A stretch of DNA of 64,000 bases. Origin: Candidatus Eremiobacteraceae bacterium. GTDB taxonomy: Bacteria > Vulcanimicrobiota > Vulcanimicrobiia > Eremiobacterales > Eremiobacteraceae. The stretch is taken from NCBI GenBank assembly GCA_035314825.1, contig DATFYX010000044.1, positions 62,001-126,000 on the forward strand, given 5' to 3'. The position numbers were made by a program, and so were the translations under genes. Below are positions 1 through 64,000 of this stretch, in pieces; the stretch's first letter is position 1; each line of letters begins with the position of its first letter. Below the pieces are notes generated by a model, which ran no database searches, had not been told where the DNA came from, and saw only the letters and a list, made by a program, of their open reading frames with translations.

Positions 1-246
1 CTCGACCGTGCGGATCGGATGGCCCTCCATCTCCACCGCCAACGCGAGGCACGACAGCACCGGCTGTTCGTCCACCAAGACGCAACACGCGCCGCAGTGG
101 CCCATTTCGCAACCATGTTTTGTACCGGTGAGCCCGAGATCTTCGCGCAGCACTTCGAGCAGCGTCTTATTAGGATGAAACGCGACTTCGATCACCCGGC
201 CGTTGATGGTGAGTTTGGCGAGTACTTTGGGAGGCGCTACCGTCAT
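1..246 (-). CDS. [2Fe-2S] subunit of a molybdenum hydroxylase (partial, runs off the window)
   Basis: Only the first 82 codons are present, reading leftward from an ATG at 244-246; the reading frame is open to base 1. The peptide carries a plant-type [2Fe-2S] site with Cys46, Cys51, Cys54 and Cys66 (C-x4-C-x2-C-x11-C), as in the small subunits of the xanthine dehydrogenase / CO dehydrogenase / 4-hydroxybenzoyl-CoA reductase family (CoxS, HcrC). These subunits pass electrons between the Mo cofactor subunit and an acceptor. The C-terminal [2Fe-2S] helical domain would lie outside the window. The substrate cannot be judged from this fragment. The benzoyl-CoA operon 43 kb away makes an HcrC-like role conceivable, but nothing here proves it. 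Confidence 0.8.
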   Translation of the reverse strand, partial: MTVAPPKVLAKLTINGRVIEVAFHPNKTLLEVLREDLGLTGTKHGCEMGHCGACCVLVDEQPVLSCLALAVEMEGHPIRTVE

Positions 247-342
247 CGAAAGCGTGCTGCTCCGTTCCGTGGGCCGAACGACCGTTCAGCCTGTACGCTC
301 TACGTTACCTCAAAATTGATGACGGAGTCAACGCGGCCGCCC

Positions 343-371
343 TCAAGGAAGCCCAGTCTAATATTTATAAT
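343..371 (+). promoter_or_regulatory. Candidate sigma-70 promoter of the Cyc2-like gene
   Basis: A perfect -10 hexamer TATAAT lies at 366-371, in a locally AT-rich stretch that is unusual for this genome. The hexamer 17 bases upstream, TCAAGG at 343-348, is a poor -35. Predicted transcription would start near 378, inside the inverted repeats described next. Confidence 0.5.
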
Positions 372-401
372 TAGGCTACCCTAATCGCTTGTCTTAGGGT
401 A
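371..401 (+). promoter_or_regulatory. DtxR/IdeR-like operator and overlapping inverted repeat
   Basis: TTAGGCTACCCTAA (371-384) is an inverted repeat of TTAGG/CCTAA. It matches the right two thirds of the DtxR/IdeR iron-box consensus closely. It abuts the -10 hexamer, where a repressor would block transcription. A second exact dyad, TACCCTAA (377-384) with TTAGGGTA (394-401), shares its left arm and ends 6 bases before the ATG at 408. The sequence match is seen directly; iron control is inferred. Confidence 0.45.
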
Positions 402-407
402 TGCTGA

Positions 408-1505
408 ATGAAGGCGTTCCACCTGGCGCTGCTGATATGCGGCGCCGCAATGATGTTTCCGTCTCAATCGTCCGCGCTGCCGGTGTTCGCGCACCGCTAT
501 GGTCTGACGTGCGAGGCATGCCATACGACCGTGCCTCACCTCAACGCCTTTGGCGCCGCGTTCTTGCGCGACGGCTTCCGGCCGCCGCCGGGCCTCCCGC
601 TTGCGCCCGACGTCTTCCCGATCGCGCTCAAGGTCAATCTGCAGTACTCGAGCGAGCCGGACCCCAACGGCTTGCCTAAGGCGATCGTCGACGAGGTCGA
701 GCTGCTAGCATCGGGCCCGGTCACGCCGCATGTCTCATATCGGCTCGAGCAATACATGGTCGATGGCGGCGAGCCCGGCCTCACCCGCGACGCGTGGCTG
801 GAGTTCCTGAGCCGCCCGGCGTTCGGCGACACCGGATCGGCGTTGCGCGTCACCGCCGGCCAATTCACACTGCCGCTACCCGTCGATCCCGAGACGCAGC
901 GCGAGACGATCAACCATTATCAGATCTTCGATCAGAAGGTCGGCGACGATCCCTTCGATTTCTTCAACGACGGGATGGGGATCGACATCGCCTACGGGCG
1001 CGAGACGGATGGCACGGTGGTCCATCTGATGGCGCTCAAGGGGCACGACCCGCAGTCGGGATTGCCGACGTCGGGCGTCGACTCAGACGCGTACGCGCAG
1101 ACGGGCGGCAAGACCGCCGTGTTCTCAGCGTATTACCACAGCGGCACGAGGCGCTTCGGCTCGGTCCTCGACCTCTTCAATAGACAAGGGCTGGGCGCCG
1201 ATCTCTTCATCGGCAAGGCGGAGGCCGATATCGTGGTGCAACAAGGCTTCGATAGCGCGGCGAATGCTGCGGGCGCTGCGGCGCGCAGTTCGGGCGGATT
1301 CGCACAAGTGCGCTGGGCCTTTTCGCCCGCCCTGACCGCGCTGTCGCGCTACGACAGCACCTACGATCCGTTCGCAGGCCTACAGCAATCGCTGACGACG
1401 ACACTGGTCATGAGGGTGCGGCGCAACGCCAAGGTCACTGTCGAAGACGTGTCAGCCGGCCATGGACATCAGACCTTCAACGCGGCGTTCCTGTTCGCGT
1501 ACTGA
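408..1505 (+). CDS. Cyc2-like single-heme cytochrome/outer-membrane porin fusion
   Basis: The 365-residue protein starts with a signal peptide (about residues 1-23). One c-type heme site follows directly, Cys35-Glu-Ala-Cys38-His39, within LPVFAHRYGLTCEACHT. The remaining 300 or so residues alternate polar and hydrophobic in short beta-strand-like stretches and end in an aromatic residue (Tyr), as outer-membrane barrels do. One N-terminal heme fused to a porin-like barrel is the architecture of Cyc2, the outer-membrane Fe(II) oxidase of acidophilic and neutrophilic iron oxidizers, although Cyc2-like proteins also occur in bacteria with no known iron oxidation. The gene stands alone behind a promoter with a DtxR/IdeR-like operator. 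No clear Shine-Dalgarno precedes the ATG. Its role as an electron conduit is inferred; an uncharacterised mono-heme outer-membrane protein is the alternative. Confidence 0.6.
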   Translation: MKAFHLALLICGAAMMFPSQSSALPVFAHRYGLTCEACHTTVPHLNAFGAAFLRDGFRPPPGLPLAPDVFPIALKVNLQYSSEPDPNGLPKAIVDEVELLASGPVTPHVSYRLEQYMVDGGEPGLTRDAWLEFLSRPAFGDTGSALRVTAGQFTLPLPVDPETQRETINHYQIFDQKVGDDPFDFFNDGMGIDIAYGRETDGTVVHLMALKGHDPQSGLPTSGVDSDAYAQTGGKTAVFSAYYHSGTRRFGSVLDLFNRQGLGADLFIGKAEADIVVQQGFDSAANAAGAAARSSGGFAQVRWAFSPALTALSRYDSTYDPFAGLQQSLTTTLVMRVRRNAKVTVEDVSAGHGHQTFNAAFLFAY

Positions 1506-1902
1506 CGACCTCGATCGGCGAGTCGTTCCGCGCGACACGCAGGCCGACCCACGTGACCGCGGCTCCGAACAGGATGACGAGCGCTTCAAGTACTTTCGAG
1601 ACGTGACCGTGCCGGTACTCGGGTCCGGCGAACAGCAGATCGTGGCCATGGATCACGATGGCGCCGACGCTCCATATCGCTCCCATGAGGGCCAGCAGCC
1701 ACGTGCCGGCGCGTCGTCCGTTTGCGGTCAGCGTGATGCCGGTGGTCTGCAGCGCGTACGCCAGCAGGAGCGCCAGAACGCTGGCCGGCAGCGGAATGCC
1801 GATGCGCTGGAGATCGCCATAGTGAAAATCCTCCAGCGCGTGCGGTAAGCTGACGATCATCAGCGCCACGGTGAGCGCGATCAGCCAAGCGCGGCTGATC
1901 AC
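1477..1902 (-). CDS. Small integral membrane protein, about four transmembrane segments
   Basis: The 141-residue protein has hydrophobic segments near residues 4-20, 38-57, 65-84 and 104-122, and a polar C-terminal tail. I do not recognise a named family. It is the last gene of a leftward msrB unit: the preceding gene ends 16 bases before its ATG. Its 3' end overlaps the 3' end of the convergent cytochrome-porin gene by 29 bases, so the last few residues of both genes are encoded on opposite strands of the same DNA. Confidence 0.6.
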   Translation of the reverse strand: MISRAWLIALTVALMIVSLPHALEDFHYGDLQRIGIPLPASVLALLLAYALQTTGITLTANGRRAGTWLLALMGAIWSVGAIVIHGHDLLFAGPEYRHGHVSKVLEALVILFGAAVTWVGLRVARNDSPIEVVSTRTGTPR

Positions 1903-1918
1903 CGCGTGAGCCGTAGCC

Positions 1919-2206
1919 TCAGTCGGCGTAGCGGTCGATGAAGAAGGCGGCGTAGTAGGCTTCCCAGTGAGCGCCGGGCGCGTAGCTCTGCAGCTCCTTG
2001 TCCACGGTCACGAGCAGATAGATGAGATCGCTCTTGAGGATCGCGGCGCCGAGCATCGTGTCGAAGCCCTTCTCGAGCAGATGGCCGGCATACCAGATCG
2101 ACCAGTCCGGGTCGACGCCGTCGGTCGCCTTGTACGCGACGTGGTGATCTTCGGATGTCTGGCTGAAAAGCGCCGCAAGCTTTTGCGCGAGACCGTCGCT
2201 GCTCAT
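1919..2206 (-). CDS. Conserved-looking small soluble protein of unknown function
   Basis: The 95-residue acidic protein is rich in aromatic residues (DPDWSIWYAGHLLEKGFD near the middle; HWEAYYAAFFIDRYAD at the end) and has no signal peptide or membrane segment. Its ATG overlaps the TGA of msrB (ATGA, 2203-2206), so the two are translationally coupled. The composition resembles small helical proteins that accompany stress genes, but I cannot name a family. A part in methionine sulfoxide repair or envelope stress is suggested only by position. Confidence 0.6.
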   Translation of the reverse strand: MSSDGLAQKLAALFSQTSEDHHVAYKATDGVDPDWSIWYAGHLLEKGFDTMLGAAILKSDLIYLLVTVDKELQSYAPGAHWEAYYAAFFIDRYAD

Positions 2207-2682
2207 GACTTCGGCACGAACTTCAGCGCGACGCCGTTGATGCAGTAGCGCAGGCCGGTCGGCTTCGGACCGTCATCGAAGACGTGCCCGAGATGGCTGC
2301 CGCAGCGGCGGCAATGCACTTCGGTGCGCACCTCGAACAGCGATGTGTCGCGCGTGGTGCCGATCGCATCGGGGATCGGCGCCCAAAAGCTCGGCCAACC
2401 GGTGCCGCTGTCGTATTTCGTGGTCGAGGAGAACACGGCGAGATCGCAGCCAGCGCACTCGTAGATACCGGCGCGCGTCTCCGTATCGAGCGTGCTCGTG
2501 AACGCGATCTCCGTGCCGCTCTCTCGTAGTACGTAATACTGTTCCGGCGTCAAGCGCTGCTTCCACTGTTCGGGACTGTAGGAGACTTCGTACTGCTGGC
2601 CGGACTCCGCGGTGCGCGGACGTACGAGTGCCGCGAGCGCGCCGGCGAAGAGCGCACCGGCGAAAAAAACGCGTCTGGTCAT
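2203..2682 (-). CDS. msrB: Peptide-methionine (R)-S-oxide reductase MsrB, exported form
   Basis: MsrB reduces the R epimer of methionine sulfoxide in proteins. The 159-residue protein has the four zinc cysteines as two CxxC pairs (Cys76/Cys79 and Cys124/Cys127) and the catalytic Cys147 in RYCING. The block GWPSFW is also typical. Residues 1-26 form a signal sequence that begins TRRVFFAGAL, so Tat or Sec export to the periplasm is likely, unlike the cytosolic MsrB of many bacteria. AAGGAGAGG lies just upstream of the ATG. It heads a three-gene operon with the two small genes to its left. Confidence 0.92.
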   Translation of the reverse strand: MTRRVFFAGALFAGALAALVRPRTAESGQQYEVSYSPEQWKQRLTPEQYYVLRESGTEIAFTSTLDTETRAGIYECAGCDLAVFSSTTKYDSGTGWPSFWAPIPDAIGTTRDTSLFEVRTEVHCRRCGSHLGHVFDDGPKPTGLRYCINGVALKFVPKS

Positions 2683-2756
2683 CGAAAGCCTCTCCTTAAT
2701 GATGCGATTCCTCTGAGTGGATACGTGTCCCTCGCCACATCGGATGAATCAGCCCG

Positions 2757-2772
2757 AACGGGGGTCCCCGTT
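2757..2772. promoter_or_regulatory. Perfect 16-bp dyad between msrB and the desaturase
   Basis: AACGGGGGTCCCCGTT reads the same on both strands apart from the central GT. It sits 27 bases upstream of the desaturase ATG in the 116-base divergent region. It could be an operator or a short hairpin; no T tract follows, so a terminator is unlikely. Confidence 0.3.
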
Positions 2773-2798
2773 ACGCGTTTAGCGAATGGCTGTTGCAA

Positions 2799-3653
2799 AT
2801 GGAATTCAAGCGCTATAGCTGGCCCGTCGCGATCGGGCTAGCGATCATCCACTTGATCGCCCTCGCGGCGTTTCTCCCGATGTTCTTCTCTTGGAGCGGC
2901 GTGGCGGTCGCCGTCGTGCTCTGGTGGATGACGGGTGCGGTCGGCATCGCCCTGTGCTATCATCGCACGTTGACGCATCGCAGCCTCGTGATGCCGCGCT
3001 GGCTCGAGTACTTCGCGGCGCTGTGGGGCACGCTCTCGCTGCAAGGCGGTCCGATCGAATGGGTCGCGACCCATCGCCTGCACCACGCGCATGCAGACGA
3101 CGAGGGCGATCCGCACGACGCGCATCGCGGCCTCATCTGGACGCACGTCGACTGGCTGTACAAGCCGAACGACGCGCGGCCCAGCGTCGAAGAGCAGCAG
3201 CGCTACGCGATGGACCTGTGGTCGCAGCCGTACTACCGCTTTCTGCAGACCTACCAGCTGTGGCTCCAAGTCGCGCTCGGCCTGATCCTGTTCGCGATCG
3301 GCGGCGTCTCGTGGGTCATCTGGGGCGTTTTCTTCCGCCTCGTCTTCGTCTACCACATCACGTGGTTCGTGAACAGTGCGGCGCACCGTTTCGGCTACCG
3401 CAGCTTCAAGACGGACGACCTTTCGACGAATTGCTGGTGGGTGGCCATCATCACGTGGGGTGAAGGATGGCACAACAACCATCACGCATTCCCGTTCTCT
3501 GCGCGGCACGGTCTACGCTGGTTCGAGTTTGACCCGACCTGGATCCAGATCCGGGTCCTCAAGGCCTTGCGACTGGTGCGTGACGTCAAACTGCCGACGC
3601 CGACGATGCTCGAGCGCTTGGCGGCGCCGCGGAGCTCGCAAGCGCAAAGCTGA
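2799..3653 (+). CDS. Acyl-CoA/acyl-lipid delta-9-type fatty acid desaturase
   Basis: This membrane di-iron enzyme inserts a double bond into a fatty acyl chain using O2. The 284-residue protein shows the three family histidine boxes: HRTLTH (residues 55-60), HRLHH (92-96) and HNNHH (about residue 228). Two pairs of hydrophobic segments lie before the first box and between the second and third. The frame could open at a TTG at 2793, but ATG 2799 is the more likely start; neither has a strong Shine-Dalgarno. The gene is followed 23 bases later by a cyclopropane synthase, so unsaturated chains made here could be methylated next. The enzyme implies that oxygen is available at least at times, in contrast to the anaerobic benzoyl-CoA operon at 43-50 kb. 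Confidence 0.9.
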   Translation: MEFKRYSWPVAIGLAIIHLIALAAFLPMFFSWSGVAVAVVLWWMTGAVGIALCYHRTLTHRSLVMPRWLEYFAALWGTLSLQGGPIEWVATHRLHHAHADDEGDPHDAHRGLIWTHVDWLYKPNDARPSVEEQQRYAMDLWSQPYYRFLQTYQLWLQVALGLILFAIGGVSWVIWGVFFRLVFVYHITWFVNSAAHRFGYRSFKTDDLSTNCWWVAIITWGEGWHNNHHAFPFSARHGLRWFEFDPTWIQIRVLKALRLVRDVKLPTPTMLERLAAPRSSQAQS

Positions 3654-3676
3654 CCCTGCGGAGGGACACGAGAGTC

Positions 3677-5023
3677 GTGGCCACGACGCATCCTCCACCT
3701 GCCCCCGCCGCTTCGCGCGAGAGCGAAGCCACCCGCATCGCGCGCGAGCTCACGGCGCGGCTGTTCGCCGGCCTCGATGCCGGCATCGCTATGTCGCTCG
3801 CCGATGGCGCCGCATTGTTGACGCCCGACGGCCCCATTCGTGCCGAGATCGTCGTCCGCCACCCCGGTGTGCTGCGCTCGCTGCTGACGCGCTCATCCGA
3901 TCTGTCGGCCGGCGAGGCTATGGCGCGCGGCGACCTTGTCGTGCGCGGCGATATCGAGCACGCCTTTGCGGCGATGGATACGGTTGCGGCAGTTCGATCG
4001 CCGTCGGACTGGCTCGCGATCGCGGGGCTGGCAGCGCGCCTGCCAAGCTTGCCCGCAGCACAGCGTCCGCCGCGAGCTCGCGGTCCGGCTCGACTACGCG
4101 GGCGCGTGCACTCGATCGAACGCGATCGAGCCGCGATCGCCTACCACTATGACGTCTCCAATGAGTTCTACGCGTTGTGGCTCGACGCCGACATGACCTA
4201 TTCGTGTGCGTATTTCCAAGACGCGATCGAGTCGCTCGACGACGCCCAGCAGCACAAGTACGAGCATATCTGCCGCAAGCTGCAGCTTCGGCCAGGCGAT
4301 CGTCTGCTCGACGTCGGCTGCGGCTGGGGCGGGCTGATCCGCTATGCGGCGCGCGAGCACGGCGCGACCGCGGTCGGCATCACGCTCAGCACGAAGCAGG
4401 CCGAATACGCGCAGCGCCGCATCGCCGCCGAGGGTCTTGCCGATCGCGTCAGCGTTGAGCTGCGCGACTACCGTGAGCTTGAGCCGCTCGGTCTCTTCGA
4501 CAAGGCAGCCAGCATCGGCATGGTCGAGCACGTGGGCGATGGCATGCTGTCGACATATTTCGAAGCGGTCGAAGGTGCGCTCAAACCTGGCGGTTTGTTC
4601 CTCAATCACGGAATCGTCACGCAACGCGCCCACGAGCGAGGCTTGGCGGCCCGTTTCTTCCCGCACGGCTCGCGCTTCATCGAAAACTACGTCTTTCCCG
4701 ACGGCGACCTGCCGCGGCTCGCGGCGATGGATGAGGCTGCGCTCGATTCCGGGTTTGAAGTGCGCGACGTCGAGAATCTGCGCGAGCATTACGCGCTGAC
4801 CTTGCGCCAGTGGGTGCGTGGTCTCGAAGCGCACGAGGCCGAGGCCCGCGCGCTCGTCGGCGACGAGACCTATAACGTGTGGCGTTTCTATATGGCCGGC
4901 TCGGCGCATGGCTTCGCCGCCGGCAGGATGGGCATCGTCCAGATGCTGCTCGCCAAGCGCACGCCCGGCGGGGGCGTCGCGCTGCCGCTGACGCGCGCGC
5001 ACCTGTACCGGTCCCAACGGTGA
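3677..5023 (+). CDS. cfa: Cyclopropane-fatty-acyl-phospholipid synthase
   Basis: SAM-dependent methyltransferase that adds a methylene bridge across the double bond of phospholipid acyl chains. The 448-residue protein has the SAM site LLDVGCGWGGL at 210-220, the preceding HYDVSNEFYALWLD lipid/active-site block (157-170), MTYSCAYF, and the later SIGMVEHVGD and FFPHGSRFIENYVFPDG segments typical of the family. Start is GTG 3677 with GGAGGG 9-14 bases upstream. The first 140 residues form the variable N-terminal domain. Stop and next start overlap (GTGA), and the desaturase lies just upstream, so a membrane-lipid unit is likely. Confidence 0.93.
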   Translation: MATTHPPPAPAASRESEATRIARELTARLFAGLDAGIAMSLADGAALLTPDGPIRAEIVVRHPGVLRSLLTRSSDLSAGEAMARGDLVVRGDIEHAFAAMDTVAAVRSPSDWLAIAGLAARLPSLPAAQRPPRARGPARLRGRVHSIERDRAAIAYHYDVSNEFYALWLDADMTYSCAYFQDAIESLDDAQQHKYEHICRKLQLRPGDRLLDVGCGWGGLIRYAAREHGATAVGITLSTKQAEYAQRRIAAEGLADRVSVELRDYRELEPLGLFDKAASIGMVEHVGDGMLSTYFEAVEGALKPGGLFLNHGIVTQRAHERGLAARFFPHGSRFIENYVFPDGDLPRLAAMDEAALDSGFEVRDVENLREHYALTLRQWVRGLEAHEAEARALVGDETYNVWRFYMAGSAHGFAAGRMGIVQMLLAKRTPGGGVALPLTRAHLYRSQR

Positions 5024-5487
5024 TCTTCGATCGGACCTTCCACGTCGCTGCGCCCGCAGGCGCGGTCTGGGATATCATCAAGGACGTTCCGCGCGTGCTG
5101 CCCCACATTCCGGGCGCGCGTCTCCTCGAGAGCATGAGCAATGGGGCTCACAGCGCCCGCATCACCATGCATGCGGGACCGATGCAGGGCACGTACGATG
5201 TCGCGATCGCGGTGCAGTCGGTGGACGATCAGGCGCGCAGCGCGGTCGTGCGTATCACGGCCGACGATACCACCGGTCGGGGCGGCGTGAACGCCGTCGT
5301 GACGGCCGGAGTGCAACCGGCGCCAGGCGGCTCGCGAATCGATATACACGCGGACATCGAGGGCAGCGGCGCAGCGGCGGCGGCAGCGCTCGACCAGCAT
5401 CTGACGCAAGGCGCGACCCCCGGCGCCGCCGACGAGTTCGTCGCGAACCTGGAGCGCACGCTTCGGGGCGGCAGGCCCTTCGGCTAG
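5020..5487 (+). CDS. SRPBCC/CoxG-like lipid- or cofactor-binding protein
   Basis: The 155-residue protein starts at GTG 5020, overlapping the TGA of the cyclopropane synthase gene. It opens with FDRTFHVAAPAGAVWDIIKD and continues with VLPHIPGARLLE, the pattern of the SRPBCC (START-like) fold and of CoxG/CO-dehydrogenase subunit G relatives. These proteins form a hydrophobic pocket; CoxG anchors or matures CO dehydrogenase, while others carry lipids. Coupling to a lipid-modifying gene favours lipid binding or transfer here. The C-terminal 50 residues are Ala/Gly-rich. Its last four bases overlap the end of the convergent LuxR gene. Confidence 0.65.
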   Translation: MIFDRTFHVAAPAGAVWDIIKDVPRVLPHIPGARLLESMSNGAHSARITMHAGPMQGTYDVAIAVQSVDDQARSAVVRITADDTTGRGGVNAVVTAGVQPAPGGSRIDIHADIEGSGAAAAAALDQHLTQGATPGAADEFVANLERTLRGGRPFG

Positions 5488-8291
5488 CCCTTGAGCTTGG
5501 CGATGAGCTCCGCGCGAGTGGCTGCGCTCATCTTCGTCAACACCGACGACACGTGACTCTCCACGGTGCGCTCGCTCAGGACGAGCTGCTCGGCGATCGC
5601 CTTGTTCGTCTTGCCCTGCACGAGCAGATCGCAGATCTCGCGCTCGCGCGGCGTCAGCTCGCCTTTTGTTCGCCCGCGCCGGTTCACCGGATTCAACTGC
5701 GCGTTTAGCCGTTGCACATCGCGCATCGCGCCGGCGCGCGCGTAGAGCTCGAGCGCCTGCTCCGGGTTTCCGGCGATCTCCAGCGCTCGCGCTTCGTGAT
5801 AGGGCCACGCCATGGTGCGGAAAAGCTCGGCGGTCTCGAGCGCACGCGCGGACGCGGTCGCGGCGTCGCCGGCTCTGTTCGCCGCGTAGGCATCGAAGAA
5901 CGCGAGGTTGGCGCGCGTGGCGCGCGGCATCTCAGGTGCTCGCGCTGCGCCCTGCAGCAGCGCGCGAGCGCGCGGCAAATCCTCGATCGCGCCGTACGCC
6001 GCCGCCGCGATGCACAGCTCATCCGCATCGCCGAACCCAGGCGGCGCACCGATGTTCTCGAGCGCGCCGATGGCGTCGCGCAACAGCGAGGCAGCCTGGT
6101 CGGTCCTGCCGTGCGCCGCATCGAGCTCGGCGAACGCGGCGGTTGAACCGATCATCCTGGAGTTGCCGGACGAAAGCGCAAAGCTCACCAGCTCGCGGCG
6201 CGCGCACCGCGTCACCAGGGCATCGTCGTCAAGCATGAGACCGACCCTGATGCCGGCGCTTGCGATGAACATCTGGAAGCCGGGCGTCTCGACGTTCGCC
6301 GCAAGCGCCTCTTTAAGCAGAGCGCGTGCACCGGCCAGGTCGCCGCTGACCCGCTTGGCGTGCGCCGAAGCGACTCGGATCCAGATCGCCGTCAGGCCGC
6401 CGACGCCCTTGTGGCGGATGATCTCGGACGCCGCGTCGAATCCCGCAGCCGCTTGCGCGCTTTCGCCCGCTTGCAGCATCGAAATCCCGAAGCTTCCCCA
6501 GCATCGGACTGCGCTGCGGAAATCGCCGGTTTCAGCCGCTAGTGCAGCGGCGGCGCGGGTGTCCTCGAGCGCTCGATCCACCTCGCCTGCGCCGGCGTCG
6601 CTGACCGCGCGCAGCACCAAGAAGTTGATCCGCGTCTCCGGCGCGCGTGCGCCGGTCGCGGCGTCGGCAAGCGCCATGTGCTGCGCAAGGCGCTGCGGAT
6701 CCCAACGGAATTCGGTGAAGAGGCGCATCATCTGCACGTGCGCGTCGAAGTACGCCGGGCTTGCCGGATCATCTCCGACCAGCTCGAGCGCGTGCTGTGT
6801 AAGCGCGAAGGACTCGTCGGTGTGCCCGTACGTGCCATGCATCCGGGCAAGCTCGAGACACGTCCGCGCGGCGCTGACCCGGTCACCGCTAGCCTCGTAG
6901 AAAGAGAGCGCTTCACCGGCGGCTCGTTTGGCCTGCTCCTCGGCGCCGCACTGGTGCAGCGCGTACGCGAGTTTGAGGTTCAGCGCGGCGCGATGCGCGT
7001 CGTCGCCGCTCGTCGACTCGATCGCTCGCTCCAATGCGGTGGCCGCGTCGCGGTACGCGAAGACCTTAAGCGCCGCATCCGCCGCCAACTCATTGTACCG
7101 CGCGGCGCGCGCCCGCTCGTGCGCTTGCCACCAATGATAGGCGAGCTCCGCCGTATTCTCGTCGTGCGGGTGCCCCTCCAGCGTCGTGGCGATCTTCGTG
7201 TGGATCTGCCGGGCCTCGCTCGCGAGCAGTTCTTCATAGATCGCCTGGCGCGTGAGCTCGTGCCTGAAGGCGAAGAAGACGACGCCGTTGCTCTCTTCGG
7301 CGATCAGCGACAGTTCGACCGCGTGCTTGAGCGCCGCGGTCACGTCCTCTAAAGGAAGGCCGACGATCTCTGCGAGCAGTGCCGCTTGGAAGCGCCGGCC
7401 GATCACCGCCGCGTGTGAGATGATCTTCTTCTCCACGACGGTCAGGGCCGCGAAATGCTCGAGCACCGCCTCGCTCAGGGTCGCAGGCAAGCTCGGCGCT
7501 TCGAGCCGGCCGCTTTCCAGCACCGACTTGAGCAGCTCTTCTGCGAACAGCGCATTGCCCTCTGCGCGCGAGCAGATGGCGCCGATCGTCGCGGCTGGAA
7601 GCTGAGCCCGGCCCTCAAGCACGTGGAACACGAGTTCGTGCATCTCGGACGCGCTCAGCGCAGGCAGCTCAATGCGCCGCACCGCGGACTGGCGCGCAAG
7701 CTTGGCGAGCATCGGGCGCAAGGCTTGCGCGCGCTTGAGCTCGTCGTTGCGATAGGTGGCAACGACGAGCAGGCGCGCATCGCCGATATTCGCTGCGAGG
7801 TGCTGCAGCAGTTCAAACGACGCGCTGTCAGCCCAGTGGATGTCTTCGATCACCACTACCGTGGGTCGCGCTGCGCCGAAATCGCGCAACGCTTCGACGA
7901 TCGCGTTGAATTGGCGCAGTTTGTCGGTCGCCGGTTCAGCCGGTACAGCCGTGGCGGCGAGCTCCGGCAGCAAATGCGAAAGGGTCGCTCGGACAGACGG
8001 TGATGCTTTGAGGACCGCCGGGTCGGCGTCGTTAAGGGTTGCGAGCGCAGCGAGCCATGGCGCGAACGGCGATTGGACGTATTCGAGGCATTGGCCGACC
8101 GCGTACCGCGTTTCGGCGGATGCGAGCGCCGCGCAGAACTCGAAGACGAGGCGGCTCTTACCCGTCCCTGCCTCGCCGCCCAGCAAGACCACGCTGCCGG
8201 CGCCGGACTTCGCCGATTCCTGAAGCCGTCGCAGCAGCGCCAACTGCGGATCTCTGCCGACGAGTCTGTGCGTTTGTGCGGAGTCCGCCAT
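5484..8291 (-). CDS. Large AAA-ATPase/TPR/LuxR-type transcriptional regulator (LAL family)
   Basis: The 935-residue protein has an N-terminal AAA16/NACHT-like ATPase with Walker A GGEAGTGKS (38-46) and Walker B VVVIEDIHWAD (145-155). A long alpha-helical TPR-like middle follows (about 370-860), and a C-terminal LuxR helix-turn-helix, LTPREREICDLLVQGKTNKA and RTVESHVSSVL (about 872-930). This is the LAL architecture, often tied to secondary-metabolite clusters. The gene starts 31 bases after the stop of the borosin-type methyltransferase and shares its direction, so it probably belongs to the same transcript and may control that cluster. The inducer is unknown. No strong Shine-Dalgarno is visible. 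Confidence 0.88.
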   Translation of the reverse strand: MADSAQTHRLVGRDPQLALLRRLQESAKSGAGSVVLLGGEAGTGKSRLVFEFCAALASAETRYAVGQCLEYVQSPFAPWLAALATLNDADPAVLKASPSVRATLSHLLPELAATAVPAEPATDKLRQFNAIVEALRDFGAARPTVVVIEDIHWADSASFELLQHLAANIGDARLLVVATYRNDELKRAQALRPMLAKLARQSAVRRIELPALSASEMHELVFHVLEGRAQLPAATIGAICSRAEGNALFAEELLKSVLESGRLEAPSLPATLSEAVLEHFAALTVVEKKIISHAAVIGRRFQAALLAEIVGLPLEDVTAALKHAVELSLIAEESNGVVFFAFRHELTRQAIYEELLASEARQIHTKIATTLEGHPHDENTAELAYHWWQAHERARAARYNELAADAALKVFAYRDAATALERAIESTSGDDAHRAALNLKLAYALHQCGAEEQAKRAAGEALSFYEASGDRVSAARTCLELARMHGTYGHTDESFALTQHALELVGDDPASPAYFDAHVQMMRLFTEFRWDPQRLAQHMALADAATGARAPETRINFLVLRAVSDAGAGEVDRALEDTRAAAALAAETGDFRSAVRCWGSFGISMLQAGESAQAAAGFDAASEIIRHKGVGGLTAIWIRVASAHAKRVSGDLAGARALLKEALAANVETPGFQMFIASAGIRVGLMLDDDALVTRCARRELVSFALSSGNSRMIGSTAAFAELDAAHGRTDQAASLLRDAIGALENIGAPPGFGDADELCIAAAAYGAIEDLPRARALLQGAARAPEMPRATRANLAFFDAYAANRAGDAATASARALETAELFRTMAWPYHEARALEIAGNPEQALELYARAGAMRDVQRLNAQLNPVNRRGRTKGELTPREREICDLLVQGKTNKAIAEQLVLSERTVESHVSSVLTKMSAATRAELIAKLKG

Positions 8292-8322
8292 CGTTTCGCC
8301 CCCGATGAGGGCGTTTCGCGCC

Positions 8323-9069
8323 CTAGCCTCGCTCTTCCCCGACCGGCGACGGCTCTTTAGGCGGGATGTACAGCGTCGATCCGGTGGTCACGTCAACATC
8401 TGCGAGCGCGCCGACGGTCGTGCGTTGGATGAGCGGGCCGAACACCGAGTACTGCGATGCCTGGTAGACGATGGCCTGATGGTTTTCGCCGTAATACTCG
8501 ACGAGATAGCCTGCGAGCTTGGCGACGCCTTCGCGTCCGTACGTGATCTTGAAGCTAGGATCGCCGGTCACGGCCGGTTGCAACAACACCAGCGGGCTAT
8601 CCACGCTAAACGCTCGCCTTCTGAACACCAGATCGGATGCGTCGAAGATCTGCAACCCGCACGCGGCGGGATCGAGGTCAAGATCGGCGAGCAAACAATC
8701 CACCGAGGAGACCGCCGGCTGCATCGTCGCGGTGTGGCCATCGGCGCGAGCCTGGGCGATCGCGCGATGCATCGGATAGGCGAAGACGCCGGGGTGGCCG
8801 TAGGCGACCACGCATACTTTTGCGCCTGTGCGGACGCTCGCCATGATGCGCGAGACCATCTCTTCATACGTGTCGATGCGCGGCTTTTCGACGTCGTAGA
8901 GCGTGTGCAACGACTCGGCGCTGGCGTTTAGCTCAAGCACGCTGCCAGCGGCGACCGGATCGCCGACCAAGAAAAATACCTTATCGGCGCGTTCGATATG
9001 CCAGCGCGCTGCCGGCGTCAGGTCGCGTCCGGCGTCGATGCCCGCCCCGACAATGGTCAGGTCCGGCAA
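8323..9069 (-). CDS. Split-borosin peptide alpha-N-methyltransferase (OphMA/SonM type)
   Basis: The protein has the tetrapyrrole-methylase fold but borosin-type motifs. These are the N-terminal DLTIVGAGI (3-11), DKVFFLVGDP (29-38), SLHTLYDVEKPRIDTYEEM (53-71), YGHPGVFA (90-97), a block ending DCLLADLDLDP, and C-terminal STLYIPPKE. Tyr58, Arg64 and Tyr68 occupy the places of the Tyr/Arg/Tyr set known for backbone N-methylation in OphMA. Fungal OphMA fuses this domain to its substrate; bacterial split borosins such as SonM act on a separate precursor, and such a peptide is encoded directly upstream. The reading frame continues upstream without an ATG until 9234. I chose TTG 9069, which opens exactly at the domain, 17 bases after the precursor stop; GTG 9129 is the alternative. 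Confidence 0.8.
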   Translation of the reverse strand: MPDLTIVGAGIDAGRDLTPAARWHIERADKVFFLVGDPVAAGSVLELNASAESLHTLYDVEKPRIDTYEEMVSRIMASVRTGAKVCVVAYGHPGVFAYPMHRAIAQARADGHTATMQPAVSSVDCLLADLDLDPAACGLQIFDASDLVFRRRAFSVDSPLVLLQPAVTGDPSFKITYGREGVAKLAGYLVEYYGENHQAIVYQASQYSVFGPLIQRTTVGALADVDVTTGSTLYIPPKEPSPVGEERG

Positions 9070-9086
9070 TGGCGGTGTGGACCAGG

Positions 9087-9365
9087 CTATGAGTGCGGGT
9101 CTCCGCCACCGCCGGTACCACCGGGCCACACGTTGGGCCGCGGCGGTCCGTATGAGAAGGCTTGCATCGGCGTCACCCCAAGAGCCTTGTATTCCTCGGC
9201 GACCAGAGCCTCGATATCTTTGATCGAGCCCCACAAGAACGCTCTGATCTGCTTTTCCTTGAGACCGTGATGTTCGAATACTTTGAGGACTTGCTCATAG
9301 ACGTCTTTCGAGAAGTCCTTATGCTTGGTCTTCTCGAGAAACTTGACGAACGGGCCTTCTGGCAC
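9087..9365 (-). CDS. Candidate split-borosin precursor peptide with helical recognition domain and Gly/Pro-rich core
   Basis: The 92-residue protein starts at GTG 9365 with AAAGGAG six bases upstream. Residues 1-66 are predicted helical and charged; VLKVFEHHGLKEKQIRAFL and DIEALVAEEYKALGV fit the LigA-like borosin-binding domain of SonA-type precursors and the helical clasp of OphMA. Residues 67-92 switch to a low-complexity, Pro/Gly-rich tail (FSYGPPRPNVWPGGTGGGGD then PHS), the expected place of a core peptide. The gene lies immediately before the N-methyltransferase and is driven by its own promoter (9399-9427). Which residues are methylated, and whether the tail is released, cannot be read from sequence. 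A free-standing LigA-like protein of other function is the alternative. Confidence 0.72.
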   Translation of the reverse strand: MPEGPFVKFLEKTKHKDFSKDVYEQVLKVFEHHGLKEKQIRAFLWGSIKDIEALVAEEYKALGVTPMQAFSYGPPRPNVWPGGTGGGGDPHS

Positions 9366-9398
9366 GACGAACTCCTTTGCAGAACAAGAACCGACTCA

Positions 9399-9427
9399 TT
9401 TGTAGGTTCTCTCGAGAGAGCGGACAA
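9399..9427 (-). promoter_or_regulatory. Promoter of the borosin-type operon with a 12-bp palindrome in the spacer
   Basis: On the minus strand TTGTCC (9422-9427) and TACAAA (9399-9404) are separated by exactly 17 bases. The spacer contains the perfect palindrome TCTCTCGAGAGA (9408-9419), a likely operator. Transcription would start about 30 bases before the GTG of the precursor gene, leaving room for its AAAGGAG site. Confidence 0.5.
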
Positions 9428-9503
9428 GCGGCGTTCACCGACGTTCGTAAATGCCCTGCAATCGGAATGAGCGCTCTTTCCACGCAGCGAAACGGCGGCC
9501 GTG

Positions 9504-11534
9504 ATGAAGACACTCTTACTCGCCGTCTTGTCCGCGTTCGCGTTCGCCGGCGCGCCTCAAGCCGCGTCGGCTTCGAACGCTTCGAAGGCTTTGGATCTCG
9601 AGACCCTGCGCACGTACGTGGAAATACCCAGCCTCGCCATTTCTCCGGACGGCAGGCGCGTGGCGGCCGTCGTGCAGCGCCAGGACTTTACCACCAATCG
9701 CTACGTCGAGCGCATCGAGGTCATCGATTGCACGACGCACACGCGCACGCCGGTGACACCGGCATCATACGGCGTGACAGATCCGGCATGGTCCCCCAAC
9801 GGTGCCGCGATCGCGTACATCGCCGACGCGAATGACGCGCCGCAGATCTTCATCGTCTCCGTACGCGGCGGATCCGTCCGCCAGCTGACCCATCTGCCAC
9901 GTGGCGTCGACTCGTTCGCGTGGCGCCCTGACGGTTCGGCCATCGCGTACGCGACGCCGGATGCTGCGCCAGACGCAAAGTCCATCGCGGCCGGACTCGA
10001 TGCATTCGAGGTCGGCGATCAAGACTACCTGAGCACCGCCAAGCCGACGCCCTCGCATCTGTGGCTGCAAGCGATCGCCGGCGGCGCGCCGCGCCGTCTC
10101 ACCAGCGGCAGCTGGAGCCTACCCAAGGGCGAGCTCATCTACCCGCTGCCCGAGGTCGCTCCGATGCCGTTCTTCGCGTGGTCGCCCGACGGCGCTTCGA
10201 TCGTGTTCGCGCGCATGGACAATGCGTACAATTCCGATGCGGTCGGCACCGTGACCGACGTGCTGGACGTCGCCATCGGCTCGATCCGCAAGCTCACGGA
10301 CCACAAGCGCCTCGAGGCCGGCGCCATCTACTCGCCGGACGGCACTCGCATCGCGTACGCCTACGCGCGCGCCGATAATGCGCTAGCGCAGACGATGATG
10401 ATGATCGCGCCCGCGAGCGGCGGTGATGGTATCGCGGCGACGCAGACGCTCGACATCGACGCGATGGGCGCGCGCTGGCTGAGCGGGCATCGGCTGGTCG
10501 TCAACGCGTTTCAAGGGACCCGTTCGCGGCTGTTCATCGTCGGCGAGCACGGCGACTCGTCGCGCATCGATACGCAGGCGGTCGATCCGGTGCCCGGCAC
10601 GCTCGATGCCACTGCGGCAGGGCAGATCGCCTTCGCCGGTTCGGAACCGCAGCGCGCGACCGAGGTCTATTACATGGCTTCGACATTCGCCCCGCCGGTG
10701 CGGCTCACCGACTACAACGCGGCCATCGATGCGCGCGCGCAGAGCAAAGTCCAGAACATCGCGTGGACCGGACCCGACGGGTTTTCCGAAAGCGGCGTGC
10801 TTTTCTACCCGCCCTCGTACGTCGCCGGCAAGAAATACCCGCTGGTCTTGCAGATCCACGGCGGACCCACCGAATCGTCGATCGCGAGTTGGCGCGACAC
10901 CGATTGGCCGGGCCTGCCGCAGTACATCGCCGCGCACGGCTACCTCGTCTTCTCGCCCAACTATCGCGGCAGCGACGGCCAGGGCAACGCGTACCAGATC
11001 GCGATCTTCAACGATGCCGGCGACGGCCCGGGGCGCGACGTCATGGCCGGCATCGAGGCCGTCAAGAAGCTGGGCATCGTGGACGAGACGCGCATCGCGG
11101 TGTCCGGCTGGTCGTACGGCGGTTACATGACCGAGTGGCTCATCACGCACTACGCGGTGTGGAAGGCCGCGATGGCCGGCGCCGCGCCCGCGGACGCGTT
11201 CGTCGACTATGCGACATCGGACTACAACGTGCTGGGCCGCTTCTATTTCGGCGGTTCGCCGTGGGATTCGGCCGCACTGCTCCAAGCGTATCGCGACCAG
11301 TCGCCGCTCAGCTACGTCGCCAAAGTCACGGCGCCGACGCTGTTGCTGCACGATTCCGGCGACGTACGCGTACCGGTGATCCACTCATATGAGTTCTATC
11401 ACGGGCTCAAGGACAGCCACCTGCCGGTGACGTTCGTCGTTTATCCGGTGAGCGGGCACTATCCGAACGACCCGGTGCGCTCCGAGGACATCTACCGGCG
11501 CTGGGCGGCCTGGATGGACCGCTATCTGAAGTGA
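9504..11534 (+). CDS. Secreted S9-family (prolyl oligopeptidase/dipeptidyl peptidase-like) serine peptidase
   Basis: The 676-residue protein has a Sec signal peptide (about 1-24). A seven-bladed TolB/DPP-like beta-propeller follows, with repeated ISPDG, WSPNG, WRPDG and YSPDG motifs, and then an alpha/beta-hydrolase domain from about residue 415. The catalytic triad is Ser537 in GWSYGGY, Asp620 in DSGDVRVP and His652 in SGHYPN. Such enzymes cleave short peptides, often after proline or with X-Ala/X-Pro N-termini, in the periplasm. The gene is divergent from the borosin-type precursor, 138 bases away. An S9 enzyme (OphP) is linked to omphalotin, but S9 genes are common, so a link here is only a hypothesis. 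GTG 9501 is an alternative start. Confidence 0.9.
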   Translation: MKTLLLAVLSAFAFAGAPQAASASNASKALDLETLRTYVEIPSLAISPDGRRVAAVVQRQDFTTNRYVERIEVIDCTTHTRTPVTPASYGVTDPAWSPNGAAIAYIADANDAPQIFIVSVRGGSVRQLTHLPRGVDSFAWRPDGSAIAYATPDAAPDAKSIAAGLDAFEVGDQDYLSTAKPTPSHLWLQAIAGGAPRRLTSGSWSLPKGELIYPLPEVAPMPFFAWSPDGASIVFARMDNAYNSDAVGTVTDVLDVAIGSIRKLTDHKRLEAGAIYSPDGTRIAYAYARADNALAQTMMMIAPASGGDGIAATQTLDIDAMGARWLSGHRLVVNAFQGTRSRLFIVGEHGDSSRIDTQAVDPVPGTLDATAAGQIAFAGSEPQRATEVYYMASTFAPPVRLTDYNAAIDARAQSKVQNIAWTGPDGFSESGVLFYPPSYVAGKKYPLVLQIHGGPTESSIASWRDTDWPGLPQYIAAHGYLVFSPNYRGSDGQGNAYQIAIFNDAGDGPGRDVMAGIEAVKKLGIVDETRIAVSGWSYGGYMTEWLITHYAVWKAAMAGAAPADAFVDYATSDYNVLGRFYFGGSPWDSAALLQAYRDQSPLSYVAKVTAPTLLLHDSGDVRVPVIHSYEFYHGLKDSHLPVTFVVYPVSGHYPNDPVRSEDIYRRWAAWMDRYLK

Positions 11535-11552
11535 CGCCGCCGTACGGACCCG

Positions 11553-14500
11553 TCAGTACTTCATGCTCAAGAAGAACGTCCACTGGCGCGGTGGGCCTAA
11601 CGCTTCGCTTTCGTACGGATACGGAGTGTAGTTGTTCTGGAACGGCTCGCAGCCGAACTGGTTGACCACGCCGGCCGGGCACTGATTCGTGTTGAAGCCC
11701 GAGCCGACTCCGTAGCCACCCAGGCCATTGGGAACGTAATATGGATTGTTCGCGACCACCGCGGGCGTGTAATTGCCCAGCAGGTTGAGCACGCGCACGC
11801 CGACTTGGAAGTTGTTGGGGCCGCGGCCGATGTCTTGCGAGATGCTGGCGTTGACGGTGAGGATCTGCGGACCGCGCAATGACCCCGGGTCCGGTCCCTC
11901 GGGCGTGCCGCGCGACGACACGATGTTCGGTGCGGTGATCGTGCCCGGATTGGTCGGATCGGTGAAGTAGTACGCTTCCGACGGCGTCGAGGCGGCCAGA
12001 TCGGTGTTGAGCACCTGATACGGGACCGTGCTGGTCGGATCGCCCGTGCAGGTCGGCACCTGGCTGCACGGGAGGAAGACGAAGGTCTTGGTCCCCACGC
12101 CATACGGATAGCCGTATTCGTACGGGATATCGACCGAGGCGTGCAGGCCCTGGCGCGAGTCGTATGCGACCACGAGATTGGCGACCAGCGGCGACACATA
12201 CGTCACGTGGAAGAAATGACCGGCGGCCAGCGCCGCGTTGTTGACGGTCGGGAAGAAGTCGCTATCGTAATTGGCGAGCGTGTTGTCGTACGTCGCGTTG
12301 AAGAACCCGGAAAACCCGAACGTCGCCTGTTTTTGCACTTCGAACTCGACGCCGGTATTCGAGTTGATACCCGCGTTCACCGAGCGCGCCGGTCCGAACA
12401 CCGGCGTACCGCTGGGGAGGTTGAACAGGAAATTCGAACTGGTGACCACGTAGTCGGTGCCGCGGCGGTAGTAGGGAGTGATCTTCGTGTCCAGCCCATG
12501 GCCGAAGTCGTGCTCGTACGAGAAATCGTAATTGATCGCACGCTGCGGAACGACAGGCGTGAATGACTGGAAGTTGTTGGTGTTCAGGTCGGCCAGGATC
12601 TGCTGCTGCAGGTTTGAGAAGCCGTTACAGCTCGCGTTGGAGTTCGCCGGGTCGACGCCGTTGACGCACGTCGGGCTGTAACCCGGCAGCGGCTGGAAGC
12701 AGCCGCTCGCAATCGTGCAGTTCGCCAGCGACGGATCGATGCGATACGAGTTCTGGACGGCCGAGATCGGCTCGAACTCGATGTTCTTGCCATACGATGC
12801 GCGCACGACGTCGTGCGGGCCGAGCTGGTACGAGACGGCGATGCGCGGGCTGATCTGCGACGGGCGCGTGACGTCGGTGCCGATCGGCGAGCCCGGCAAG
12901 GTGACGATGTTGCATGGCGGATTCGGAGGAGCGCCGCAGCCCGCTGGCGTCGTGTCGTCGGTGTAGTAGCTGATGTTCTGCGCCGCGGCGTCGCTGGGCA
13001 GGCCGATGACCTCCATGTCGTAGCGTACGCCGAACGTCACGGTAAGCAAGTCGTTCGGCTGCCAGCGGTCCTTGACGTAGAAATCGTAGCGATGGATCGG
13101 CGCGTCCGTGTACGACGTACTGTCCGCGAAGGTGTTCAGCGGCGCGAGCGGTCCGCTGGTCGGCAGAGTCGTGCCAAGCGTCGCGTTGAGCTGCGCGTTA
13201 AGCGGGCCGATGTAGCAGCCACCGACGCCCGGGCCAGGATTCGTGGTCAGCAGCAATTGCTGGCAGCCGATGCCTTCGAGCGGCTCGACGATGGGCTCGA
13301 AACTGGGGAACGCGGCCTTGAAGAGCGAGGAGTAGTACGTATACGTGCCGCCCGCACCGAGCTCGTGGTGGTTGCTGAGCTGATTGTCGTAGTCTGCTTG
13401 GATCCCGAGCCCGACGGTGTTCAGATCCTGATACGTGTCCGAAAACGATCCGACATTGTACGGATAGGAAGACACGAGATTCTCGCTCGTGCGGAACAGC
13501 GTCAGATCGCCGAAGCTCGACGCGCTGAACTGGCGCTTGTAGTTGAGCTTGTCGATGGTCGAGTTGAACGTCTGCGTGTCGACCGCGTTGATGTTCTGAT
13601 TCACGGCAGCCTGGCCGGGATACAGCGTGATGAAATTGGACAGCGGCACACAGGGCGTCGGGTTGCATGGGAAGTTGAGCAGATTCGTGCCGGCCTCGTC
13701 GTTGCCGTTGATCGTCGGGTAGGGCGCCTGCGCCGGATTGATCAGCGTCGCGAAGTCGAAGGTCTGGCCGCTCAGGTTGGAAAGGAACTGCACTTCGTTG
13801 CGGTTGTCGCCGCCCCAGCGATAGAAGAAATTGCCCACCACGTCGTTGAGCGTGGTGAAGTTCTGGTATCCCAGGGTCAGCGGCAGCAGCGTCGCGTTGT
13901 TGCCATAGTCGGTCGCCATGCGCTGGCCGCCGAACGAGAAGTAATAGCTAAAGCGGTTGTCCGGCGTCGCGCTGCCGTAGTCCATCGAGATCTCGTGATC
14001 GTACTCGTGCCAGCCTAGGCGGAAGGTCGCTTGGCCGGCGCCCGGATACGCGCCCCGTTTTATGACCTCGTTGATCACGCCCGAATTGGTGTTGCCCGAG
14101 GCCACGTCGTAGCCGCCGGTCGCCAGCTGCACGCTGCGCGCGCCGTTGAGCGTGACCGCGTTGAGGAACTGGCCGGTGACCGGGTCGGTGTTGTCGACGC
14201 CGTCGAGCTGATAGCCGACGTCGTTCTCCGCGCCCGCGCGGATGACTGGATAGCCCGCGTAGTCGGTGGTCACACCGGGCAGCGAATTGAACGCTTGGAA
14301 GCCGTTGAGGTCTTGCGGTGTGCCGTTGATGTCTTGCAGCGTGCGCTGGTTCACGACATAGCTGCTCGCGGTCGTCGCAGGTTGCACCAGTGACTGAGCG
14401 CTGCGCACCGTCACCGTGCCGAGGGATTTCGGTCCGGTCTGCATCACCGCGTCCACGCGACGGGTCTGATCCTGCGTCACCGTCACGCCGGGCACGAAGG

Positions 14501-14774
14501 TCGTCTGAAAGCCGGCCTTGATGAACGTGACGACGTAGGTGTCGAGCGACAATCCGTTGAGGGCGTAGAATCCGTTGCCCGCGGTGATCGTCTTTGAGGT
14601 GCCTGACGGAGCGGCCGCGCTGACCTGCACCGCCGCAATCGGATGGCCGCCGCCGTCGGTGACGGTGCCGTTGATCGCGCCGGTCGTGCCGGCCCTGGCG
14701 GGCGAAACCTGCGCGCACAGGAGCGCGAATCCGACAGCGAGTGAAATGGCTGAAATACGCAAAATCGAACGCAT
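11553..14774 (-). CDS. TonB-dependent outer-membrane receptor with N-terminal carboxypeptidase-regulatory-like domain
   Basis: The 1,073-residue protein begins with a signal peptide (about 1-29). A CarboxypepD_reg-like beta-sandwich follows (about 30-115, INGTVTDGGGHPIAAVQV). Next come a plug domain (about 125-245; LDGVDNTDPVTGQF) and a large 22-strand barrel rich in Tyr, Asn and Asp, ending in an aromatic strand (WTFFLSMKY). Such receptors import large nutrients, such as peptides, glycans or siderophores, using TonB energy. Start is ATG 14774 with GGGGGAG nine bases upstream; a longer start at 14792 is less likely. It converges on the S9 peptidase gene with 18 bases between stops. Import of peptide fragments is possible but unproven. 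Confidence 0.93.
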   Translation of the reverse strand: MRSILRISAISLAVGFALLCAQVSPARAGTTGAINGTVTDGGGHPIAAVQVSAAAPSGTSKTITAGNGFYALNGLSLDTYVVTFIKAGFQTTFVPGVTVTQDQTRRVDAVMQTGPKSLGTVTVRSAQSLVQPATTASSYVVNQRTLQDINGTPQDLNGFQAFNSLPGVTTDYAGYPVIRAGAENDVGYQLDGVDNTDPVTGQFLNAVTLNGARSVQLATGGYDVASGNTNSGVINEVIKRGAYPGAGQATFRLGWHEYDHEISMDYGSATPDNRFSYYFSFGGQRMATDYGNNATLLPLTLGYQNFTTLNDVVGNFFYRWGGDNRNEVQFLSNLSGQTFDFATLINPAQAPYPTINGNDEAGTNLLNFPCNPTPCVPLSNFITLYPGQAAVNQNINAVDTQTFNSTIDKLNYKRQFSASSFGDLTLFRTSENLVSSYPYNVGSFSDTYQDLNTVGLGIQADYDNQLSNHHELGAGGTYTYYSSLFKAAFPSFEPIVEPLEGIGCQQLLLTTNPGPGVGGCYIGPLNAQLNATLGTTLPTSGPLAPLNTFADSTSYTDAPIHRYDFYVKDRWQPNDLLTVTFGVRYDMEVIGLPSDAAAQNISYYTDDTTPAGCGAPPNPPCNIVTLPGSPIGTDVTRPSQISPRIAVSYQLGPHDVVRASYGKNIEFEPISAVQNSYRIDPSLANCTIASGCFQPLPGYSPTCVNGVDPANSNASCNGFSNLQQQILADLNTNNFQSFTPVVPQRAINYDFSYEHDFGHGLDTKITPYYRRGTDYVVTSSNFLFNLPSGTPVFGPARSVNAGINSNTGVEFEVQKQATFGFSGFFNATYDNTLANYDSDFFPTVNNAALAAGHFFHVTYVSPLVANLVVAYDSRQGLHASVDIPYEYGYPYGVGTKTFVFLPCSQVPTCTGDPTSTVPYQVLNTDLAASTPSEAYYFTDPTNPGTITAPNIVSSRGTPEGPDPGSLRGPQILTVNASISQDIGRGPNNFQVGVRVLNLLGNYTPAVVANNPYYVPNGLGGYGVGSGFNTNQCPAGVVNQFGCEPFQNNYTPYPYESEALGPPRQWTFFLSMKY

Positions 14775-14982
14775 GATGAGCGACTCCCCCATGGCGACGT
14801 AGCGCGCAATTTCGCCTCAGGCGTCATGCGGCTCCTGGCCAGCCGCTGTGCCGTAGAATCTCTCTCATCTATTGATGGATTGGCGAATTCGTTCGGAGCG
14901 GCCGACGATAGGACACGGGCTCCCGAACGTAACGCGCAGCGCATCGAGGCGAAACGAGCGCTGGCGGCTAAACGCCGCTGCG

Positions 14983-15636
14983 ATGGACGACGCCCGCGCC
15001 GCAGTCAAGCCGCCGCGGCACGAACATACGGTGCGGCGGCTCGAGACGTTCAGCGATATCGTCATCGCCTTCACGCTCTCGCAGCTCGCCTTTACGCTGA
15101 AGGTCCCGCGCGCCAGCGGCGATCTGTTAGCGCACCCGATCCATATCGTGACGTTCGTGGCGAGTTTCGCGTTCGTCTGCGCGCTGTGGTGGCTGCATCA
15201 CCGGTTGTTCGCGCGCTACTTCTATCCGGATACGCCGAGCGTGTTGCTCAACTTCACGTTTCTCGCGGCGACGGTCTTCGTCGCCTACTCGCTGTTGTTA
15301 GTATCGACGTTCGGCGACGACGTGTCGCTCGGCGCGTATTTCGCGAGCATCGGGCTCGCCTACTCGCTGCTCGCGGTGTTGATCGCAAAGGGGCTGCGCG
15401 ATCCGCGGATTCAGCTCGATGATGCGGACCGCAATGATGGCGCGCAGCTGGCCAGGCGCATCGGCATCGGCGGCGGGGGCTGTCTCGCCTCAGCGCTCGT
15501 CGCGCTGTTCGGCGGCAGCCCGCGCGAGGTCATGGCCGTTCTGGCCGCCACGCTCGCGGCGACGGTATTCGTAGCCGTGCGACAACGGCTCGCACGGCGG
15601 CGTGCGCAACGAGAAGCGAAGGAGCCGGTCCCCTAG
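14983..15636 (+). CDS. TMEM175/DUF1211-family membrane protein (putative K+ channel)
   Basis: The 217-residue protein starts with a short polar segment and the RRLETFSDIVIAFTLSQLAF helix. It contains the R-x3-FSD signature of the first helix of bacterial TMEM175 potassium channels. Five or six hydrophobic segments follow (LAHPIHIVTFVASFAFVCAL, VLLNFTFLAATVFVAYSLLL and others). Bacterial TMEM175 subunits form tetrameric leak-type K+ channels. ATG 14983 is chosen because it precedes the conserved region; an ATG at 14872 would add 37 non-conserved residues. Its stop overlaps the convergent DoxX gene by four bases. Confidence 0.75.
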   Translation: MDDARAAVKPPRHEHTVRRLETFSDIVIAFTLSQLAFTLKVPRASGDLLAHPIHIVTFVASFAFVCALWWLHHRLFARYFYPDTPSVLLNFTFLAATVFVAYSLLLVSTFGDDVSLGAYFASIGLAYSLLAVLIAKGLRDPRIQLDDADRNDGAQLARRIGIGGGGCLASALVALFGGSPREVMAVLAATLAATVFVAVRQRLARRRAQREAKEPVP

Positions 15637-16145
15637 GAGGTGGCAGCGGCTTTTGGTACCCGACGGACGACCAAAGAGAGCAGTGCGCCGACAACCGCCG
15701 CGACGATGATGATCCAACCCGCGTTGGGTTGGCTCAACAGCGCCAGCGGCGCTACGGCGTCAAGCGAGTACGCGCCCGAGCCGGCGCCCGCGATGGCGAA
15801 TGCCGCCGCGATGTTGGCGAGATTGTACTCGTAGCCGCCGTTGGTCATCCAAAAGCCCTTGGGGATATGGACGGTCGCGATCGCCACGATCATCACCGCG
15901 ATGATCAGCGCGGGCCCGACGGGGTTGAGCCAGCCGAGCAGGGTCAGCAGCCCGCCGACGAACTCACCCGCGCCCGCGACGAACGCGAAGAGCACGCCGG
16001 GCTTCATGCCGAGGCCCTCAAAGAATCCACCGGTCCCCTTGAGGCCGTAGCCGCCGAACCAGCCGAACAGTTTTTGCGCGCCGTGGGCGATGAAAATCCA
16101 ACCGAGCAGCACGCGTGCGATAAGGAGGGCTAAGCTTGTAAACAT
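15633..16145 (-). CDS. DoxX-family membrane protein
   Basis: The 170-residue protein has four transmembrane helices. The first contains ARVLLGWIFIAHGAQKLFGW, and GAGEFVGGLLTLLGWLNP follows, both typical of DoxX/YphA-like oxidoreductase-associated membrane proteins. Family members have been linked to redox homeostasis and terminal oxidase modules, but the biochemical role is not settled. A -10 hexamer TATAAT lies so close to ATG 16145 that the start codon would be the first transcribed base. A GTG at 16199 would add 18 hydrophobic residues and is less likely. Confidence 0.8.
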   Translation of the reverse strand: MFTSLALLIARVLLGWIFIAHGAQKLFGWFGGYGLKGTGGFFEGLGMKPGVLFAFVAGAGEFVGGLLTLLGWLNPVGPALIIAVMIVAIATVHIPKGFWMTNGGYEYNLANIAAAFAIAGAGSGAYSLDAVAPLALLSQPNAGWIIIVAAVVGALLSLVVRRVPKAAATS

Positions 16146-16151
16146 GCGCAC

Positions 16152-16180
16152 ATTATAGACAGTCAGAGCCAAAAGGAGAA
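16152..16180 (-). promoter_or_regulatory. Promoter of the DoxX gene, apparently leaderless
   Basis: On the minus strand TATAAT (16152-16157) stands 17 bases after TTCTCC (16175-16180). Six bases separate it from the A of ATG 16145, so transcription would start at the start codon itself. No Shine-Dalgarno is present, which fits leaderless translation. Confidence 0.45.
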
Positions 16181-16245
16181 GTACTGACTTTTCTGACACA
16201 CGCTTCCGTGCGTGAAACTTACTCCAAGGAATCTAATGCGTGAAA

Positions 16246-17160
16246 TCAGGGGCCTCGACCATGGCATGTCCCGCTTCCGCTATCTGAAAAGTGGTAGCCG
16301 GCGATCGGTGTGAAGCGCCAATCGTACCCGTGCGCGTGAAGCGTCAGGAACATGACCCCAAAGGTTCCAGATGCGCGCGCTTCGCTGTTCCTATCCATTC
16401 TAAGGAAGAACGAGTGACTGCGGCCGCCTGTGCCGACCACGAACTCGCGGATTCCGGCTTGCGGATCCGCCTTGCCGGCCGGCGTCTGCAGGCCGAAGCG
16501 TTCGTAGTCGTGATCGTGCCCGCCGAGAACGATGTCGGCTTTGGCGGCGTAAAGGTCGTTCCAGAACTGCCCATACTGGGTGTCGTTGCCGTGAAAGCCG
16601 GACGAAAAGCGCGGCTGATGCCAGTACGCGAGAGTGCACGAAGCGTGATCCGCGGCCAGGTCCGCGCGCAGCCACGCTTCCTGCGGCGAATCGGCGGCGC
16701 AGCCGCCGATGAGGGCGCAGTTGCCGTTGAGCGCGATGAAGTGCCAGTTGGGCAGGTCGAAGCTGTAGTAGCCTTTGGCCGGATCGCCCGCCGACCGGCC
16801 GAAATACGTGAAATAGCCGTCGGCATGCGGCGATGAATAGTACTCGTGATTGCCCGGCGTCGGATGCGTGATCGATTTGAGCTTGCCCCACGACTTGGCA
16901 TAGCCTTGTTGGAACGCGACCAGCGCACCGTCCTCGTATTGCGCGTCGCCCAAGATGAGGATCGCTGCCAGCGGCCGGTGCGCCACGAGCGCGAACGTCT
17001 GGTTGGAGCTGCAGCCCCCCAGCACGTCTTCGATATCGGGCAGGGTGTGGGGACGCGGATCGCAGACGAGGTCGCCGACCGCGGCGATGACCGGATCGTG
17101 CGGCGCGGGGGGCGGCGCCGTAGCGGCGGCGACGGCGACGGAGAGCACGAGGGCGAGCAT
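16246..17160 (-). CDS. Exported calcineurin-like metallophosphoesterase
   Basis: The 304-residue protein has a short signal peptide (residues 1-14) and the metallophosphoesterase metal ligands in order: GDLVCDP near residue 29, GDAQYEDG near 71, PGNHEYY near 102, then a WHQPRFSSG histidine and GGHDHDYERFG near 217-227. The layout matches secreted purple-acid-phosphatase-like or alkaline phosphoesterases that hydrolyse phosphomonoesters or nucleotides in the periplasm. The substrate is not evident. It stands about 100 bases from its neighbours on both sides and is not clearly part of an operon. Confidence 0.88.
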   Translation of the reverse strand: MLALVLSVAVAAATAPPPAPHDPVIAAVGDLVCDPRPHTLPDIEDVLGGCSSNQTFALVAHRPLAAILILGDAQYEDGALVAFQQGYAKSWGKLKSITHPTPGNHEYYSSPHADGYFTYFGRSAGDPAKGYYSFDLPNWHFIALNGNCALIGGCAADSPQEAWLRADLAADHASCTLAYWHQPRFSSGFHGNDTQYGQFWNDLYAAKADIVLGGHDHDYERFGLQTPAGKADPQAGIREFVVGTGGRSHSFFLRMDRNSEARASGTFGVMFLTLHAHGYDWRFTPIAGYHFSDSGSGTCHGRGP

Positions 17161-17193
17161 GCGCCGCTGATTCTCCAGCGGCGCAGGTAGTCC

Positions 17194-18477
17194 TCAGGCG
17201 CCGGACGGGCGCCGCAGCCGGTTGGCGATGAACAGAGCGATCAGCAGCACCCCCAGCCAATAGGGCGCGAACGCGATAATGGTCAGCATGACGGCAGCGA
17301 CGCGCACCGTGTAGTTGCGCAGTTCGCGCACGGCGGCTTTCCAGGCGTCGTCGAGCTGCGCGCCCATGCCAGGTTGCGCGCTTGTGACCGGCTTCTCGTC
17401 CTCGATCGCGATCGAGATGGTCGAGTAGGCGACGCGATGCTGCAGCGATTGCACCTGCGCATCGAGCTGCTCGATCTGCTCGCGTACTTGCGCGATCTGC
17501 TGCGTCACGTCAAGCACATCCGGGATCTTGCCCGCACGGTCGAGGATGCGCAGCATGTCGGTCTCGGTCCGGCGCAGATTGCGAAGCCTGGCTTGGGCGT
17601 CGACGATCTGGTCGGAGACGTTCTCAGCGCTGATATTGCGCGATTGCACCGCGCCGAGCTTGACGAGCGCCTGCATCGTCTGATCGAAGCGGTCGGCGGG
17701 CACGGCCAACTGGACCTGCGCGGTGTGGCGGACGCCGGGCGTCGAGGGCGTCGAATCATCGAGCGAGATCACATCGCCGAATTGGAGCTGAGCCAGGGAT
17801 TGGAGCTGCGCGAGCGTCTGCTCGACGTCTGGCACCAGCAAGTCAATGGTGCCGGTGCGTATGAGCTGCGGGCGCTCGCCGGACGGCAAAGGCACGCGCT
17901 TCAGAACGTTCGTGGCTTGCAGCTGGCTCGTGGCCGGCGCCGCGGCCTCATTCACCGAAGCGCTTCGGGCGACGGCGCCACTCGTGATCGGCAGCGGAGC
18001 CCCTGCCTGGGGAGGCGCCGGTGCCTGTGCGACTTGATCCGTGCTTTGGGTGCGCTCGTCGAGGGTTTTGCCCGCAACGCCGGCGGGCGTCGTATAGGTG
18101 GAAAGAGCGACCTGATGAAGCGCGCTTTGGCGCACGGCGATGACGACCAGCACGGCGGCCAGCGCTGCGGGGACTAAGACCGTGATCTTGCCTGCGGCGG
18201 TGAGACTGTTCCACCAATCTTTCACCGAGAACGCGGCGCCCACGCGCGCCGGCTGCGCGTCAATGCGCGCCGACGTGCGGGCCATCAGCGATTCTGACGG
18301 ACCGGGCGCGTCTTGGTCGATCTCGTGCATCGCGGCGTGGATGCGCTGCAGCTCGGCCAGCTCGCCGGCGCACAAGGGGCAGGACGCGAGCTCGGCCTCG
18401 ACCTGCGCGCGCTCGTGCGGCGCAAGCGTGCCGTTGACGTACCACGGAAGCAATTCGGCGACGTCTTGGTGGTTCAT
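17194..18477 (-). CDS. Anti-sigma factor with N-terminal zinc-finger-like domain and DUF4349 periplasmic domain
   Basis: The 427-residue protein starts at ATG 18477, overlapping the sigma-factor TGA (ATGA). Residues 1-45 resemble the anti-sigma zinc-binding domain, but the usual H-x3-C-x2-C is E29-x3-C33-x2-C36, so one metal ligand is replaced. One transmembrane helix follows (about 95-115). A DUF4349-type domain with a coiled-coil core comes next (about 205-370; DVTQQIAQVREQIEQLDAQV), and a final transmembrane segment lies near 395-418. Inferred role: it holds the ECF sigma factor at the membrane and releases it on an envelope signal. Confidence 0.82.
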   Translation of the reverse strand: MNHQDVAELLPWYVNGTLAPHERAQVEAELASCPLCAGELAELQRIHAAMHEIDQDAPGPSESLMARTSARIDAQPARVGAAFSVKDWWNSLTAAGKITVLVPAALAAVLVVIAVRQSALHQVALSTYTTPAGVAGKTLDERTQSTDQVAQAPAPPQAGAPLPITSGAVARSASVNEAAAPATSQLQATNVLKRVPLPSGERPQLIRTGTIDLLVPDVEQTLAQLQSLAQLQFGDVISLDDSTPSTPGVRHTAQVQLAVPADRFDQTMQALVKLGAVQSRNISAENVSDQIVDAQARLRNLRRTETDMLRILDRAGKIPDVLDVTQQIAQVREQIEQLDAQVQSLQHRVAYSTISIAIEDEKPVTSAQPGMGAQLDDAWKAAVRELRNYTVRVAAVMLTIIAFAPYWLGVLLIALFIANRLRRPSGA

Positions 18478-19052
18478 GGCAGATCTCTCCGAACGCCCCT
18501 GCGCTCGAAGATCCGGCGCAGCTGTTGTTTCGCATAGAACACTCTGGTCTTGACGGTGTTGACGGGGCAGCCCACGATCGCCGCGATCTCGGCCTGCGAG
18601 CATCCATTGGTGAAGGTCAGCTCGAGCACCGCGCGGTGTTCAGGCGTCAGCTCGAGCAGCGCATCGGCAAGCGCACGGCGCGCGCTGTCCGCCATCGCTT
18701 GCGCTTCTGGCCCTGCGCCAGCATCTGGAACCGCGCTCAACTCCTCCAGGTCGACGTGTGCCGGCGCGCGCCTGCGCAGCGCGTCGACCGCTTTGTGATG
18801 GGCGATGCCGAAGATCCACGTCGACACTTTGGATTGGCCGCGGAAGCGCGCCGCGTTCTTCCACACCTCGAGCATGACGTCTCCCGTCAGCTCCTCGGCG
18901 ACCTGCGGCTCGCGCACGAGCCCGAGCAAGAAACGGTAGAGGCGGTGTTCGTAGGCCCGGAAGAGCCGCTCGAACGCCGCTCGATCCCCGTGTGCTGTCT
19001 GCCTCAGCCACTCGCTTTCGAGCTGGGCGTCGGCGCTGTTTGCTGCGTGCAT
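18474..19052 (-). CDS. ECF-type RNA polymerase sigma factor
   Basis: The 192-residue protein has sigma region 2 (about 22-88; AFERLFRAYEHRLYRFLLGL, then DVMLEVWKNAARFRGQSKVS and TWIFGIAHHKAVDALRRR). Region 4 (about 125-180) includes LTPEHRAVLELTFTNGCSQA and CPVNTVKTRVFYAKQQLR. No regions 1 or 3 are present, as expected for group 4 sigma factors. It is translationally coupled to its anti-sigma partner. A copy of the dispersed palindrome (19080-19099) lies in its 5' region, between it and the divergent DoxX-like gene. Confidence 0.92.
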   Translation of the reverse strand: MHAANSADAQLESEWLRQTAHGDRAAFERLFRAYEHRLYRFLLGLVREPQVAEELTGDVMLEVWKNAARFRGQSKVSTWIFGIAHHKAVDALRRRAPAHVDLEELSAVPDAGAGPEAQAMADSARRALADALLELTPEHRAVLELTFTNGCSQAEIAAIVGCPVNTVKTRVFYAKQQLRRIFERRGVRRDLP

Positions 19053-19074
19053 CGCCGTTTCTCGGCACCACCCC

Positions 19075-19101
19075 TGTAGCGGTCGAATTTATTCGACCGT
19101 T
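19075..19101 (+). repeat. Dispersed palindrome, copy 1
   Basis: TGTAG is followed by CGGTCGAATTTATTCGACCG (19080-19099): nine-base perfect arms around TT. It sits in the divergent spacer between the ECF sigma gene and a DoxX-like gene. Confidence 0.85.
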
Positions 19102-19236
19102 TGAGTGGCGCAGCGGGCGGGCGACAAGACCACGCCACTCTGCGCGATTCGTCGGATTCCTGCCCTAGAAGGTTCATCGGCCGTCGGCGTTAATGGGTTA
19201 AAGGAAGAACAGGGGCGGAAAGGCGGAGGCATGAGC

Positions 19237-19722
19237 ATGCGGGCACCGGGCTGGCTCCAGCGCTTCGACGATGCGGCGATCGGTTTCGTGCGCGCCCACG
19301 GCGTCTTCGTGCTGCGCATCGCCCTCGCGCTTGTGTTCATCTGGTTCGGCGCGCTCAAGCTGTTCGGGGTCAGCCCGGTTGCAGATCTCGTGGCGCGCAC
19401 GCTGCCGTTCCTGCCCGCCGATGTCGCGGTCAAGTCGATGGGCGTGCTGGAGCTCGTCATCGGCGCCGGCCTGTTGACCGGCTGGGCGATCCGCGTGACC
19501 ATGCTGCTCTTCTTCGTGCAGATGTTGGGCACGTTCTTGGTGCTCGTGCTCGAGCCCGAGAACTCGTTCCAGCACGGCGATCCGCTCTTGCTCACCGTGC
19601 AGGGCGAATTCGTGGTCAAGAACCTCGTGCTCATCGCCGCGGGGCTCGCGATAGCGGGTGCGATCGCACCGGCTCAGCCTCGCGAGCCCGTCGCGCAGAT
19701 GCTTGCCGAAAAGCTCGACTAA
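19237..19722 (+). CDS. DoxX/DUF417-like four-helix membrane protein
   Basis: The 161-residue protein has four hydrophobic helices. The first contains VFVLRIALALVFIWFGALKL, followed by GVLELVIGAGLLTGWAIRVT and a third helix with FVQMLGTFLVLVL. The pattern fits the DoxX superfamily, near DUF417/YkgB. The function is not established. ATG 19237 has GGAGG seven bases upstream; ATG 19231 lies almost on top of that site and is less likely. It follows palindrome copy 1 and precedes sdhA on the same strand with a 92-base gap. Confidence 0.75.
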   Translation: MRAPGWLQRFDDAAIGFVRAHGVFVLRIALALVFIWFGALKLFGVSPVADLVARTLPFLPADVAVKSMGVLELVIGAGLLTGWAIRVTMLLFFVQMLGTFLVLVLEPENSFQHGDPLLLTVQGEFVVKNLVLIAAGLAIAGAIAPAQPREPVAQMLAEKLD

Positions 19723-19814
19723 AGTCGCCCGAACATATGCACGCCAGTAGGTCGCGCCTCAGACCGGAGGGAACGGCAAACGCCTAGCAGACGACCGATA
19801 GGGGTGAGATTGCC

Positions 19815-21500
19815 GTGATTGTCGACCACGACATCATCGTGCTCGGCGCCGGTCTCGCCGGCATGCGTGCCGCGCTCGAGGCAGCGCGCAATGGCGCGAA
19901 CGTCGCCGTCATCAGCAAGGTCCATCCGGTGCGCAGCCACTCGGGCGCCGCCCAAGGCGGCATCAACGCCGCGATCGGCGAGGGCGATTCGTGGGAGATC
20001 CACGCGCTCGACACCATCAAAGGCTCCGACTATCTCGCGGATCAAGACGCCGTCGAGGTGATGTGCAGCGAAGCGCCTGCCGACATCATCGAGCTCGAGC
20101 ATATGGGCGTCATCTTCTACCGCGGTCCGGACGGCAAGCTCGGTACGCGAGCGTTCGGCGGCGCCTCCAAGGCCCGCACCTACTTCGTCGGCGACATCAC
20201 GGGCCAGGCGCTGCTCTACACGCTGTACGATCAGCTGCTCAAAGCGGGCGTCAAGGTCTACGAGGAATGGTTCGCGACCGCGCTGTTCATGGTGGACGGC
20301 GCGTGCCGCGGCGTCGTCGCGCTCGACATGATGAACGGCGATCTGGTGCTGCTGCGCGCCAAGGCGGTCGTCGTGGCAAGCGGCGGAATGGGCCGCGTGT
20401 ACGAGCCCAGCACCAACGCGCTCATCTGCACCGGTGACGGCATCGCGCTCGCCTATCGGGCGGGAGCGCCGGTCATGGACATGGAGATGGTGCAGTACCA
20501 TCCCACCACGCTCAAGGGCTCCGGCTTCTTGATGACCGAGGCCGCGCGCGGCGAAGGCGCCTACCTGCTCAATTCGCAGGGCGAGCGCTTCATGGAGAAG
20601 TACGCGCCGAAGATGAAGGAGCTCGCGTCGCGCGACGTCGTGTCGCGCGCTGAGTGGCAGGAGATCGCGGCCGGGCGCGGCATCGACGGCTGCGTGCTGC
20701 TGGACCTGCGGCATCTCGGACCCGACGTCATCCTCAAGAAGCTGCCGCAGATCCACGAGATGGCACTCGACTTCCTCGGCATCGACATGCTCAACCAGCC
20801 CGTGCCCGTGCGCCCGGGCATGCACTACATCATGGGCGGCGTGAAGACCGACGCCGGCGCGCGCACGCCGGTCGAAGGCTTATATTCCGCGGGCGAATGC
20901 GCATGCGTGAGCGTGCACGGCGGCAATCGCCTCGGTGCGAACTCGCTGCTCGACACGCTCGTCTTCGGCCGCCACGCAGGCCGTAACTCATCCGCATACG
21001 TCAAGACGGTATCGGCCATGCCGCCCGACGCCGCCGGCGAGCAGTTCTTGGCGTCCGAGCAAAAACGCGTGCAGGCGTTCATGGACCGTCCGACGACCGG
21101 CGAGACGCATGCCAAGCTGCGGCTCGAGCTCGGCAATCTGATGGACGAGAAGGTCGGCGTCTATCGCGACGAGGCCGGCCTGCGCGAGGCGCTCGCGCAG
21201 GTGCATGATCTGCAGAAGCGCTATGAGACCGTCGCCGTGCGCGACAAGGGCCGCATCTACAACCAGGCGCTCACCTTCGCGCTCGAGCTCGGCTACATGC
21301 TCGATTGCGCCGAGACCACGATTCTCGGCGCGATCGAACGCAAGGAAAGCCGCGGCGCCCAATCGCGCACCGATTATCCGGAGCGCAACGACGCGGAATG
21401 GCTCAAGCACATCCTCATCACCCGGCGCGACGGCCAGCCCGTCATCAGCTACGTGCCGGTGACGATCACCAAATGGCCGCCGCAGGAGCGTAAGTACTGA
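19815..21500 (+). CDS. sdhA: Succinate dehydrogenase/fumarate reductase flavoprotein subunit
   Basis: FAD-dependent subunit that oxidises succinate to fumarate or runs the reverse reaction. The 561-residue protein has the dinucleotide fold GAGLAG (11-16), the covalent-FAD histidine His42 in SHSGAAQGG, the substrate motifs QYHPTT and [13 protein letters not shown], and a C-terminal domain with [16 protein letters not shown]. Start is GTG 19815 with GGGGTGAG upstream. It is followed by sdhB with a one-base stop/start overlap (TGATG). The operon continues to a CCG-domain subunit, so this is a soluble or peripherally bound type-E-like enzyme without SdhC/SdhD anchors. Confidence 0.95.
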
Positions 21501-22507
21501 TGGAATGGACCGTCGTCGTCGGGCGCTATAGCCCGCCCGGAGAGCCGCAGCCCAAGGGCGAGCCTGGCCAGCCGTTCCGGCCGCCGTACCAGAACGCCGT
21601 GCCCAAGGTCTACCAGACGTTCAAGGTGGACCTGCCCGAGCACGCGATGGTCCTCGACGCGCTCATCGCCATCCGCGAATATCAGGACGAGAGCTTGGGC
21701 GTGCGCTGTGCGTGCCGCAGCGCGATCTGCGGATCGTGCGCCATGTGGGTCAACGGCCACGCGCGTCTTGTGTGCACGAGCAAGCTGCGCGACTTCACGC
21801 CGGACGGCAAGGTCACCGTCGAGGCGCCGCCCTCGATGCCGATCGTGCGCGACCTGGTCTGCGACATGACGCCGTTCTGGAAGAAGAATTTCTCGGTCAA
21901 GCCGTGGCTTGAGAACAAACAGCCGGTGCCCCAAGGCGAAGAATACTGCGTCCCCAACGCCGCGATGGAAGAGCTCCTCCAAGAGGTGAGCTGCATCTCG
22001 TGCGGCGCGTGCCTGATGGATTGCGAGTCGTTCGCCGTCAACTCGGACTTCACGGGACCCGCCGCGCTGGCCAAGGCCTATCGGTATACGGCCGACCCAC
22101 GCGACGCGGAAACCACCCAGCGACTGGGGCAGTACAGCGAGCCCAACGGCGTGTGGGATTGCACGCACTGCTACGAGTGCGTGCAGCAATGCCCCAAAGG
22201 CGTCGCACCGCTCGACCAGATCCTCAAACTCCGCAAGATGGCGGTCGACGCCGGCTTCACGCATAACACGGGCACGCGCCATGCGGACGCGTTCGCGGAA
22301 TCGGTGCGCGACAGCGGCCGTCTCAACGAGCTCACGCTGATGCCCAAGTCGCTCGGACTCTTCAACATCCCCGCGCAGCTGCAGTCGCTGCCCGCGGCGT
22401 TCAACTTGCTGCGCGCCGGCAAGTTCCCGCCCCTCATCCACCATGCGGTCCCGCACGTCGAGCGAATCAAGAACCTCTTCAAGAAGATCGGCGGACGATT
22501 CAAATGA
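21500..22507 (+). CDS. sdhB: Succinate dehydrogenase iron-sulfur subunit with long C-terminal extension
   Basis: Electron-transfer subunit. The [2Fe-2S] ligands are Cys72, Cys77, Cys80 and Cys92. The C-terminal ferredoxin domain has Cys165, Cys168, Cys171, Cys175 and Cys221, Cys224, Cys227, Cys231 ([12 protein letters not shown] and [14 protein letters not shown]), consistent with two further clusters. At 335 residues it is about 85 longer than the usual subunit; the extra C-terminus contains hydrophobic and basic stretches ([20 protein letters not shown]) and could contact the SdhE partner. It overlaps sdhA by one base and the next gene by four. Confidence 0.95.
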
Positions 22508-23388
22508 AAGTCGCATTCTGGCCCGGCTGCGTCTCTAAAGGCGCGTGCCCCGAACTGTACGTTTCGACCGGCAAAGTCGCCGAAGCGCTCGGACTCGAGC
22601 TGCACGAGCTGACCGAGGCGCCGTGCACCGGCGCCGGCGTGCTCTCCGAGCAGAATCCGCCGCTGGCCGATTCGCTCAACGGCTTGACGCTGGCCATGGC
22701 CGAGCAGCAAGGCGCGACGCTGATGACCATCTGCTCGACCTGCCAAGGCGTGCTTTCCAACCATAACTATCACTTCCGCAAGAGCCCTGAACGCCTCGCC
22801 GCCGCCAATGTCGCGCTCGCCGACAGCGGCTATCAGTATAGAGGAACGACGACGGTCAAACATCTGCTGTGGATCCTTGTCGAAGACATCGGGCTCGACA
22901 AGATCCGCTCGCTCGTCAAGCACAAGCTGACGGGCCTGAAGATCGCGCCGTTCTACGGCTGTTACATCCTGCGTCCGCAGGAGTACCTCGGCCTCAAAGA
23001 GCGGCCGGAGCGCGCGACTTACTTAGAACAGCTGATCGAGGTCGTCGGCGGCGAAGCGGTCGAGTACCACGGCAAGTCCAAGTGTTGCGGCTTCCCGATG
23101 GTGACCATGAACCGCGATAAGGCGCTGACCATGGGCGGCAACCACATCCTCGAGGCCAAAGAAAAGGGCGCCGACCTCTTGGTAACCCCCTGCCCCCTGT
23201 GCCATCTCAACCTCGACGCGCAGCAGCCCGATGCGGCCGCCGTGATGCATAAGGTGATCGACACGCCGATCTTCCACTTGCCTCAACTGCTTGGCCTCGC
23301 GTTCGGCTACTCGCCCGAAGAGCTACGGCTCAACCATCACGTGGTCTCGACCACCAAGGCCCTCGAAAAAGTCGAACTCAAGGTCTAG
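22504..23388 (+). CDS. sdhE: HdrB/SdhE-type cysteine-rich (CCG) subunit of succinate dehydrogenase
   Basis: The 294-residue protein has two cysteine-rich CCG domains as in heterodisulfide reductase subunit B and the E subunit of type-E succinate:quinone reductases. Domain 1 has GC at 8-9, PCTGAG at 40-45 (CTG where CCG is usual) and CSTCQG. Domain 2 has FYGCY, KCCGFPM and TPCPLCHLN. Such subunits bind an unusual [4Fe-4S] cluster and link SdhAB to the membrane or to the quinone or thiol acceptor. The ATG overlaps the sdhB TGA. The symbol is used in the archaeal/Campylobacter sense, not for the E. coli flavinylation factor. Confidence 0.85.
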
Positions 23389-23403
23389 CGCGCGACCCGG
23401 TCG

Positions 23404-24333
23404 ATGTACCGTCGCGATTTCATCCGACTGCTTTCCGCCGTACCGCTGCTGCCGCGCGCGAAGGCCGATGATTCCCGCTTTGACGATGCGCTGGCGCTCG
23501 TACGCCGGATCCAGGCCCTCGATGACGCGAGCATCCTCCCCGTCGGACGGACGGCGCTCTATTCTCACGGCCGTCCGACCGACACCACGGTCGTCCTGTT
23601 TCACGGCTTCACCAATTGCCCGGCCCAATACGCGCTGTTCGCGCAGCGACTGCACGCGCGCGGCTGCAACGTGCTCGTGCCGCGCCTGCCGGAGCACGGC
23701 GACGTGAACCGGATGACGACCCGGCTCGAGCGCATGACCGCCGAACAGGTCTGCGCGCTCGCGATGGAAGCGGTCGACGCCGCCCGCGGTTTGGGCCGGC
23801 GGCTGGTCGTGCACGGTATATCGCTGGGCGGCGTGCTGACCGCGTGGCTCGTGACGCAGCGCGGCGATATCGACCGCTGCGTCGCGCTGTCGCCGGCGTT
23901 CGGAATCGATCATATCTGGTTTCCGCTCAGCGTCTATGCCGCCGCGTGGATGCGCGCGATGCCGCCGTCACGCTACGCGTGGTGGAATCCGACGCTCAAA
24001 GAAGCGATCACGCCGAGCCACGCCTACCCCCGCTATCCGCTGCGCGCGCTCGGCGAATGCTACAAGATCGGCGAGTGGACGCTCGGCGCGCAAGCTCCGC
24101 TTGCAGGGCGGGCGCGCACGCAGATGATCTTCGCGCTCAACCCGCGCGACCCGGCGGTCAACAACAGCGTGCCCGAGCAGCTCTCGGAGCACTGGCGCGG
24201 CACCGGCATGGTCTCAAGTTCAGCCGCCTGGCTCGTCGGCTTCCCGGCGATGCACGACGTCATCGAACCGGATAACCCTAATCAATGCGTCGCGCAGTGC
24301 TATCCGCCACTGCTCGATCTCATCCTCGGCTAG
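23404..24333 (+). CDS. Exported alpha/beta-hydrolase, possible Tat substrate
   Basis: The 309-residue protein begins YRRDFIRLLSAVPLLPRAKA, with a twin-arginine motif (RRDFI) and a short hydrophobic stretch. The alpha/beta-hydrolase core shows the oxyanion motif FHGFTN, the nucleophile elbow GISLGG (Ser about 142) and a late His in PAMHDVIEP. The family includes carboxylesterases and lipases; the substrate is unknown. It starts 15 bases after sdhE, so it may be cotranscribed, though no functional link is evident. Confidence 0.78.
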   Translation: MYRRDFIRLLSAVPLLPRAKADDSRFDDALALVRRIQALDDASILPVGRTALYSHGRPTDTTVVLFHGFTNCPAQYALFAQRLHARGCNVLVPRLPEHGDVNRMTTRLERMTAEQVCALAMEAVDAARGLGRRLVVHGISLGGVLTAWLVTQRGDIDRCVALSPAFGIDHIWFPLSVYAAAWMRAMPPSRYAWWNPTLKEAITPSHAYPRYPLRALGECYKIGEWTLGAQAPLAGRARTQMIFALNPRDPAVNNSVPEQLSEHWRGTGMVSSSAAWLVGFPAMHDVIEPDNPNQCVAQCYPPLLDLILG

Positions 24334-24401
24334 GAATTCCGCAGGGCGGGAGTAAGCCGTGGGCGGGAATCAGTTTCTCGGGATGTGAACCCGCCAGCGC
24401 T

Positions 24402-24980
24402 GTGCTGCGTGAACAGTTTCTGTTTGGGCTCGTAGCCGCTGTTGTCGGCGCGAAGACACCACGAGCGGCCGTCGAGTGCGATCACAACACGACGTTGCCG
24501 TACGATCGACCGCTCGAGATCAAGATGCGCGTTCTCGACGGGCCGGATTTCGCTCTCTCGAAGTATGCGGGGTATGCGGTCTGGCTGAACATCTTCGCCA
24601 CCTGGTGCGAGCCGTGCGTGAACGAGCAGCCTTTCATCGTTCGAGCAGCGACGGATCGCTATGAGCACGGGCTTCGCGTGGTCGGGATCAACTTCAGAGA
24701 ATCAGACGATACGGTGCGCGCCTATCGCACCAAGTACGGCATATCCTATCCGATAGCGATGGATCAAACTGGCGGCTTCACGTATGCGCTCGAGACCGGC
24801 ACCACCGAAAAGAACGTCGAATTCCCGGCGCACCTGTTCTTCACGCGCCAGGGCGTACTAGACTGCTACGTGGTCGGGTCGATGACCGACGACGAGATCT
24901 CGCATAAGCTCGACGTGATCTCGGGAGCTCTTCCGACACCGCCCCCGACCCCAGAGCCTTCGAACGGCGGCGTCTTATGA
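24402..24980 (+). CDS. TlpA-like thioredoxin-fold protein
   Basis: The frame encodes a redoxin domain with the active site TWCEPC and, near its end, the cis-Pro region EFPAHLFFTRQGVL, as in TlpA/ResA disulfide reductases that act in the periplasm, for example in cytochrome c maturation. The start is uncertain. GTG 24402 gives a 192-residue protein beginning LREQFLFGLVAAVVGAK, a plausible short signal sequence. An ATG at 24285 overlaps the preceding gene by 49 bases, and one at 24525 would lack export. No Shine-Dalgarno settles it. It converges on an ABC permease gene with a six-base overlap. Confidence 0.7.
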   Translation: MLREQFLFGLVAAVVGAKTPRAAVECDHNTTLPYDRPLEIKMRVLDGPDFALSKYAGYAVWLNIFATWCEPCVNEQPFIVRAATDRYEHGLRVVGINFRESDDTVRAYRTKYGISYPIAMDQTGGFTYALETGTTEKNVEFPAHLFFTRQGVLDCYVVGSMTDDEISHKLDVISGALPTPPPTPEPSNGGVL

Positions 24981-26096
24981 CGTCGTGCGCGCGAAGCGGA
25001 TGCTGGACACGAGGATCAGCACCAGGCCGAGCCCGCACATCGCCAGCACCTGCGGCCACAGCGCATCGAGCCCCGCCCCGCGCAAGATGATGCCGCGCAG
25101 GATCTCCAAGAAGTACGTCATCGGGATGAACAGGCCGATCCACTGCATGACCGGCGGCATGAGCTCTCGCTCGAAGAAAAAGCCTGACAGCAGAACCGAC
25201 GGTCCGGTGAGCGCGAAGGTCAACAAGATGGCCTGAAGCTGGGTCTGCGCGATCGTCGAGACCAGCAAGCCAAGCCCCAGGGCCGATATCAAGAAGCACG
25301 CGCCGAGCACCAGCAACAGCGGTACGCTCCCCGCGATCGGCACTTTGAAGATGTAGACCATCGCCAGCAAGACCAGCAAGAAATCGACGAACCCGATGCA
25401 CGCGTACGGCACGATCTTGCCGAGCATGAGGCCGGTGGACCCGATGGGTGTCACGAGCAGTTGATCGAGCGTTCCGCGCTCGCGCTCGCCGACGATCGAG
25501 AGCGCCATCAGGAAGATCGTGATGAGCTGCATGATCAAGCCGATGAGCCCAGGCACGAGGAAGTTCGCGCTGCGCAGATCGGGGTTGAAGAGCATGCGCG
25601 GCCGCACGTCGATGAGCGCGACGCTCGCCGGCTGCGGGCGCAGTTGCGCCGACAATGCCTGGCCGATGAGGCCTGACGCACCATACGCCTGCTGCGCGAT
25701 CGAAGAATCCGAACCATCGATCAGGACCTGGATCTGACCCTGCCGGCCGGCAAGCACGTCCGCGGTGAAGTTCGGTGGTATATCGACTGCGACATGGACC
25801 TTGCCGGCCACGATCAGACGCTCGAGCTCCGGCCGTGACGAGGCCTTGCGGACGAGGTCGAATTGCTGTGACGTACGCAGCGAATCCAATGCCCGCAGAG
25901 CGAGCGCGCCGCGATCCTCGTCGTAGTAGGCTGTTGGGATGTGCTCGACGCGCGTGTTGATCGCATAACCGAAGATCAAGAGCTGGAGGATCGGGAGCAT
26001 CAACGCGAGGACCAAGGTGCCTCGGTCCCGCAGCACGTGGAGCCACTCTTTGTAGAGCACGGCCGAGAAGCCGCGCAGATCGAACGCCGCTCTCAT
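24975..26096 (-). CDS. ABC-2-type transporter permease (YbhS/YbhR-like)
   Basis: The 373-residue protein has an N-terminal helix (about 25-46), a 130-residue extracytoplasmic domain and five C-terminal helices from about residue 175. The cytoplasmic turn GERERGTLDQLLVTPI is typical of ABC-2 permeases. It is the last gene of a four-gene operon with TetR, HlyD and ATPase genes, joined by four-base overlaps. The set corresponds to the E. coli cecR-ybhGFSR arrangement, with one permease instead of two, which would homodimerise. Likely role: drug or lipophilic compound efflux. Confidence 0.9.
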   Translation of the reverse strand: MRAAFDLRGFSAVLYKEWLHVLRDRGTLVLALMLPILQLLIFGYAINTRVEHIPTAYYDEDRGALALRALDSLRTSQQFDLVRKASSRPELERLIVAGKVHVAVDIPPNFTADVLAGRQGQIQVLIDGSDSSIAQQAYGASGLIGQALSAQLRPQPASVALIDVRPRMLFNPDLRSANFLVPGLIGLIMQLITIFLMALSIVGERERGTLDQLLVTPIGSTGLMLGKIVPYACIGFVDFLLVLLAMVYIFKVPIAGSVPLLLVLGACFLISALGLGLLVSTIAQTQLQAILLTFALTGPSVLLSGFFFERELMPPVMQWIGLFIPMTYFLEILRGIILRGAGLDALWPQVLAMCGLGLVLILVSSIRFARTTS

Positions 26097-27043
26097 GCGA
26101 ACTCGCGCGAGCGCGTCAGCGCCACGAAGACGTCTTCAAGCGACGGTTCGATCCGCTCGATCCCCTCGATTCCGGCCCGCGCCGCAGCCAGGTCGGAACG
26201 CAAGCGCTCCGGCGTGACGTCTGCTGCGACCACGAGATGCAGGTCGCGCCCGAAAATCGTGACGTCCTTGACGTAGGCCAGGCCCTTGGCCGCAGAAAAC
26301 GCGGGCATGACATCGACCGTGTGGACGGCGTAGCGGACGGTTCCGGCCGGTTGCACGCCTGGCAAGTGCCGCAGCTCTTCGAGCGTGCCGAGCGCGATGA
26401 GCTCGCCATTGAAGATGTAGCCCACGCGCGAACAGCGCTCGGCCTCGTCCATATAATGCGTCGTCACGAACAGCGTGACACCGGTCTCCGCGAGCCTGAA
26501 AAGAAGATCCCACAGATCCCGGCGCGCGACTGGATCGATGCCTGCGGTCGGTTCATCCAAGAACAGCACGTTGGGCTCATGAAGGAACGCCGTCGCTAAC
26601 GCCAGCCGTTGCTTCCAGCCCCCGGAAAGTTGAGCGGCTAACCGATGGCTGTACTGGCCGATTCCCGCAAGCTCGGTGACCTCGCGTTTGCGCCGCTCGC
26701 GCCGCGCCTTGTCCAGATTGTATGCACGTCCGTAGAACTCGAGATTCTCGTCCACCGTCAGATCGCCGTACAGCGAGAACTGCTGTGACATGTAGCCGAT
26801 GGCGGCGCGCACCTGGTCGCCTTGGCGCTCGACATCGAAACCGTCGACGCTCCCGCGGCCGGCGTTGGGGGTCACCAGCCCGCATAGCATCTTGATGGTG
26901 GTCGACTTGCCGCTCCCATTGGGTCCGAGGAAGCCGAAGATCGAGCCGCGCGCGACGTCGAAGCTCAGGTCGCGCACGACGGTCTGCTCGCCGTAGCGTT
27001 TCGTAAGCCCCTGCGCGACGATCGCCGGGCCGGCGCCGTTCAT
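26093..27043 (-). CDS. ABC transporter ATP-binding protein of the YbhF type
   Basis: The 316-residue protein contains Walker A GPNGSGKST (about 39-47), the signature AQLSGGWKQRL and Walker B VLFLDEPTAGIDP, followed by FVTTHYMDEAERC. The last 90 residues form the accessory domain typical of ABC-2 drug exporters. It is single-domain, unlike the tandem-ATPase YbhF of E. coli. Its ATG and TGA overlap the neighbouring HlyD and permease genes by four bases each. It powers the exporter encoded by this operon. Confidence 0.93.
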   Translation of the reverse strand: MNGAGPAIVAQGLTKRYGEQTVVRDLSFDVARGSIFGFLGPNGSGKSTTIKMLCGLVTPNAGRGSVDGFDVERQGDQVRAAIGYMSQQFSLYGDLTVDENLEFYGRAYNLDKARRERRKREVTELAGIGQYSHRLAAQLSGGWKQRLALATAFLHEPNVLFLDEPTAGIDPVARRDLWDLLFRLAETGVTLFVTTHYMDEAERCSRVGYIFNGELIALGTLEELRHLPGVQPAGTVRYAVHTVDVMPAFSAAKGLAYVKDVTIFGRDLHLVVAADVTPERLRSDLAAARAGIEGIERIEPSLEDVFVALTRSREFA

Positions 27044-28161
27044 GGGCTGACTTCGACGGTCGTGCCACCGCGCAGCACGCGCTCGGGATCGCTGACACGC
27101 ACTTTGATGCCGAACACCAGGTCGGCGCGATCTTCTGCCGTTTGCACGTCGCGCGGGGTGAACTGCGCGCTGGAGTCGATCGCCTCGACGTGCCCGTCAA
27201 ACGAGCGCTTGGGAAGCGCGTCCGAGTGCACGCTGACGCGCTGCCCTACTCTCATCGGCCCAAGCATCGATTGAGGCACGTAGACGCGCACGAACGGGTC
27301 GACGAACTCGTCGACGCTGGCGACCGAAGCGCCGGCCGCCACGAGATCTCCAGGACGTAGATCGAGATCGTTTATGATGCCGTCGGCCGGCGCCGTCACG
27401 GTCATCTCAGCCAGACGGGCCTTGGCTGCGCCGACCAGACCCCGTGCGCTCTTGACCGCATCGCGCGCTTGTTGGATCTGATCGGGCCGGGTCCCGGCGG
27501 CGACCAATGCCGCGTTCGCCGCCGCGGCCTCATACGTCTGGCGTGCCGCGTCGATGCCTTGAGGCACCGAGCCGGTGCGCGCCGCCTCGAACTGCGCCTG
27601 CGCCGAAACCAGCCGCGCGTGTGCTTGGCGCGTCGCCGAAAGCGCGGCATCAAGGGCTTGCGCCGATATCGCTCCGCCGTAGAACAGCGTGCGCGCCCGA
27701 TCCGCGTCGTGCTGCGCCTGCGCGGCTGCCGCCTGTGCCTGTTTGAGATTGGCCGAAGCTTCGGCGATCTGGTGCGGTGCGGTGAGCAACGCCTGTTGAT
27801 AGACCGCTTGCGCCTGCGCGGCTTGCGCGTCCGCCTTTTCGATATCTTGTTGTCGCGGACCGGCGAGCAGGTCGGCGAGGTTCGCCTGCGCTTGCGCGAG
27901 CTGACCTTGCGCTTGGGTGAGCGCTGCTTTCTGATCCTTCGGATCGAATCGCACGATCGCATCGCCCTTCTTCACCCGTTGCCCGTCGCTCACGAGCACT
28001 GCGACGATGCGCCCCCCGACCGTGCTGCCTACGTTCGCCGACTCGGATTGCAGCGTACCGCTATAGCTCGTTTGAGCACGGCTGCACGCGACCAGCGCGA
28101 GCAGGACGGGCAGGGCGAGCGTCGCGCACGCAGCAGCAGCGGTTCTCATGCGCGGACTCAT
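27040..28161 (-). CDS. HlyD/YbhG-like membrane-fusion lipoprotein
   Basis: The 373-residue protein has a signal peptide with a lipobox (LLALVAC, acylated Cys26). A biotinyl-lipoyl half-motif (GGRIVAVLVSDGQRVKKGD) and a long Ala/Gln-rich coiled-coil hairpin follow (about 85-235), then the second lipoyl half (TAPADGIINDLDLRPGD) and a beta-barrel domain. Such adaptors bridge an inner-membrane pump to the outer membrane. It overlaps the TetR gene and the ATPase gene by four bases each, so the pump is expressed together with its regulator. Confidence 0.9.
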   Translation of the reverse strand: MSPRMRTAAAACATLALPVLLALVACSRAQTSYSGTLQSESANVGSTVGGRIVAVLVSDGQRVKKGDAIVRFDPKDQKAALTQAQGQLAQAQANLADLLAGPRQQDIEKADAQAAQAQAVYQQALLTAPHQIAEASANLKQAQAAAAQAQHDADRARTLFYGGAISAQALDAALSATRQAHARLVSAQAQFEAARTGSVPQGIDAARQTYEAAAANAALVAAGTRPDQIQQARDAVKSARGLVGAAKARLAEMTVTAPADGIINDLDLRPGDLVAAGASVASVDEFVDPFVRVYVPQSMLGPMRVGQRVSVHSDALPKRSFDGHVEAIDSSAQFTPRDVQTAEDRADLVFGIKVRVSDPERVLRGGTTVEVSP

Positions 28162-28835
28162 GCCTTACCTCGTCTGCTTTGGATGTATGCGAGCGAGAAA
28201 TCTGCGATATGTTCGGCGATCTGGCTGCGGCGCTGCGGCGTCATCTTCAACTGGGGCCAAAGGCGCGCGATCACGGGACCGGTGAGCGGATAGAACAGCG
28301 ATTGGCCCATCACGCTGTGCGCGCACAACCGGGTCGTCTCGTGATCCGGCGGCAAGTCGAGCAGTGCGCCGATGGTCGCCCGCAGACGATCGTATTGCGG
28401 ACGGATCAGATCGTCGACGACCTGCGCGAGCGCCGGCGTCGGCTGGACCAGTTCGTGACGCATCAACCGGAATGGCACGGCCGGCTTATCGCGGCCATAC
28501 AATTGCTCGATCATCGCGCGGATCGCGGCGCGCAAGTTCTGCTCGTGCGGAAGGGGCCGTTCCAAGATCGGGCGCATCGTCTCCCGCACCGGGCCGACGG
28601 CACTGCGCAGCACCTCGGTATACAGACCCAGCTTGTCGTGGAAATAGTAGTTGATGGCGGCGATGTTCGCGCCGGCCTGCAAGCAGATCTCGCGGACCGT
28701 GGCCGCGTGATAGCCGCGCTCGGCGAAGACCTCGGTCGCTGCCGCGAGCAGCTTGGTCCGGGTTGGATCAGCGGTAGGCCGTTCGACCGTCTCTCGCCGG
28801 GCGGCTCGTCTTGCCGACGTTGTTGCAGGGCTCAT
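28158..28835 (-). CDS. TetR-family repressor, CecR/DUF1956 type
   Basis: The 225-residue protein has an N-terminal TetR helix-turn-helix (about 27-72; AATEVFAERGYHAATVREIC and NIAAINYYFHDK). A C-terminal ligand domain of the CecR/YbiH kind follows. It heads the efflux operon. A perfect inverted repeat (28844-28865) lies eight bases before its ATG, so autorepression with derepression by an exported compound is the simplest model. The inducer is unknown. Confidence 0.9.
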   Translation of the reverse strand: MSPATTSARRAARRETVERPTADPTRTKLLAAATEVFAERGYHAATVREICLQAGANIAAINYYFHDKLGLYTEVLRSAVGPVRETMRPILERPLPHEQNLRAAIRAMIEQLYGRDKPAVPFRLMRHELVQPTPALAQVVDDLIRPQYDRLRATIGALLDLPPDHETTRLCAHSVMGQSLFYPLTGPVIARLWPQLKMTPQRRSQIAEHIADFSLAYIQSRRGKA

Positions 28836-28843
28836 GAACAGTC

Positions 28844-28865
28844 ATTTTAAACAATCGTTTAAAAT
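28844..28865. promoter_or_regulatory. Perfect 22-bp TetR operator candidate upstream of the efflux operon
   Basis: ATTTTAAAC (28844-28852) and GTTTAAAAT (28857-28865) form a perfect 9+4+9 inverted repeat, AT-rich against a GC-rich background. It lies between the cecR-like gene and the converging end of the cysteine-cluster gene. Confidence 0.7.
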
Positions 28866-28876
28866 ACCTTCCGCAT

Positions 28877-29569
28877 TCAAGCCTCCGCGATGACGCCTTC
28901 CGCGCGACGTAGGTAGCGCTCCCAAAGGGGCGCGCCGCGCGCTGCAGCTGGCTGGCCCCAGCCCTCGATCAGCACGCAGAGCTCGTCGGGTTGCAGGTCG
29001 TGCTCGAGCGCATCGAGCCGGGCGTAGCGATCCATGAGAAATGCATAGTACTCGTCAGGTGTACGCGTCTCGCCGCGCGGCGTGCTGCAGGCAAGCTCGT
29101 TCCAGCGATGCACCACCGCGGCATAGACGGCCCATTCCATCTGGCTGCGCAGCAGCGACATGCGCCAGGCTGGCGCGTCGAGCGCGTCGGCGTTGAACGA
29201 CTCCTTCGGGCACACGATGTCGTCGCGAAATGTGACCGCGCCGTCGCGCAGCCGTGCCGGAAACACCCGGCACGCCGCAGGACGCAGCGGATAGATGCCG
29301 CAGCGGCAGACCCCGTCGCCGATCTCCATGAGAAACGCGCACTGCTGCTTGCCGTCGCGGCCGGGGTTCTTCGCGAGCACCATCGCGAAGGTCGTCTTGG
29401 TGGCGTCGAGCTTGAAGCCGATGCCGGTCGCTTCGTGTTCTTGCGCGATGTCGACGAACTGCTGGGGGGCGAGGTTTGTGCCGCGGGCGATCGTCCAGAC
29501 ATCGAAACCGCTCAGATTGACGTAGTAGATCTTGCAGCACTCGCCGGTGCAGGACTCACAGGGGTGCAT
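28877..29569 (-). CDS. YkgJ-family cysteine-cluster protein
   Basis: The 230-residue protein begins MHPCESCTGECCKIYYVNLS and continues with QCAFLM, VCRCGIYPLRPAACRVFPAR and a later cysteine in IVCPKES. This is the CxxCx(n)CC...C...C pattern of the YkgJ/UPF0153 zinc- or iron-chelating family. The role of the family is not established; a metal- or FeS-binding protein is likely. The C-terminal 90 residues are helical and not recognised. The gene is divergent from a secreted-protein gene 61 bases away. Confidence 0.8.
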   Translation of the reverse strand: MHPCESCTGECCKIYYVNLSGFDVWTIARGTNLAPQQFVDIAQEHEATGIGFKLDATKTTFAMVLAKNPGRDGKQQCAFLMEIGDGVCRCGIYPLRPAACRVFPARLRDGAVTFRDDIVCPKESFNADALDAPAWRMSLLRSQMEWAVYAAVVHRWNELACSTPRGETRTPDEYYAFLMDRYARLDALEHDLQPDELCVLIEGWGQPAAARGAPLWERYLRRAEGVIAEA

Positions 29570-29630
29570 GATGCGCGCGCCTTCGACGGTGAAGGGGCCG
29601 GACCTCGCGTGTGTGAACGCTAGGAGCCTT

Positions 29631-30344
29631 ATGCGTATACATCATCTGGGCTTCATTCTCACCGCGTGCGCGTGCATGCTCGTGCCGGCCGCCGGCCTCG
29701 GCGCCGCGATGGGCACGCCGACTCCCGCGCCGACGGCGACACCGGCGCCGACGCCGGCACCACCGCTCTCTCCCTTGGAGCGGACCTTCGTCGACACGGT
29801 CACCCGCGATCTCCAGACGCGCTTCACGACGACCAAACAGGCTGCCGCCGCCGGCTACTATCGCTACAATAACGAAGACGAGACCGGCGCGATCAGCTGG
29901 GTGAACACATCGTATTGGAAGAGCGATCCCCAGCACCCGGCGCAGCTGTGGTACGACATCAACGGCCGCCTGATCGGCGCGGACTTCTCGTACCTTCAGG
30001 CTGACTCGGTGAAAGCGCAGACGATGTGGGGCGTTTCGGCTTCGCGCTTCATCGCGATCGAGCAACACGTCCACTACGGCCTGAAGCAGCCAGACGGCTC
30101 AGTGAAGTACGGCGCCGGCTACGGCGCGAAGACGGCGGCGAAGTTCGGCGTGCCGCTGGCAAACCCGACGGCTGCGGACATCGTGAAGATCGGCAAGGCC
30201 AAGGATGCAAGCCAAGTGGCCTTCGTCTTTGAATACCCGGCGATCTGGGATCTGATGGTTTGGCTCGTCCCCAATCCGCTGGGGGCGTTCGCGGAGTTCA
30301 ACCCCGACGTGAAACCGAGCAAGTCCGCCGAGACGAGCATGTGA
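29631..30344 (+). CDS. Secreted protein of unknown function with a Thr/Pro/Ala-rich linker
   Basis: The 237-residue protein starts at ATG 29631 with AGGAG upstream. It has a signal peptide (about 1-25), a linker of TP and AP repeats (about 28-48) and a globular domain. That domain contains SPLERTFVDTVTRDLQTRFT, AAAAGYYRYNNEDETGAISW, HPAQLWYDINGRLIGADFSY and a C-terminal tryptophan-rich part. I do not recognise the family. An earlier ATG at 29532 would overlap the divergent gene and is unlikely. A strong terminator follows. Confidence 0.7.
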   Translation: MRIHHLGFILTACACMLVPAAGLGAAMGTPTPAPTATPAPTPAPPLSPLERTFVDTVTRDLQTRFTTTKQAAAAGYYRYNNEDETGAISWVNTSYWKSDPQHPAQLWYDINGRLIGADFSYLQADSVKAQTMWGVSASRFIAIEQHVHYGLKQPDGSVKYGAGYGAKTAAKFGVPLANPTAADIVKIGKAKDASQVAFVFEYPAIWDLMVWLVPNPLGAFAEFNPDVKPSKSAETSM

Positions 30345-30384
30345 AGCCCGAGGCGCGATACGCCTCGAAGCGGCCTATACCGAA

Positions 30385-30419
30385 GAAGCGCGCCGTGCGG
30401 CGCGCTTCTCTTTATTCTA
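30385..30419 (+). terminator. Rho-independent terminator of the secreted-protein gene
   Basis: GAAGCGCGCC (30385-30394) pairs perfectly with GGCGCGCTTC (30399-30408) around GTGC and is followed by TCTTTATTCT. Ten base pairs with a T-rich tail make a convincing terminator 41 bases after the stop. Confidence 0.85.
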
Positions 30420-30501
30420 CTGGGGCCGGCCGCCGCGTGCCCAGCAAGAGCCAACCGGCTAGGAGCAGGGCGAACGCGGCAAACGATGCGACCATTTCCA
30501 T
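30412..30501 (-). CDS. Possible 29-residue single-span membrane peptide
   Basis: A short frame reads MEMVASFAAFALLLAGWLLL and then a basic tail ending RRPAPVE and TAA. The composition (one 18-residue hydrophobic helix, then positive charges) is what a real small membrane protein would show. It lies downstream of amt on the same strand. There is no clear Shine-Dalgarno, and its end overlaps the T-rich side of the terminator on the other strand, so it may be chance. Confidence 0.3.
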   Translation of the reverse strand: MEMVASFAAFALLLAGWLLLGTRRPAPVE

Positions 30502-30584
30502 AAAGCCATTCTAGCCCGTCTTTGCGCCCCAAGCCTATGTGCACGAGTCGAATGCTTGACGTCGTGCTTGCGACAAGGGTCCGA

Positions 30585-30609
30585 CGGTCGAATGAATTCG
30601 ACCGTTACA
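30585..30609 (-). repeat. Dispersed palindrome, copy 2, overlapping the amt stop codon
   Basis: On the minus strand TGTAA is followed by CGGTCGAATTCATTCGACCG (30604 down to 30585). The TAA within the 5' flank is the stop codon of amt (30605-30607), so the element begins inside the last codons of the gene. Confidence 0.85.
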
Positions 30610-31855
30610 TCTGATAGGCCACCTCGGCGTGCTGCGAGACGTCCAGCCCGCGCTCTTCTTCTCCCTGCGACACGCGCAGCGGTATGAAGCGCTCGATCGC
30701 CTTGAGGATCACAAAGGTCATGCCGCCGGCGTAGACCCACGAGACCGCGACCGCGATCGCCTGCACCGCGAGCTGGTGGGGGTTGCCTGCGAACAACCCG
30801 TTGGCGCCAGCCGCGTTCACGGCGACGGTGGCGAACAAGCCGGTCGCGAGCGCTCCCCAGGTCCCGCCGATGCCGTGCACCGCCCAGACATCGAGCGAAT
30901 CGTCCACGCTGTGCATGCGCTCGCGCCATTGGATGGCGATGTAGCAGACCACGCCGGCTCCGAAGCCGATGAGAATCGCCCCAGCGGGCGTCACGAAGCC
31001 GCATGCGGGAGTGACGGCCACGAGCCCCGCCACTGCGCCGGCGGCTGCGCCGAGCACGCTTGGACTGCCTTTTCGCCACCAGTGGATGGTCATCCACGTG
31101 AGTGCGCCCATGGCCGCGGCGAGGTTCGTCGCGACGAATGCGCTTGCCGCAAGCCCGTTGGCCGCCAGCGCGGAGCCTGCGTTGAACCCGAACCAGCCGA
31201 ACCACACCAGCGAGGCGCCGAGGACGACCATCGTCATGTTGTGCGGTTCCGTGTTGCGATCCGGCGCGACCCCGAGCCGGCGCCCGAGGACGAAGGCCGC
31301 CACAAGCGCCGACACGCCCGAGGTGATGTGCACCACCGTGCCGCCGGCGAAGTCGAGCGTGCCGAGCTTGTTGAGCCAGCCGCCTTGGCCCCACACCCAA
31401 TGCGCGATAGGGTCGTAGACGAAGGTCGCCCACAGCAGCGTGAAGATGACGAACGCCTTGAAATGCTTGCGTTCGGCAAAGCCGCCGGAGATCAGCGCCG
31501 GCGTGATGACGGCGAACATCATCTGGAACACGCAAAACGCGAGCGCCGGGATCGTCGGCGCGTATGAGGACGGCGCTTGGCCGACGCCCTGCAGGCCAAG
31601 CCACTGCAGCCCGCCGATGATGCCGTGGAAGTACCCGAGGAAATTCGCGTCCGGTCCGAAGGCGAGCGTGTAGCCCCAGAGCGCCCACTGCACGCTAACG
31701 AGACATAAGATGAAGAAACTGTGCATGATCGTCGCAAGCACGTTCTTGCGACGCACCAGCCCGCCGTAGAAAAACCCGACGGCGGGCGTCATGAGCATCA
31801 CCAAGGCGGCGGAGGCGAGCACCCAGGCGGTGTCGCCGGCGTTGATCGAGTGCAA
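30605..31855 (-). CDS. amt: Ammonium transporter (Amt/Rh family)
   Basis: The 416-residue protein has eleven hydrophobic helices. Family motifs include VGFFYGGLVRRKNVLATIMH, FAGGTVVHITSGVSAL (first pore histidine region), WFGWFGFNAGSA and VWAVHGIGGTWGALATGLFA (second histidine region). It conducts ammonium/ammonia across the inner membrane. The start is TTG 31855 with AAGGAGG eight bases upstream; an apparent extension to 32092 is not conserved. No glnK-like PII gene is adjacent, which is unusual for amt. Its stop codon lies in palindrome copy 2. Confidence 0.95.
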   Translation of the reverse strand: MHSINAGDTAWVLASAALVMLMTPAVGFFYGGLVRRKNVLATIMHSFFILCLVSVQWALWGYTLAFGPDANFLGYFHGIIGGLQWLGLQGVGQAPSSYAPTIPALAFCVFQMMFAVITPALISGGFAERKHFKAFVIFTLLWATFVYDPIAHWVWGQGGWLNKLGTLDFAGGTVVHITSGVSALVAAFVLGRRLGVAPDRNTEPHNMTMVVLGASLVWFGWFGFNAGSALAANGLAASAFVATNLAAAMGALTWMTIHWWRKGSPSVLGAAAGAVAGLVAVTPACGFVTPAGAILIGFGAGVVCYIAIQWRERMHSVDDSLDVWAVHGIGGTWGALATGLFATVAVNAAGANGLFAGNPHQLAVQAIAVAVSWVYAGGMTFVILKAIERFIPLRVSQGEEERGLDVSQHAEVAYQM

Positions 31856-31957
31856 AAGCGCACCCTCCTTGGGACTACAGTATAGGGCGGCTGCGCGCGA
31901 ATTGCTTTCGACGTTTGTCGAAGAGTGAAGCGCGCGCTTTCGACGAACGCCTGCGCA

Positions 31958-33541
31958 ATGCCGGAGCGCCAACCCACCGTGCTGGTCGCCGAGCCGCTCG
32001 CCCCCGAGGGCGTGGCGGTGCTGCGCGACGGCGGTGTCGAGGTGCGCGAGGCCTTCGACACGGCCCCATCGCAGCTGCGATCGCTCCTCCACGACGTCGA
32101 CGGGCTAATCGTGCGCAGCAAGACCAAGGTCGATGCCGAGATGCTCGCCGGAGCGCCCGCGTTGCGGGTCGTCGGCCGGGCCGGCGTCGGCGTTGACGCG
32201 ATCGACGTCGTCGCGGCCACGCGCCAGGGCATCGTGGTGCTGAACACACCCGACGCGAGCACGCTGGCGACGGCCGAGCACACCATGGCGGTCATGCTGG
32301 CGCTGTGCAGGCACCTGGCCGAGGGACACGAGCGCATCCGCGAGGGCCGCTGGAGCGCGAAGGGCCTGCTCGGCACCGAGCTCGCCGGCAAGACGCTGGG
32401 GGTGGTCGGTCTGGGCCGGATCGGCGCGGCGGTCGCCGCGCGGGCGCGCTCATTCGGCATGGTCCTGCTCGCGCACGATTCGTTCGTGAGCGAAGCGCGG
32501 GCCGAGGCGCTCGGCGCCAAGCTCGTGCCGCTGGACGATCTGCTGGTGCGCTCGGACTTCGTCACGCTGCACGCGCCCCTCACCCCCCAGACGCAAGGGC
32601 TGATCGGCCAACGCGAGCTCGGATTGATGAAGTCGGGGGCGCGGCTGATCAATTGCGCGCGCGGCGGCCTGGTCGTCGAAGAAGCGTTGCTGCAGGCGCT
32701 CGAAGCCGGCCACCTGGCCGGAGCGGCGCTCGACGTCGTGCGCGGCGAGCCGCCACCCACCGACGCGCCGGTGTGGCGCCTGCTGCGCCATCCCAAGGTG
32801 TTTGCCACGCCGCACCTGGCCGGTTCCACGCACGAGGCGCAAGCGCGCATCGCCGCGGATCTGTGCCGCGACGTGCTTGCGGTGCTCGCCGGCCATCCGC
32901 CGTCCGGTTCGGTCAACGCTCCGGTCGCGCCGTCGTCGGCGATGCGCCCGTTCGTCGAGCTGGCCGCGGTGCTCGGCCGGGCCTACGCGCAGATCTCCGG
33001 CGAGCCGACCTTGCCGGCGTTTTCGCTCACGTTTGAAGGCGAGCTCTCCGACTACGATCCGCGCCCGTTCACGGCGGCGTTCCTGGTCGGCCTGTTGCGC
33101 GGCGTGACCGACCGGCGCGTCTCCGTGGTGAACTCGCACCAAATCGCGGCAGAGATGGGGATCGCACTCGAGACGCTGGCCGCGCCGTGCGAGCGCGGAT
33201 TCGCCGGCGCGCTGACGGTACGCGGCGGCCGAACATCGCTTGCCGGCACCGTCGTGCACGGCGAACAACTGCGGCTCGTCGATGTCGACGGCTTCGAGAT
33301 CGATCTTGCGCCGCGGGGCCACATCATTCTGACGCGCCACTCGGACGTGCCCGGCATCGTCGGCAAAGCAGGCACGATCCTCGGCGAGGCGGCGTTGAAC
33401 ATCTCGACCATGAACGTCGCGCGCCGCGACGATGGGCAAGCGCTCATGGTTTTGGGCGTCGACCGAGCGCCCGACGCCCACGTGCTGGACAGGCTGCGCG
33501 GCATCGGCGAACTGCATGACGCGCGCGCGATCGAGTTGTGA
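31958..33541 (+). CDS. serA: D-3-phosphoglycerate dehydrogenase with ASB and ACT domains
   Basis: First enzyme of serine synthesis, oxidising 3-phosphoglycerate with NAD. The 527-residue protein is the long form. It has a catalytic domain (VLVAEPLAPEGVAVL; VGRAGVGVDAIDV), an NAD-binding domain with GVVGLGRIG and the catalytic INCARGGLV/HLAGSTHEAQ blocks, an intervening ASB domain (about 315-450) and a C-terminal ACT domain (RHSDVPGIVGKAGTIL). ATG 31958 starts at the conserved N-terminus; GTG 31925 would add eleven residues. The next gene overlaps by four bases and encodes a phosphatase that could complete part of the pathway. Confidence 0.94.
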   Translation: MPERQPTVLVAEPLAPEGVAVLRDGGVEVREAFDTAPSQLRSLLHDVDGLIVRSKTKVDAEMLAGAPALRVVGRAGVGVDAIDVVAATRQGIVVLNTPDASTLATAEHTMAVMLALCRHLAEGHERIREGRWSAKGLLGTELAGKTLGVVGLGRIGAAVAARARSFGMVLLAHDSFVSEARAEALGAKLVPLDDLLVRSDFVTLHAPLTPQTQGLIGQRELGLMKSGARLINCARGGLVVEEALLQALEAGHLAGAALDVVRGEPPPTDAPVWRLLRHPKVFATPHLAGSTHEAQARIAADLCRDVLAVLAGHPPSGSVNAPVAPSSAMRPFVELAAVLGRAYAQISGEPTLPAFSLTFEGELSDYDPRPFTAAFLVGLLRGVTDRRVSVVNSHQIAAEMGIALETLAAPCERGFAGALTVRGGRTSLAGTVVHGEQLRLVDVDGFEIDLAPRGHIILTRHSDVPGIVGKAGTILGEAALNISTMNVARRDDGQALMVLGVDRAPDAHVLDRLRGIGELHDARAIEL

Positions 33542-34170
33542 CGCTGCTCTTCGTGCGCCATGGCGAGTCGACGTGGAACGTCGAAGGCCGCTTCCAAGGC
33601 CGCCAAGATCCTCCGTTATCCGAGCTGGGCGAGCGTCAGGCGCGAGCCGTCGCGCAGCGGCTCGCGTCTGTGGACCATCCCGCGGCGATCGTCTCGAGCC
33701 CGCTCTCTCGCGCGCGGCGGACGGCGGAAGTCATCGGCGCGGCCTGCGAGCTGCCGGTCGCTTTTGATGAGCGCCTCGTCGAGATCTCGCACGGCGATTG
33801 GGAGGGGCTCTTGCGCACGGAGATCGCCGCGCGCTGGCCCGAAGCGCTCGAGCGCTGGCACGCGTCGCCGCAAGCCGTTCGCTTTCCCAATGGCGAGAAT
33901 CTCGATCAGGTGCAAGCGCGCTTCGAGTCGTTCATGTCGGACGTGCCGGCGCGCAAGACGCCCCTCGTCGTCTGCACCCACGACGTCATCATCCGCCTCG
34001 CGACGCTGTGGGCCGGAGGCCGGCCGATGACGCGCTTCGCGTCGTTGAAGAGCGATAATGCCGCCTTGACCGAGATCGCGTTCGCGGACGGGCTGCCGCG
34101 GCTCGTGCGTGCCAACGACGCGCAGCACCTTGATGGGCTTCGCAGTGATTTGGCACGCCAAGCGCTCTAG
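33538..34170 (+). CDS. Histidine phosphatase (phosphoglycerate-mutase-like), possible phosphoserine phosphatase
   Basis: The 210-residue protein opens LLFVRHGESTWNVEGRFQG with the phospho-accepting His in RHGE. It has SSPLSRARRTAE, the catalytic EISHGDWEG and a second His in VCTHDVIIR. This is the dPGM superfamily. GTG 33538 overlaps the serA stop (GTGA), so the two are translationally coupled. A metal-independent phosphoserine phosphatase of this family is known from Hydrogenobacter, which makes a serine-pathway role the best guess; alpha-ribazole phosphatase or a broad phosphatase are alternatives. Confidence 0.82.
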   Translation: MTLLFVRHGESTWNVEGRFQGRQDPPLSELGERQARAVAQRLASVDHPAAIVSSPLSRARRTAEVIGAACELPVAFDERLVEISHGDWEGLLRTEIAARWPEALERWHASPQAVRFPNGENLDQVQARFESFMSDVPARKTPLVVCTHDVIIRLATLWAGGRPMTRFASLKSDNAALTEIAFADGLPRLVRANDAQHLDGLRSDLARQAL

Positions 34171-34206
34171 GCCCCGCCATATTCTTGGCATCTATTAATT
34201 TCTTAG

Positions 34207-34236
34207 TTGACAAGGCATCGGCGACCATAGTACAGT
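34207..34236 (+). promoter_or_regulatory. Promoter of the BlaI/M56 operon with TAGTA/TACTA half-sites
   Basis: A perfect -35 TTGACA (34207-34212) is followed after 18 bases by TACAGT (34231-34236). TAGTA (34228-34232) and TACTA (34248-34252, repeated at 34264-34268) form spaced inverted half-sites around the likely start point, where BlaI/MecI repressors usually bind. The region is AT-rich compared with its surroundings. Confidence 0.5.
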
Positions 34237-34282
34237 ATCGCTTGAGCTACTAATTCTTTAATATACTAGCCGGGAGGTCGCT

Positions 34283-34669
34283 TTGGCCCGGAAAAAATCT
34301 CCGACGTTGACCGAGGCGGAACTGCGCCTCATGCAGGTCTTGTGGGAGAAACGTTCGGCGACCGTCGGCGAAGTGCTCGCGGGCCTGCCCGACGATACCG
34401 CGCTCGCGTATAGCACGGTGCTCACCACGTTGCGCATCCTGGAGACCAAAGGCTACGTCGCGCACTCGGAGTCGGGTCGCGCGTTCGTCTACCGTCCGCT
34501 GATCGGACGCGACGAGGCCATCCGCAATGCGGCGCAACAGCTGGCCCGCCGTTTCTTCGATAATTCACCGGGACTGCTCGCGCTGCGCCTGCTCGAGGAA
34601 GAGAACATCGACGAGCAAGAGCTGGCGCGTCTCAAACGCCTCATCGAACGCAGCAGGGAGAACTCGTGA
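34283..34669 (+). CDS. BlaI/MecI/CopY-family transcriptional repressor
   Basis: The 128-residue winged-helix protein shows LTEAELRLMQVLWEKRSATV, then AYSTVLTTLRILETKGYV and HSESGRAFVYRPL, as in penicillinase repressors. These dimeric repressors are inactivated by cleavage by a partner M56 metallopeptidase. The start is TTG 34283 with GGGAGG five bases upstream. The stop overlaps the start of the M56 gene. No beta-lactamase gene is nearby, so the signal may be another envelope stress. Confidence 0.92.
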   Translation: MARKKSPTLTEAELRLMQVLWEKRSATVGEVLAGLPDDTALAYSTVLTTLRILETKGYVAHSESGRAFVYRPLIGRDEAIRNAAQQLARRFFDNSPGLLALRLLEEENIDEQELARLKRLIERSRENS

Positions 34670-36747
34670 TGCAGGTCTGGCTGCAACTCGGGGAAGCATT
34701 CGCGCGCGTCAGCGTCGGCGCGATATTGAACGGCTTGTGGGAAGCGCTCGCCGTCGCGCTGCTCGCATGGCTGGTGCTGCGGCTGGCGCCGCGCGCCAAC
34801 GCGTCGCTTCGCTATGGGCTGTGGTGCGTGGCCTTGGCCGCCGTGGTCATCCTTCCGGTCATCGCGCTGCATGCCGGCGCGACGCCGCCGGCCGCATCCG
34901 GCGGCGACTCTGCGGTCGCGGTGCCGCAGCGCTTCGCCCAGATCCTGTTCGCGCTCTGGTACGTGGTCGCGACCGTACTCGTGCTGCGCCTGATCGTCAG
35001 TTACATCCGCCTGCAGCAGCTCAAAGCCGAGGCGCATCCGCTGTCCGTCTTCTATCAGCATCGCGTGCGGCGCTGGCTGGCGGCGACGGGCGGCCGGCGG
35101 ACCTGCAGGTTGTGCGTCTCTGACAAAGTCCCTATGCCGGTGGCTATCGGCCTCTTCGACCCCGTCATCGTACTGCCCGAGCGGCTGCTCGAACAGCTCT
35201 CGGATGACGAGCTCGACCAAGTCGGTCTGCACGAGCTCGCACATCTGCAGCGCTGGGATGACTACACCAACGTCTTCCAGCGCATAGCCGAGGCGCTGCT
35301 CTTCTTCAACCCTGCCGTCCACATCATCGGCCGCCAGTTGACCCTCGAGCGCGAGATCGCGTGCGACGATCGAGTCATCGCGGGTACCGGCAAACCGCTG
35401 ACCTACGCGGCGTGCTTGACGCGCTTGGTCGAGGCCACAGCGTTGACGCGCCAAGCGCTGCCGGCGCTGGCCGCCACGTCGACGCGGCGTCAGCTTGCCA
35501 TACGCATCGAGCGGCTGCTCGAAAAAAAACGCCGGGCCATCCCATTCGCGTCAGGGTTCGCGGCGGTCGCGCTGTGCGCGGCGATCGCGGGTGCGCTCGT
35601 GGTCGCGTCGCGAATGAGCCCGCTCGTCTCGGTGATGCCCGATTCCACGTACCCGGCCGGCCCCGCCGCGCTCGCGCACCACGAGCGAGGGGCAAAGGTC
35701 CTGGCCATCGTCCTCGTCCAGTCGCGGCACACGGCGGCACATGCCGCCGCCACGGCAGCGGTTCGCTCGGCGGCATTCGCCCGCCATGCCGATACCGTAG
35801 TGCACCGCGTCTTCAGTGTTGCGCGTTCCAACGCCGTGGGAGCGCGCAACTTCATCTTCATCCGCCACGAGCCGGCGCCGCCGCTCGCGCATCAAGCCCC
35901 GCCGCGCGAGGCTGCGGCGCCGCCTGCGGTCGTTCCGGCCACAGTCGCTCCGGTTGTCTCCACGAGCGACACGAGCGTGGCGTATGCCGCTCCGCCCGAC
36001 GCCCGCATCGTGGAGTCGAGCGCTGACGCGACGAACGCTGATGTCGCGAACGCCGGCGCGACCGACAACATCCCGCTGCTCGCCGCAAAGCTGCCGACGC
36101 TATCGTCTTCAGCCAAGATCATCGCCATCCAGCGGCTGGGGGCGCACGCCGACAGCATCGAGGCGCGCGCGGCGCTGGTGGATGCGCTGCGCAACGACGC
36201 ATCGCTGGCGGTCAAGATCGTCGCGGTGCAAGCGCTGGCGCAAAGCGTCCACGAGGCCGAACAGCAAGACGCGCTGCTCGATGCCTTGCGCTCGAGCGCG
36301 ACGGCCATCAACGTGAAATTGGCGATCATCGCTGCCCTGACCGGAGCGGTGCACGATGATGCCGTCTCCCGGGGGATCGGCGACGCGTTCGCCTCGCAGC
36401 CCGAGGAGGTGCAGATTGCCGCCGTGCAGGCTCTCTCCGGCGCATCGTACGAGACCGAGGCTCAGACGGCGCTGATCAACGCGCTCGCCAATGCGGCGAC
36501 CGCGCGCGTGAAGATGAACATCATCCACGTGCTGATGGACGACGCCCGGGAACCGGCCGTGCGCAAAGCCCTTCAGGCGACCCTATCGCCGAGCCAACCC
36601 GTCGGCGTGCAGCTCGCGGCGGTCGAAGCGCTGGCGCCTGCCGCCGACGATCCTGAAATCCGCGCCGTGCTCGAGCGGGCGGGCGGAACGATCAGCTGCG
36701 ACATCGTGAAGCTGAGCATCAAGCGAGCGCTGGCCGAACAGCGCTAG
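34669..36747 (+). CDS. BlaR1-like M56 metallopeptidase fused to HEAT-like repeats
   Basis: The 692-residue protein has transmembrane helices near residues 17-38, 48-66, 92-112 and 290-312. The zinc peptidase motif HELAH (188-192) lies on the loop between the last two, with ERLLEQLSDDELDQ before it. Instead of a penicillin-binding sensor, the exported C-terminal half has an Ala/Pro-rich linker (about 325-450) and then about seven tandem 30-residue alpha-helical repeats (about 465-680; RAALVDALRNDASLAVKIVA, for example). The repeats resemble HEAT/ARM solenoids. It most likely senses a protein ligand or envelope damage and cleaves the coupled BlaI-type repressor. GTG 34666 is an alternative start. 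Confidence 0.87.
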   Translation: MQVWLQLGEAFARVSVGAILNGLWEALAVALLAWLVLRLAPRANASLRYGLWCVALAAVVILPVIALHAGATPPAASGGDSAVAVPQRFAQILFALWYVVATVLVLRLIVSYIRLQQLKAEAHPLSVFYQHRVRRWLAATGGRRTCRLCVSDKVPMPVAIGLFDPVIVLPERLLEQLSDDELDQVGLHELAHLQRWDDYTNVFQRIAEALLFFNPAVHIIGRQLTLEREIACDDRVIAGTGKPLTYAACLTRLVEATALTRQALPALAATSTRRQLAIRIERLLEKKRRAIPFASGFAAVALCAAIAGALVVASRMSPLVSVMPDSTYPAGPAALAHHERGAKVLAIVLVQSRHTAAHAAATAAVRSAAFARHADTVVHRVFSVARSNAVGARNFIFIRHEPAPPLAHQAPPREAAAPPAVVPATVAPVVSTSDTSVAYAAPPDARIVESSADATNADVANAGATDNIPLLAAKLPTLSSSAKIIAIQRLGAHADSIEARAALVDALRNDASLAVKIVAVQALAQSVHEAEQQDALLDALRSSATAINVKLAIIAALTGAVHDDAVSRGIGDAFASQPEEVQIAAVQALSGASYETEAQTALINALANAATARVKMNIIHVLMDDAREPAVRKALQATLSPSQPVGVQLAAVEALAPAADDPEIRAVLERAGGTISCDIVKLSIKRALAEQR

Positions 36748-36756
36748 ACGAGCGCG

Positions 36757-37260
36757 CTACTTCGAGGCCTTGGGTTCTATCCGCACGCTCTCCATCTTGT
36801 CGCCGACCTTTATCTTCTTGACGCTCTCGAATCCGTCGGTGACCTGACCGAAGACGGTGTATTGGCCGTCGAGGAACGGCGCCGGCTCGAGGCAGATGTA
36901 GAACTGCGAGCCAGCCGAATTAGGCGACTGCGCGCGCGCCATCGCGACCGTGCCCTGCACGTGCTTGCGCTTGTTGAACTCCTCGCGTAGGTTGTAGCCC
37001 GGGCCGCCGCGGCCCGTCCCTTCCGGACAGCCTCCCTGCACCACGAAACCGGGCTCGACGCGATGAAACGTCAACCCGTCGTAGAACCCGGCGCGCACGA
37101 GCTTGACGAACGCGGCCACGGTCGTCGGCGCGTCGTCCGGATAGAATTCGAAGACGATGTCCCCGTGTTTGGTCGCGATGCGCGCGTGCTGCGTCTTGGC
37201 ATCGCGCGAAAGCGTGGTCGCCTCGTCGGCGGTAGGCGGAACGTGAGCTGGCACTGGCAA
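36757..37260 (-). CDS. Cyclophilin-type peptidyl-prolyl cis-trans isomerase
   Basis: The 167-residue protein carries the cyclophilin active-site blocks FHRVEPGFVVQGGCP, MARAQSPNSAGSQFYICL and FLDGQYTVFGQV. No signal peptide is evident, so a cytosolic folding role is likely. It probably starts at GTG 37260 or TTG 37266, with GGAGG upstream of both. It converges on the M56 gene (nine bases between the stops) and is divergent from an ABC exporter. Confidence 0.93.
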   Translation of the reverse strand: MPVPAHVPPTADEATTLSRDAKTQHARIATKHGDIVFEFYPDDAPTTVAAFVKLVRAGFYDGLTFHRVEPGFVVQGGCPEGTGRGGPGYNLREEFNKRKHVQGTVAMARAQSPNSAGSQFYICLEPAPFLDGQYTVFGQVTDGFESVKKIKVGDKMESVRIEPKASK

Positions 37261-37308
37261 GTCGCCTCCTTAGGGGAATCGGCGGGTGAGCCGCCGGAGA
37301 TGAGCTTC

Positions 37309-39135
37309 ATGCTCGGCGGGTCCACCCCTTTCCATATGATGTACGCGATGGGCACCTCAGGCGACGGCAACAAGCCGCCGGCCAAGGTGGACCTGCGCCG
37401 CATCCTGCGCTACTTCGCGCCGTATTGGCGCAAAGAAACGCTCGTGCTCGTATGCATCACGATCGCGACGAGCCTGGGCCAGCTCCCGCCGCTGTTCACC
37501 AAATGGATCATCGACGTCTCGATCGCCAAACACGACCTGCACAGCCTCTGGGTCAACGTGGGCGGCATGATCGGCGTCTCGCTGGCCGCCGCGGCGATCG
37601 GCGTCTGGCAAGGCTACCTCAACGCCTCGGTCGGCGAGGGCATCATGCGCGACATGCGCGACGCGCTCGTGCAGCACTTGCACCGCATGCCGCTCTCGTT
37701 CTTCACGTCCACCAAGACCGGCGAGATCATGAACCGCGTCTCGAGCGACGTCGACGCGATCGACAATGTCGTGACCGGCACGCTGGTCACCATCGTCACG
37801 AACGTCCTCATGATCGTGACCACCCTGATCGCGATCTTCCTGCTCGACTGGCGCCTGGCGCTGCTCTCACTCGTCGTCGTGCCGCTCATGGTGATCCCGC
37901 TCGGCCCGGTCGGGCGCACGATGTATGCGGTGCGCAAGCAGACGCGCGAGCAGCGCGACCGCATCGAGAGCCTGATCCAGGAGACGCTGTCGCTCTCGGG
38001 CATCACGCTGGTCAAGTCGTTCGTGCGCGAACGCCAAGAGGCCGCGCGGTTCCATGACGCCGGCACCGAGCTGATGGAGATGGAGATCCGGCTCGCGCTG
38101 GTCGGGCGCTGGTTCATCGCGCTCGTCGGCGCGCTGGTCGTCATCGGACCGGCGTTGATCTGGCTGGGAGGCGGCTGGCTGGCGATCGAGCGCGGCCTGC
38201 AGGTCGGCACGATCGTCGCGTTCGTCGCATATCTCGCGCGCCTGTACGGGCCGGCGGCGGCGCTGGTCTCCGTGCAAGTGCAGATCGTCAGCGCGCTGGC
38301 GGTCTTCGAGCGCATCTTCAACTATCTGGACATGACGCCCGAGGCGCCCCAGCGGCCCGATGCGATCACCCTCACCGACGTGCGCGGCGAAGTCGGCTTC
38401 GAGCACGTGCGTTTCCGCTACGTCGAGGATCGCTGGGCGCTCGACGACGTGTCGTTCCATGCGGCGACGGGCCGACTCGTCGCCTTCGTCGGTCCGAGCG
38501 GCGCGGGCAAGACCACGATCATGAATCTCGTGCCGCGCTTCTACGACCCGCAGGAAGGGCGTGTGACGTTGGACGGCCGCGACGTGCGCGACCTGACGCT
38601 CGAATCGCTGCGCTCGTCGATCGGCATCGTCGCACAGGAGACGTATCTGTTCCACACCACGATCGGCGAGAATCTGCGCTACGGCAATCCGCATGCGGGC
38701 GAAGCCGAGCTGATCGCGGCGTGCAAGGCGGCGAATATCTACGACTTCATCGCCGGTTTGCCGGACGGCTTCGACACCGTCGTCGGCGAGCGCGGCCTCA
38801 AGCTGTCGGGCGGGGAACGCCAGCGGGTGGCGATCGCGCGCGTGCTGCTCAAGGATCCGCGCGTCCTGATCTTGGACGAGGCGACCAGCTCGCTCGATTC
38901 GACCTCGGAACAGCTCATCCAAGCCGCGCTCGAACCGCTGATGCGAGGCCGTACGAGCTTGGTCATCGCGCACCGGCTGTCGACGATCGCGCGCGCGGAC
39001 GTGATCCACGTCGTCGATGCCGGGCGCATCGTCGAGTCGGGCACGCATCGCGAGCTGCTCGCGCGCAGCGGCCTGTACGCGCAGCTGTATGAGGCGCAGT
39101 TCAAGCGGACCGCCCAGGAGCAGGCGCTCGCATGA
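37309..39135 (+). CDS. ABC exporter, fused permease-ATPase half-transporter (MsbA/LmrA-like)
   Basis: The 608-residue protein has six transmembrane helices in an ABC type 1 exporter domain (about 35-315). The ATPase domain has Walker A GPSGAGKTT (about 400), Q-loop VAQETYLF, signature LSGGERQR and Walker B VLILDEATSSLDS. It dimerises and exports lipids, drugs or peptides; the substrate is not evident. ATG 37309 has GGAG nine bases upstream. ATG 37300 abuts that site, and the long upstream frame over the cyclophilin gene is not real. The next gene overlaps by four bases. Confidence 0.93.
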   Translation: MLGGSTPFHMMYAMGTSGDGNKPPAKVDLRRILRYFAPYWRKETLVLVCITIATSLGQLPPLFTKWIIDVSIAKHDLHSLWVNVGGMIGVSLAAAAIGVWQGYLNASVGEGIMRDMRDALVQHLHRMPLSFFTSTKTGEIMNRVSSDVDAIDNVVTGTLVTIVTNVLMIVTTLIAIFLLDWRLALLSLVVVPLMVIPLGPVGRTMYAVRKQTREQRDRIESLIQETLSLSGITLVKSFVRERQEAARFHDAGTELMEMEIRLALVGRWFIALVGALVVIGPALIWLGGGWLAIERGLQVGTIVAFVAYLARLYGPAAALVSVQVQIVSALAVFERIFNYLDMTPEAPQRPDAITLTDVRGEVGFEHVRFRYVEDRWALDDVSFHAATGRLVAFVGPSGAGKTTIMNLVPRFYDPQEGRVTLDGRDVRDLTLESLRSSIGIVAQETYLFHTTIGENLRYGNPHAGEAELIAACKAANIYDFIAGLPDGFDTVVGERGLKLSGGERQRVAIARVLLKDPRVLILDEATSSLDSTSEQLIQAALEPLMRGRTSLVIAHRLSTIARADVIHVVDAGRIVESGTHRELLARSGLYAQLYEAQFKRTAQEQALA

Positions 39136-39662
39136 GCGTGGTCGCTGCACCGACCGCCCCACCGGGCCTGATCGCCGCGCTGACGATCGGCCTTCTGGTC
39201 CTTGTCGTCGCGGTGCGCGTCGTCCGCATGACGGCCGAACAACGCTACAGCCCCACGGGCATGTGGACCGTCACCGTGCTGTTCGCGGCGGTCACCGCAT
39301 GGTTCGCCGTCTTCGAGCACCTCACGAGCGCCGCCGACATCGCGATCATGCTCGCCGCATTCGCCGCCGGCATGGCGCTTGGCTGGTATCAAGGCACGCA
39401 CACCCGCGTGCGGGTCGACCGCGCCGCACGGGCGATGTTCGTCAAGGTCTCGCCGATCGGCGCGATCATCTTCGTCGCGGTGCTGGCATTGCGCTTCGGG
39501 ATGCGCTTCTTCAGCGGCGGCTTCAGCGTCGATCCCTCCGGCATGCCAGCGGCGGCTCCCGGATCGGTCGGCTTGATCAGCGTCGCCTTGCTCGCGTTGG
39601 CCGTCGGCATGAACGCGGGCGTGCGGGCGTACCTGCAGCGAATCTACTCGCAGACGCCCTGA
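39132..39662 (+). CDS. CcdC-like (DUF1453) membrane protein of unknown function
   Basis: The 176-residue protein has four to five hydrophobic segments (LIAALTIGLLVLVVAVRVV; VTVLFAAVTAWFAVF; IAIMLAAFAAGMALGWYQGT; IGAIIFVAVLALRFGMRFF). The GWYQGTHTRVRVD and SPIGAIIFV motifs resemble CcdC/DUF1453 proteins. The function is not established. The ATG overlaps the exporter TGA, and an MFS pump gene follows five bases after its stop, so it lies in a three-gene export operon. Confidence 0.7.
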   Translation: MSVVAAPTAPPGLIAALTIGLLVLVVAVRVVRMTAEQRYSPTGMWTVTVLFAAVTAWFAVFEHLTSAADIAIMLAAFAAGMALGWYQGTHTRVRVDRAARAMFVKVSPIGAIIFVAVLALRFGMRFFSGGFSVDPSGMPAAAPGSVGLISVALLALAVGMNAGVRAYLQRIYSQTP

Positions 39663-39667
39663 CGCGC

Positions 39668-41209
39668 ATGGCTGACGCAGCCGTCGTCTATCCGCGCACG
39701 ACGCGCATCCTCGTCCTCATCGCCACCATCCTCGGCTCGAGCATGGTCTTCATCGACGGGACGGTCGTCAACATCGCCCTGCCGGTCATACAGACCGCCC
39801 TGCATGCGAACGCCATCGACATGCAGTGGGTCGTGAACGCCTACACGCTGTTCCTGGCAGCGCTGATGCTCGTCGGCGGCTCGCTCGGCGATCATTTCGG
39901 ACGCCGGCGCGTGTTCATCGTCGGCACGGTGATCTTCGCCGCCGCTTCGGCGTGGTGCGGGTTCGCCCCCGACGTCCATCATCTGATCATCGCGCGCGGC
40001 TTGCAGGGCATCGGCAGCGCGCTGCTCACGCCGGGAAGCCTGGCTATCATCAGCACGACGTTCGACGCCAAGACGCGCGGGCGCGCGATCGGCACGTGGT
40101 CGTCGTTCACCGCGCTGATGGCGACGATCGGACCGGCGCTCGGCGGAGCGATCGTGCAATACGCATCGTGGCGCTGGATCTTCTTCCTCAACATCCCGCT
40201 CGCGATCGCGGTCGTGGCGATCTCGGCGATCGGCGTGCCGGAAAGCCACGATAACGAGCGCGTCCATCATCTGGACTGGACGGGCTCGGCCCTGGCGACC
40301 ATCGGCCTCGCCGGCCTCACCTACGGGCTGATCACCGCAGGCGGAGTAGGCTTCGGCGATCCGCAGGTGATCGTGTCGCTGATCCTTGGCGCGCTGGCGC
40401 TCGCCGCCTTTCTCGCCGTCGAAGCGCGCTCACCCGCCCCGATGATGCCGCTCAAGCTGTTCGCATCGCCGACGTTCTCCGGCGCGAACCTGCTCACGTT
40501 TTTGCTCTACGCAGCGTTGGCCGGCATACTCTTCTTCGTCCCCTTCGACCTCATCCAGGTGCAGCACTATCCGCCGACCGTGGCCGGGCTTTCGATGATA
40601 CCGTTCGTCGTGCTCATGGTCGCGCTATCGCCATGGGCCGGCGGCTTGGTAGCGCGCTATGGTTCGAAACTGCCGCTGGTGATCGGCCCGGCGATCGCCA
40701 CAGCCGGCTTCGCTTTGTTCGCGCTGCCCGGCATCGGCGGCAGCTATTGGACGACGTTCTTTCCGGCGTTCGTCGTTCTCGGACTCGGGATGGTCGTCAC
40801 CGTCGCGCCGCTGACGACCACGGTGCTCGAATCGGTCGACCAAAGCGACGCCGGTCTCGCGTCTGCGATCAACAACGCCGTCTCGCGAGCGGCGGGCCTG
40901 TTCGCGGTCGCCGTGATGAGCTTAGTCGTCTTGTCGGTATTCAGCATGAAGCTCGACACGTCGCTCAACGCGTTGGCGATGCCGCCGCAACTGCGGGCCC
41001 ACGTCGACGCGCACATGGCGGCGCAACGCACCAAGCTGGCCCAAGCGACTGCGCCCGCCGACGTCCCGGCGGATATACGCGACGAAGTGCAAGGCGCTGT
41101 AGCGCGCTCGTACGTCAGCGCGTTCCGGGTCGCGATGCTCCTCGGCGCGCTGCTCGCGTTGGCGAGCGCGATCGTGGCCGCGCTTTTCATCCCAGCAAGG
41201 CCGAACTAG
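39668..41209 (+). CDS. MFS drug:H+ antiporter, DHA2 family (EmrB/QacA-like, 14 TMS)
   Basis: The 513-residue protein has about 14 transmembrane helices. DHA2 signatures are present: MVFIDGTVVNIALPVIQTAL in helix 1, WVVNAYTLFLAALMLVGGSL, GDHFGRRRVF (motif A), and the motif-C-like GPALGGAIVQYASWRWIFFL. The C-terminal 60 residues contain a polar loop before the last helix. ATG 39668 is chosen because it precedes the first helix; a long apparent upstream extension runs over the neighbouring gene in another frame. Likely role: proton-driven efflux of toxic compounds, expressed with the ABC exporter upstream. Confidence 0.92.
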   Translation: MADAAVVYPRTTRILVLIATILGSSMVFIDGTVVNIALPVIQTALHANAIDMQWVVNAYTLFLAALMLVGGSLGDHFGRRRVFIVGTVIFAAASAWCGFAPDVHHLIIARGLQGIGSALLTPGSLAIISTTFDAKTRGRAIGTWSSFTALMATIGPALGGAIVQYASWRWIFFLNIPLAIAVVAISAIGVPESHDNERVHHLDWTGSALATIGLAGLTYGLITAGGVGFGDPQVIVSLILGALALAAFLAVEARSPAPMMPLKLFASPTFSGANLLTFLLYAALAGILFFVPFDLIQVQHYPPTVAGLSMIPFVVLMVALSPWAGGLVARYGSKLPLVIGPAIATAGFALFALPGIGGSYWTTFFPAFVVLGLGMVVTVAPLTTTVLESVDQSDAGLASAINNAVSRAAGLFAVAVMSLVVLSVFSMKLDTSLNALAMPPQLRAHVDAHMAAQRTKLAQATAPADVPADIRDEVQGAVARSYVSAFRVAMLLGALLALASAIVAALFIPARPN

Positions 41210-41211
41210 CC

Positions 41212-41577
41212 CTAGGTCGCCTCGTCGGTCGGCTGCAGCATCCCGAACGGGTTGCCGTCCGTGTCGATGACGTAAGCAAGCCAGCCGATGCCGGGTACCA
41301 TGTACTTGGCCCGCATGATCGTTCCGCCGGCCGCCTCGACCTTCGCGAGATAGCCATCGAGATCATCGACGGCGATCGTGTTGACCGTCGCGACGTTGGG
41401 TTGCATCCGAGGCACGATGCCGCCGTTGATGCCGGTATCGCCCTCGCCCGTGTCGACCAGCCAGTAGTCCAAAGGGCCATCCCACTTGGTTATCTTCCAA
41501 CCGAACACGCCCGAATAGAACTTGGCGGCGCGAGCTGGCTCGTCGGCATTGATCTCGAAATGCACTGGTCTGGGCAT
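41212..41577 (-). CDS. VOC-family (glyoxalase/bleomycin-resistance-like) protein
   Basis: The 121-residue protein has the beta-alpha-beta-beta-beta module repeated twice: PRPVHFEINADEPARAAKFY then FGWKITKW, and ATVNTIAVDDLDGYLAKVEA then IGWLAYVIDTDGNPFGM. This matches the VOC proteins related to the CFP-30B/PhnB-like group. Metal ligands could be His5 and the late Glu/Asp positions, but no enzyme activity can be assigned. Its 3' end meets the MFS gene with two bases between stops. Confidence 0.85.
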   Translation of the reverse strand: MPRPVHFEINADEPARAAKFYSGVFGWKITKWDGPLDYWLVDTGEGDTGINGGIVPRMQPNVATVNTIAVDDLDGYLAKVEAAGGTIMRAKYMVPGIGWLAYVIDTDGNPFGMLQPTDEAT

Positions 41578-41810
41578 ATTAAGGCGTCCTTTCGGCTGTC
41601 ATTTGCCGCATCGCGCAGGAGGGCGCGTCTCGTTCTTCGGCCCATCCGTGCCGCCCTGCGCCCCAGGGCCTTGAATGCGGGGCCCTATTTTGCTAAGATA
41701 AGCGTGGTTTTGGAAAGTCTAGGGGCTCTGCCAGGGCGTCGAATCAGGATAACTCCTCTTCGCGATCGTCAGAAACCGGACACCGAAACGTTCAACTACT
41801 GACGTGTGTG

Positions 41811-41827
41811 TTGTCAGAGTCTGACAA
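41811..41827. promoter_or_regulatory. Perfect short dyad upstream of the zinc-ribbon gene
   Basis: TTGTCAG-AGT-CTGACAA is a perfect 7+3+7 inverted repeat, 26 bases before GTG 41853. It could be an operator or a 5'-UTR hairpin next to the AAGGGGAG stretch at 41833-41840. Confidence 0.4.
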
Positions 41828-41852
41828 TGCACCAAGGGGAGTTTCAACTCTA

Positions 41853-42182
41853 GTGTATACCGATCAACTCATCACCTGCGTCGACTGCGGGAATCAATTC
41901 ACGTTCACCGCTGGCGAACAGGAGTTCTACGAACAAAAGGGGTTCCAGAACAAACCCAGCCGTTGCCCCGATTGCCGGCAGGCCCGCAAGGCCAGCCGCA
42001 TGGGCGGCGGTGGCGGTGGCGGCGGCGGAAGCCGTGGCTACGGCGGCGGCGGCGGCCAGCGCGAGATGTTCAAAGCGACATGCTCGAGCTGCGGCGGAGT
42101 CGCAGAGGTTCCGTTCCAGCCCCGCGGCGACAAGCCGGTGTACTGCCGCGACTGCTTCCAAAAGCAGCGCTCGGCGTACTAA
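41853..42182 (+). CDS. Zinc-ribbon protein with Gly-rich linker (two CxxC pairs per module)
   Basis: The 109-residue protein has a first zinc module with Cys9/Cys12 and Cys38/Cys41 (ITCVDCGNQFTFTAGEQEFY then SRCPDCR). A linker of runs of glycine with SRGYGG follows (51-68), then a second module with Cys77/Cys80 and Cys98/Cys101 (TCSSCGGVAEVPF and VYCRDC). Both modules occur in small bacterial zinc-ribbon proteins often placed near cold-shock or RNA-related genes; the RG/Gly-rich linker suggests RNA binding. The start is taken at GTG 41853, where the conserved YTDQLITCVDCG begins. A strong terminator and two palindrome copies follow. Confidence 0.75.
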   Translation: MYTDQLITCVDCGNQFTFTAGEQEFYEQKGFQNKPSRCPDCRQARKASRMGGGGGGGGGSRGYGGGGGQREMFKATCSSCGGVAEVPFQPRGDKPVYCRDCFQKQRSAY

Positions 42183-42188
42183 CGGCGA

Positions 42189-42236
42189 CGGTCGAATAAA
42201 TTCGACCGCGACGGTCGAGTAAACTCGACCGCTACA
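42189..42236 (-). repeat. Dispersed palindrome, tandem copies 3 and 4
   Basis: The first unit is CGGTCGAATAAATTCGACCG (42189-42208) and the second CGGTCGAGTAAACTCGACCG (42212-42231), followed by CTACA. The second unit differs at one base in each arm (A to G, T to C), and the two changes keep pairing intact. This indicates selection for, or copying of, the hairpin. It lies between the zinc-ribbon stop and its terminator. Confidence 0.85.
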
Positions 42237-42241
42237 TAAGA

Positions 42242-42275
42242 AGAGGTCCGGCGTCACGCCGGGCCTCTTTCTTTG
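42242..42275 (+). terminator. Rho-independent terminator after the zinc-ribbon gene
   Basis: AGAGGTCCGGC pairs with GCCGGGCCTCT (one T-G pair) around GTCAC, then TTTCTTTG. It ends the rightward zinc-ribbon transcript and may also help end the converging leftward gene at 42301. Confidence 0.8.
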
Positions 42276-42300
42276 TCGGACCGTCCGCTAGCGCGAGCGG

Positions 42301-42813
42301 CTACAGCCAGATCGGCTTCTTGCCGGACGTGTTTCCGCAGTAGTACATGTGGACGTCGTGCTTCACGTACCACGCATGGATGTCGTAGTGCGGCACTTCA
42401 TAGCCCGGATGGCCGTGCGGCTCGAACCAGATGTCGACGTGATCGATCTGATGGCCGGCCAACGGCACCAGGACCTCATTCCAACTCATCCCTTGCTCGA
42501 AGGCCGACTGCGGGATCATCACCTCGGTGAAGATGGGTTGGCCCTGGTACCAGCCATAGATCGGGCCGAACGGGAACTTGCCTGGGGCGGCGTAATGGAA
42601 GCCCATCGTAGGAATGCACCCGGACTTGGGTTCGACGTCCGCCGGCAATCCGGACGGCTGAGGACTGCCGGGTGTCATGATCATCTTGTAGACCGCTGGG
42701 GTCATGCCCGGCGGCAAGGGCGGCGTGGTCGCTGCCGTATCCGCTGCCGCAACCGAGGCAAAAAGCGCGACTGCGGCGCACCCGACGAAGATCCTTGAAA
42801 AAAACAAACGCAT
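42301..42813 (-). CDS. Secreted protein of unknown function, His/aromatic-rich (TTHB210/DUF5602-like)
   Basis: The 170-residue protein starts at ATG 42813 with GGGAGAG upstream and has a signal peptide (about 1-22). The mature part includes CIPTMGFHYA, GPIYGWYQGQPIFTEVMIPQ, PLAGHQIDHVDIWFEPHGHP and VPHYDIHAWYVKHDVHMYYC. The many histidines suggest metal or heme binding. It recalls the TTHB210/DUF5602 secreted domain, a match from memory only. It is the last gene before the bcr operon terminator on the same strand and likely a separate transcript. Confidence 0.6.
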   Translation of the reverse strand: MRLFFSRIFVGCAAVALFASVAAADTAATTPPLPPGMTPAVYKMIMTPGSPQPSGLPADVEPKSGCIPTMGFHYAAPGKFPFGPIYGWYQGQPIFTEVMIPQSAFEQGMSWNEVLVPLAGHQIDHVDIWFEPHGHPGYEVPHYDIHAWYVKHDVHMYYCGNTSGKKPIWL

Positions 42814-42848
42814 ATTCTCTCCCGATATCATAGCGTGGCGTCTGACGT

Positions 42849-42880
42849 AAAAAAAAAGAGCCGGCCACAGACAAGGCCGG
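42849..42880 (-). terminator. Rho-independent terminator of the benzoyl-CoA operon
   Basis: On the minus strand CCGGCC (42880-42875) pairs with GGCCGG (42866-42861) around an eight-base loop. CTC and nine T residues (42857-42849) follow. It lies 65 bases past the bcrD stop. Confidence 0.85.
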
Positions 42881-42944
42881 TCCGAAACGACCGTGAGAAT
42901 ATGCTTCGTCTCCGGGCGCTAGAGTCCCGTGTCAAGGGCGGCTC

Positions 42945-43736
42945 TCACGCCGCAGCCTTCTCGAGCCGCCGCTTGGCCAGCAGCGCCGCGCCGAGCGCAT
43001 TGACGATCTCCGGCTGTTCGGGAACGTTCAGCTCCTGCCCGAGCGCCTCGACGAGCGCTTTCACCATGCCGCGCTGTCGAGCCATGCCGCCCACGAGCGT
43101 GATCTCGGCCTCGATCCCGACGCGCTTGAGCAGCGCGACCGCGCGCTCGGCCAGCGAATTGTGGATCCCACGCACGATGTCTTCAACCGAGCTCCCCTGG
43201 CTCACGTGGTTGATGATCTCCGATTCGGCGAGCACGGCGCAAATGCTCGAGATGGTGACTGGGTTGTCCCCCGCCAACCCCAACTCGCCGGCCTCCTCGA
43301 GATCGATCTCGAGGTAGCGCGCGGCACGCTCGACGAACCCGCCGGCCCCCGCTGCGCACTTGTCATTGGACTTGAACTCCTTCACGCGGCCGACCGGGTC
43401 AACATGGATGGCGCGAGTGCTCTGCGACCCGATATCGATGACGCCGCGCGTGCCCGGGAAGAGATGCGTCGCGCCGAACGCACCCGCTGAGATGTCGGTG
43501 ACCTGCGTGTCGCGCTCCATGTAGCTCGCCCGGCCGAAGCCGGTGGTGATGACGTACTCGATGTCGCTGCGCGAGGCGCCCATGGCGTCGAGCGCCGCGC
43601 CGAGCGCACCCTCGACGAGATCCTCGAACGGCGGCCGCGTGCGCGCGATGTGCGATCCGCGCAGCGCGCCGTCGCGGCCGATCAGCGCCACCTTGGTAGC
43701 GCGCGCTCCGATGTCGATGCCGGCGATGTATCCCAT
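42945..43736 (-). CDS. bcrD: Benzoyl-CoA reductase ATPase subunit, BcrD/BzdQ type
   Basis: ASKHA-fold ATPase/activase subunit that drives electrons to the ring-reducing subunits at the cost of ATP. The 263-residue protein shows the phosphate-1 loop GIDIGARATKVALIG (5-19), the cluster-bridging cysteines in NDKCAAGAGGF and SSICAVLAESE, and the late phosphate-2/adenosine motif LVGGMARQRGM. The S/T at the first loop is replaced as in other BcrD-like subunits. It starts 15 bases after bcrA and ends the operon before a strong terminator. At 263 residues it is similar in size to its BcrA partner, as in the Azoarcus-type (Bzd) enzyme. A 2-hydroxyacyl-CoA dehydratase activator is excluded by the full gene context. 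Confidence 0.9.
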   Translation of the reverse strand: MGYIAGIDIGARATKVALIGRDGALRGSHIARTRPPFEDLVEGALGAALDAMGASRSDIEYVITTGFGRASYMERDTQVTDISAGAFGATHLFPGTRGVIDIGSQSTRAIHVDPVGRVKEFKSNDKCAAGAGGFVERAARYLEIDLEEAGELGLAGDNPVTISSICAVLAESEIINHVSQGSSVEDIVRGIHNSLAERAVALLKRVGIEAEITLVGGMARQRGMVKALVEALGQELNVPEQPEIVNALGAALLAKRRLEKAAA

Positions 43737-43751
43737 GATCGCTCCTTCCGC

Positions 43752-44579
43752 TTACGCCGCGCCCGCTGCGCCGGCCACGCCGGGTACGGGCGCGACGGCG
43801 TTCGCCATCGCGCGCTCGAGCGCGAATGCGGCGGCGCCGATCGCGCCCATGAAGTGCGAATCGTCGCACACGTTGACGCGCGTGCCGAGCCGCTCTTCGA
43901 GCGCGCGCACCATGCCGATATTTAGCGACACGCCGCCGGTGAACGTGATCTCCGGCTCGAGACCCACGCGCCGGACGAGCGCGATGGTGCGCGCGGCGAT
44001 CGCGCCGTGGATACCCCCGAGAATGTCGGGAACCTTCTTGCCCTGCGCGAGGTACGCCATGATGTCCGACTCGACGAACACCGTGCAGACGGTGGACAGG
44101 CGCACCGGATTGCGCGCCTGGAGCGACAGCTCGCCGATGGCGTCGAGCGGCTGATTGAGCGCCTCGGCCGCCGTCGCCAGAAAACGCCCGGTGCCGGCCG
44201 CGCACTTGTCGTTCATCACGAAGTCGAGCACCTCGCCGTCTTGCACCTTGATGCCCTTGGCGTCTTGTCCGCCCATGTCGATGACGGTGCGCGTGCCGGG
44301 GAACACCGAACACGCACCCTTGGCGTGACAGCTGATCTCGGTGATCTGCAGGTCGCCAAAGGTCACCTTGAAGCGCCCGTAGCCGGTGCCTGCAACGCAC
44401 GCGACGTCCGCGCGCGACATCGAAACGGCCTCGAGCGCCTGCTCGAAGGCGCGCTCGGCCGCCCGCGTGACGTTGGAGCCGGTGTTGATGAGCGCGCGGG
44501 CCACGATCGCGTTGCCCTCGTCGACGATGACGCACTTGGTCTGCGTGGATCCGACGTCGACGCCTGCTGCGAAAGCCAT
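43752..44579 (-). CDS. bcrA: Benzoyl-CoA reductase ATPase subunit, BcrA/BzdP type
   Basis: Second ATPase of the BcrAD activase dimer, which shares one [4Fe-4S] cluster between subunits. The 275-residue protein contains [15 protein letters not shown], the cluster ligands in [12 protein letters not shown] and [11 protein letters not shown], and [14 protein letters not shown]. Thauera BcrA is about 440 residues; the short length here matches the Azoarcus bzd arrangement. ATG 44579 has AGGAGG nine bases upstream, and the gene follows bcrB after 13 bases. It acts in the cytoplasm with reduced ferredoxin as electron donor. Confidence 0.92.
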
Positions 44580-44592
44580 GCTCTTCGTCCTC

Positions 44593-45873
44593 CTATGCCT
44601 GCGCGTGAGTGAGTTTGCGATGGGCGAGCGACTCGAAGAACGCGTCGATGCGGTTGCGCATCTGCGCCTCGGAGAAATAGCGCGGATCCTCAAGATCCGA
44701 CTCGACGAGCAGCGTCGACACGCCGCGCTTCGTGAAATACTCGCGCATGTCGCCTTGGCCGGCGGAGAACAGGCGGCAGCTCTTCACCGAATGGATCACA
44801 AGCGCGTCCGCGTGCCACTCCTCGAGATAGCGTTCGATCTGGTCGTAGCGCTGCAAGAAATTGCGATTAGTGAGATTCCAGCGCAGCAGGTGCTCGGCGA
44901 TGCTCTCGAGCGGCTTATCCGGATCATGGACGAATCCGAACTCCCAAAGGCCGCCGACCGTCGAATACGTGGACGCTACCGCGACGGCGTTCCAGCGCGA
45001 GAACATGTCGCGGAATTGTCGCAGGTACGGCCACGGCGGCGGCCCTTCGATGACGAAACGGACGTCCTCGCGCGCCAACGGCCCTTCGCCCGCGTCGGCC
45101 TTGGCCGCGTATTCCGCATACGCGGTCTCGAAGAACTCGACGCCGGCCGGCGTGCCGCGCAGGCAGTACAGCGGCGCCATCATCGTCACCGAATCGAAAT
45201 AGGCGTCGTACGGCGACGGCGTGCGCTTGGTGAGGTGCTTGATCTTCGACCACAGCTCGCCGGTCTTCGACGACAGCGTGACCGCCTCGCGCAGCTTGTC
45301 CTCGTCGAGCCGGCGGCCGGTGATGCCTTCGCACACCTCGATCAGCTGGCGCAGTTGACGCATGACGTACGCGAAATCGTCGTTCGTCGGCCCGCCCGAC
45401 TTGGTGCGGATGAACGGGACGTCGAGGTGGAACGCGGGCCGCTTGGTGTACTGGGCGAGGTGGTCGAACCAGTGCAGGTAGACGTTGCAGCCGACGTAGT
45501 TGCATAGCAGCAGATCCGGTTCTGGAATCGTCGCGAACGGCGTCTTGCGTCCGGAGAAGTACAAACCGATGTCGGCTTTGACGTACGCGCAATTGTCGGT
45601 GGAGTAGCCCATGCCTTCGGCCGCCTGGATGTGTCCGAGCGATTGCTTCTTGACCGCCAGCTGCAGCGCGTTGACCTCCGGATACACGGGCAGGATATCG
45701 AACGCGCGCAGCAACTCCACCGGATTGCCGCCGATGAGCAGGTAGGCGGCCTTCTTCCCATGCCCTTCGGACGATTCCGTGAGCTCGCGGTAGTACTGCG
45801 CCATCAGCTCCTTTTGGAGATGGTGCAAGCGGCCTTGGTATTCGGCGGTCACGGCCACGGCTGACTCCTTCAT
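44593..45873 (-). CDS. bcrB: Benzoyl-CoA reductase subunit B
   Basis: One of the two catalytic-module subunits where benzoyl-CoA is reduced to cyclohexa-1,5-diene-1-carbonyl-CoA. The 426-residue protein matches HgdB/BcrB proteins in length. It shows [96 protein letters not shown] and [20 protein letters not shown]. The cysteines in DNCAY, VGCN and KSCR are the likely [4Fe-4S] ligands. The start at ATG 45873 overlaps the bcrC stop (ATGA). A 2-hydroxyglutaryl-CoA dehydratase subunit is the nearest alternative, but gene order rules for bcr. Confidence 0.93.
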
Positions 45874-47045
45874 GCGAACAGCAGCGATTCTACGAACGTC
45901 TCGATCTCGCTCTTGATCTTGTCGAACAGCCACATCTTCTCTTCGAACTCGAGAAAGACGTGGGGCAGATGCGCTTCTTGCAGCGCTTTGCGATACAGCG
46001 CGTAATCGAACAACGCGGGCTCGCAGAACTTGGCGGTGAGCACGACGACCGCATCGGCCCGTTGCGCGCGCGCTCTCTCGACCAGCCGTTCCGCCTTCGA
46101 ATGGCCCAAGTCGTGCTTGACGCTCGAGTCGACGCTGCGCCGGACGTAGGCGTCGGCCAACCGCACGAGCGGCTGATCGCAGTCGGCGCCGACGTCCTCG
46201 GTGAAGAAGCGCCGTCCGAGGAGGAAATCGTCGTCCACGATATAGCAGCCTGCGCTTTCGATGGAAGCGATGAGATCGAGCGGCGGCTGCTCGCAGAATG
46301 ATCCGATGAGGACCACGCGGGCACGATCCTTCGGTTTGCCGCCGCGCTGCGCTACTTGTGCGAGCGCCTCGTCGAGCACGCCGAGGTGGACGTCGGGGGG
46401 CACGCCGTGCCCATAGCGCACGAGCGCGTAGAGCTCTCGCGTCGAGAGCAGGTGGGGCCGCTCGCTCCGCAGCGCGTACAGCGCGCGGATGCGCGCCCGT
46501 ATCGCGTCGTACAGCTCGATGCTCGCGCGCAGATCGTCGGCGGACGGGGGCCGGCCGGTCAGTTCGCCGGCCCAGAGCGCGATGCGTGCGTATTCTGCCG
46601 CGAGATAGTCCACGGCGTCGGGCGCGCCGATGCGCTGCGGGAAATGGATGTATTCGATCTTGGTGTCCGGGAAATTGCGCTGATAGACGCTCGCGAGGTT
46701 GCGCGCGGGATCGCAGATCGAATGGAAGACCAGCCCGTCGAAATCGTCGAGCTTGCCGGTCATGCCGAGCTCGAGCGTGCTCTTGACGATCGAGCAGATG
46801 AACGACTGGAAGCGCGAATCCGCATGCGCGATCTCAAGCCGGTTGCCGCCGCCAACAAGGCCGACCGGCAGCGCTCCGGCCGCGTGGAAAATCTCCAGCG
46901 GAGAGTAGACCGGGAAGCAGCCGGCCAGCGCGCGCCCCTCCGACGCGCGTTTCCACGCCTTGGCCTCGGCGAAATCGAGCGATTCGATCGACTCGACGCA
47001 GCGATCGACGATCTGGTCGAAAGACGATTCGAGCTGCAGCGCCAT
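45870..47045 (-). CDS. bcrC: Benzoyl-CoA reductase subunit C
   Basis: Partner of BcrB in the ring-reducing module. The 391-residue protein is close to the 385 or so typical of BcrC. Conserved blocks include GCFPVYSPLEIFHAAGALPV, GGGNRLEI, FQSFICSIVKSTLELGMTG, FHSICDPARNL, IGSFCEQPPLDLIASIESAG, CYIVDDDFLLGRRFFTEDV and AKFCEPALFDYALY. The conserved cysteines in ICSI, SICD, SFCEQ and KFCEP fit iron-sulfur and active-site roles. It begins 11 bases after had and overlaps bcrB by four bases. The order bcrC-bcrB-bcrA-bcrD is the Thauera order. Confidence 0.94.
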   Translation of the reverse strand: MALQLESSFDQIVDRCVESIESLDFAEAKAWKRASEGRALAGCFPVYSPLEIFHAAGALPVGLVGGGNRLEIAHADSRFQSFICSIVKSTLELGMTGKLDDFDGLVFHSICDPARNLASVYQRNFPDTKIEYIHFPQRIGAPDAVDYLAAEYARIALWAGELTGRPPSADDLRASIELYDAIRARIRALYALRSERPHLLSTRELYALVRYGHGVPPDVHLGVLDEALAQVAQRGGKPKDRARVVLIGSFCEQPPLDLIASIESAGCYIVDDDFLLGRRFFTEDVGADCDQPLVRLADAYVRRSVDSSVKHDLGHSKAERLVERARAQRADAVVVLTAKFCEPALFDYALYRKALQEAHLPHVFLEFEEKMWLFDKIKSEIETFVESLLFA

Positions 47046-47056
47046 GTCCGTCTCTC

Positions 47057-48085
47057 CTACGCCGTCGGGATCACGATGTTGCGCAGGCCGCGGCCGCTGC
47101 GCAGCTCGTCAAGGCCGGCATTGATGTCGTCGAGGCTGAAGCGCCCGGTGACCAGCGGTTCTACCGCGATGACGCCGCGCCGCGCCATGTCGATCACGCG
47201 CGGATAGTCCACCGGCCGGCAGCCCAGCGAACCGCGCACGTCCATCTCGTTGAACATGATCTTGGCGGCGGCGAGCGTGAGCTCGCGCTCCGAGTACCCG
47301 ACGACGACCAGACGCCCGCCGCGCCGCAAGCTGTCGAACGCAGCGCGCATGGTCTGGGGGTTGCCGATCGCCTCGAACGCCACGTCGGCGCCGCCGCCGG
47401 TCTCGCGCTTGACCGCTTTTGCGACCGAGTCGGTCTTCGAAGCGTCGATGACCGCGGTTGCGCCGAAGCGCAGCGCCCGCTCGAGCCGCTCGGCCTGCAG
47501 GTCCACGGCCCAGACCTGCGCGCCGACGGCGGCCGCGATCTGCACGACGTTGACTCCGACGCCGCCACAGCCGAAGACCACCACACGCTGTCCGGCCTGC
47601 ACCTCGCCGCGATTGACCACCGCGTGGTATGGCGTGGACACCGCGTCGGCGATGAGGCACGCCTCTTGGAGCGGCAGGTCTTCGGGCAGCGGCAGCGGAT
47701 CCTTCGCGGGCACGCGCACGTACTCGGCATAAGCGCCGTCGATATGATTGCCGGGCATGATGCCACGCTCGCAGATGTTCTCGCGGCCGCGCCGGCAAGC
47801 GTCGCATGCGCCGCAGGTGAGCAGCGCGGGGATGAGCACGCGGTCGCCTTCGTGCCAGCGCTCAGCGCCAGCCCCGACCAGCGCGACCGTCCCCGATGCC
47901 TCGTGGCCCAGTACCAGCGGGGGCTTCTGGAACGTCGGCACGTCGTGATCGATGTAATGCAGATCGGTGTGGCACAGGCCGCACGCGGCGACCTTCACGG
48001 TGATCTCGCCGTGGCCGGGCTGCGGTATCGGTCGCTCCTCTAATGCGAGCGGCCGATGCGCGCCGTGGAAGACCGCGGCCTTCAT
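47057..48085 (-). CDS. had: 6-hydroxycyclohex-1-ene-1-carbonyl-CoA dehydrogenase (zinc-type alcohol dehydrogenase)
   Basis: Medium-chain dehydrogenase of 342 residues. The catalytic zinc ligands are in ACGLCHTD and GHEASG; the structural zinc site is Cys92/95/98/106-like in CGACDACRRGRENIC. The NAD motif is VFGCGGVGVNVVQIA. Features beyond the general family match Had of the benzoyl-CoA pathway: IMPGNHIDGAYAEYVRVPA, ADAVSTPYHAVV and LGCRPVDYPRVID. It oxidises the hydroxyl made by Dch to the 6-oxo compound used by the ring-opening hydrolase. The ATG overlaps the oah stop (ATGA). Placement between oah and bcrC matches known clusters. Confidence 0.86.
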   Translation of the reverse strand: MKAAVFHGAHRPLALEERPIPQPGHGEITVKVAACGLCHTDLHYIDHDVPTFQKPPLVLGHEASGTVALVGAGAERWHEGDRVLIPALLTCGACDACRRGRENICERGIMPGNHIDGAYAEYVRVPAKDPLPLPEDLPLQEACLIADAVSTPYHAVVNRGEVQAGQRVVVFGCGGVGVNVVQIAAAVGAQVWAVDLQAERLERALRFGATAVIDASKTDSVAKAVKRETGGGADVAFEAIGNPQTMRAAFDSLRRGGRLVVVGYSERELTLAAAKIMFNEMDVRGSLGCRPVDYPRVIDMARRGVIAVEPLVTGRFSLDDINAGLDELRSGRGLRNIVIPTA

Positions 48086-48915
48086 CGCGCTCTCTGGCGG
48101 CGCACGGCGGCGTAGTCCGGCGCGCGCTTCTCGACGAACGCTTTCATGCCTTCGGCGGTCTCGGAATGGCCGAAGTGCAGCGCGAGCCATTCGCGCGCGT
48201 GGCCGATCGTCGCATACCACGCCTGATCCTTCCAATAGTTGACTTGGCACTGCGTGTAGCTGAGGCAGCCCGGGAACTTGGCCAGCAGTTCGTCGCAGAA
48301 GTCGCGCACGGCGGCATCGAGCTGATCGAACGGCACCACACGGTTGACGAGGCCCCACTCGAACGCTTGCTGTGCGCTGATCGGGCGGCACAGATACAGC
48401 ATCTCGCGCGCACGGCGATCGCCCACCATGATGGGCAGCCACTGCGTGGCGCCGCCCGCGGCGACGCTGCCGACCCGCGCGCCGACCTGGCGGATGGTCA
48501 CATGATCGGCGGCGATCGCGAGGTCGCACGCCATGTTCATCTCGTTGCCGCCGCCGACCGCCATCCCGTTGAGCCGCGCGATGGTCGGCTTGCCCATGGT
48601 GCGCAACGAGTCGAGGCAGTCCTGAAACAGCACCATGTACTTCCAGAAGTCCTCGGGCTTGCGCAGGTAGCGCGCTTCGTACTCTTTGACGTCGCCGCCG
48701 GTGCAAAATGCGGTGCGGCCGGCGCCCGTGAGCACGACGACGCCGACTTCGTCATCCCACATCGCCGTGCGCAGCGCCTCATGGAGATGGCGCAGCGTTT
48801 CGGTCGTATAGGCGTTGTACGCCTCGGGGCGGTTGAGCGTGATCGTCGCGACGCGGTCTTCGACGGCGTAGAGGACGTCGGCGGTCGCAGCCGATGGTTC
48901 GGCGACCTGTGTCAT
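48082..48915 (-). CDS. oah: Ring-opening hydrolase of the crotonase family (Oah/BadI-like)
   Basis: Crotonase-fold protein of 277 residues with the oxyanion motifs AGRTAFCTGGDVKEYEARYL and NGMAVGGGNEMNMACDLAI. RQVGARVGSVAAGGATQWLP and GDRRAREMLYLCRPISAQQA follow, features shared by 6-oxocyclohex-1-ene-1-carbonyl-CoA hydrolase and 2-ketocyclohexanecarboxyl-CoA hydrolase. Both hydrolytically open the ring. Thauera Oah and BamA are about 375 residues; this protein is nearer the 260 of BadI, so the exact substrate is open. AGGAGG lies upstream of ATG 48915. The gene overlaps dch and had by four bases each. Confidence 0.82.
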   Translation of the reverse strand: MTQVAEPSAATADVLYAVEDRVATITLNRPEAYNAYTTETLRHLHEALRTAMWDDEVGVVVLTGAGRTAFCTGGDVKEYEARYLRKPEDFWKYMVLFQDCLDSLRTMGKPTIARLNGMAVGGGNEMNMACDLAIAADHVTIRQVGARVGSVAAGGATQWLPIMVGDRRAREMLYLCRPISAQQAFEWGLVNRVVPFDQLDAAVRDFCDELLAKFPGCLSYTQCQVNYWKDQAWYATIGHAREWLALHFGHSETAEGMKAFVEKRAPDYAAVRRQRAR

Positions 48916-49673
48916 GGAGCAACCTCCTGAGCGGGCAGTACCCGCCCGAATTCGGGCTTGCGCCGTTCGAGGAACGCGTTGATGCCCTCGGCGGCGTCGG
49001 GCGTCGGTACTAGGTCCTGGATGTAGATGTGCACGGCTTCCTCGACGTTGCCCGCGCGGATCGCGCGCTTGCAGCAGCGCAGCGCGTCGGCTGATAGCGA
49101 CAGCAGCGACTGGCACAAGTCGCTCGCGGCTGCGTCGAGCCGCTCCGCCGGCACCGCTTCGCGCACGATCCCCCACAGCTCCGCGGTAGCGGCGTCGATG
49201 GTGCGACCGGTCAGGATGAGATCGGCGGCACGCCGGCTGCCGATCGCCTGCGCGAGCAGACCGCACGCGATCGGCGGCAGGGCGGCAAGCGTGATCTCCG
49301 GCAGCGAGAACTTCGCGCGGTGCGAGCAGATGGCGAGATCGCACAACAGCACAAGCTCCAACCCGCCGCCGATCGCCGGTGCGCCGATCTTGGCGACCGT
49401 GACAGGCGACGCTGCGAGGAACGCGACGCAGAGTCTGTCGACGGCCTCTAGCATGGCGGGCGCGCGATCGGGCAGGTGGTCGGCGACCTCCATACCCGCG
49501 CAGAACGCGCGGTCGCTCTCGGCGTGGAGCAGGACGACCGCGCAGTCATCGAGCTCGCAGATCACCTGCTCGAGATGCCGGACGTCTGCCGTGTCGAGCA
49601 CGTTGAGGGCGCCGGCGCGCAGCGTGATGCGGCCCAGCCGGCCGTCGCGATTGACGACGATGCGATCGCTCAT
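48912..49673 (-). CDS. dch: Cyclohexa-1,5-diene-1-carbonyl-CoA hydratase
   Basis: Crotonase-family protein of 253 residues. It contains SDRAFCAGMEVADHLPDR, the VADH stretch typical of Dch, GAPAIGGGLELVLLCDLAIC and SLPEITLAALPPIACGLLAQ. Dch adds water to the product of benzoyl-CoA reductase. ATG 49673 overlaps the TetR stop, and the stop overlaps the oah start, so translation is coupled on both sides. A general enoyl-CoA hydratase is the alternative; the dch-oah-had-bcrCBAD order makes the specific role likely. Confidence 0.83.
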   Translation of the reverse strand: MSDRIVVNRDGRLGRITLRAGALNVLDTADVRHLEQVICELDDCAVVLLHAESDRAFCAGMEVADHLPDRAPAMLEAVDRLCVAFLAASPVTVAKIGAPAIGGGLELVLLCDLAICSHRAKFSLPEITLAALPPIACGLLAQAIGSRRAADLILTGRTIDAATAELWGIVREAVPAERLDAAASDLCQSLLSLSADALRCCKRAIRAGNVEEAVHIYIQDLVPTPDAAEGINAFLERRKPEFGRVLPAQEVAP

Positions 49674-50266
49674 GCCACGACCTCCGTTGCCTGGGGCGGC
49701 GTGATGCCGCGCAGATACAACTCGCACATCTGGTCCGCGATCGCGGCGGCCTCTGCGGCATCGCCGCCGTGCTGCCACATCGGCGTCCAGTTCATCATGC
49801 CGAAGAGCGCGCCGGTCGCTACGCGGCTTGATACGGGGGATGGCTGCGATCGGGCGACCGACATGACGAGTTCGGTCGCGCGCGCGAAGTAGCGCCGGCG
49901 CCGCTCCTGGATCGCGCTGCGCGCCTGACCTTCGAGCGCATCCATGTCGTAGAGCAAGACGCGAAACGCCCCCGGGTGCGCCACGACGAAGCGCAGATGG
50001 CCGCGCATGAACGCCCGCAGCTTCGCATCGGGCGCCGCCGCGCCGGCGACAGCGCGATCGAGGGAGTCGAACAGCGCGCCGAACGCGCGCTCGCAGACCA
50101 GCTCGAGCGCGTGCTGTTTGCTCGGTAGATAATAGTAAAGACCGGCGATGCTCATGCCGGCGGCGCCCGCGATGTCCCGCATGCTCGCCCCGTCATATCC
50201 CTTGCCGGCGAACACCGCTTCCGCGGCATCCAGCGCGGTGAGCAGCCGCTGGTCGAAACTCGCCAT
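49670..50266 (-). CDS. TetR-family regulator of the benzoyl-CoA operon
   Basis: The 198-residue protein has a TetR helix-turn-helix at about 8-52 (AEAVFAGKGYDGASMRDIAG and GLYYYLPSKQHALEL). The ligand domain is like those of acyl-CoA-responsive TetR proteins (FRVLLYDMDALEGQARSAIQ). It is the first gene of the operon and overlaps dch by four bases. An inverted repeat 22-41 bases upstream of its ATG is a plausible autoregulatory site. Control by benzoyl-CoA or a downstream acyl-CoA is inferred. Known benzoyl-CoA regulators (BzdR, BadR, BamVW) belong to other families. Confidence 0.85.
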   Translation of the reverse strand: MASFDQRLLTALDAAEAVFAGKGYDGASMRDIAGAAGMSIAGLYYYLPSKQHALELVCERAFGALFDSLDRAVAGAAAPDAKLRAFMRGHLRFVVAHPGAFRVLLYDMDALEGQARSAIQERRRRYFARATELVMSVARSQPSPVSSRVATGALFGMMNWTPMWQHGGDAAEAAAIADQMCELYLRGITPPQATEVVA

Positions 50267-50287
50267 CCCCCTCGCGCCTCCGTTTTC

Positions 50288-50307
50288 GTTCGAGCGTTCG
50301 TTCGAAC
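50288..50307. promoter_or_regulatory. Candidate TetR operator and promoter region of the bcr operon
   Basis: GTTCGA (50288-50293) and TCGAAC (50302-50307) form an inverted repeat with an eight-base spacer; TTCG recurs inside it. On the minus strand TTGTGA followed 17 bases later by TACGGT (about 50310-50339) is a weak promoter just upstream, so the operator would lie over the start site. Confidence 0.45.
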
Positions 50308-50359
50308 TTTACCGTACGCGATACGGGGTTATGTCACAAGGGGCGGATGGATGGATTGC

Positions 50360-51007
50360 CTAGTGCAGATGCACCAGGCCGCTCTTGAGCGCCAGCACGA
50401 CCGCCTCGACGCGCGTGTGGACGCCGAGCTTGGGCAAGATGTTCTGCACGTGATTGCGCACCGTGCTGCGCGAGAGGCTGAGCCTGGCGGCGATGTCGTC
50501 GGTCCCGATGCCGGCCGCGAGCAGTCGCAGCACCTCGACCTCGCGCGGCGTGAGCGCCCGGTTGATCTGCGCCAGCGCCGCTTCGTCGACGCTCCGCTCC
50601 GGCGCGGCCTCCGTCAGGCGCCGCGCGACCTCCGCGGCGACCCCGGCTAGACGCTTGGCCGACACGCTTTCGCTGAGCACGTGCACGGCGAGCTGGTGCT
50701 CGTCTTCTTCGATCGTCACCGTTGTGACGTCAAGCCACACCTCGGACCCGTCGGGCCGGCGCGCGACCATCTCGAAGCGCCGCGGCGCATTGCCTTGACG
50801 GCACAGCGCCATGACCGCGCAATCGGGACCGCACAGCGGCGCGCCTGCGGGCGTCAGACCGTGCATGACCTCGTGGCAGTGCTTGCCGACCGCTTCAGCG
50901 GCGCTGCGGCCGAGCAGGCGCTCCGCAGGCTCATTCCAGGACACGACAAGGCCGGCGTCGTCGATGACGACGGTCGCCTCGAGGCTGGCGCCGAGTTTCA
51001 CGGGCAT
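50360..51007 (-). CDS. PAS-LuxR response regulator with a cysteine-rich PAS domain
   Basis: The 215-residue protein has a PAS domain (about 8-115) containing VVSWNEPAERLLGRSAAEAV and a cysteine cluster HCHEVMHG...PLCGPDCAVMALC (about 43-70). A linker and a LuxR helix-turn-helix follow (about 150-210; LTPREVEVLRLLAAGIGTDD and STVRNHVQNILPKL). The clustered cysteines could bind a metal or FeS centre and sense oxygen or redox state. It lies directly upstream of, and in the same direction as, the bcr operon, which it may activate under anoxia. A histidine-kinase phosphorylation domain is absent. Confidence 0.85.
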   Translation of the reverse strand: MPVKLGASLEATVVIDDAGLVVSWNEPAERLLGRSAAEAVGKHCHEVMHGLTPAGAPLCGPDCAVMALCRQGNAPRRFEMVARRPDGSEVWLDVTTVTIEEDEHQLAVHVLSESVSAKRLAGVAAEVARRLTEAAPERSVDEAALAQINRALTPREVEVLRLLAAGIGTDDIAARLSLSRSTVRNHVQNILPKLGVHTRVEAVVLALKSGLVHLH

Positions 51008-51029
51008 GAGCGCCTAGGCGGCTCCTCTT

Positions 51030-51482
51030 TCACAGATAGTGGAGCACCAGCATTTCGGCGACGCATGCCGGTTTCACTTCGCCCTCGCGTTCGAGCGTGG
51101 CGTGAAGCCGCACGCGCAGGCCGCCCGGCATGTCCGCGGCCTCCTTGACGGTGAATGTCGCTCGCAGGCGCGATGGGATCAATACCGGCGCGGGAAAGCG
51201 AACCCGCTCGAGTCCGTAGATCACCGCAGATGTGAAGCCGTCGACGGATGCGACGGAGTGCCAGAACTGCGGGATGAGGGAAAGCGTGAGCAAACCGTGC
51301 GCGACCGTGGTGCCGAACTTGCTCGCGGCGGCGCGTTGCCGGTCGACGTGGATCCACTGCATGTCGCCGGTCGATTGGGCGAAGGCATCCACGCGCTGCT
51401 GATCCACGACGAACCATTCGCTCGGCGCGAACGGACGGCCGATCAACTCCTTGAACCCCGCGATGCCGCGAATCGTCGTCAC
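51030..51482 (-). CDS. MaoC-like (R)-specific enoyl-CoA hydratase
   Basis: Hot-dog-fold protein of 150 residues with the hydratase motif VDAFAQSTGDMQWIHVD (catalytic Asp/His spaced as D-x4-H) and AASKFGTTVAHGLLTLSLIP, followed by GLERVRFPAPVLIPSRLRAT. It hydrates trans-2-enoyl-CoA to the (R)-3-hydroxyacyl-CoA. It ends 22 bases before the PAS-LuxR gene on the same strand. It may serve the beta-oxidation that follows ring opening or be a general acyl-CoA hydratase. The polar function cannot be set by sequence alone. Confidence 0.85.
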   Translation of the reverse strand: MTTIRGIAGFKELIGRPFAPSEWFVVDQQRVDAFAQSTGDMQWIHVDRQRAAASKFGTTVAHGLLTLSLIPQFWHSVASVDGFTSAVIYGLERVRFPAPVLIPSRLRATFTVKEAADMPGGLRVRLHATLEREGEVKPACVAEMLVLHYL

Positions 51483-51522
51483 GGCGCTTCGTCCGCGACG
51501 GATGGCGCTTCTTCCTGTGGGA

Positions 51523-52953
51523 CTATCGGGAAGCCGGACCGGGCGTCGGGTTCACCGGCAGGAGCAGCGGCGGGCGCGGCGGCTGATCGAAATCGAATTC
51601 GGAGAGCAGGTTGCCGAGCTGCACCGCGTTCTCGCGCACGTCGGGGCGCGGATCGGGCCGGCCGTCGGTGCGCGGATCGATGCGCGCCGCGTTCAAAAAA
51701 TCGTCTTCGATGAACTTCAGGTAGGCGTCGAAACTGAGCGTTTGGTGGTCTACATAGCCCTTGCGCGCGTACGGGCTGATGAGCATCGCAGGAACCCGAA
51801 GGCCATAGCCGTTCTCGTCCACCTGCGGCGGCACGACGTGATCGTAGAATCCGCCCCAATCATCCCATGCGAGGAAGATCGCCGTGCTGTTCCAATCGGG
51901 GCTTTTCATCACGGCGTTGATCACGCCGGTGACGTAGCTCTGCCCGGTGCTGACCAGCGCCGGCGGATGTTCGCTCACCGTGCCGTTGGGCACGACCCAC
52001 GATACGGCCGGGAGCGAGCCGCTCTTGGCGGCGGCGAAGAAATTCGAGATGTCCTGGATCTGTCCGAGCTCGCCGTCCTGTTTGACGGTCTCGAACCACG
52101 GCAGCGGATTCCAGATCTGCGGCACGCCGCGCGTCTGCGGCTGCGGCGCGCAATACATCTGATCGTCTTCGCAGTCGGGCTGCGTGCCCTGAGCGAGATA
52201 GTAGGCCCACGAGACGTGGTTCTTGTGCAGCAGATATGTGAGATCGGTCCACGCATAATCCGGCTGGTCGCCGTGCGCCAGACGCTGGGGGTTCTGCAGC
52301 TCGTTGACGCAGCTCATCGGATCGGGTGAGGCGCAGCGCGCCGACCATCCCGACACCATGAAAAGATGTTCCGGCAGACTCCAGGAGGCGTTGGGCTCGA
52401 ACATGCGGTCCTGCAAGACGTAGGCCTGCGCGTAGCGCCAATAGTTCGGGATCTCGCGCGCGTCGTGGTAGCCCATCGCATCGGGGTGATCGCCCGCGCC
52501 GCAGCGCGGATCGAACGCACCGGCGCAGTGGCGCTTGCCGCCTTTGGCCTGCTCGGCGATGAACCCGTCCATCTTGCCGCCGTCGATGTCGGCGACGGCG
52601 CTGCTCGCGCCGTGCGGTCCGCCGGCATTGCGATCGCTCGCGTCGTGGAAGGGCTGCACGCAGCCGCCGCTCGGCGCCGGTACGCAGACGGCGAAGCCGC
52701 CGCCGCTCGTGCGCGGCAAACCATCAGCGCCCGGATAGGTGCCGAAGTAGGTGTCGTATGAGCGGTTCTCTTGCATGATGATGACGACGTGTTTGATCTT
52801 ATGGATGTCGCCGGGCGCCGCGCCCGCGGTGTTGGCGCTCGTCGCCGTGCCGGCGGCCAACCCGACCGACAGGAGCAACGCGAAATAGATGGCCGTCAGG
52901 ACGCCTTTCCAGCGGAACCACGAATAATTGAGTTGGGTGACCAACAGCAGCAT
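51523..52953 (-). CDS. Secreted phosphoesterase of the phospholipase C/acid phosphatase family
   Basis: The 476-residue protein has an N-terminal signal/membrane segment (about 17-38). Family motifs then follow: [20 protein letters not shown], with the catalytic Thr/Ser-region Asn in [58 protein letters not shown]; and [20 protein letters not shown]. The family includes bacterial phospholipase C and acid phosphatase AcpA. Many cysteine pairs suggest periplasmic folding. The start is ATG 52953; a TTG two codons later has better Shine-Dalgarno spacing (GGGGAG). The upstream frame to 53103 is not conserved. Confidence 0.88.
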
Positions 52954-53036
52954 CTCCCCTTTGTTGTACTCGCAAAGCCCCTGCAGCCGGGTTAAACGGC
53001 CATGAGAGGGCCCTGACGCAAGGGTGAGATTTGCCC

Positions 53037-53062
53037 TGGAGCGGTCGGATCTATTCGACCGT
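53037..53062 (+). repeat. Dispersed palindrome, copy 5, supplying a stop codon
   Basis: TGGAG is followed by CGGTCGGATCTATTCGACCG (53042-53061). The right arm, read on the minus strand, encodes the last residues (Thr-Val-Glu) and the TAG stop of the hydrolase gene at 53051. Confidence 0.8.
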
Positions 53063-53887
53063 CTTCCCGAGGACGAAGCGCTCGATCTGCCCCATCGTCG
53101 CATCGCCGGGGCGTGCCAAGGCCTCGATCATATCCCAGTGGCCGCGGCCGGCCGGCTGCAGGTATTGCACCGCGTCGCCTGCCGCTTTGAGCTGCTCGTA
53201 CAGCTGCCGCGAGATCGCTTCCGGCGCCATGTCGTCGTTCGCGCCATGGATGACCAGCGAGGGCGGCTCCGTGCCGCGCAATTTGGGCTTCACGTCAAAG
53301 CGCGCCCACTGCGAACGATCGGATCCAAAGGCAGGGTCGTAGATGCCTTGGTACTGCGGCGCCAAGGTCGTCACGTCGCTCGACGGGTTGATGCCCACCG
53401 CGCCGAGAGCGATCACGCCGGCGACACTGGAGCGCGACGCCAGGCCGTCGACGAGCGCGAACCAGGCGAGTTGCGCGCCTGCTGAATGCCCGATCAGGAA
53501 CGTGCGCGCTGGATCGTACCGCGCCTGCGGCGCATGCGTGCGCAACCACGCGAGCGCATCGGCGAGCTTGCCGGCCTGTCCGGCCGCCGGCGTCTGCGGC
53601 GCGAGCGGATAGTTGAGAATCGCGGCCGCGATGCCGCAGCGCGCGAACGCCTCGCCGAGGTTGACATAGTCGCTCTTATCGCCGCCGACCCAGGCGCCGC
53701 CGTGGATGTACACGACGATCGGTGCGCGCGAAGCGCCGTGCGGGAGATAGAGATCCAGCGCTTCGGACTCGCTATCGGCGCCGTAGGAGTGGGTGGACGC
53801 ATCGACCGCATACGGTGCGGACGGGCAGGGCGAGGGCTCGCCGCCCGCGCCCATCATCGCGGCCAGCGCCAGCCACGGCAGCATCAC
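53051..53887 (-). CDS. Exported alpha/beta-hydrolase (carboxylesterase-like), first of a tandem pair
   Basis: The 278-residue protein has a signal peptide (about 1-15), the oxyanion motif [15 protein letters not shown] (about 60-74), the nucleophile GHSAGA (Ser about 144), Asp in HGANDDM and His in GRGHWDM, so the catalytic triad is complete. The family covers acetyl-esterases and BD-FAE-like hydrolases. Its start overlaps the stop of the preceding paralogue by four bases. The C-terminus GKTVE and the TAG lie in palindrome copy 5, so the original end of the protein may have been replaced. Confidence 0.85.
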
Positions 53888-54753
53888 GGACCGCTGACGA
53901 AGTTCATCAGCGCGCCGAACACGGGATCCAGCGGGTCCTGCACCATGCTGACGAGCACGCCCCGGTAGTCTCTGCCGTCCGGCTGCAGGAAGATCACTCT
54001 GTCGTGCGCGTCCTTGAGCTCCTGCACGAACGCAGTGGAGTACGCGGGGCTCGCGATGCTATCGTCCACGCCGTGCACCACCAGAAAACGAGGTTCGCTG
54101 CCCTTCATGAACTGCGAGCAGTCGTAATCTTTCCAGCCCGCCGGATCGTCGCCGAACGCCGCGGCATACGCACGCATGCGGCCCGGATCGGCCTGCACGG
54201 CCGATGCGTCCTGCGACGGATCGTAGGCCTCGCCGTCGACCGCGATGACGCCGGCGATCGCGCCGGGCGGCATGCCGGCGCCGACCGCAAGCTTTGCGTC
54301 GAGCGCGGCCAATGCCGCAAGTTCCGCGCCGGACCCGTGGCCCATGAGAAACAGCTTCGTGCGCGCGTAGCGTTTCGCCGCCGCGTTGTCGAGCGCCCAT
54401 TTGACCGCTTTGTCGAGGTCCGCCGCCTGCGCGTCTGCGTGTGCCGGCGGCGCGAGCGGGTAGTCGAGCGCGGCGAACGCGACGCCGCATCCCGCGAAGC
54501 GCTCGCCGAGCTCGCGGTATTGCGCCTTGTCGCCGCGCGTCCAATCGCCGCCGTGCGCGAAGAGGATGATCGGCTCTCCTGAGGTCGCGGCGGGCAGGTA
54601 GAGGTCGAGCGCTTCGAACGTCGCATCCGAGCCGTAGACCGCCGTCGATATCTGCACGGTCCTTGGAGGATCGGGGCAAGCGCTCGCAGGCGCGGGCACC
54701 GCCAGTACCAACGCCCAGACCGCGAGACACGCGCCGACGGCGATGTGCTTCAT
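53884..54753 (-). CDS. Exported alpha/beta-hydrolase-like protein, second of a tandem pair
   Basis: The 289-residue paralogue of the next gene has a signal peptide (about 1-23) and aligned blocks: [52 protein letters not shown] and VHGVDDSIASPAY. The nucleophile elbow is GHGSG, with Ser in the usual place. The final catalytic His is replaced by PDGRDYRG, where the partner has GRGHWD, so it may be catalytically altered. ATG 54753 starts at the signal peptide. The tandem, coupled arrangement indicates a recent duplication. Confidence 0.8.
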   Translation of the reverse strand: MKHIAVGACLAVWALVLAVPAPASACPDPPRTVQISTAVYGSDATFEALDLYLPAATSGEPIILFAHGGDWTRGDKAQYRELGERFAGCGVAFAALDYPLAPPAHADAQAADLDKAVKWALDNAAAKRYARTKLFLMGHGSGAELAALAALDAKLAVGAGMPPGAIAGVIAVDGEAYDPSQDASAVQADPGRMRAYAAAFGDDPAGWKDYDCSQFMKGSEPRFLVVHGVDDSIASPAYSTAFVQELKDAHDRVIFLQPDGRDYRGVLVSMVQDPLDPVFGALMNFVSGP

Positions 54754-54810
54754 AGCCCTATTGTAGAGCGGTAGGCGCGGTACGGCAAGCGCGCGAAGTG
54801 CGCGAGAACC

Positions 54811-55488
54811 ATGTTCTACTTCGATCCGGCCTATCTGATCTACGCGATCCCGCCGCTGCTCTTCGGCATGTGGGCGCAATGGCGCGTGTCGAGCACATTC
54901 AAGCGCTACGCGCGCGTGCCCACTTCGAGCGGCATCAACGGCGCGCAGACGGCCGAGCTGCTCATGGAGCGGACGGGCCACCGTTTCGGCGTGGTGCAGA
55001 TCCCCGGCATGCTTACCGACTACTACGATCCGAGCCGCAAGGCCATGTGCCTGTCGCAAAGCTCGGCGCAGAACTCGGTGGCTTCGGTTGCGGTCGTGGC
55101 CCACGAGTTCGGCCACGCGATCCAAGACGTCGAAGGCTACGCGCCCATGAAGATGCGCAGCGCAATCGTGCCCGCCGTGAAAGTGGGCTCGTGGGTGGGG
55201 CCGCTGCTTTTCATGGCCGGCCTTATCCTGTCGGTCACGCAACTCGCCTGGGCCGGCATCATCTTGTTCAGCGCCACCGCGGTGTTCGCGATCGTGACAC
55301 TGCCCGTCGAGCTCAACGCCAGCAGCCGGGCGCTGCAGATGCTGCAGACCAACGGCGTCCTCTCCGCCCAGGAGATGCCGGGCGCCCAGGCCGTGCTCAG
55401 CGCGGCCGCGCTGACCTACCTGGCCGCCATCGCGCAGTCGGTCATGCAGCTGCTCTACTACGTGAGCTTGATGGGACGGCGCCGCTAG
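54811..55488 (+). CDS. Membrane zinc metallopeptidase of the YugP family
   Basis: The 225-residue protein has an N-terminal helix (about 6-23) and the zinc motif VVAHEFGHAIQD, with His-Glu-x2-His at about residues 96-100. Two or three further helices follow (LLFMAGLILSVTQLAWAGII; VFAIVTLPVELNASSRAL, whose Glu may be the third zinc ligand). The conserved PGMLTDYYDPSRKAMCLS block precedes it. Family members are uncharacterised membrane-bound neutral peptidases. It stands divergent from the hydrolase pair with 57 bases between the starts. Confidence 0.88.
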   Translation: MFYFDPAYLIYAIPPLLFGMWAQWRVSSTFKRYARVPTSSGINGAQTAELLMERTGHRFGVVQIPGMLTDYYDPSRKAMCLSQSSAQNSVASVAVVAHEFGHAIQDVEGYAPMKMRSAIVPAVKVGSWVGPLLFMAGLILSVTQLAWAGIILFSATAVFAIVTLPVELNASSRALQMLQTNGVLSAQEMPGAQAVLSAAALTYLAAIAQSVMQLLYYVSLMGRRR

Positions 55489-55587
55489 CACGGAGGCGAT
55501 TCTCCGTACAGCGCCCTCGCCAAGGTCCGTGAAACCACCGATTCGGGACAACCCCCCGCTACCGTACGATGGTGGCGAAGGAGGGCT

Positions 55588-55938
55588 ATGCCCATGTTAC
55601 GCTACCCATCGATCACCGTCACCCCGTTCGTCGAGCCGTTCGACGGGGGCGCGGCCTCGCTCGTGCGCCACGAGTTCCGCCATCACATCAAGTACGGCAG
55701 ACGGCTGCACGTCATCGACTTGGACCAGCTCGATGCGGCCAGCTCGGCCGTGTTCCGCTCGCTGATCATTGCGCTGCGCACCGCGCGCGAAGCCGGCGGC
55801 GATGTCAAGGTCGTCACCAGCCGGCCGGGCATGCGCCGCGCGCTTGCGCTGACCGGACTCGCGCGGGTGTTCAGAGTGCACGCCTCGGTGCGCGATGCCG
55901 TGATCGCGTTTCGCGAGCAGCCGCGCCTGGCAAGTTAG
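55588..55938 (+). CDS. STAS-domain-like small protein
   Basis: The 116-residue protein contains GRRLHVIDLDQLDAASSAVF, RSLIIALRTAREAGGDVKVV, and RRALALTGLARVFRVHASVR. This beta-alpha pattern fits STAS domains of anti-sigma antagonists: the DLDQLDAASSAVF segment matches the DLSxVxFIDSxGL region where the phosphorylatable Ser sits. AGGAGGG lies just upstream of ATG 55588. No kinase partner is adjacent. It could act in partner switching or as a lipid-asymmetry (MlaB-like) subunit. Confidence 0.7.
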   Translation: MPMLRYPSITVTPFVEPFDGGAASLVRHEFRHHIKYGRRLHVIDLDQLDAASSAVFRSLIIALRTAREAGGDVKVVTSRPGMRRALALTGLARVFRVHASVRDAVIAFREQPRLAS

Positions 55939-56735
55939 GGGTGTCTGCGCGGCCAGCGCGCCTTGCGCTTTTGCAAGAACGCGGTGATGCCTTCGTGCGC
56001 GTCGGCCATGAGCGCGTTGAACGTCATGACCTCTTTGGTGTAGTTGTACGCCTTGCGCTCGGGCATGTCGATCTGCCGGTAGAACGCTTCCTTGCCCAAG
56101 GCGATGACGTTGGGGCTGACGGATGCGATCGCAAGGCCGAACTCACGTACCGCAGCTTCAAGCTGCGCCGCGGGCACGGCTTTGTTGATCAGGCCGGCGC
56201 GCACCGCTGCCGCCGCGGGGATCGGCTCGCCCGTCAACAGCATCTCCATCGCCTTCTTGCGGCCTATGGCGCGCGTGACCGGTACCATCGGCGTCGAGCA
56301 GAACAGTCCGATCTTCACGCCGGGCGTCGCGAACCATGCGCTGTCCGCGGCGACGGCGAGATCGCAGGCCGCCACGAGCTGGCAGCCGGCGGCGGTCGCC
56401 GGTCCCTGCACCTGTGCGATCACCGGCTGCGGGATCTCGTGCAACGTCTCCATGAGTTCGACGCACAGGTCGAAGATGCGCTTGTACTCGATCACCGTGC
56501 GATTGATCAGCTCGCGCAGATCGTGGCCGGAAGAGAAGATGGTCCCGGACGACTTGAGCACCACGACTGCGACGTCGGGATTCTTGCCGACCTCGCGCAG
56601 CGCCGTGATCATCGCGTTCATCACGCCCTCGGACAGGGCGTTGCGCTTGGCGGGCCGGTTGAGCGTGATGTAGGCGAACGGAACGTCCAGCTCGAGCAGG
56701 ACCTCCGCCGTCGGTTTGGTGAGCATGGTGGCCAT
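55935..56735 (-). CDS. Enoyl-CoA hydratase/isomerase family protein (ECHDC3-like)
   Basis: The 266-residue crotonase-fold protein has ITLNRPAKRNALSEGVMNAM, SGTIFSSGHDLRELI (oxyanion hole 1), VQGPATAAGCQLVAACDLAV (oxyanion hole 2) and FATPGVKIGLFCSTPMVPVT. The two usual catalytic glutamates are not evident at their positions, so it may be an isomerase, hydrolase or hydratase of unknown substrate. The ATG overlaps the acyl-CoA synthetase stop (TAATG), which suggests that it acts on that enzyme's product. It is not part of the bcr operon. Confidence 0.85.
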   Translation of the reverse strand: MATMLTKPTAEVLLELDVPFAYITLNRPAKRNALSEGVMNAMITALREVGKNPDVAVVVLKSSGTIFSSGHDLRELINRTVIEYKRIFDLCVELMETLHEIPQPVIAQVQGPATAAGCQLVAACDLAVAADSAWFATPGVKIGLFCSTPMVPVTRAIGRKKAMEMLLTGEPIPAAAAVRAGLINKAVPAAQLEAAVREFGLAIASVSPNVIALGKEAFYRQIDMPERKAYNYTKEVMTFNALMADAHEGITAFLQKRKARWPRRHP

Positions 56736-58423
56736 TAGTTGATCCGCTTCTCCCGTCCAGCCCACTCCTGGTCGCGCAGCTTGAACTTCTGCACTTTGCC
56801 GGTGGACGTCTTCGGCAGCGGGCCGAACTCCACCGTCTTGGGCGCTTTGAAGTGCGCGATCTTGTCGCGGCAAAACGCGATGATGTCCTGCGCGCTCGCG
56901 GTCGCGCCGGGTTTGAGGGTGACGAACGCCTTGGGCACCTCGCCCCATTTCTCGTCCGGCACGCCGATGACGGCCGCTTCCAACACGGCGGGGTGCGCAT
57001 AGACGACGCGCTCGACCTCGATGGTCGAGATGTTCTCGCCGCCGCTGATGATGATGTCCTTGGCGCGATCGCGCAGTTCGATATATCCGTCGGGGTGCAT
57101 CACGCCGAGGTCGCCGGAGTGGAACCAGCCGCCGCGAAAGGCTTTTTCGGTCGCGGCCGGATCGTTGAAGTACCCCTTCATGACGTTGTTGCCGCGCATC
57201 ACGACCTCGCCCATGGTCGTGCCGTCGGCCGGCACGTCGTGCATCTCGTCATCCACGACGCGCAGCTCCGGCGCGTGGATGAAGCCGACTCCTTGGCGCG
57301 CTTTGAGGCGCGAGCGCTCCTCGGGCGTTTTGTCATTCCATTTGATCTGCCACTCGCTCACCGTGTGCGGTCCATATGTCTCCGTCAGTCCGTACGCATG
57401 CGTGAGGACGGCGCCCATCGATTCGATGCGCGCGATCACCGTCGGCGGCGGCGGCGCGCCGGCGGTCAGGATGCGCAGCGGCCGCGGGAACCGATAATCT
57501 TTCGTCGGCGCCTCGTTCGCGATCATGACCAAGACCGTCGGCGCGCCGCATAGATGCGTGACGCGCTCGCGCTCGATCAGGTCGAAGATCGCCTTGGGTT
57601 CGACTCGCGGCAGCGCGATGTGCGTGGCGCCCGCGGCGGTGACGCCCCACGTGTAGCACCAGCCGTTGCAATGGAACATCGGCAGCGTCCAGAGATACAC
57701 GCTGTCGCCTGTCAAGCCCGAGTGATAGACCTCGCCCAACGCGTTCAGATACGCGCCGCGATGCGTGTACATCACGCCCTTGGGGCGCCCGGTCGTGCCG
57801 CTCGTATAGTTGATCGAGATCGGGTCTTCTTCATCGGCGATGGCGAGATTGAACGGCTCGGGGCTACCGCTCGCGATGAAATCCTCGTATGTAGCGGTCG
57901 AATTTGTTCGACCGTCCGTCCTCGGTCGAGCAAACTCGGCCGCTCCGTCGGGCTCGTGGCCGACCCAGATCGTGTGCTCGAGGTCGGATGCCGCCAGTCC
58001 AGGCGCGATGAGATGGGCGAAGTCCGGATGTGCGATGATCGCTTTGGCTCCGCAATGCGCCAGGATGTAGCCGATCTCGTCGGCGCTCAGACGGATGTTG
58101 ATGGCGACGAGGACCGCGCCGATCTGCGGCACGCCGAAATGCGCTTCGAGCGCCTCGTCCGAATTATACGCGAGCAGCGCGACCCGGTCGCCCTTTTCGA
58201 TGCCGGTCGCGCGCAGCGCGCTCGCGAGCCGGTACGTGCGCGCCCCGAGCTGCTCGTAGGTGAGGCGGCGCGAGCCGTCGACCATCGCGGTCTTGTCGCC
58301 ATAGACGTGGACGCTGCGCTCGATGAACGACAACGGCGAAAGCAACGACTTGTTGACGGGCAGGCCCGCCCATTGGTCGCGCGACCACAGCTTTTGAAAC
58401 GTCGGCCGGTCGAGTTCGATCAT
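56735..58423 (-). CDS. AMP-forming acyl-CoA synthetase carrying a repeat-derived insertion
   Basis: The 562-residue adenylating enzyme has the P-loop NYTSGTTGRPKGVMYTHRGA, AYGLTETYGP, the A8-type DLGVMHPDGYIELRDRAKDI and GGENIS motifs, and the C-terminal catalytic lysine in KTSTGKVQKFKLRD. It belongs to the medium/long-chain and plant-like AAE group; activation of an aromatic or aliphatic acid cannot be told apart. About 18 residues near position 170-188 (EFARPRTDGRTNSTAT region), between the VGHEPDGA and YEDFIASGSPEPF blocks, are encoded by two inverted copies of the dispersed palindrome. The frame is intact. It is coupled to an enoyl-CoA hydratase gene. Confidence 0.9.
   Translation of the reverse strand: MIELDRPTFQKLWSRDQWAGLPVNKSLLSPLSFIERSVHVYGDKTAMVDGSRRLTYEQLGARTYRLASALRATGIEKGDRVALLAYNSDEALEAHFGVPQIGAVLVAINIRLSADEIGYILAHCGAKAIIAHPDFAHLIAPGLAASDLEHTIWVGHEPDGAAEFARPRTDGRTNSTATYEDFIASGSPEPFNLAIADEEDPISINYTSGTTGRPKGVMYTHRGAYLNALGEVYHSGLTGDSVYLWTLPMFHCNGWCYTWGVTAAGATHIALPRVEPKAIFDLIERERVTHLCGAPTVLVMIANEAPTKDYRFPRPLRILTAGAPPPPTVIARIESMGAVLTHAYGLTETYGPHTVSEWQIKWNDKTPEERSRLKARQGVGFIHAPELRVVDDEMHDVPADGTTMGEVVMRGNNVMKGYFNDPAATEKAFRGGWFHSGDLGVMHPDGYIELRDRAKDIIISGGENISTIEVERVVYAHPAVLEAAVIGVPDEKWGEVPKAFVTLKPGATASAQDIIAFCRDKIAHFKAPKTVEFGPLPKTSTGKVQKFKLRDQEWAGREKRIN
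57890..57946 (+). repeat. Dispersed palindrome, inverted pair (copies 6 and 7) inside a coding region
   Basis: Units CGGTCGAATTTGTTCGACCG (57895-57914) and CGGTCGAGCAAACTCGGCCG (57923-57942) face each other; the TGTAG flank is on the left and a degenerate CTCC on the right. Each arm has one or two mismatches, more than in the intergenic copies, and the open frame of the acyl-CoA synthetase runs through both. Confidence 0.85.
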
Positions 58424-58451
58424 GACACCCTCTTCGCGCGCACGCGCCCTC

Positions 58452-60050
58452 CTAGATTTCGAGGCCGGCGATGTTGCGCACTGCCTCGTGGGAGGTGCGA
58501 ACAGCGATCCAGCCGACGACCAGACCGCACCACACCAGACCGAGTAGCACGGCAGCCATGCCGTTCCACGCGCCGTGCAGGCCCACGCGCGTCGCCGCCA
58601 AGAACGAGCCGCACAGCGCCAGGACCAGCAAGCCGTTGAGGAAGGGCAGGATCATGCGCACACCGCGGTTGATGGCGTTGGGGTTCTCCCAATCAAATGA
58701 CGGATAGCGCGTATCGAACTCGACGCCGTAGCAGATCGCCGCGGCGGACATGAGCAGCGCGAAGATGACCAGCGCGCCGGTCTGCAGGACGCCCAGCTGA
58801 TAGCCCGCGCCCAGCAGGATGGCGGCGATCGTCGTGATGAGCCCGGTCTGCGCGTACGCGCTGATGATCTTAGCGGTGAAGAGCTGGCGCGGCGTGAGCG
58901 GCGAGCTGAGCAGAAGCCAGATAGACTTGTGCTCGAGGGACAGCGCGGTCATGCCGGGATTGAGGCTGTCAAGCACGGCCACGAAGCCGATCTGCAGCAT
59001 GGCGAGCTGGATGGTGAGCGGCAGGATGGGGCTTTGCACTTGATGGCCGACGAGCAGGTAGCCGATGAAGCCCAGCGACGCGATATGGTTGAACCACAGC
59101 TGCGGCGAGCGCAGCACGATGCTGATGTCCTTCCAGACGATCGCGGCGATCGGGCTGAGCGTCGGCGGAACGCCGGATTTCATCGCGGTGACGCGCTTGC
59201 CCGCCGCGGCGCGGCTCCATCCCTCGACGAAGCCCGCTGACACGACCGCAAGTCCGATCGGGCAGGCGACGAACGTCACCATCGCGATCAGACCGAGCCA
59301 CGCCATCGCATGGCCGGCATCGCCCGCGCCTGAGTACGCGAGCAGCTGGCCCATCCACGTGCTCGGCAGCCACGACGGTGCGCTCGGCAGATGCAGTGAG
59401 TTGATGTCGCCGTCCATGTGCGCGAAGCGCGCGAAGTTGAGCAGCCAGAACCCGGTCGGCACGGCGGCGCCGATCACCCACAGCATCTCCTTGGCGACGC
59501 GCGGCGGGATGACGCGCAGCGCCACGATGGTGATGGTCGCCAAGCCGGCGTACAAGATGGCGGGGAAGAACGCCAGGCCGGCGATCGCCGCTGCATAGGC
59601 CCACAAGGGCGCAGCCATGCCCAACAGATAGCCGAGCACGAACGGCAGCAGGAACACGGCGACATAGACTTCGTTCTGCGCGACGCCGAGGATGAACTTG
59701 GCGACGATCAGACTGCTCGCGCGCAGCGGCATGACGAGCAGGATCGGCATGTCGGATGACAGGTACATGTCGTTGAGCGCCTGTCCGAACGCGATGAAGA
59801 GATCGGTGAACAGATACACCAAGAACGCCCACGCCGCGATGCTCACGAGCAGGCCGGTCGCATGCGCGGCGACGAGCGCGCGCACGCCGAGATACGTGCC
59901 GCCGAAGATCATGAGCACCAACGCGGTCGAGGCGACGGTCGCCACCACGTAGAGCGTCCGGCTGGTCCAGTCGCGGCGCGACGCGAGAATGCGGAAGCGG
60001 ATCAGGTCGCACGTGAGCACCCACGTCTGGGCGAGCGCGCCGCGGTTCAT
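58452..60050 (-). CDS. ABC-2-type exporter permease, large form
   Basis: The 532-residue protein has about 12 hydrophobic helices in two halves. The cytoplasmic segment AIVWKDISIVLRSPQLWFNH near residue 300 precedes the second half, and LEHKSIWLLLSSPLTPRQLF marks the typical coupling region. It resembles the putative ABC exporter permeases (YbfG/ABC2-like) paired with a CcmA-type ATPase. ATG 60050 overlaps the ATPase stop by four bases. The substrate is unknown. Confidence 0.82.
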   Translation of the reverse strand: MNRGALAQTWVLTCDLIRFRILASRRDWTSRTLYVVATVASTALVLMIFGGTYLGVRALVAAHATGLLVSIAAWAFLVYLFTDLFIAFGQALNDMYLSSDMPILLVMPLRASSLIVAKFILGVAQNEVYVAVFLLPFVLGYLLGMAAPLWAYAAAIAGLAFFPAILYAGLATITIVALRVIPPRVAKEMLWVIGAAVPTGFWLLNFARFAHMDGDINSLHLPSAPSWLPSTWMGQLLAYSGAGDAGHAMAWLGLIAMVTFVACPIGLAVVSAGFVEGWSRAAAGKRVTAMKSGVPPTLSPIAAIVWKDISIVLRSPQLWFNHIASLGFIGYLLVGHQVQSPILPLTIQLAMLQIGFVAVLDSLNPGMTALSLEHKSIWLLLSSPLTPRQLFTAKIISAYAQTGLITTIAAILLGAGYQLGVLQTGALVIFALLMSAAAICYGVEFDTRYPSFDWENPNAINRGVRMILPFLNGLLVLALCGSFLAATRVGLHGAWNGMAAVLLGLVWCGLVVGWIAVRTSHEAVRNIAGLEI

Positions 60051-60823
60051 GCGCGCGCCGGTTCGCGGAAGATGTCGGCGATGCGGCGGTCCTCGAAACC
60101 GCCCGTGAGGTGCAAGAACACCTCTTCGAGCGTGTCGCGGCCGCGCAGTTCGCGCAGCTGCGCGACCGTGCCGAGCGCCGCGATCCGGCCGTGATCGATG
60201 ATAGCCACTCGGTCGCACAGGCTTTCGGCGATCTCCATGATGTGCGTGGACATCATGACCGCGCCGCCCGCGCGGGTCAGTGCGCGCACGATGTCTTTGA
60301 GCAGCCGCGCGCTCTTGGGATCCAAGCCGACCGTGGGCTCGTCGAGGAAATAGATCTTCGGCTCGTGGAGCAGCGCGGCGCACAGCGCCACCTTTTGGCG
60401 CATGCCATGCGAGAAGCTCTCGAGCAGCCCGCCGGCGTCGGCGTCCAGCTCGAACAGCGCGAGCAGTTCGCGAATGCGCGCCTGCTTGTGCGCCGTCTTC
60501 ATCTCGTAGATGTCGCCGATGAAGTTGAGGAATTCCACGGCTGTGAGCTTGGGGTAAAGCGCCGGCTCGTCGGGCACGTAGCCGAAGAGCCGCTTGGCCT
60601 CGACCGGGTGCGTGGTGATGTCGAAGCCGCCCACCGTGGCCCGTCCGGACGTCGGGCGCAGCAGCCCCGTCAGGATCTTGATCGTGGTGGTCTTGCCCGC
60701 GCCGTTGGGCCCCAAAAATCCGAAGATCTCGCCCGGCGCGACGGCAAAGGAGATGCCGTCAACGGCGGTGGCCTCGCCGAAGCGCTTGGTCAGGCGATCG
60801 ACGACCACCAGCGGGGGAAGCAT
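60047..60823 (-). CDS. ABC transporter ATP-binding protein (CcmA/DrrA-like)
   Basis: The 258-residue protein has Walker A GPNGAGKTT (about 38-46), the Q-loop FGYVPDEPALYPKLTAVEFL, a signature region ESFSHGMRQKVALCAALLHE (SHGM instead of SGGQ, common in this group), Walker B YFLDEPTVGLDP and the switch His in MMSTHIMEIAE. It drives the coupled permease at 58452-60050. Confidence 0.93.
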   Translation of the reverse strand: MLPPLVVVDRLTKRFGEATAVDGISFAVAPGEIFGFLGPNGAGKTTTIKILTGLLRPTSGRATVGGFDITTHPVEAKRLFGYVPDEPALYPKLTAVEFLNFIGDIYEMKTAHKQARIRELLALFELDADAGGLLESFSHGMRQKVALCAALLHEPKIYFLDEPTVGLDPKSARLLKDIVRALTRAGGAVMMSTHIMEIAESLCDRVAIIDHGRIAALGTVAQLRELRGRDTLEEVFLHLTGGFEDRRIADIFREPARA

Positions 60824-60844
60824 ACTATTTGGTTATCGTCAGGT

Positions 60845-62017
60845 CTATTGCGGGGGTCCATGCGCGGCGGCCTGCGGAGCGCCTGGAGGGGGTCCGGGCC
60901 GCGAGACCAGGGTCCGCGGAGCGGGGCTGGCCGGCGGGGTGGCTTGGACCACCCCGGCCAGCAGCTGCTGGATCAGGGTCGCGTCGGCCCCAGCGGCCGG
61001 CACGGGCACGCCCCCTTTGAGCACGACGGGGATGGCGTGCCACGAAGCGACCGTCGGACCGCGCAGCGTGATCTGCAGGATCGCGCTATGCGTCTGGATG
61101 CCCGGCTGGGTGTCGAATACGAAGTTGCCCAGCGAATAGGCGATGAGCCCGCCATGATAGTCCTCTACGGGGCCGAGGACGTGCGGGTGGGCGCCGAGGA
61201 CCAGCGTCGCCCCTGCGTCGATGGCCGCGTGGGCCAGGCGCACATGATCGGCGGACGGAGGTCCGAGCAGTTCGGTTCCCCAGTGCTCGTAGACGATCAC
61301 GACGTCGGCGCGTCCGCGCGCATGGCGGATCACCTGGGCGAGAAGCTTGAGATACGAGGCATCGACTTCGCCGGTCAACGGATCGCGGCCGGGTGCGACC
61401 CCGGGCGTCGTACGGCCCGCGCCGTAGCCGCGCGGGATGACCTCCGAGATGCCCAGCAGCGCGACGCGCGTCCCCCGGCGTTCGAAATACGCAGGCTGCC
61501 AGGCGAGCGCAGCGTCGTCGCCTGCGCCCGCGGTCTCGATGCCGCTGGCGTGCAGCGCTGCGAGCGTGTCGTCGAGGGCGTCGGCGCCGTAATCGAGGAT
61601 ATGGTTATTGGCCAGGGTCATGGCGGCAAAACCCGCGTCGGCAAGCCCAGGGGCCGCGGCCGGGGTCCCGCGCAGTACGAACTCCTTGCGCGCCTTGAGA
61701 TCCTTCTTCGACTTCGATTTCGTTGGCGTGCCGCGGTCGGAGAGCGGGCACTCGAGGTTGCCGACCGTCGCGTCCGCGCGCGCGAGAATCGTGCGCACGC
61801 CCGAGAAGGGCGCATCGGTGCCATCGGACTGCACGAGCGTGCTGACACGCCAGCCGAGCATGACGTCGCCGACCGCATCGATAGTGATCGGCTGCGGTGT
61901 GGCCGCCGGCCTCTGAGCCGACGCGGCCGCGCGACCGGTCTGCGCGGCGGACAGCGCCGGCCCGGCCGGCGGGATCGTCGTCAATGCGATCGCGAGCGCC
62001 GTCCAAAGCAATGGCAT
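60845..62017 (-). CDS. Secreted CapA-family metallophosphatase-like protein
   Basis: The 390-residue protein has a signal peptide (about 1-25) and the CapA/PgsA motif set: DAVGDVMLG, TVGNLECPLS, LANNHILDYG, LLGISEVIPRGYG, VIVYEHWGTE, VLGAHPHVLGPVEDYHGGLI and YSLGNFVFD. Family members take part in poly-gamma-glutamate capsule synthesis or anchoring, but many stand-alone copies are uncharacterised periplasmic phosphoesterases. The last 30 residues are Pro/Ala-rich. No capB or capC gene is present, so capsule synthesis is not supported here. Confidence 0.88.
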   Translation of the reverse strand: MPLLWTALAIALTTIPPAGPALSAAQTGRAAASAQRPAATPQPITIDAVGDVMLGWRVSTLVQSDGTDAPFSGVRTILARADATVGNLECPLSDRGTPTKSKSKKDLKARKEFVLRGTPAAAPGLADAGFAAMTLANNHILDYGADALDDTLAALHASGIETAGAGDDAALAWQPAYFERRGTRVALLGISEVIPRGYGAGRTTPGVAPGRDPLTGEVDASYLKLLAQVIRHARGRADVVIVYEHWGTELLGPPSADHVRLAHAAIDAGATLVLGAHPHVLGPVEDYHGGLIAYSLGNFVFDTQPGIQTHSAILQITLRGPTVASWHAIPVVLKGGVPVPAAGADATLIQQLLAGVVQATPPASPAPRTLVSRPGPPPGAPQAAAHGPPQ

Positions 62018-62158
62018 GCGGCGATAGGTTCTTCGAAATGGCTGAGCGGCTCCCGCAGGGCGAACGGGGAACCGCTCACCTAATACTACGTAGAGAGGGC
62101 CAAATCCGATGAATCGGACCGCAGCGAGGAACCGGAGGCGACGACGCGCCTTCGACGT
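62018..62158. other. Intergenic region with strong secondary structure
   Basis: This 141-base spacer between two leftward genes contains two hairpins. GAGCGGCTCCCG pairs with the complementary arm ending GGGGAACCGCTC (62044-62078). TCCGAT pairs with ATCGGA (62105-62118). Read on the plus strand, fragments such as CCCGCAGGGCGAACGGGGAA and CCGCAGCGAGGAACCGGAGG recall the ydaO/yuaA c-di-AMP riboswitch, but no gene follows on that strand. On the minus strand the first hairpin would lie in the 5' leader of the CapA-like gene. I see no open reading frame in it. Confidence 0.35.
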
Positions 62159-63946
62159 TTACAGCAGAGCGCCGGTGTCCCCCGCGCCGAGCAAGAACTT
62201 GCGCAGGAAGTAGATCGGCGGATCGCCGTGCGAGAGCACCTCATCGTGGAACTGGTTCAGGTGATACGCGCTCCCTTGCTTGGTCTGGTAATCCGCGCGC
62301 AGTTTGAGCAGCATGAGCTTGCCCAGCGTGTAGTAGCCGTAGAGCGGATCGACCGTGCCGCGCACGGCCTCGCGGTATGATGGCTCTTTGCCCATGAACG
62401 CGTTGGCCTCGAAAAACGCCGTGGCCTGCGCGACGGTCATGCCCTGCGTGTGCTCTTCGATGCCGACGATGTAGCGGCAGTCGCGCTGCAAGGCCAACGA
62501 GAGCTGCATCAGACGGTACCGGGGATCTCCATTGCCTAGCCCTTCGTCCACCATCATCTGCTCGTCATAGTGCGCCCAGCCTTCGCCGAAGGCGTTGTTC
62601 CATTCGACCTTGCGCACCAGGCTTAGGTCATGTTCTTTATTGAAGAGATAATTCGTGTAGTGGCCCGGGTAGGTCTCGTGCGCAGAGATCACGAGCAGGC
62701 TGGGCTGGTTGTAGAACTCCAGATGCTGCTCGGCTTCCGCGTGCGTCCAGTTCGGATCGACGAGCGTCACGTTGTAGTAGGCCTCGGTCGCCTTGGTCTC
62801 GAGCGGACCGGGCGAGTTCATGGACGCGAATGATGTCTGAGCCTGGAACTGCGGTGTCGGCCGCGCTTTGGCGATCGGCGCGGGCGGCAGGTCGATGATG
62901 TCCTTGAGCTTGATGAACGAGACGAGGCCGTTGAGATCGCCTTGCGCGGCTGCGATCAATTGGCCGTTGCCGGGATGATCGAGCCGTATCTGCGCCAGCA
63001 CTTGCTGCGGCGTCTTCGACGGGCTGATCGAATGCGCGGTCGCCAGAAACGCCGCCTTGTTCTTGGCCAGATCCGCCTGGCCGATCTGCAGCAGGTGCGC
63101 CAGCGGGATGTCGGCGACGTTCTGCCAGCGCTCGAGCTCGGCGTAGTCCGCGGCACCGATGGCGAACGTGCCGCCGGCGTGCGGCACGACGTCCGCTTTC
63201 AAGAACGCCGCGTAGCCGTTGAGCGCCTTGATGGCGGCGGCGTTCGCCGCGGCGAACTGCGCTCGCAGTGCGTTGTCTTGGACGCCGGCGAACGCGGCGG
63301 GGACGTCATGCGAGAAGAAATCAATGGCGCCTGCGGCGTCCAGCGTCTGCGTCGTCGCCACGATCGGGGCGACGCGCGCCGGCTCGAGATTCTTCTCGCC
63401 CTGCGCCAACATCGCAGGGATCTGCTTCTCGCGGGCGACGACGAGCGTGAGCCGCTGTGCGAGCGGCGCGAAGTTGCGCGACATGATGCCGTAGACGCCG
63501 TCCGCCGCGATGTCCGAGTAGTAGCTGGGCTGCTCGCGCCACGTCGGGCGCTGTTCGTCCCAGAAAAGCGTCTGCTGGATCGACTCCTCGAGCATCTGTT
63601 GATCCGTCTGTCCGTCCAGAGACAGTTTCGAGGAGTCGAGGCGCTGCAGCTTGTCAAGCGTCGCGTGCAGGCTCGCGTCATAGGCGCCGATGCTGGCCGG
63701 TGTGAAGGTCCCGAGCTGCGCGTCGTATTGATGCACGCCGGTGTCGGTCGCGGTGCCGGGGCTGAACTTCCATTCGCCCTTGTAGTAGGCGTCGGCGATC
63801 ACCGCGATCGCGGCGTCGCCGGGCGCCGGGACCGGCGTTTCGAGCGGCGGCGACGGCGGCGGGCTCTGTGCGTCGTCGCCGAGCGCGTAAAGCGGCGCGC
63901 ACAACGCGATCGCCGCCGTAAATGCGAAGATGAAGCGTCTAGACAT
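62159..63946 (-). CDS. Secreted DUF885-family metallopeptidase-like protein
   Basis: The 595-residue protein has a signal peptide (about 1-23) and a Pro-rich stretch (about 26-42). The mainly helical DUF885 fold includes the zinc motif SAHETYPGHYTNYL (His-Glu-x4-His variant, HETYPGH) and EGWAHYDEQMM, resembling M2/M3-type gluzincins. Members are thought to be carboxypeptidases or dipeptidases. AAGGGAG lies upstream of ATG 63946. With the S9 peptidase at 9.5 kb it suggests that peptides are a nutrient. The remaining 54 bases of the window hold no clear gene. Confidence 0.88.
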   Translation of the reverse strand: MSRRFIFAFTAAIALCAPLYALGDDAQSPPPSPPLETPVPAPGDAAIAVIADAYYKGEWKFSPGTATDTGVHQYDAQLGTFTPASIGAYDASLHATLDKLQRLDSSKLSLDGQTDQQMLEESIQQTLFWDEQRPTWREQPSYYSDIAADGVYGIMSRNFAPLAQRLTLVVAREKQIPAMLAQGEKNLEPARVAPIVATTQTLDAAGAIDFFSHDVPAAFAGVQDNALRAQFAAANAAAIKALNGYAAFLKADVVPHAGGTFAIGAADYAELERWQNVADIPLAHLLQIGQADLAKNKAAFLATAHSISPSKTPQQVLAQIRLDHPGNGQLIAAAQGDLNGLVSFIKLKDIIDLPPAPIAKARPTPQFQAQTSFASMNSPGPLETKATEAYYNVTLVDPNWTHAEAEQHLEFYNQPSLLVISAHETYPGHYTNYLFNKEHDLSLVRKVEWNNAFGEGWAHYDEQMMVDEGLGNGDPRYRLMQLSLALQRDCRYIVGIEEHTQGMTVAQATAFFEANAFMGKEPSYREAVRGTVDPLYGYYTLGKLMLLKLRADYQTKQGSAYHLNQFHDEVLSHGDPPIYFLRKFLLGAGDTGALL

Positions 63947-64000
63947 GCACGGCTCCCTTCCGCCGTTCCTGCGCCGCGGCGGTCATGATCCTGGCAGCGC

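Follow-up and report, generated by a model that had tools for sequence, protein, structure and literature searches.

A probable split borosin operon with a LAL-type regulator gene in a Candidatus Eremiobacteraceae bacterium

Three consecutive genes on the minus strand of the window (the whole stretch of 64,000 nucleotides that was analysed) very probably form a split borosin RiPP operon, consisting of a precursor, a peptide alpha-N-methyltransferase and a LAL regulator. An earlier note, made from the sequence alone, had proposed a split borosin pathway, and this proposal stands: the enzyme groups with SonM and OphM, a profile of the precursor family reaches SonA, and the two genes are adjacent. 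The reading builds on the family membership of both proteins, the catalytic residues, the co-occurrence of the pair and a conserved three-gene unit, all established computationally. The features concerned are listed here in order of position.

5484..8291, minus strand: LAL-type regulator, 935 aa, gene 3 of the operon; AAA_16 domain, long middle region, C-terminal LuxR/GerE HTH
8323..9069, minus strand: borosin-type peptide alpha-N-methyltransferase, 248 aa; assigned by dbOphM and SonM matches, PF00590, the Tyr/Arg/Tyr set and the tree
9087..9365, minus strand: RiPP precursor, 92 aa; putative core ...TPMQAFSYGPPRPNVWPGG... within a Gly/Pro-rich tail
9366..9500, no strand: intergenic region between the operon and the divergent S9 peptidase gene; presumed promoter site, by position only
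9501..11534, plus strand: secreted S9 prolyl-oligopeptidase-family peptidase, divergent; PF00326 at 1e-39; outside the cluster

Read from 9365 to 5484, the precursor, methyltransferase and LAL genes are likely to be carried on one transcript, as the gaps between them are only about 17 nt (precursor/methyltransferase) and about 31 nt (methyltransferase/LAL); judging from position, the promoter is presumed to lie within 9366–9500. The precursor starts with GTG, preceded by a Shine-Dalgarno sequence (AGGAG) 6 nt upstream, and the LAL gene with ATG and a G-rich box. The methyltransferase frame is open from 9234, and its start is most likely the TTG at 9069 (MPDLTIVGAGI...), directly past the precursor stop, which puts the Tyr/Arg/Tyr set exactly at 58/64/68. 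Given this start, the residue numbers in the earlier note are right; all motifs quoted there were found, and its span of 8323–9365 correctly includes both genes. The operon encodes neither a transporter nor a protease, and its only tailoring enzyme is the methyltransferase.

The methyltransferase

By its sequence, the enzyme is a member of the borosin alpha-N-methyltransferase family. A single-sequence search of the PDB (phmmer) matched dbOphM (4.3e-44, far beyond chance), OphA (1e-42), SonM (4.5e-37) and MroMA, and gave no other match below 0.01. The protein falls within Pfam family PF00590 (2.4e-15), and its best NCBIfam match is YabN (6.7e-10), well under the cut-off for YabN. A profile built from 13 relatives reached SonM at 2.7e-85 and OphMA at about 1e-75, compared with 5e-5 for the cobalt-precorrin-4 methylase CbiF. 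On this profile the borosin-type enzymes of the class score 290–405 bits, and other PF00590 proteins from the window and sister genomes score at most 9 bits, including those that are MazG-linked, which were recognised by reading MazG-like sequence after the methylase domain. In an IQ-TREE phylogeny, 12 other tetrapyrrole methylases, some of them MazG-linked, are set apart at 100/100, and SonM, dbOphM and a fused Ruegeria protein sit among the enzymes of the class, with the deep inner branching unresolved. Profile and tree both place the enzyme on the SonM/OphM side, the opposite of the grouping with cobalamin-type or MazG-linked methylases that the earlier note had weighed against its own reading.

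Tyr58, Arg64 and Tyr68 are invariant across the 13 relatives and align with Tyr58, Arg67 and Tyr71 of SonM. SonM Tyr93 and Gln167 are likewise conserved, and the “bottom lock” Trp166 of SonM is replaced by Leu in the window enzyme and its whole family (SonM residue roles from PMC8429565).

The precursor and its tail

The precursor is composed of a leader (about residues 1–61) that is very probably a helical borosin-binding domain (BBD), and a disordered tail (62–92). Since single-sequence searches of the PDB gave no match, either for this precursor or for that of a relative (G113), the leader is assigned as a BBD from the family profile together with the predicted fold. The profile, made from the small ORFs upstream of the enzymes, reaches SonA in the PDB at 2e-8 and, more weakly, the clasp of OphMA (0.02) and LigA-fold proteins (0.1). 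Strong matches of the same profile to TALE proteins were rejected as an artefact of 15–18 repeats at about 5 bits each.

An AlphaFold2 model of moderate confidence (mean pLDDT 69.7, about 50 in the tail) predicts helices at residues 5–13, 20–33, 37–45 and 48–61, in keeping with the helical N-terminal domain and Gly/Pro-rich tail that had been described from the sequence. A Foldseek search of the model against 350,542 PDB chains returned 41 matches, and ranks 1–19 are all SonA chains. Taken one by one these matches are weak (E 0.8–3.9, target TM-scores up to 0.61), but their joint ranking among so many chains makes the predicted similarity look very specific.

A small ORF lies directly upstream of the enzyme in nearly every relative in which the upstream DNA is intact on the contig, and these ORFs have similar N-termini and variable tails. 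A sister species (G008) possesses two precursors, whose leaders are 57% identical over 79 residues, up to an LSGI motif; the alignment does not extend to their tail ends, a RiPP-like pattern. In this species a 621-aa ORF on the reverse strand lies between the two BBD precursors, and there is only one methyltransferase.

The tail of the window precursor is 44% Gly+Pro and 22% hydrophobic. With tail boundaries drawn by eye, this composition is a genus-level trait: the tails of the sister species are alike, and within the genus they are rich in Gly, Pro, Trp and Asn (32–44% Gly+Pro, 19–25% hydrophobic), while most tails from the rest of the class have a more hydrophobic composition, the majority with 5–13% Gly+Pro. 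The claim that the core differs from the hydrophobic cores of omphalotin is thus borne out, and the sister species share the difference. Characterised borosin cores are mainly hydrophobic (PMC11285071), a typical but non-defining feature that is absent from the window precursor, and because of this difference the activity of the enzyme on its Gly/Pro-rich tail is the least certain step of our reading.

Methylation of this core, its sites, its regulation and the role of the product are points that we infer. The helical N-terminal domain would dock on the methyltransferase dimer as SonA does on SonM, and the Pro/Gly-rich C-terminal tail would thread into the active site, where Tyr58, Arg64 and Tyr68 would stabilise a deprotonated backbone amide. 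The methyl group of SAM would pass to this amide, at one or several residues other than proline. As proline has no N-H, the methylation sites must be residues between the prolines; by an ungapped offset from the BBD, a rough estimate, positions corresponding to Leu63 and Ile65, the methylation sites of SonA, may fall at about residues 65–67. The LAL ATPase would probably act as a cluster-situated transcriptional regulator, and leader removal and export would be carried out by genes elsewhere in the genome.

Regulators and other neighbours

The LAL protein has AAA_16 (4.8e-29) and GerE (1.3e-17) domains. A LAL gene of about the same length (935 aa) lies on the same strand 3' of the enzyme in all five methyltransferase-bearing genomes of the family, with outer flanks that differ between genera. 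These five proteins score 751–837 bits against the window LAL, compared with 494 bits for the best homologue in the nine family genomes that have no enzyme. Orthologues are therefore present in 5/5 genomes with the enzyme and 0/9 without it (Fisher probability 1/2002, uncorrected for shared descent). This distribution supports the LAL gene as part of the borosin unit, which the earlier note had offered as a guess.

STAND-type regulators of at least three kinds and orientations flank 13 of 20 loci across the class. Divergent LALs adjoin the pair in G108 and at both loci of G061, cyclase-STAND proteins adjoin it in G086 and G088 as well as an orphan precursor in G075, and an HTH-STAND-type protein, identified by sequence reading and BLAST clustering, adjoins it in G111 and G104. 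Such genes are few per genome where they were counted: G000 has four long LAL frames containing a GerE domain, and G086, G088 and G075 have one to three long cyclase-domain STAND frames each. At five other loci (in G023, G027, G058, G059 and G064) the gene behind the pair encodes, in place of a STAND regulator, a protein that spans the membrane several times and matches PDZ weakly; this protein may be a sensor.

These neighbours, together with the lack of transporter, protease and further tailoring genes in the operon, would fit a methylated peptide that serves as a signal, either inside the cell or exchanged, and is detected by the neighbouring STAND/LAL regulator; the unit would then be a device for signalling or self-regulation and not an antibiotic-type pathway. 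We consider this somewhat unlikely, as cluster-situated LAL activators are equally standard in ordinary secondary-metabolite clusters and peptide binding by the STAND/LAL regulators is here a conjecture. In its class-wide form, in which split borosins are regulatory devices whose N-methylated peptide binds as a ligand to the STAND-type regulator encoded beside it (LAL, cyclase-STAND or HTH-STAND), the idea is quite unlikely. If it were true, backbone N-methylation would be part of a signalling system and LAL proteins would gain a defined peptide ligand.

For the split borosin operon that we favour, the S9 peptidase gene was also considered as a member and rejected. It is divergent, at 135 bp from the operon, and all three genus members keep it in synteny with the cluster; OphP, the omphalotin macrocyclase, is likewise a prolyl oligopeptidase (PMC12235650). 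That the neighbouring enzyme serves as maturation protease or macrocyclase, as OphP does for omphalotin, is nevertheless very unlikely. The synteny is limited to the genus; the cluster-bearing G002 has no S9 homologue at the cut-off and G010 has its homologues elsewhere, and homologues occur in 13 of 14 family genomes irrespective of the methyltransferase, including every one that is cluster-less. The peptidase also carries a signal-like segment at its N-terminus, in which it differs from a cytosolic macrocyclase.

Distribution, known systems and significance

Among 117 genomes of the class, the methyltransferase was found in 18, the BBD in 17 and both in 16, the BBD profile having been built from the upstream ORFs, so that their detection is partly by construction. 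A lack of co-occurrence between the small protein and the enzyme, which had been named as evidence against the pathway, is the opposite of what was seen. BBD matches lie directly upstream of the enzyme (fused to it in G076) and are nearly absent elsewhere, the exceptions being one orphan genome (G075) and the second precursor copy in G008; this near absence, unlike the upstream matches, is not a product of how the profile was built. The window genome has a single BBD protein, and in G010 the precursor is cut by the contig end.

Several relatives have other arrangements. The orphan BBD precursor of G075 (L099, 5497–5757) stands right after a cyclase-STAND-TPR protein, and no methyltransferase was found in that genome. 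G076 has a naturally fused version that resembles the type 0 architecture: a single open frame of about 340 aa encodes the BBD, a short linker and the enzyme, and the core seems to lie internally. Outside the class, five genomes from another family of the same phylum (G134–G138) have open frames of 543–639 aa, in which a borosin-like methyltransferase domain with the Tyr/Arg/Tyr set kept is followed by an apparent second, degenerate methylase domain. The fused borosin-like protein of Ruegeria atlantica, a 738-residue open frame, has an internal BBD-like segment after the methyltransferase part, and a long C-terminal extension.

The pair is conserved across genera, and it is dispensable, as most genomes of the class are without it. 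In G104, a single-contig genome, an in-frame internal deletion has left the first residues of the precursor joined to the latter half of the enzyme, and this locus is a decayed copy of the pathway. That the window pair is itself a decaying or inactive remnant, in which the enzyme is intact but drift has cost the tail its function as substrate, is highly improbable. All catalytic residues are present, and both the operon layout and the ribosome-binding site of the precursor are intact; the two other species of the genus, one of them with two precursors, retain the unit at this position, and their tails are similarly rich in Gly, Pro and Trp. An ordinary tetrapyrrole methylase (cobalamin, RsmI or MazG/YabN-like) beside an unrelated small protein, for which PF00590 membership and the YabN match far under cut-off could be cited, has next to no probability and is refuted computationally by the split in the tree, the profile scores, catalytic residues common only to borosin enzymes, and the close co-occurrence with the BBD protein.

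Enzyme and substrate are of a known kind, a split, type IV-like borosin. As in SonM/SonA of Shewanella oneidensis (type IV, PMC8429565), the genes are separate and adjacent, the leader is a BBD and the site is Tyr/Arg/Tyr; unlike that system, the window core is Gly/Pro/Trp-rich, whereas the methylated residues of SonA are Leu and Ile, a LAL is present as third gene, and SonM Trp166 corresponds to Leu. The fungal fused borosins OphMA and dbOphMA (type I) share a homologous methyltransferase domain and the same catalytic residues, but the window precursor is unfused and no OphP-type macrocyclase belongs to the cluster. Borosin types 0 to XI, with mainly hydrophobic cores, are described in the consulted parts of PMC11395268 and PMC11285071. 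Within that part of PMC11395268, the pair matches “class 3” (BBD and core together, enzyme separate), and for type 0 and other bacterial borosins neither an association with regulators nor a Gly/Pro-rich core is described. EreM of pythonamide (PMC9259500) also N-methylates the backbone of a bacterial RiPP, but it is an FkbM-family protein, from an unrelated enzyme family and with another leader type. Among the papers searched, to which the main mining papers for types V–X do not belong, none mentions both borosins and LuxR, and these loci may already be listed in print.

What sets this operon apart is the Gly/Pro-rich core and the regulator association. Backbone-methylating enzymes are in demand for making membrane-permeable peptide drugs, and those characterised act mainly on hydrophobic cores; natural pairs with Pro/Gly/Trp-rich cores would probe the proline tolerance of the enzyme. 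The recurrent link with STAND regulators hints at a biological role for bacterial borosins that can be tested.
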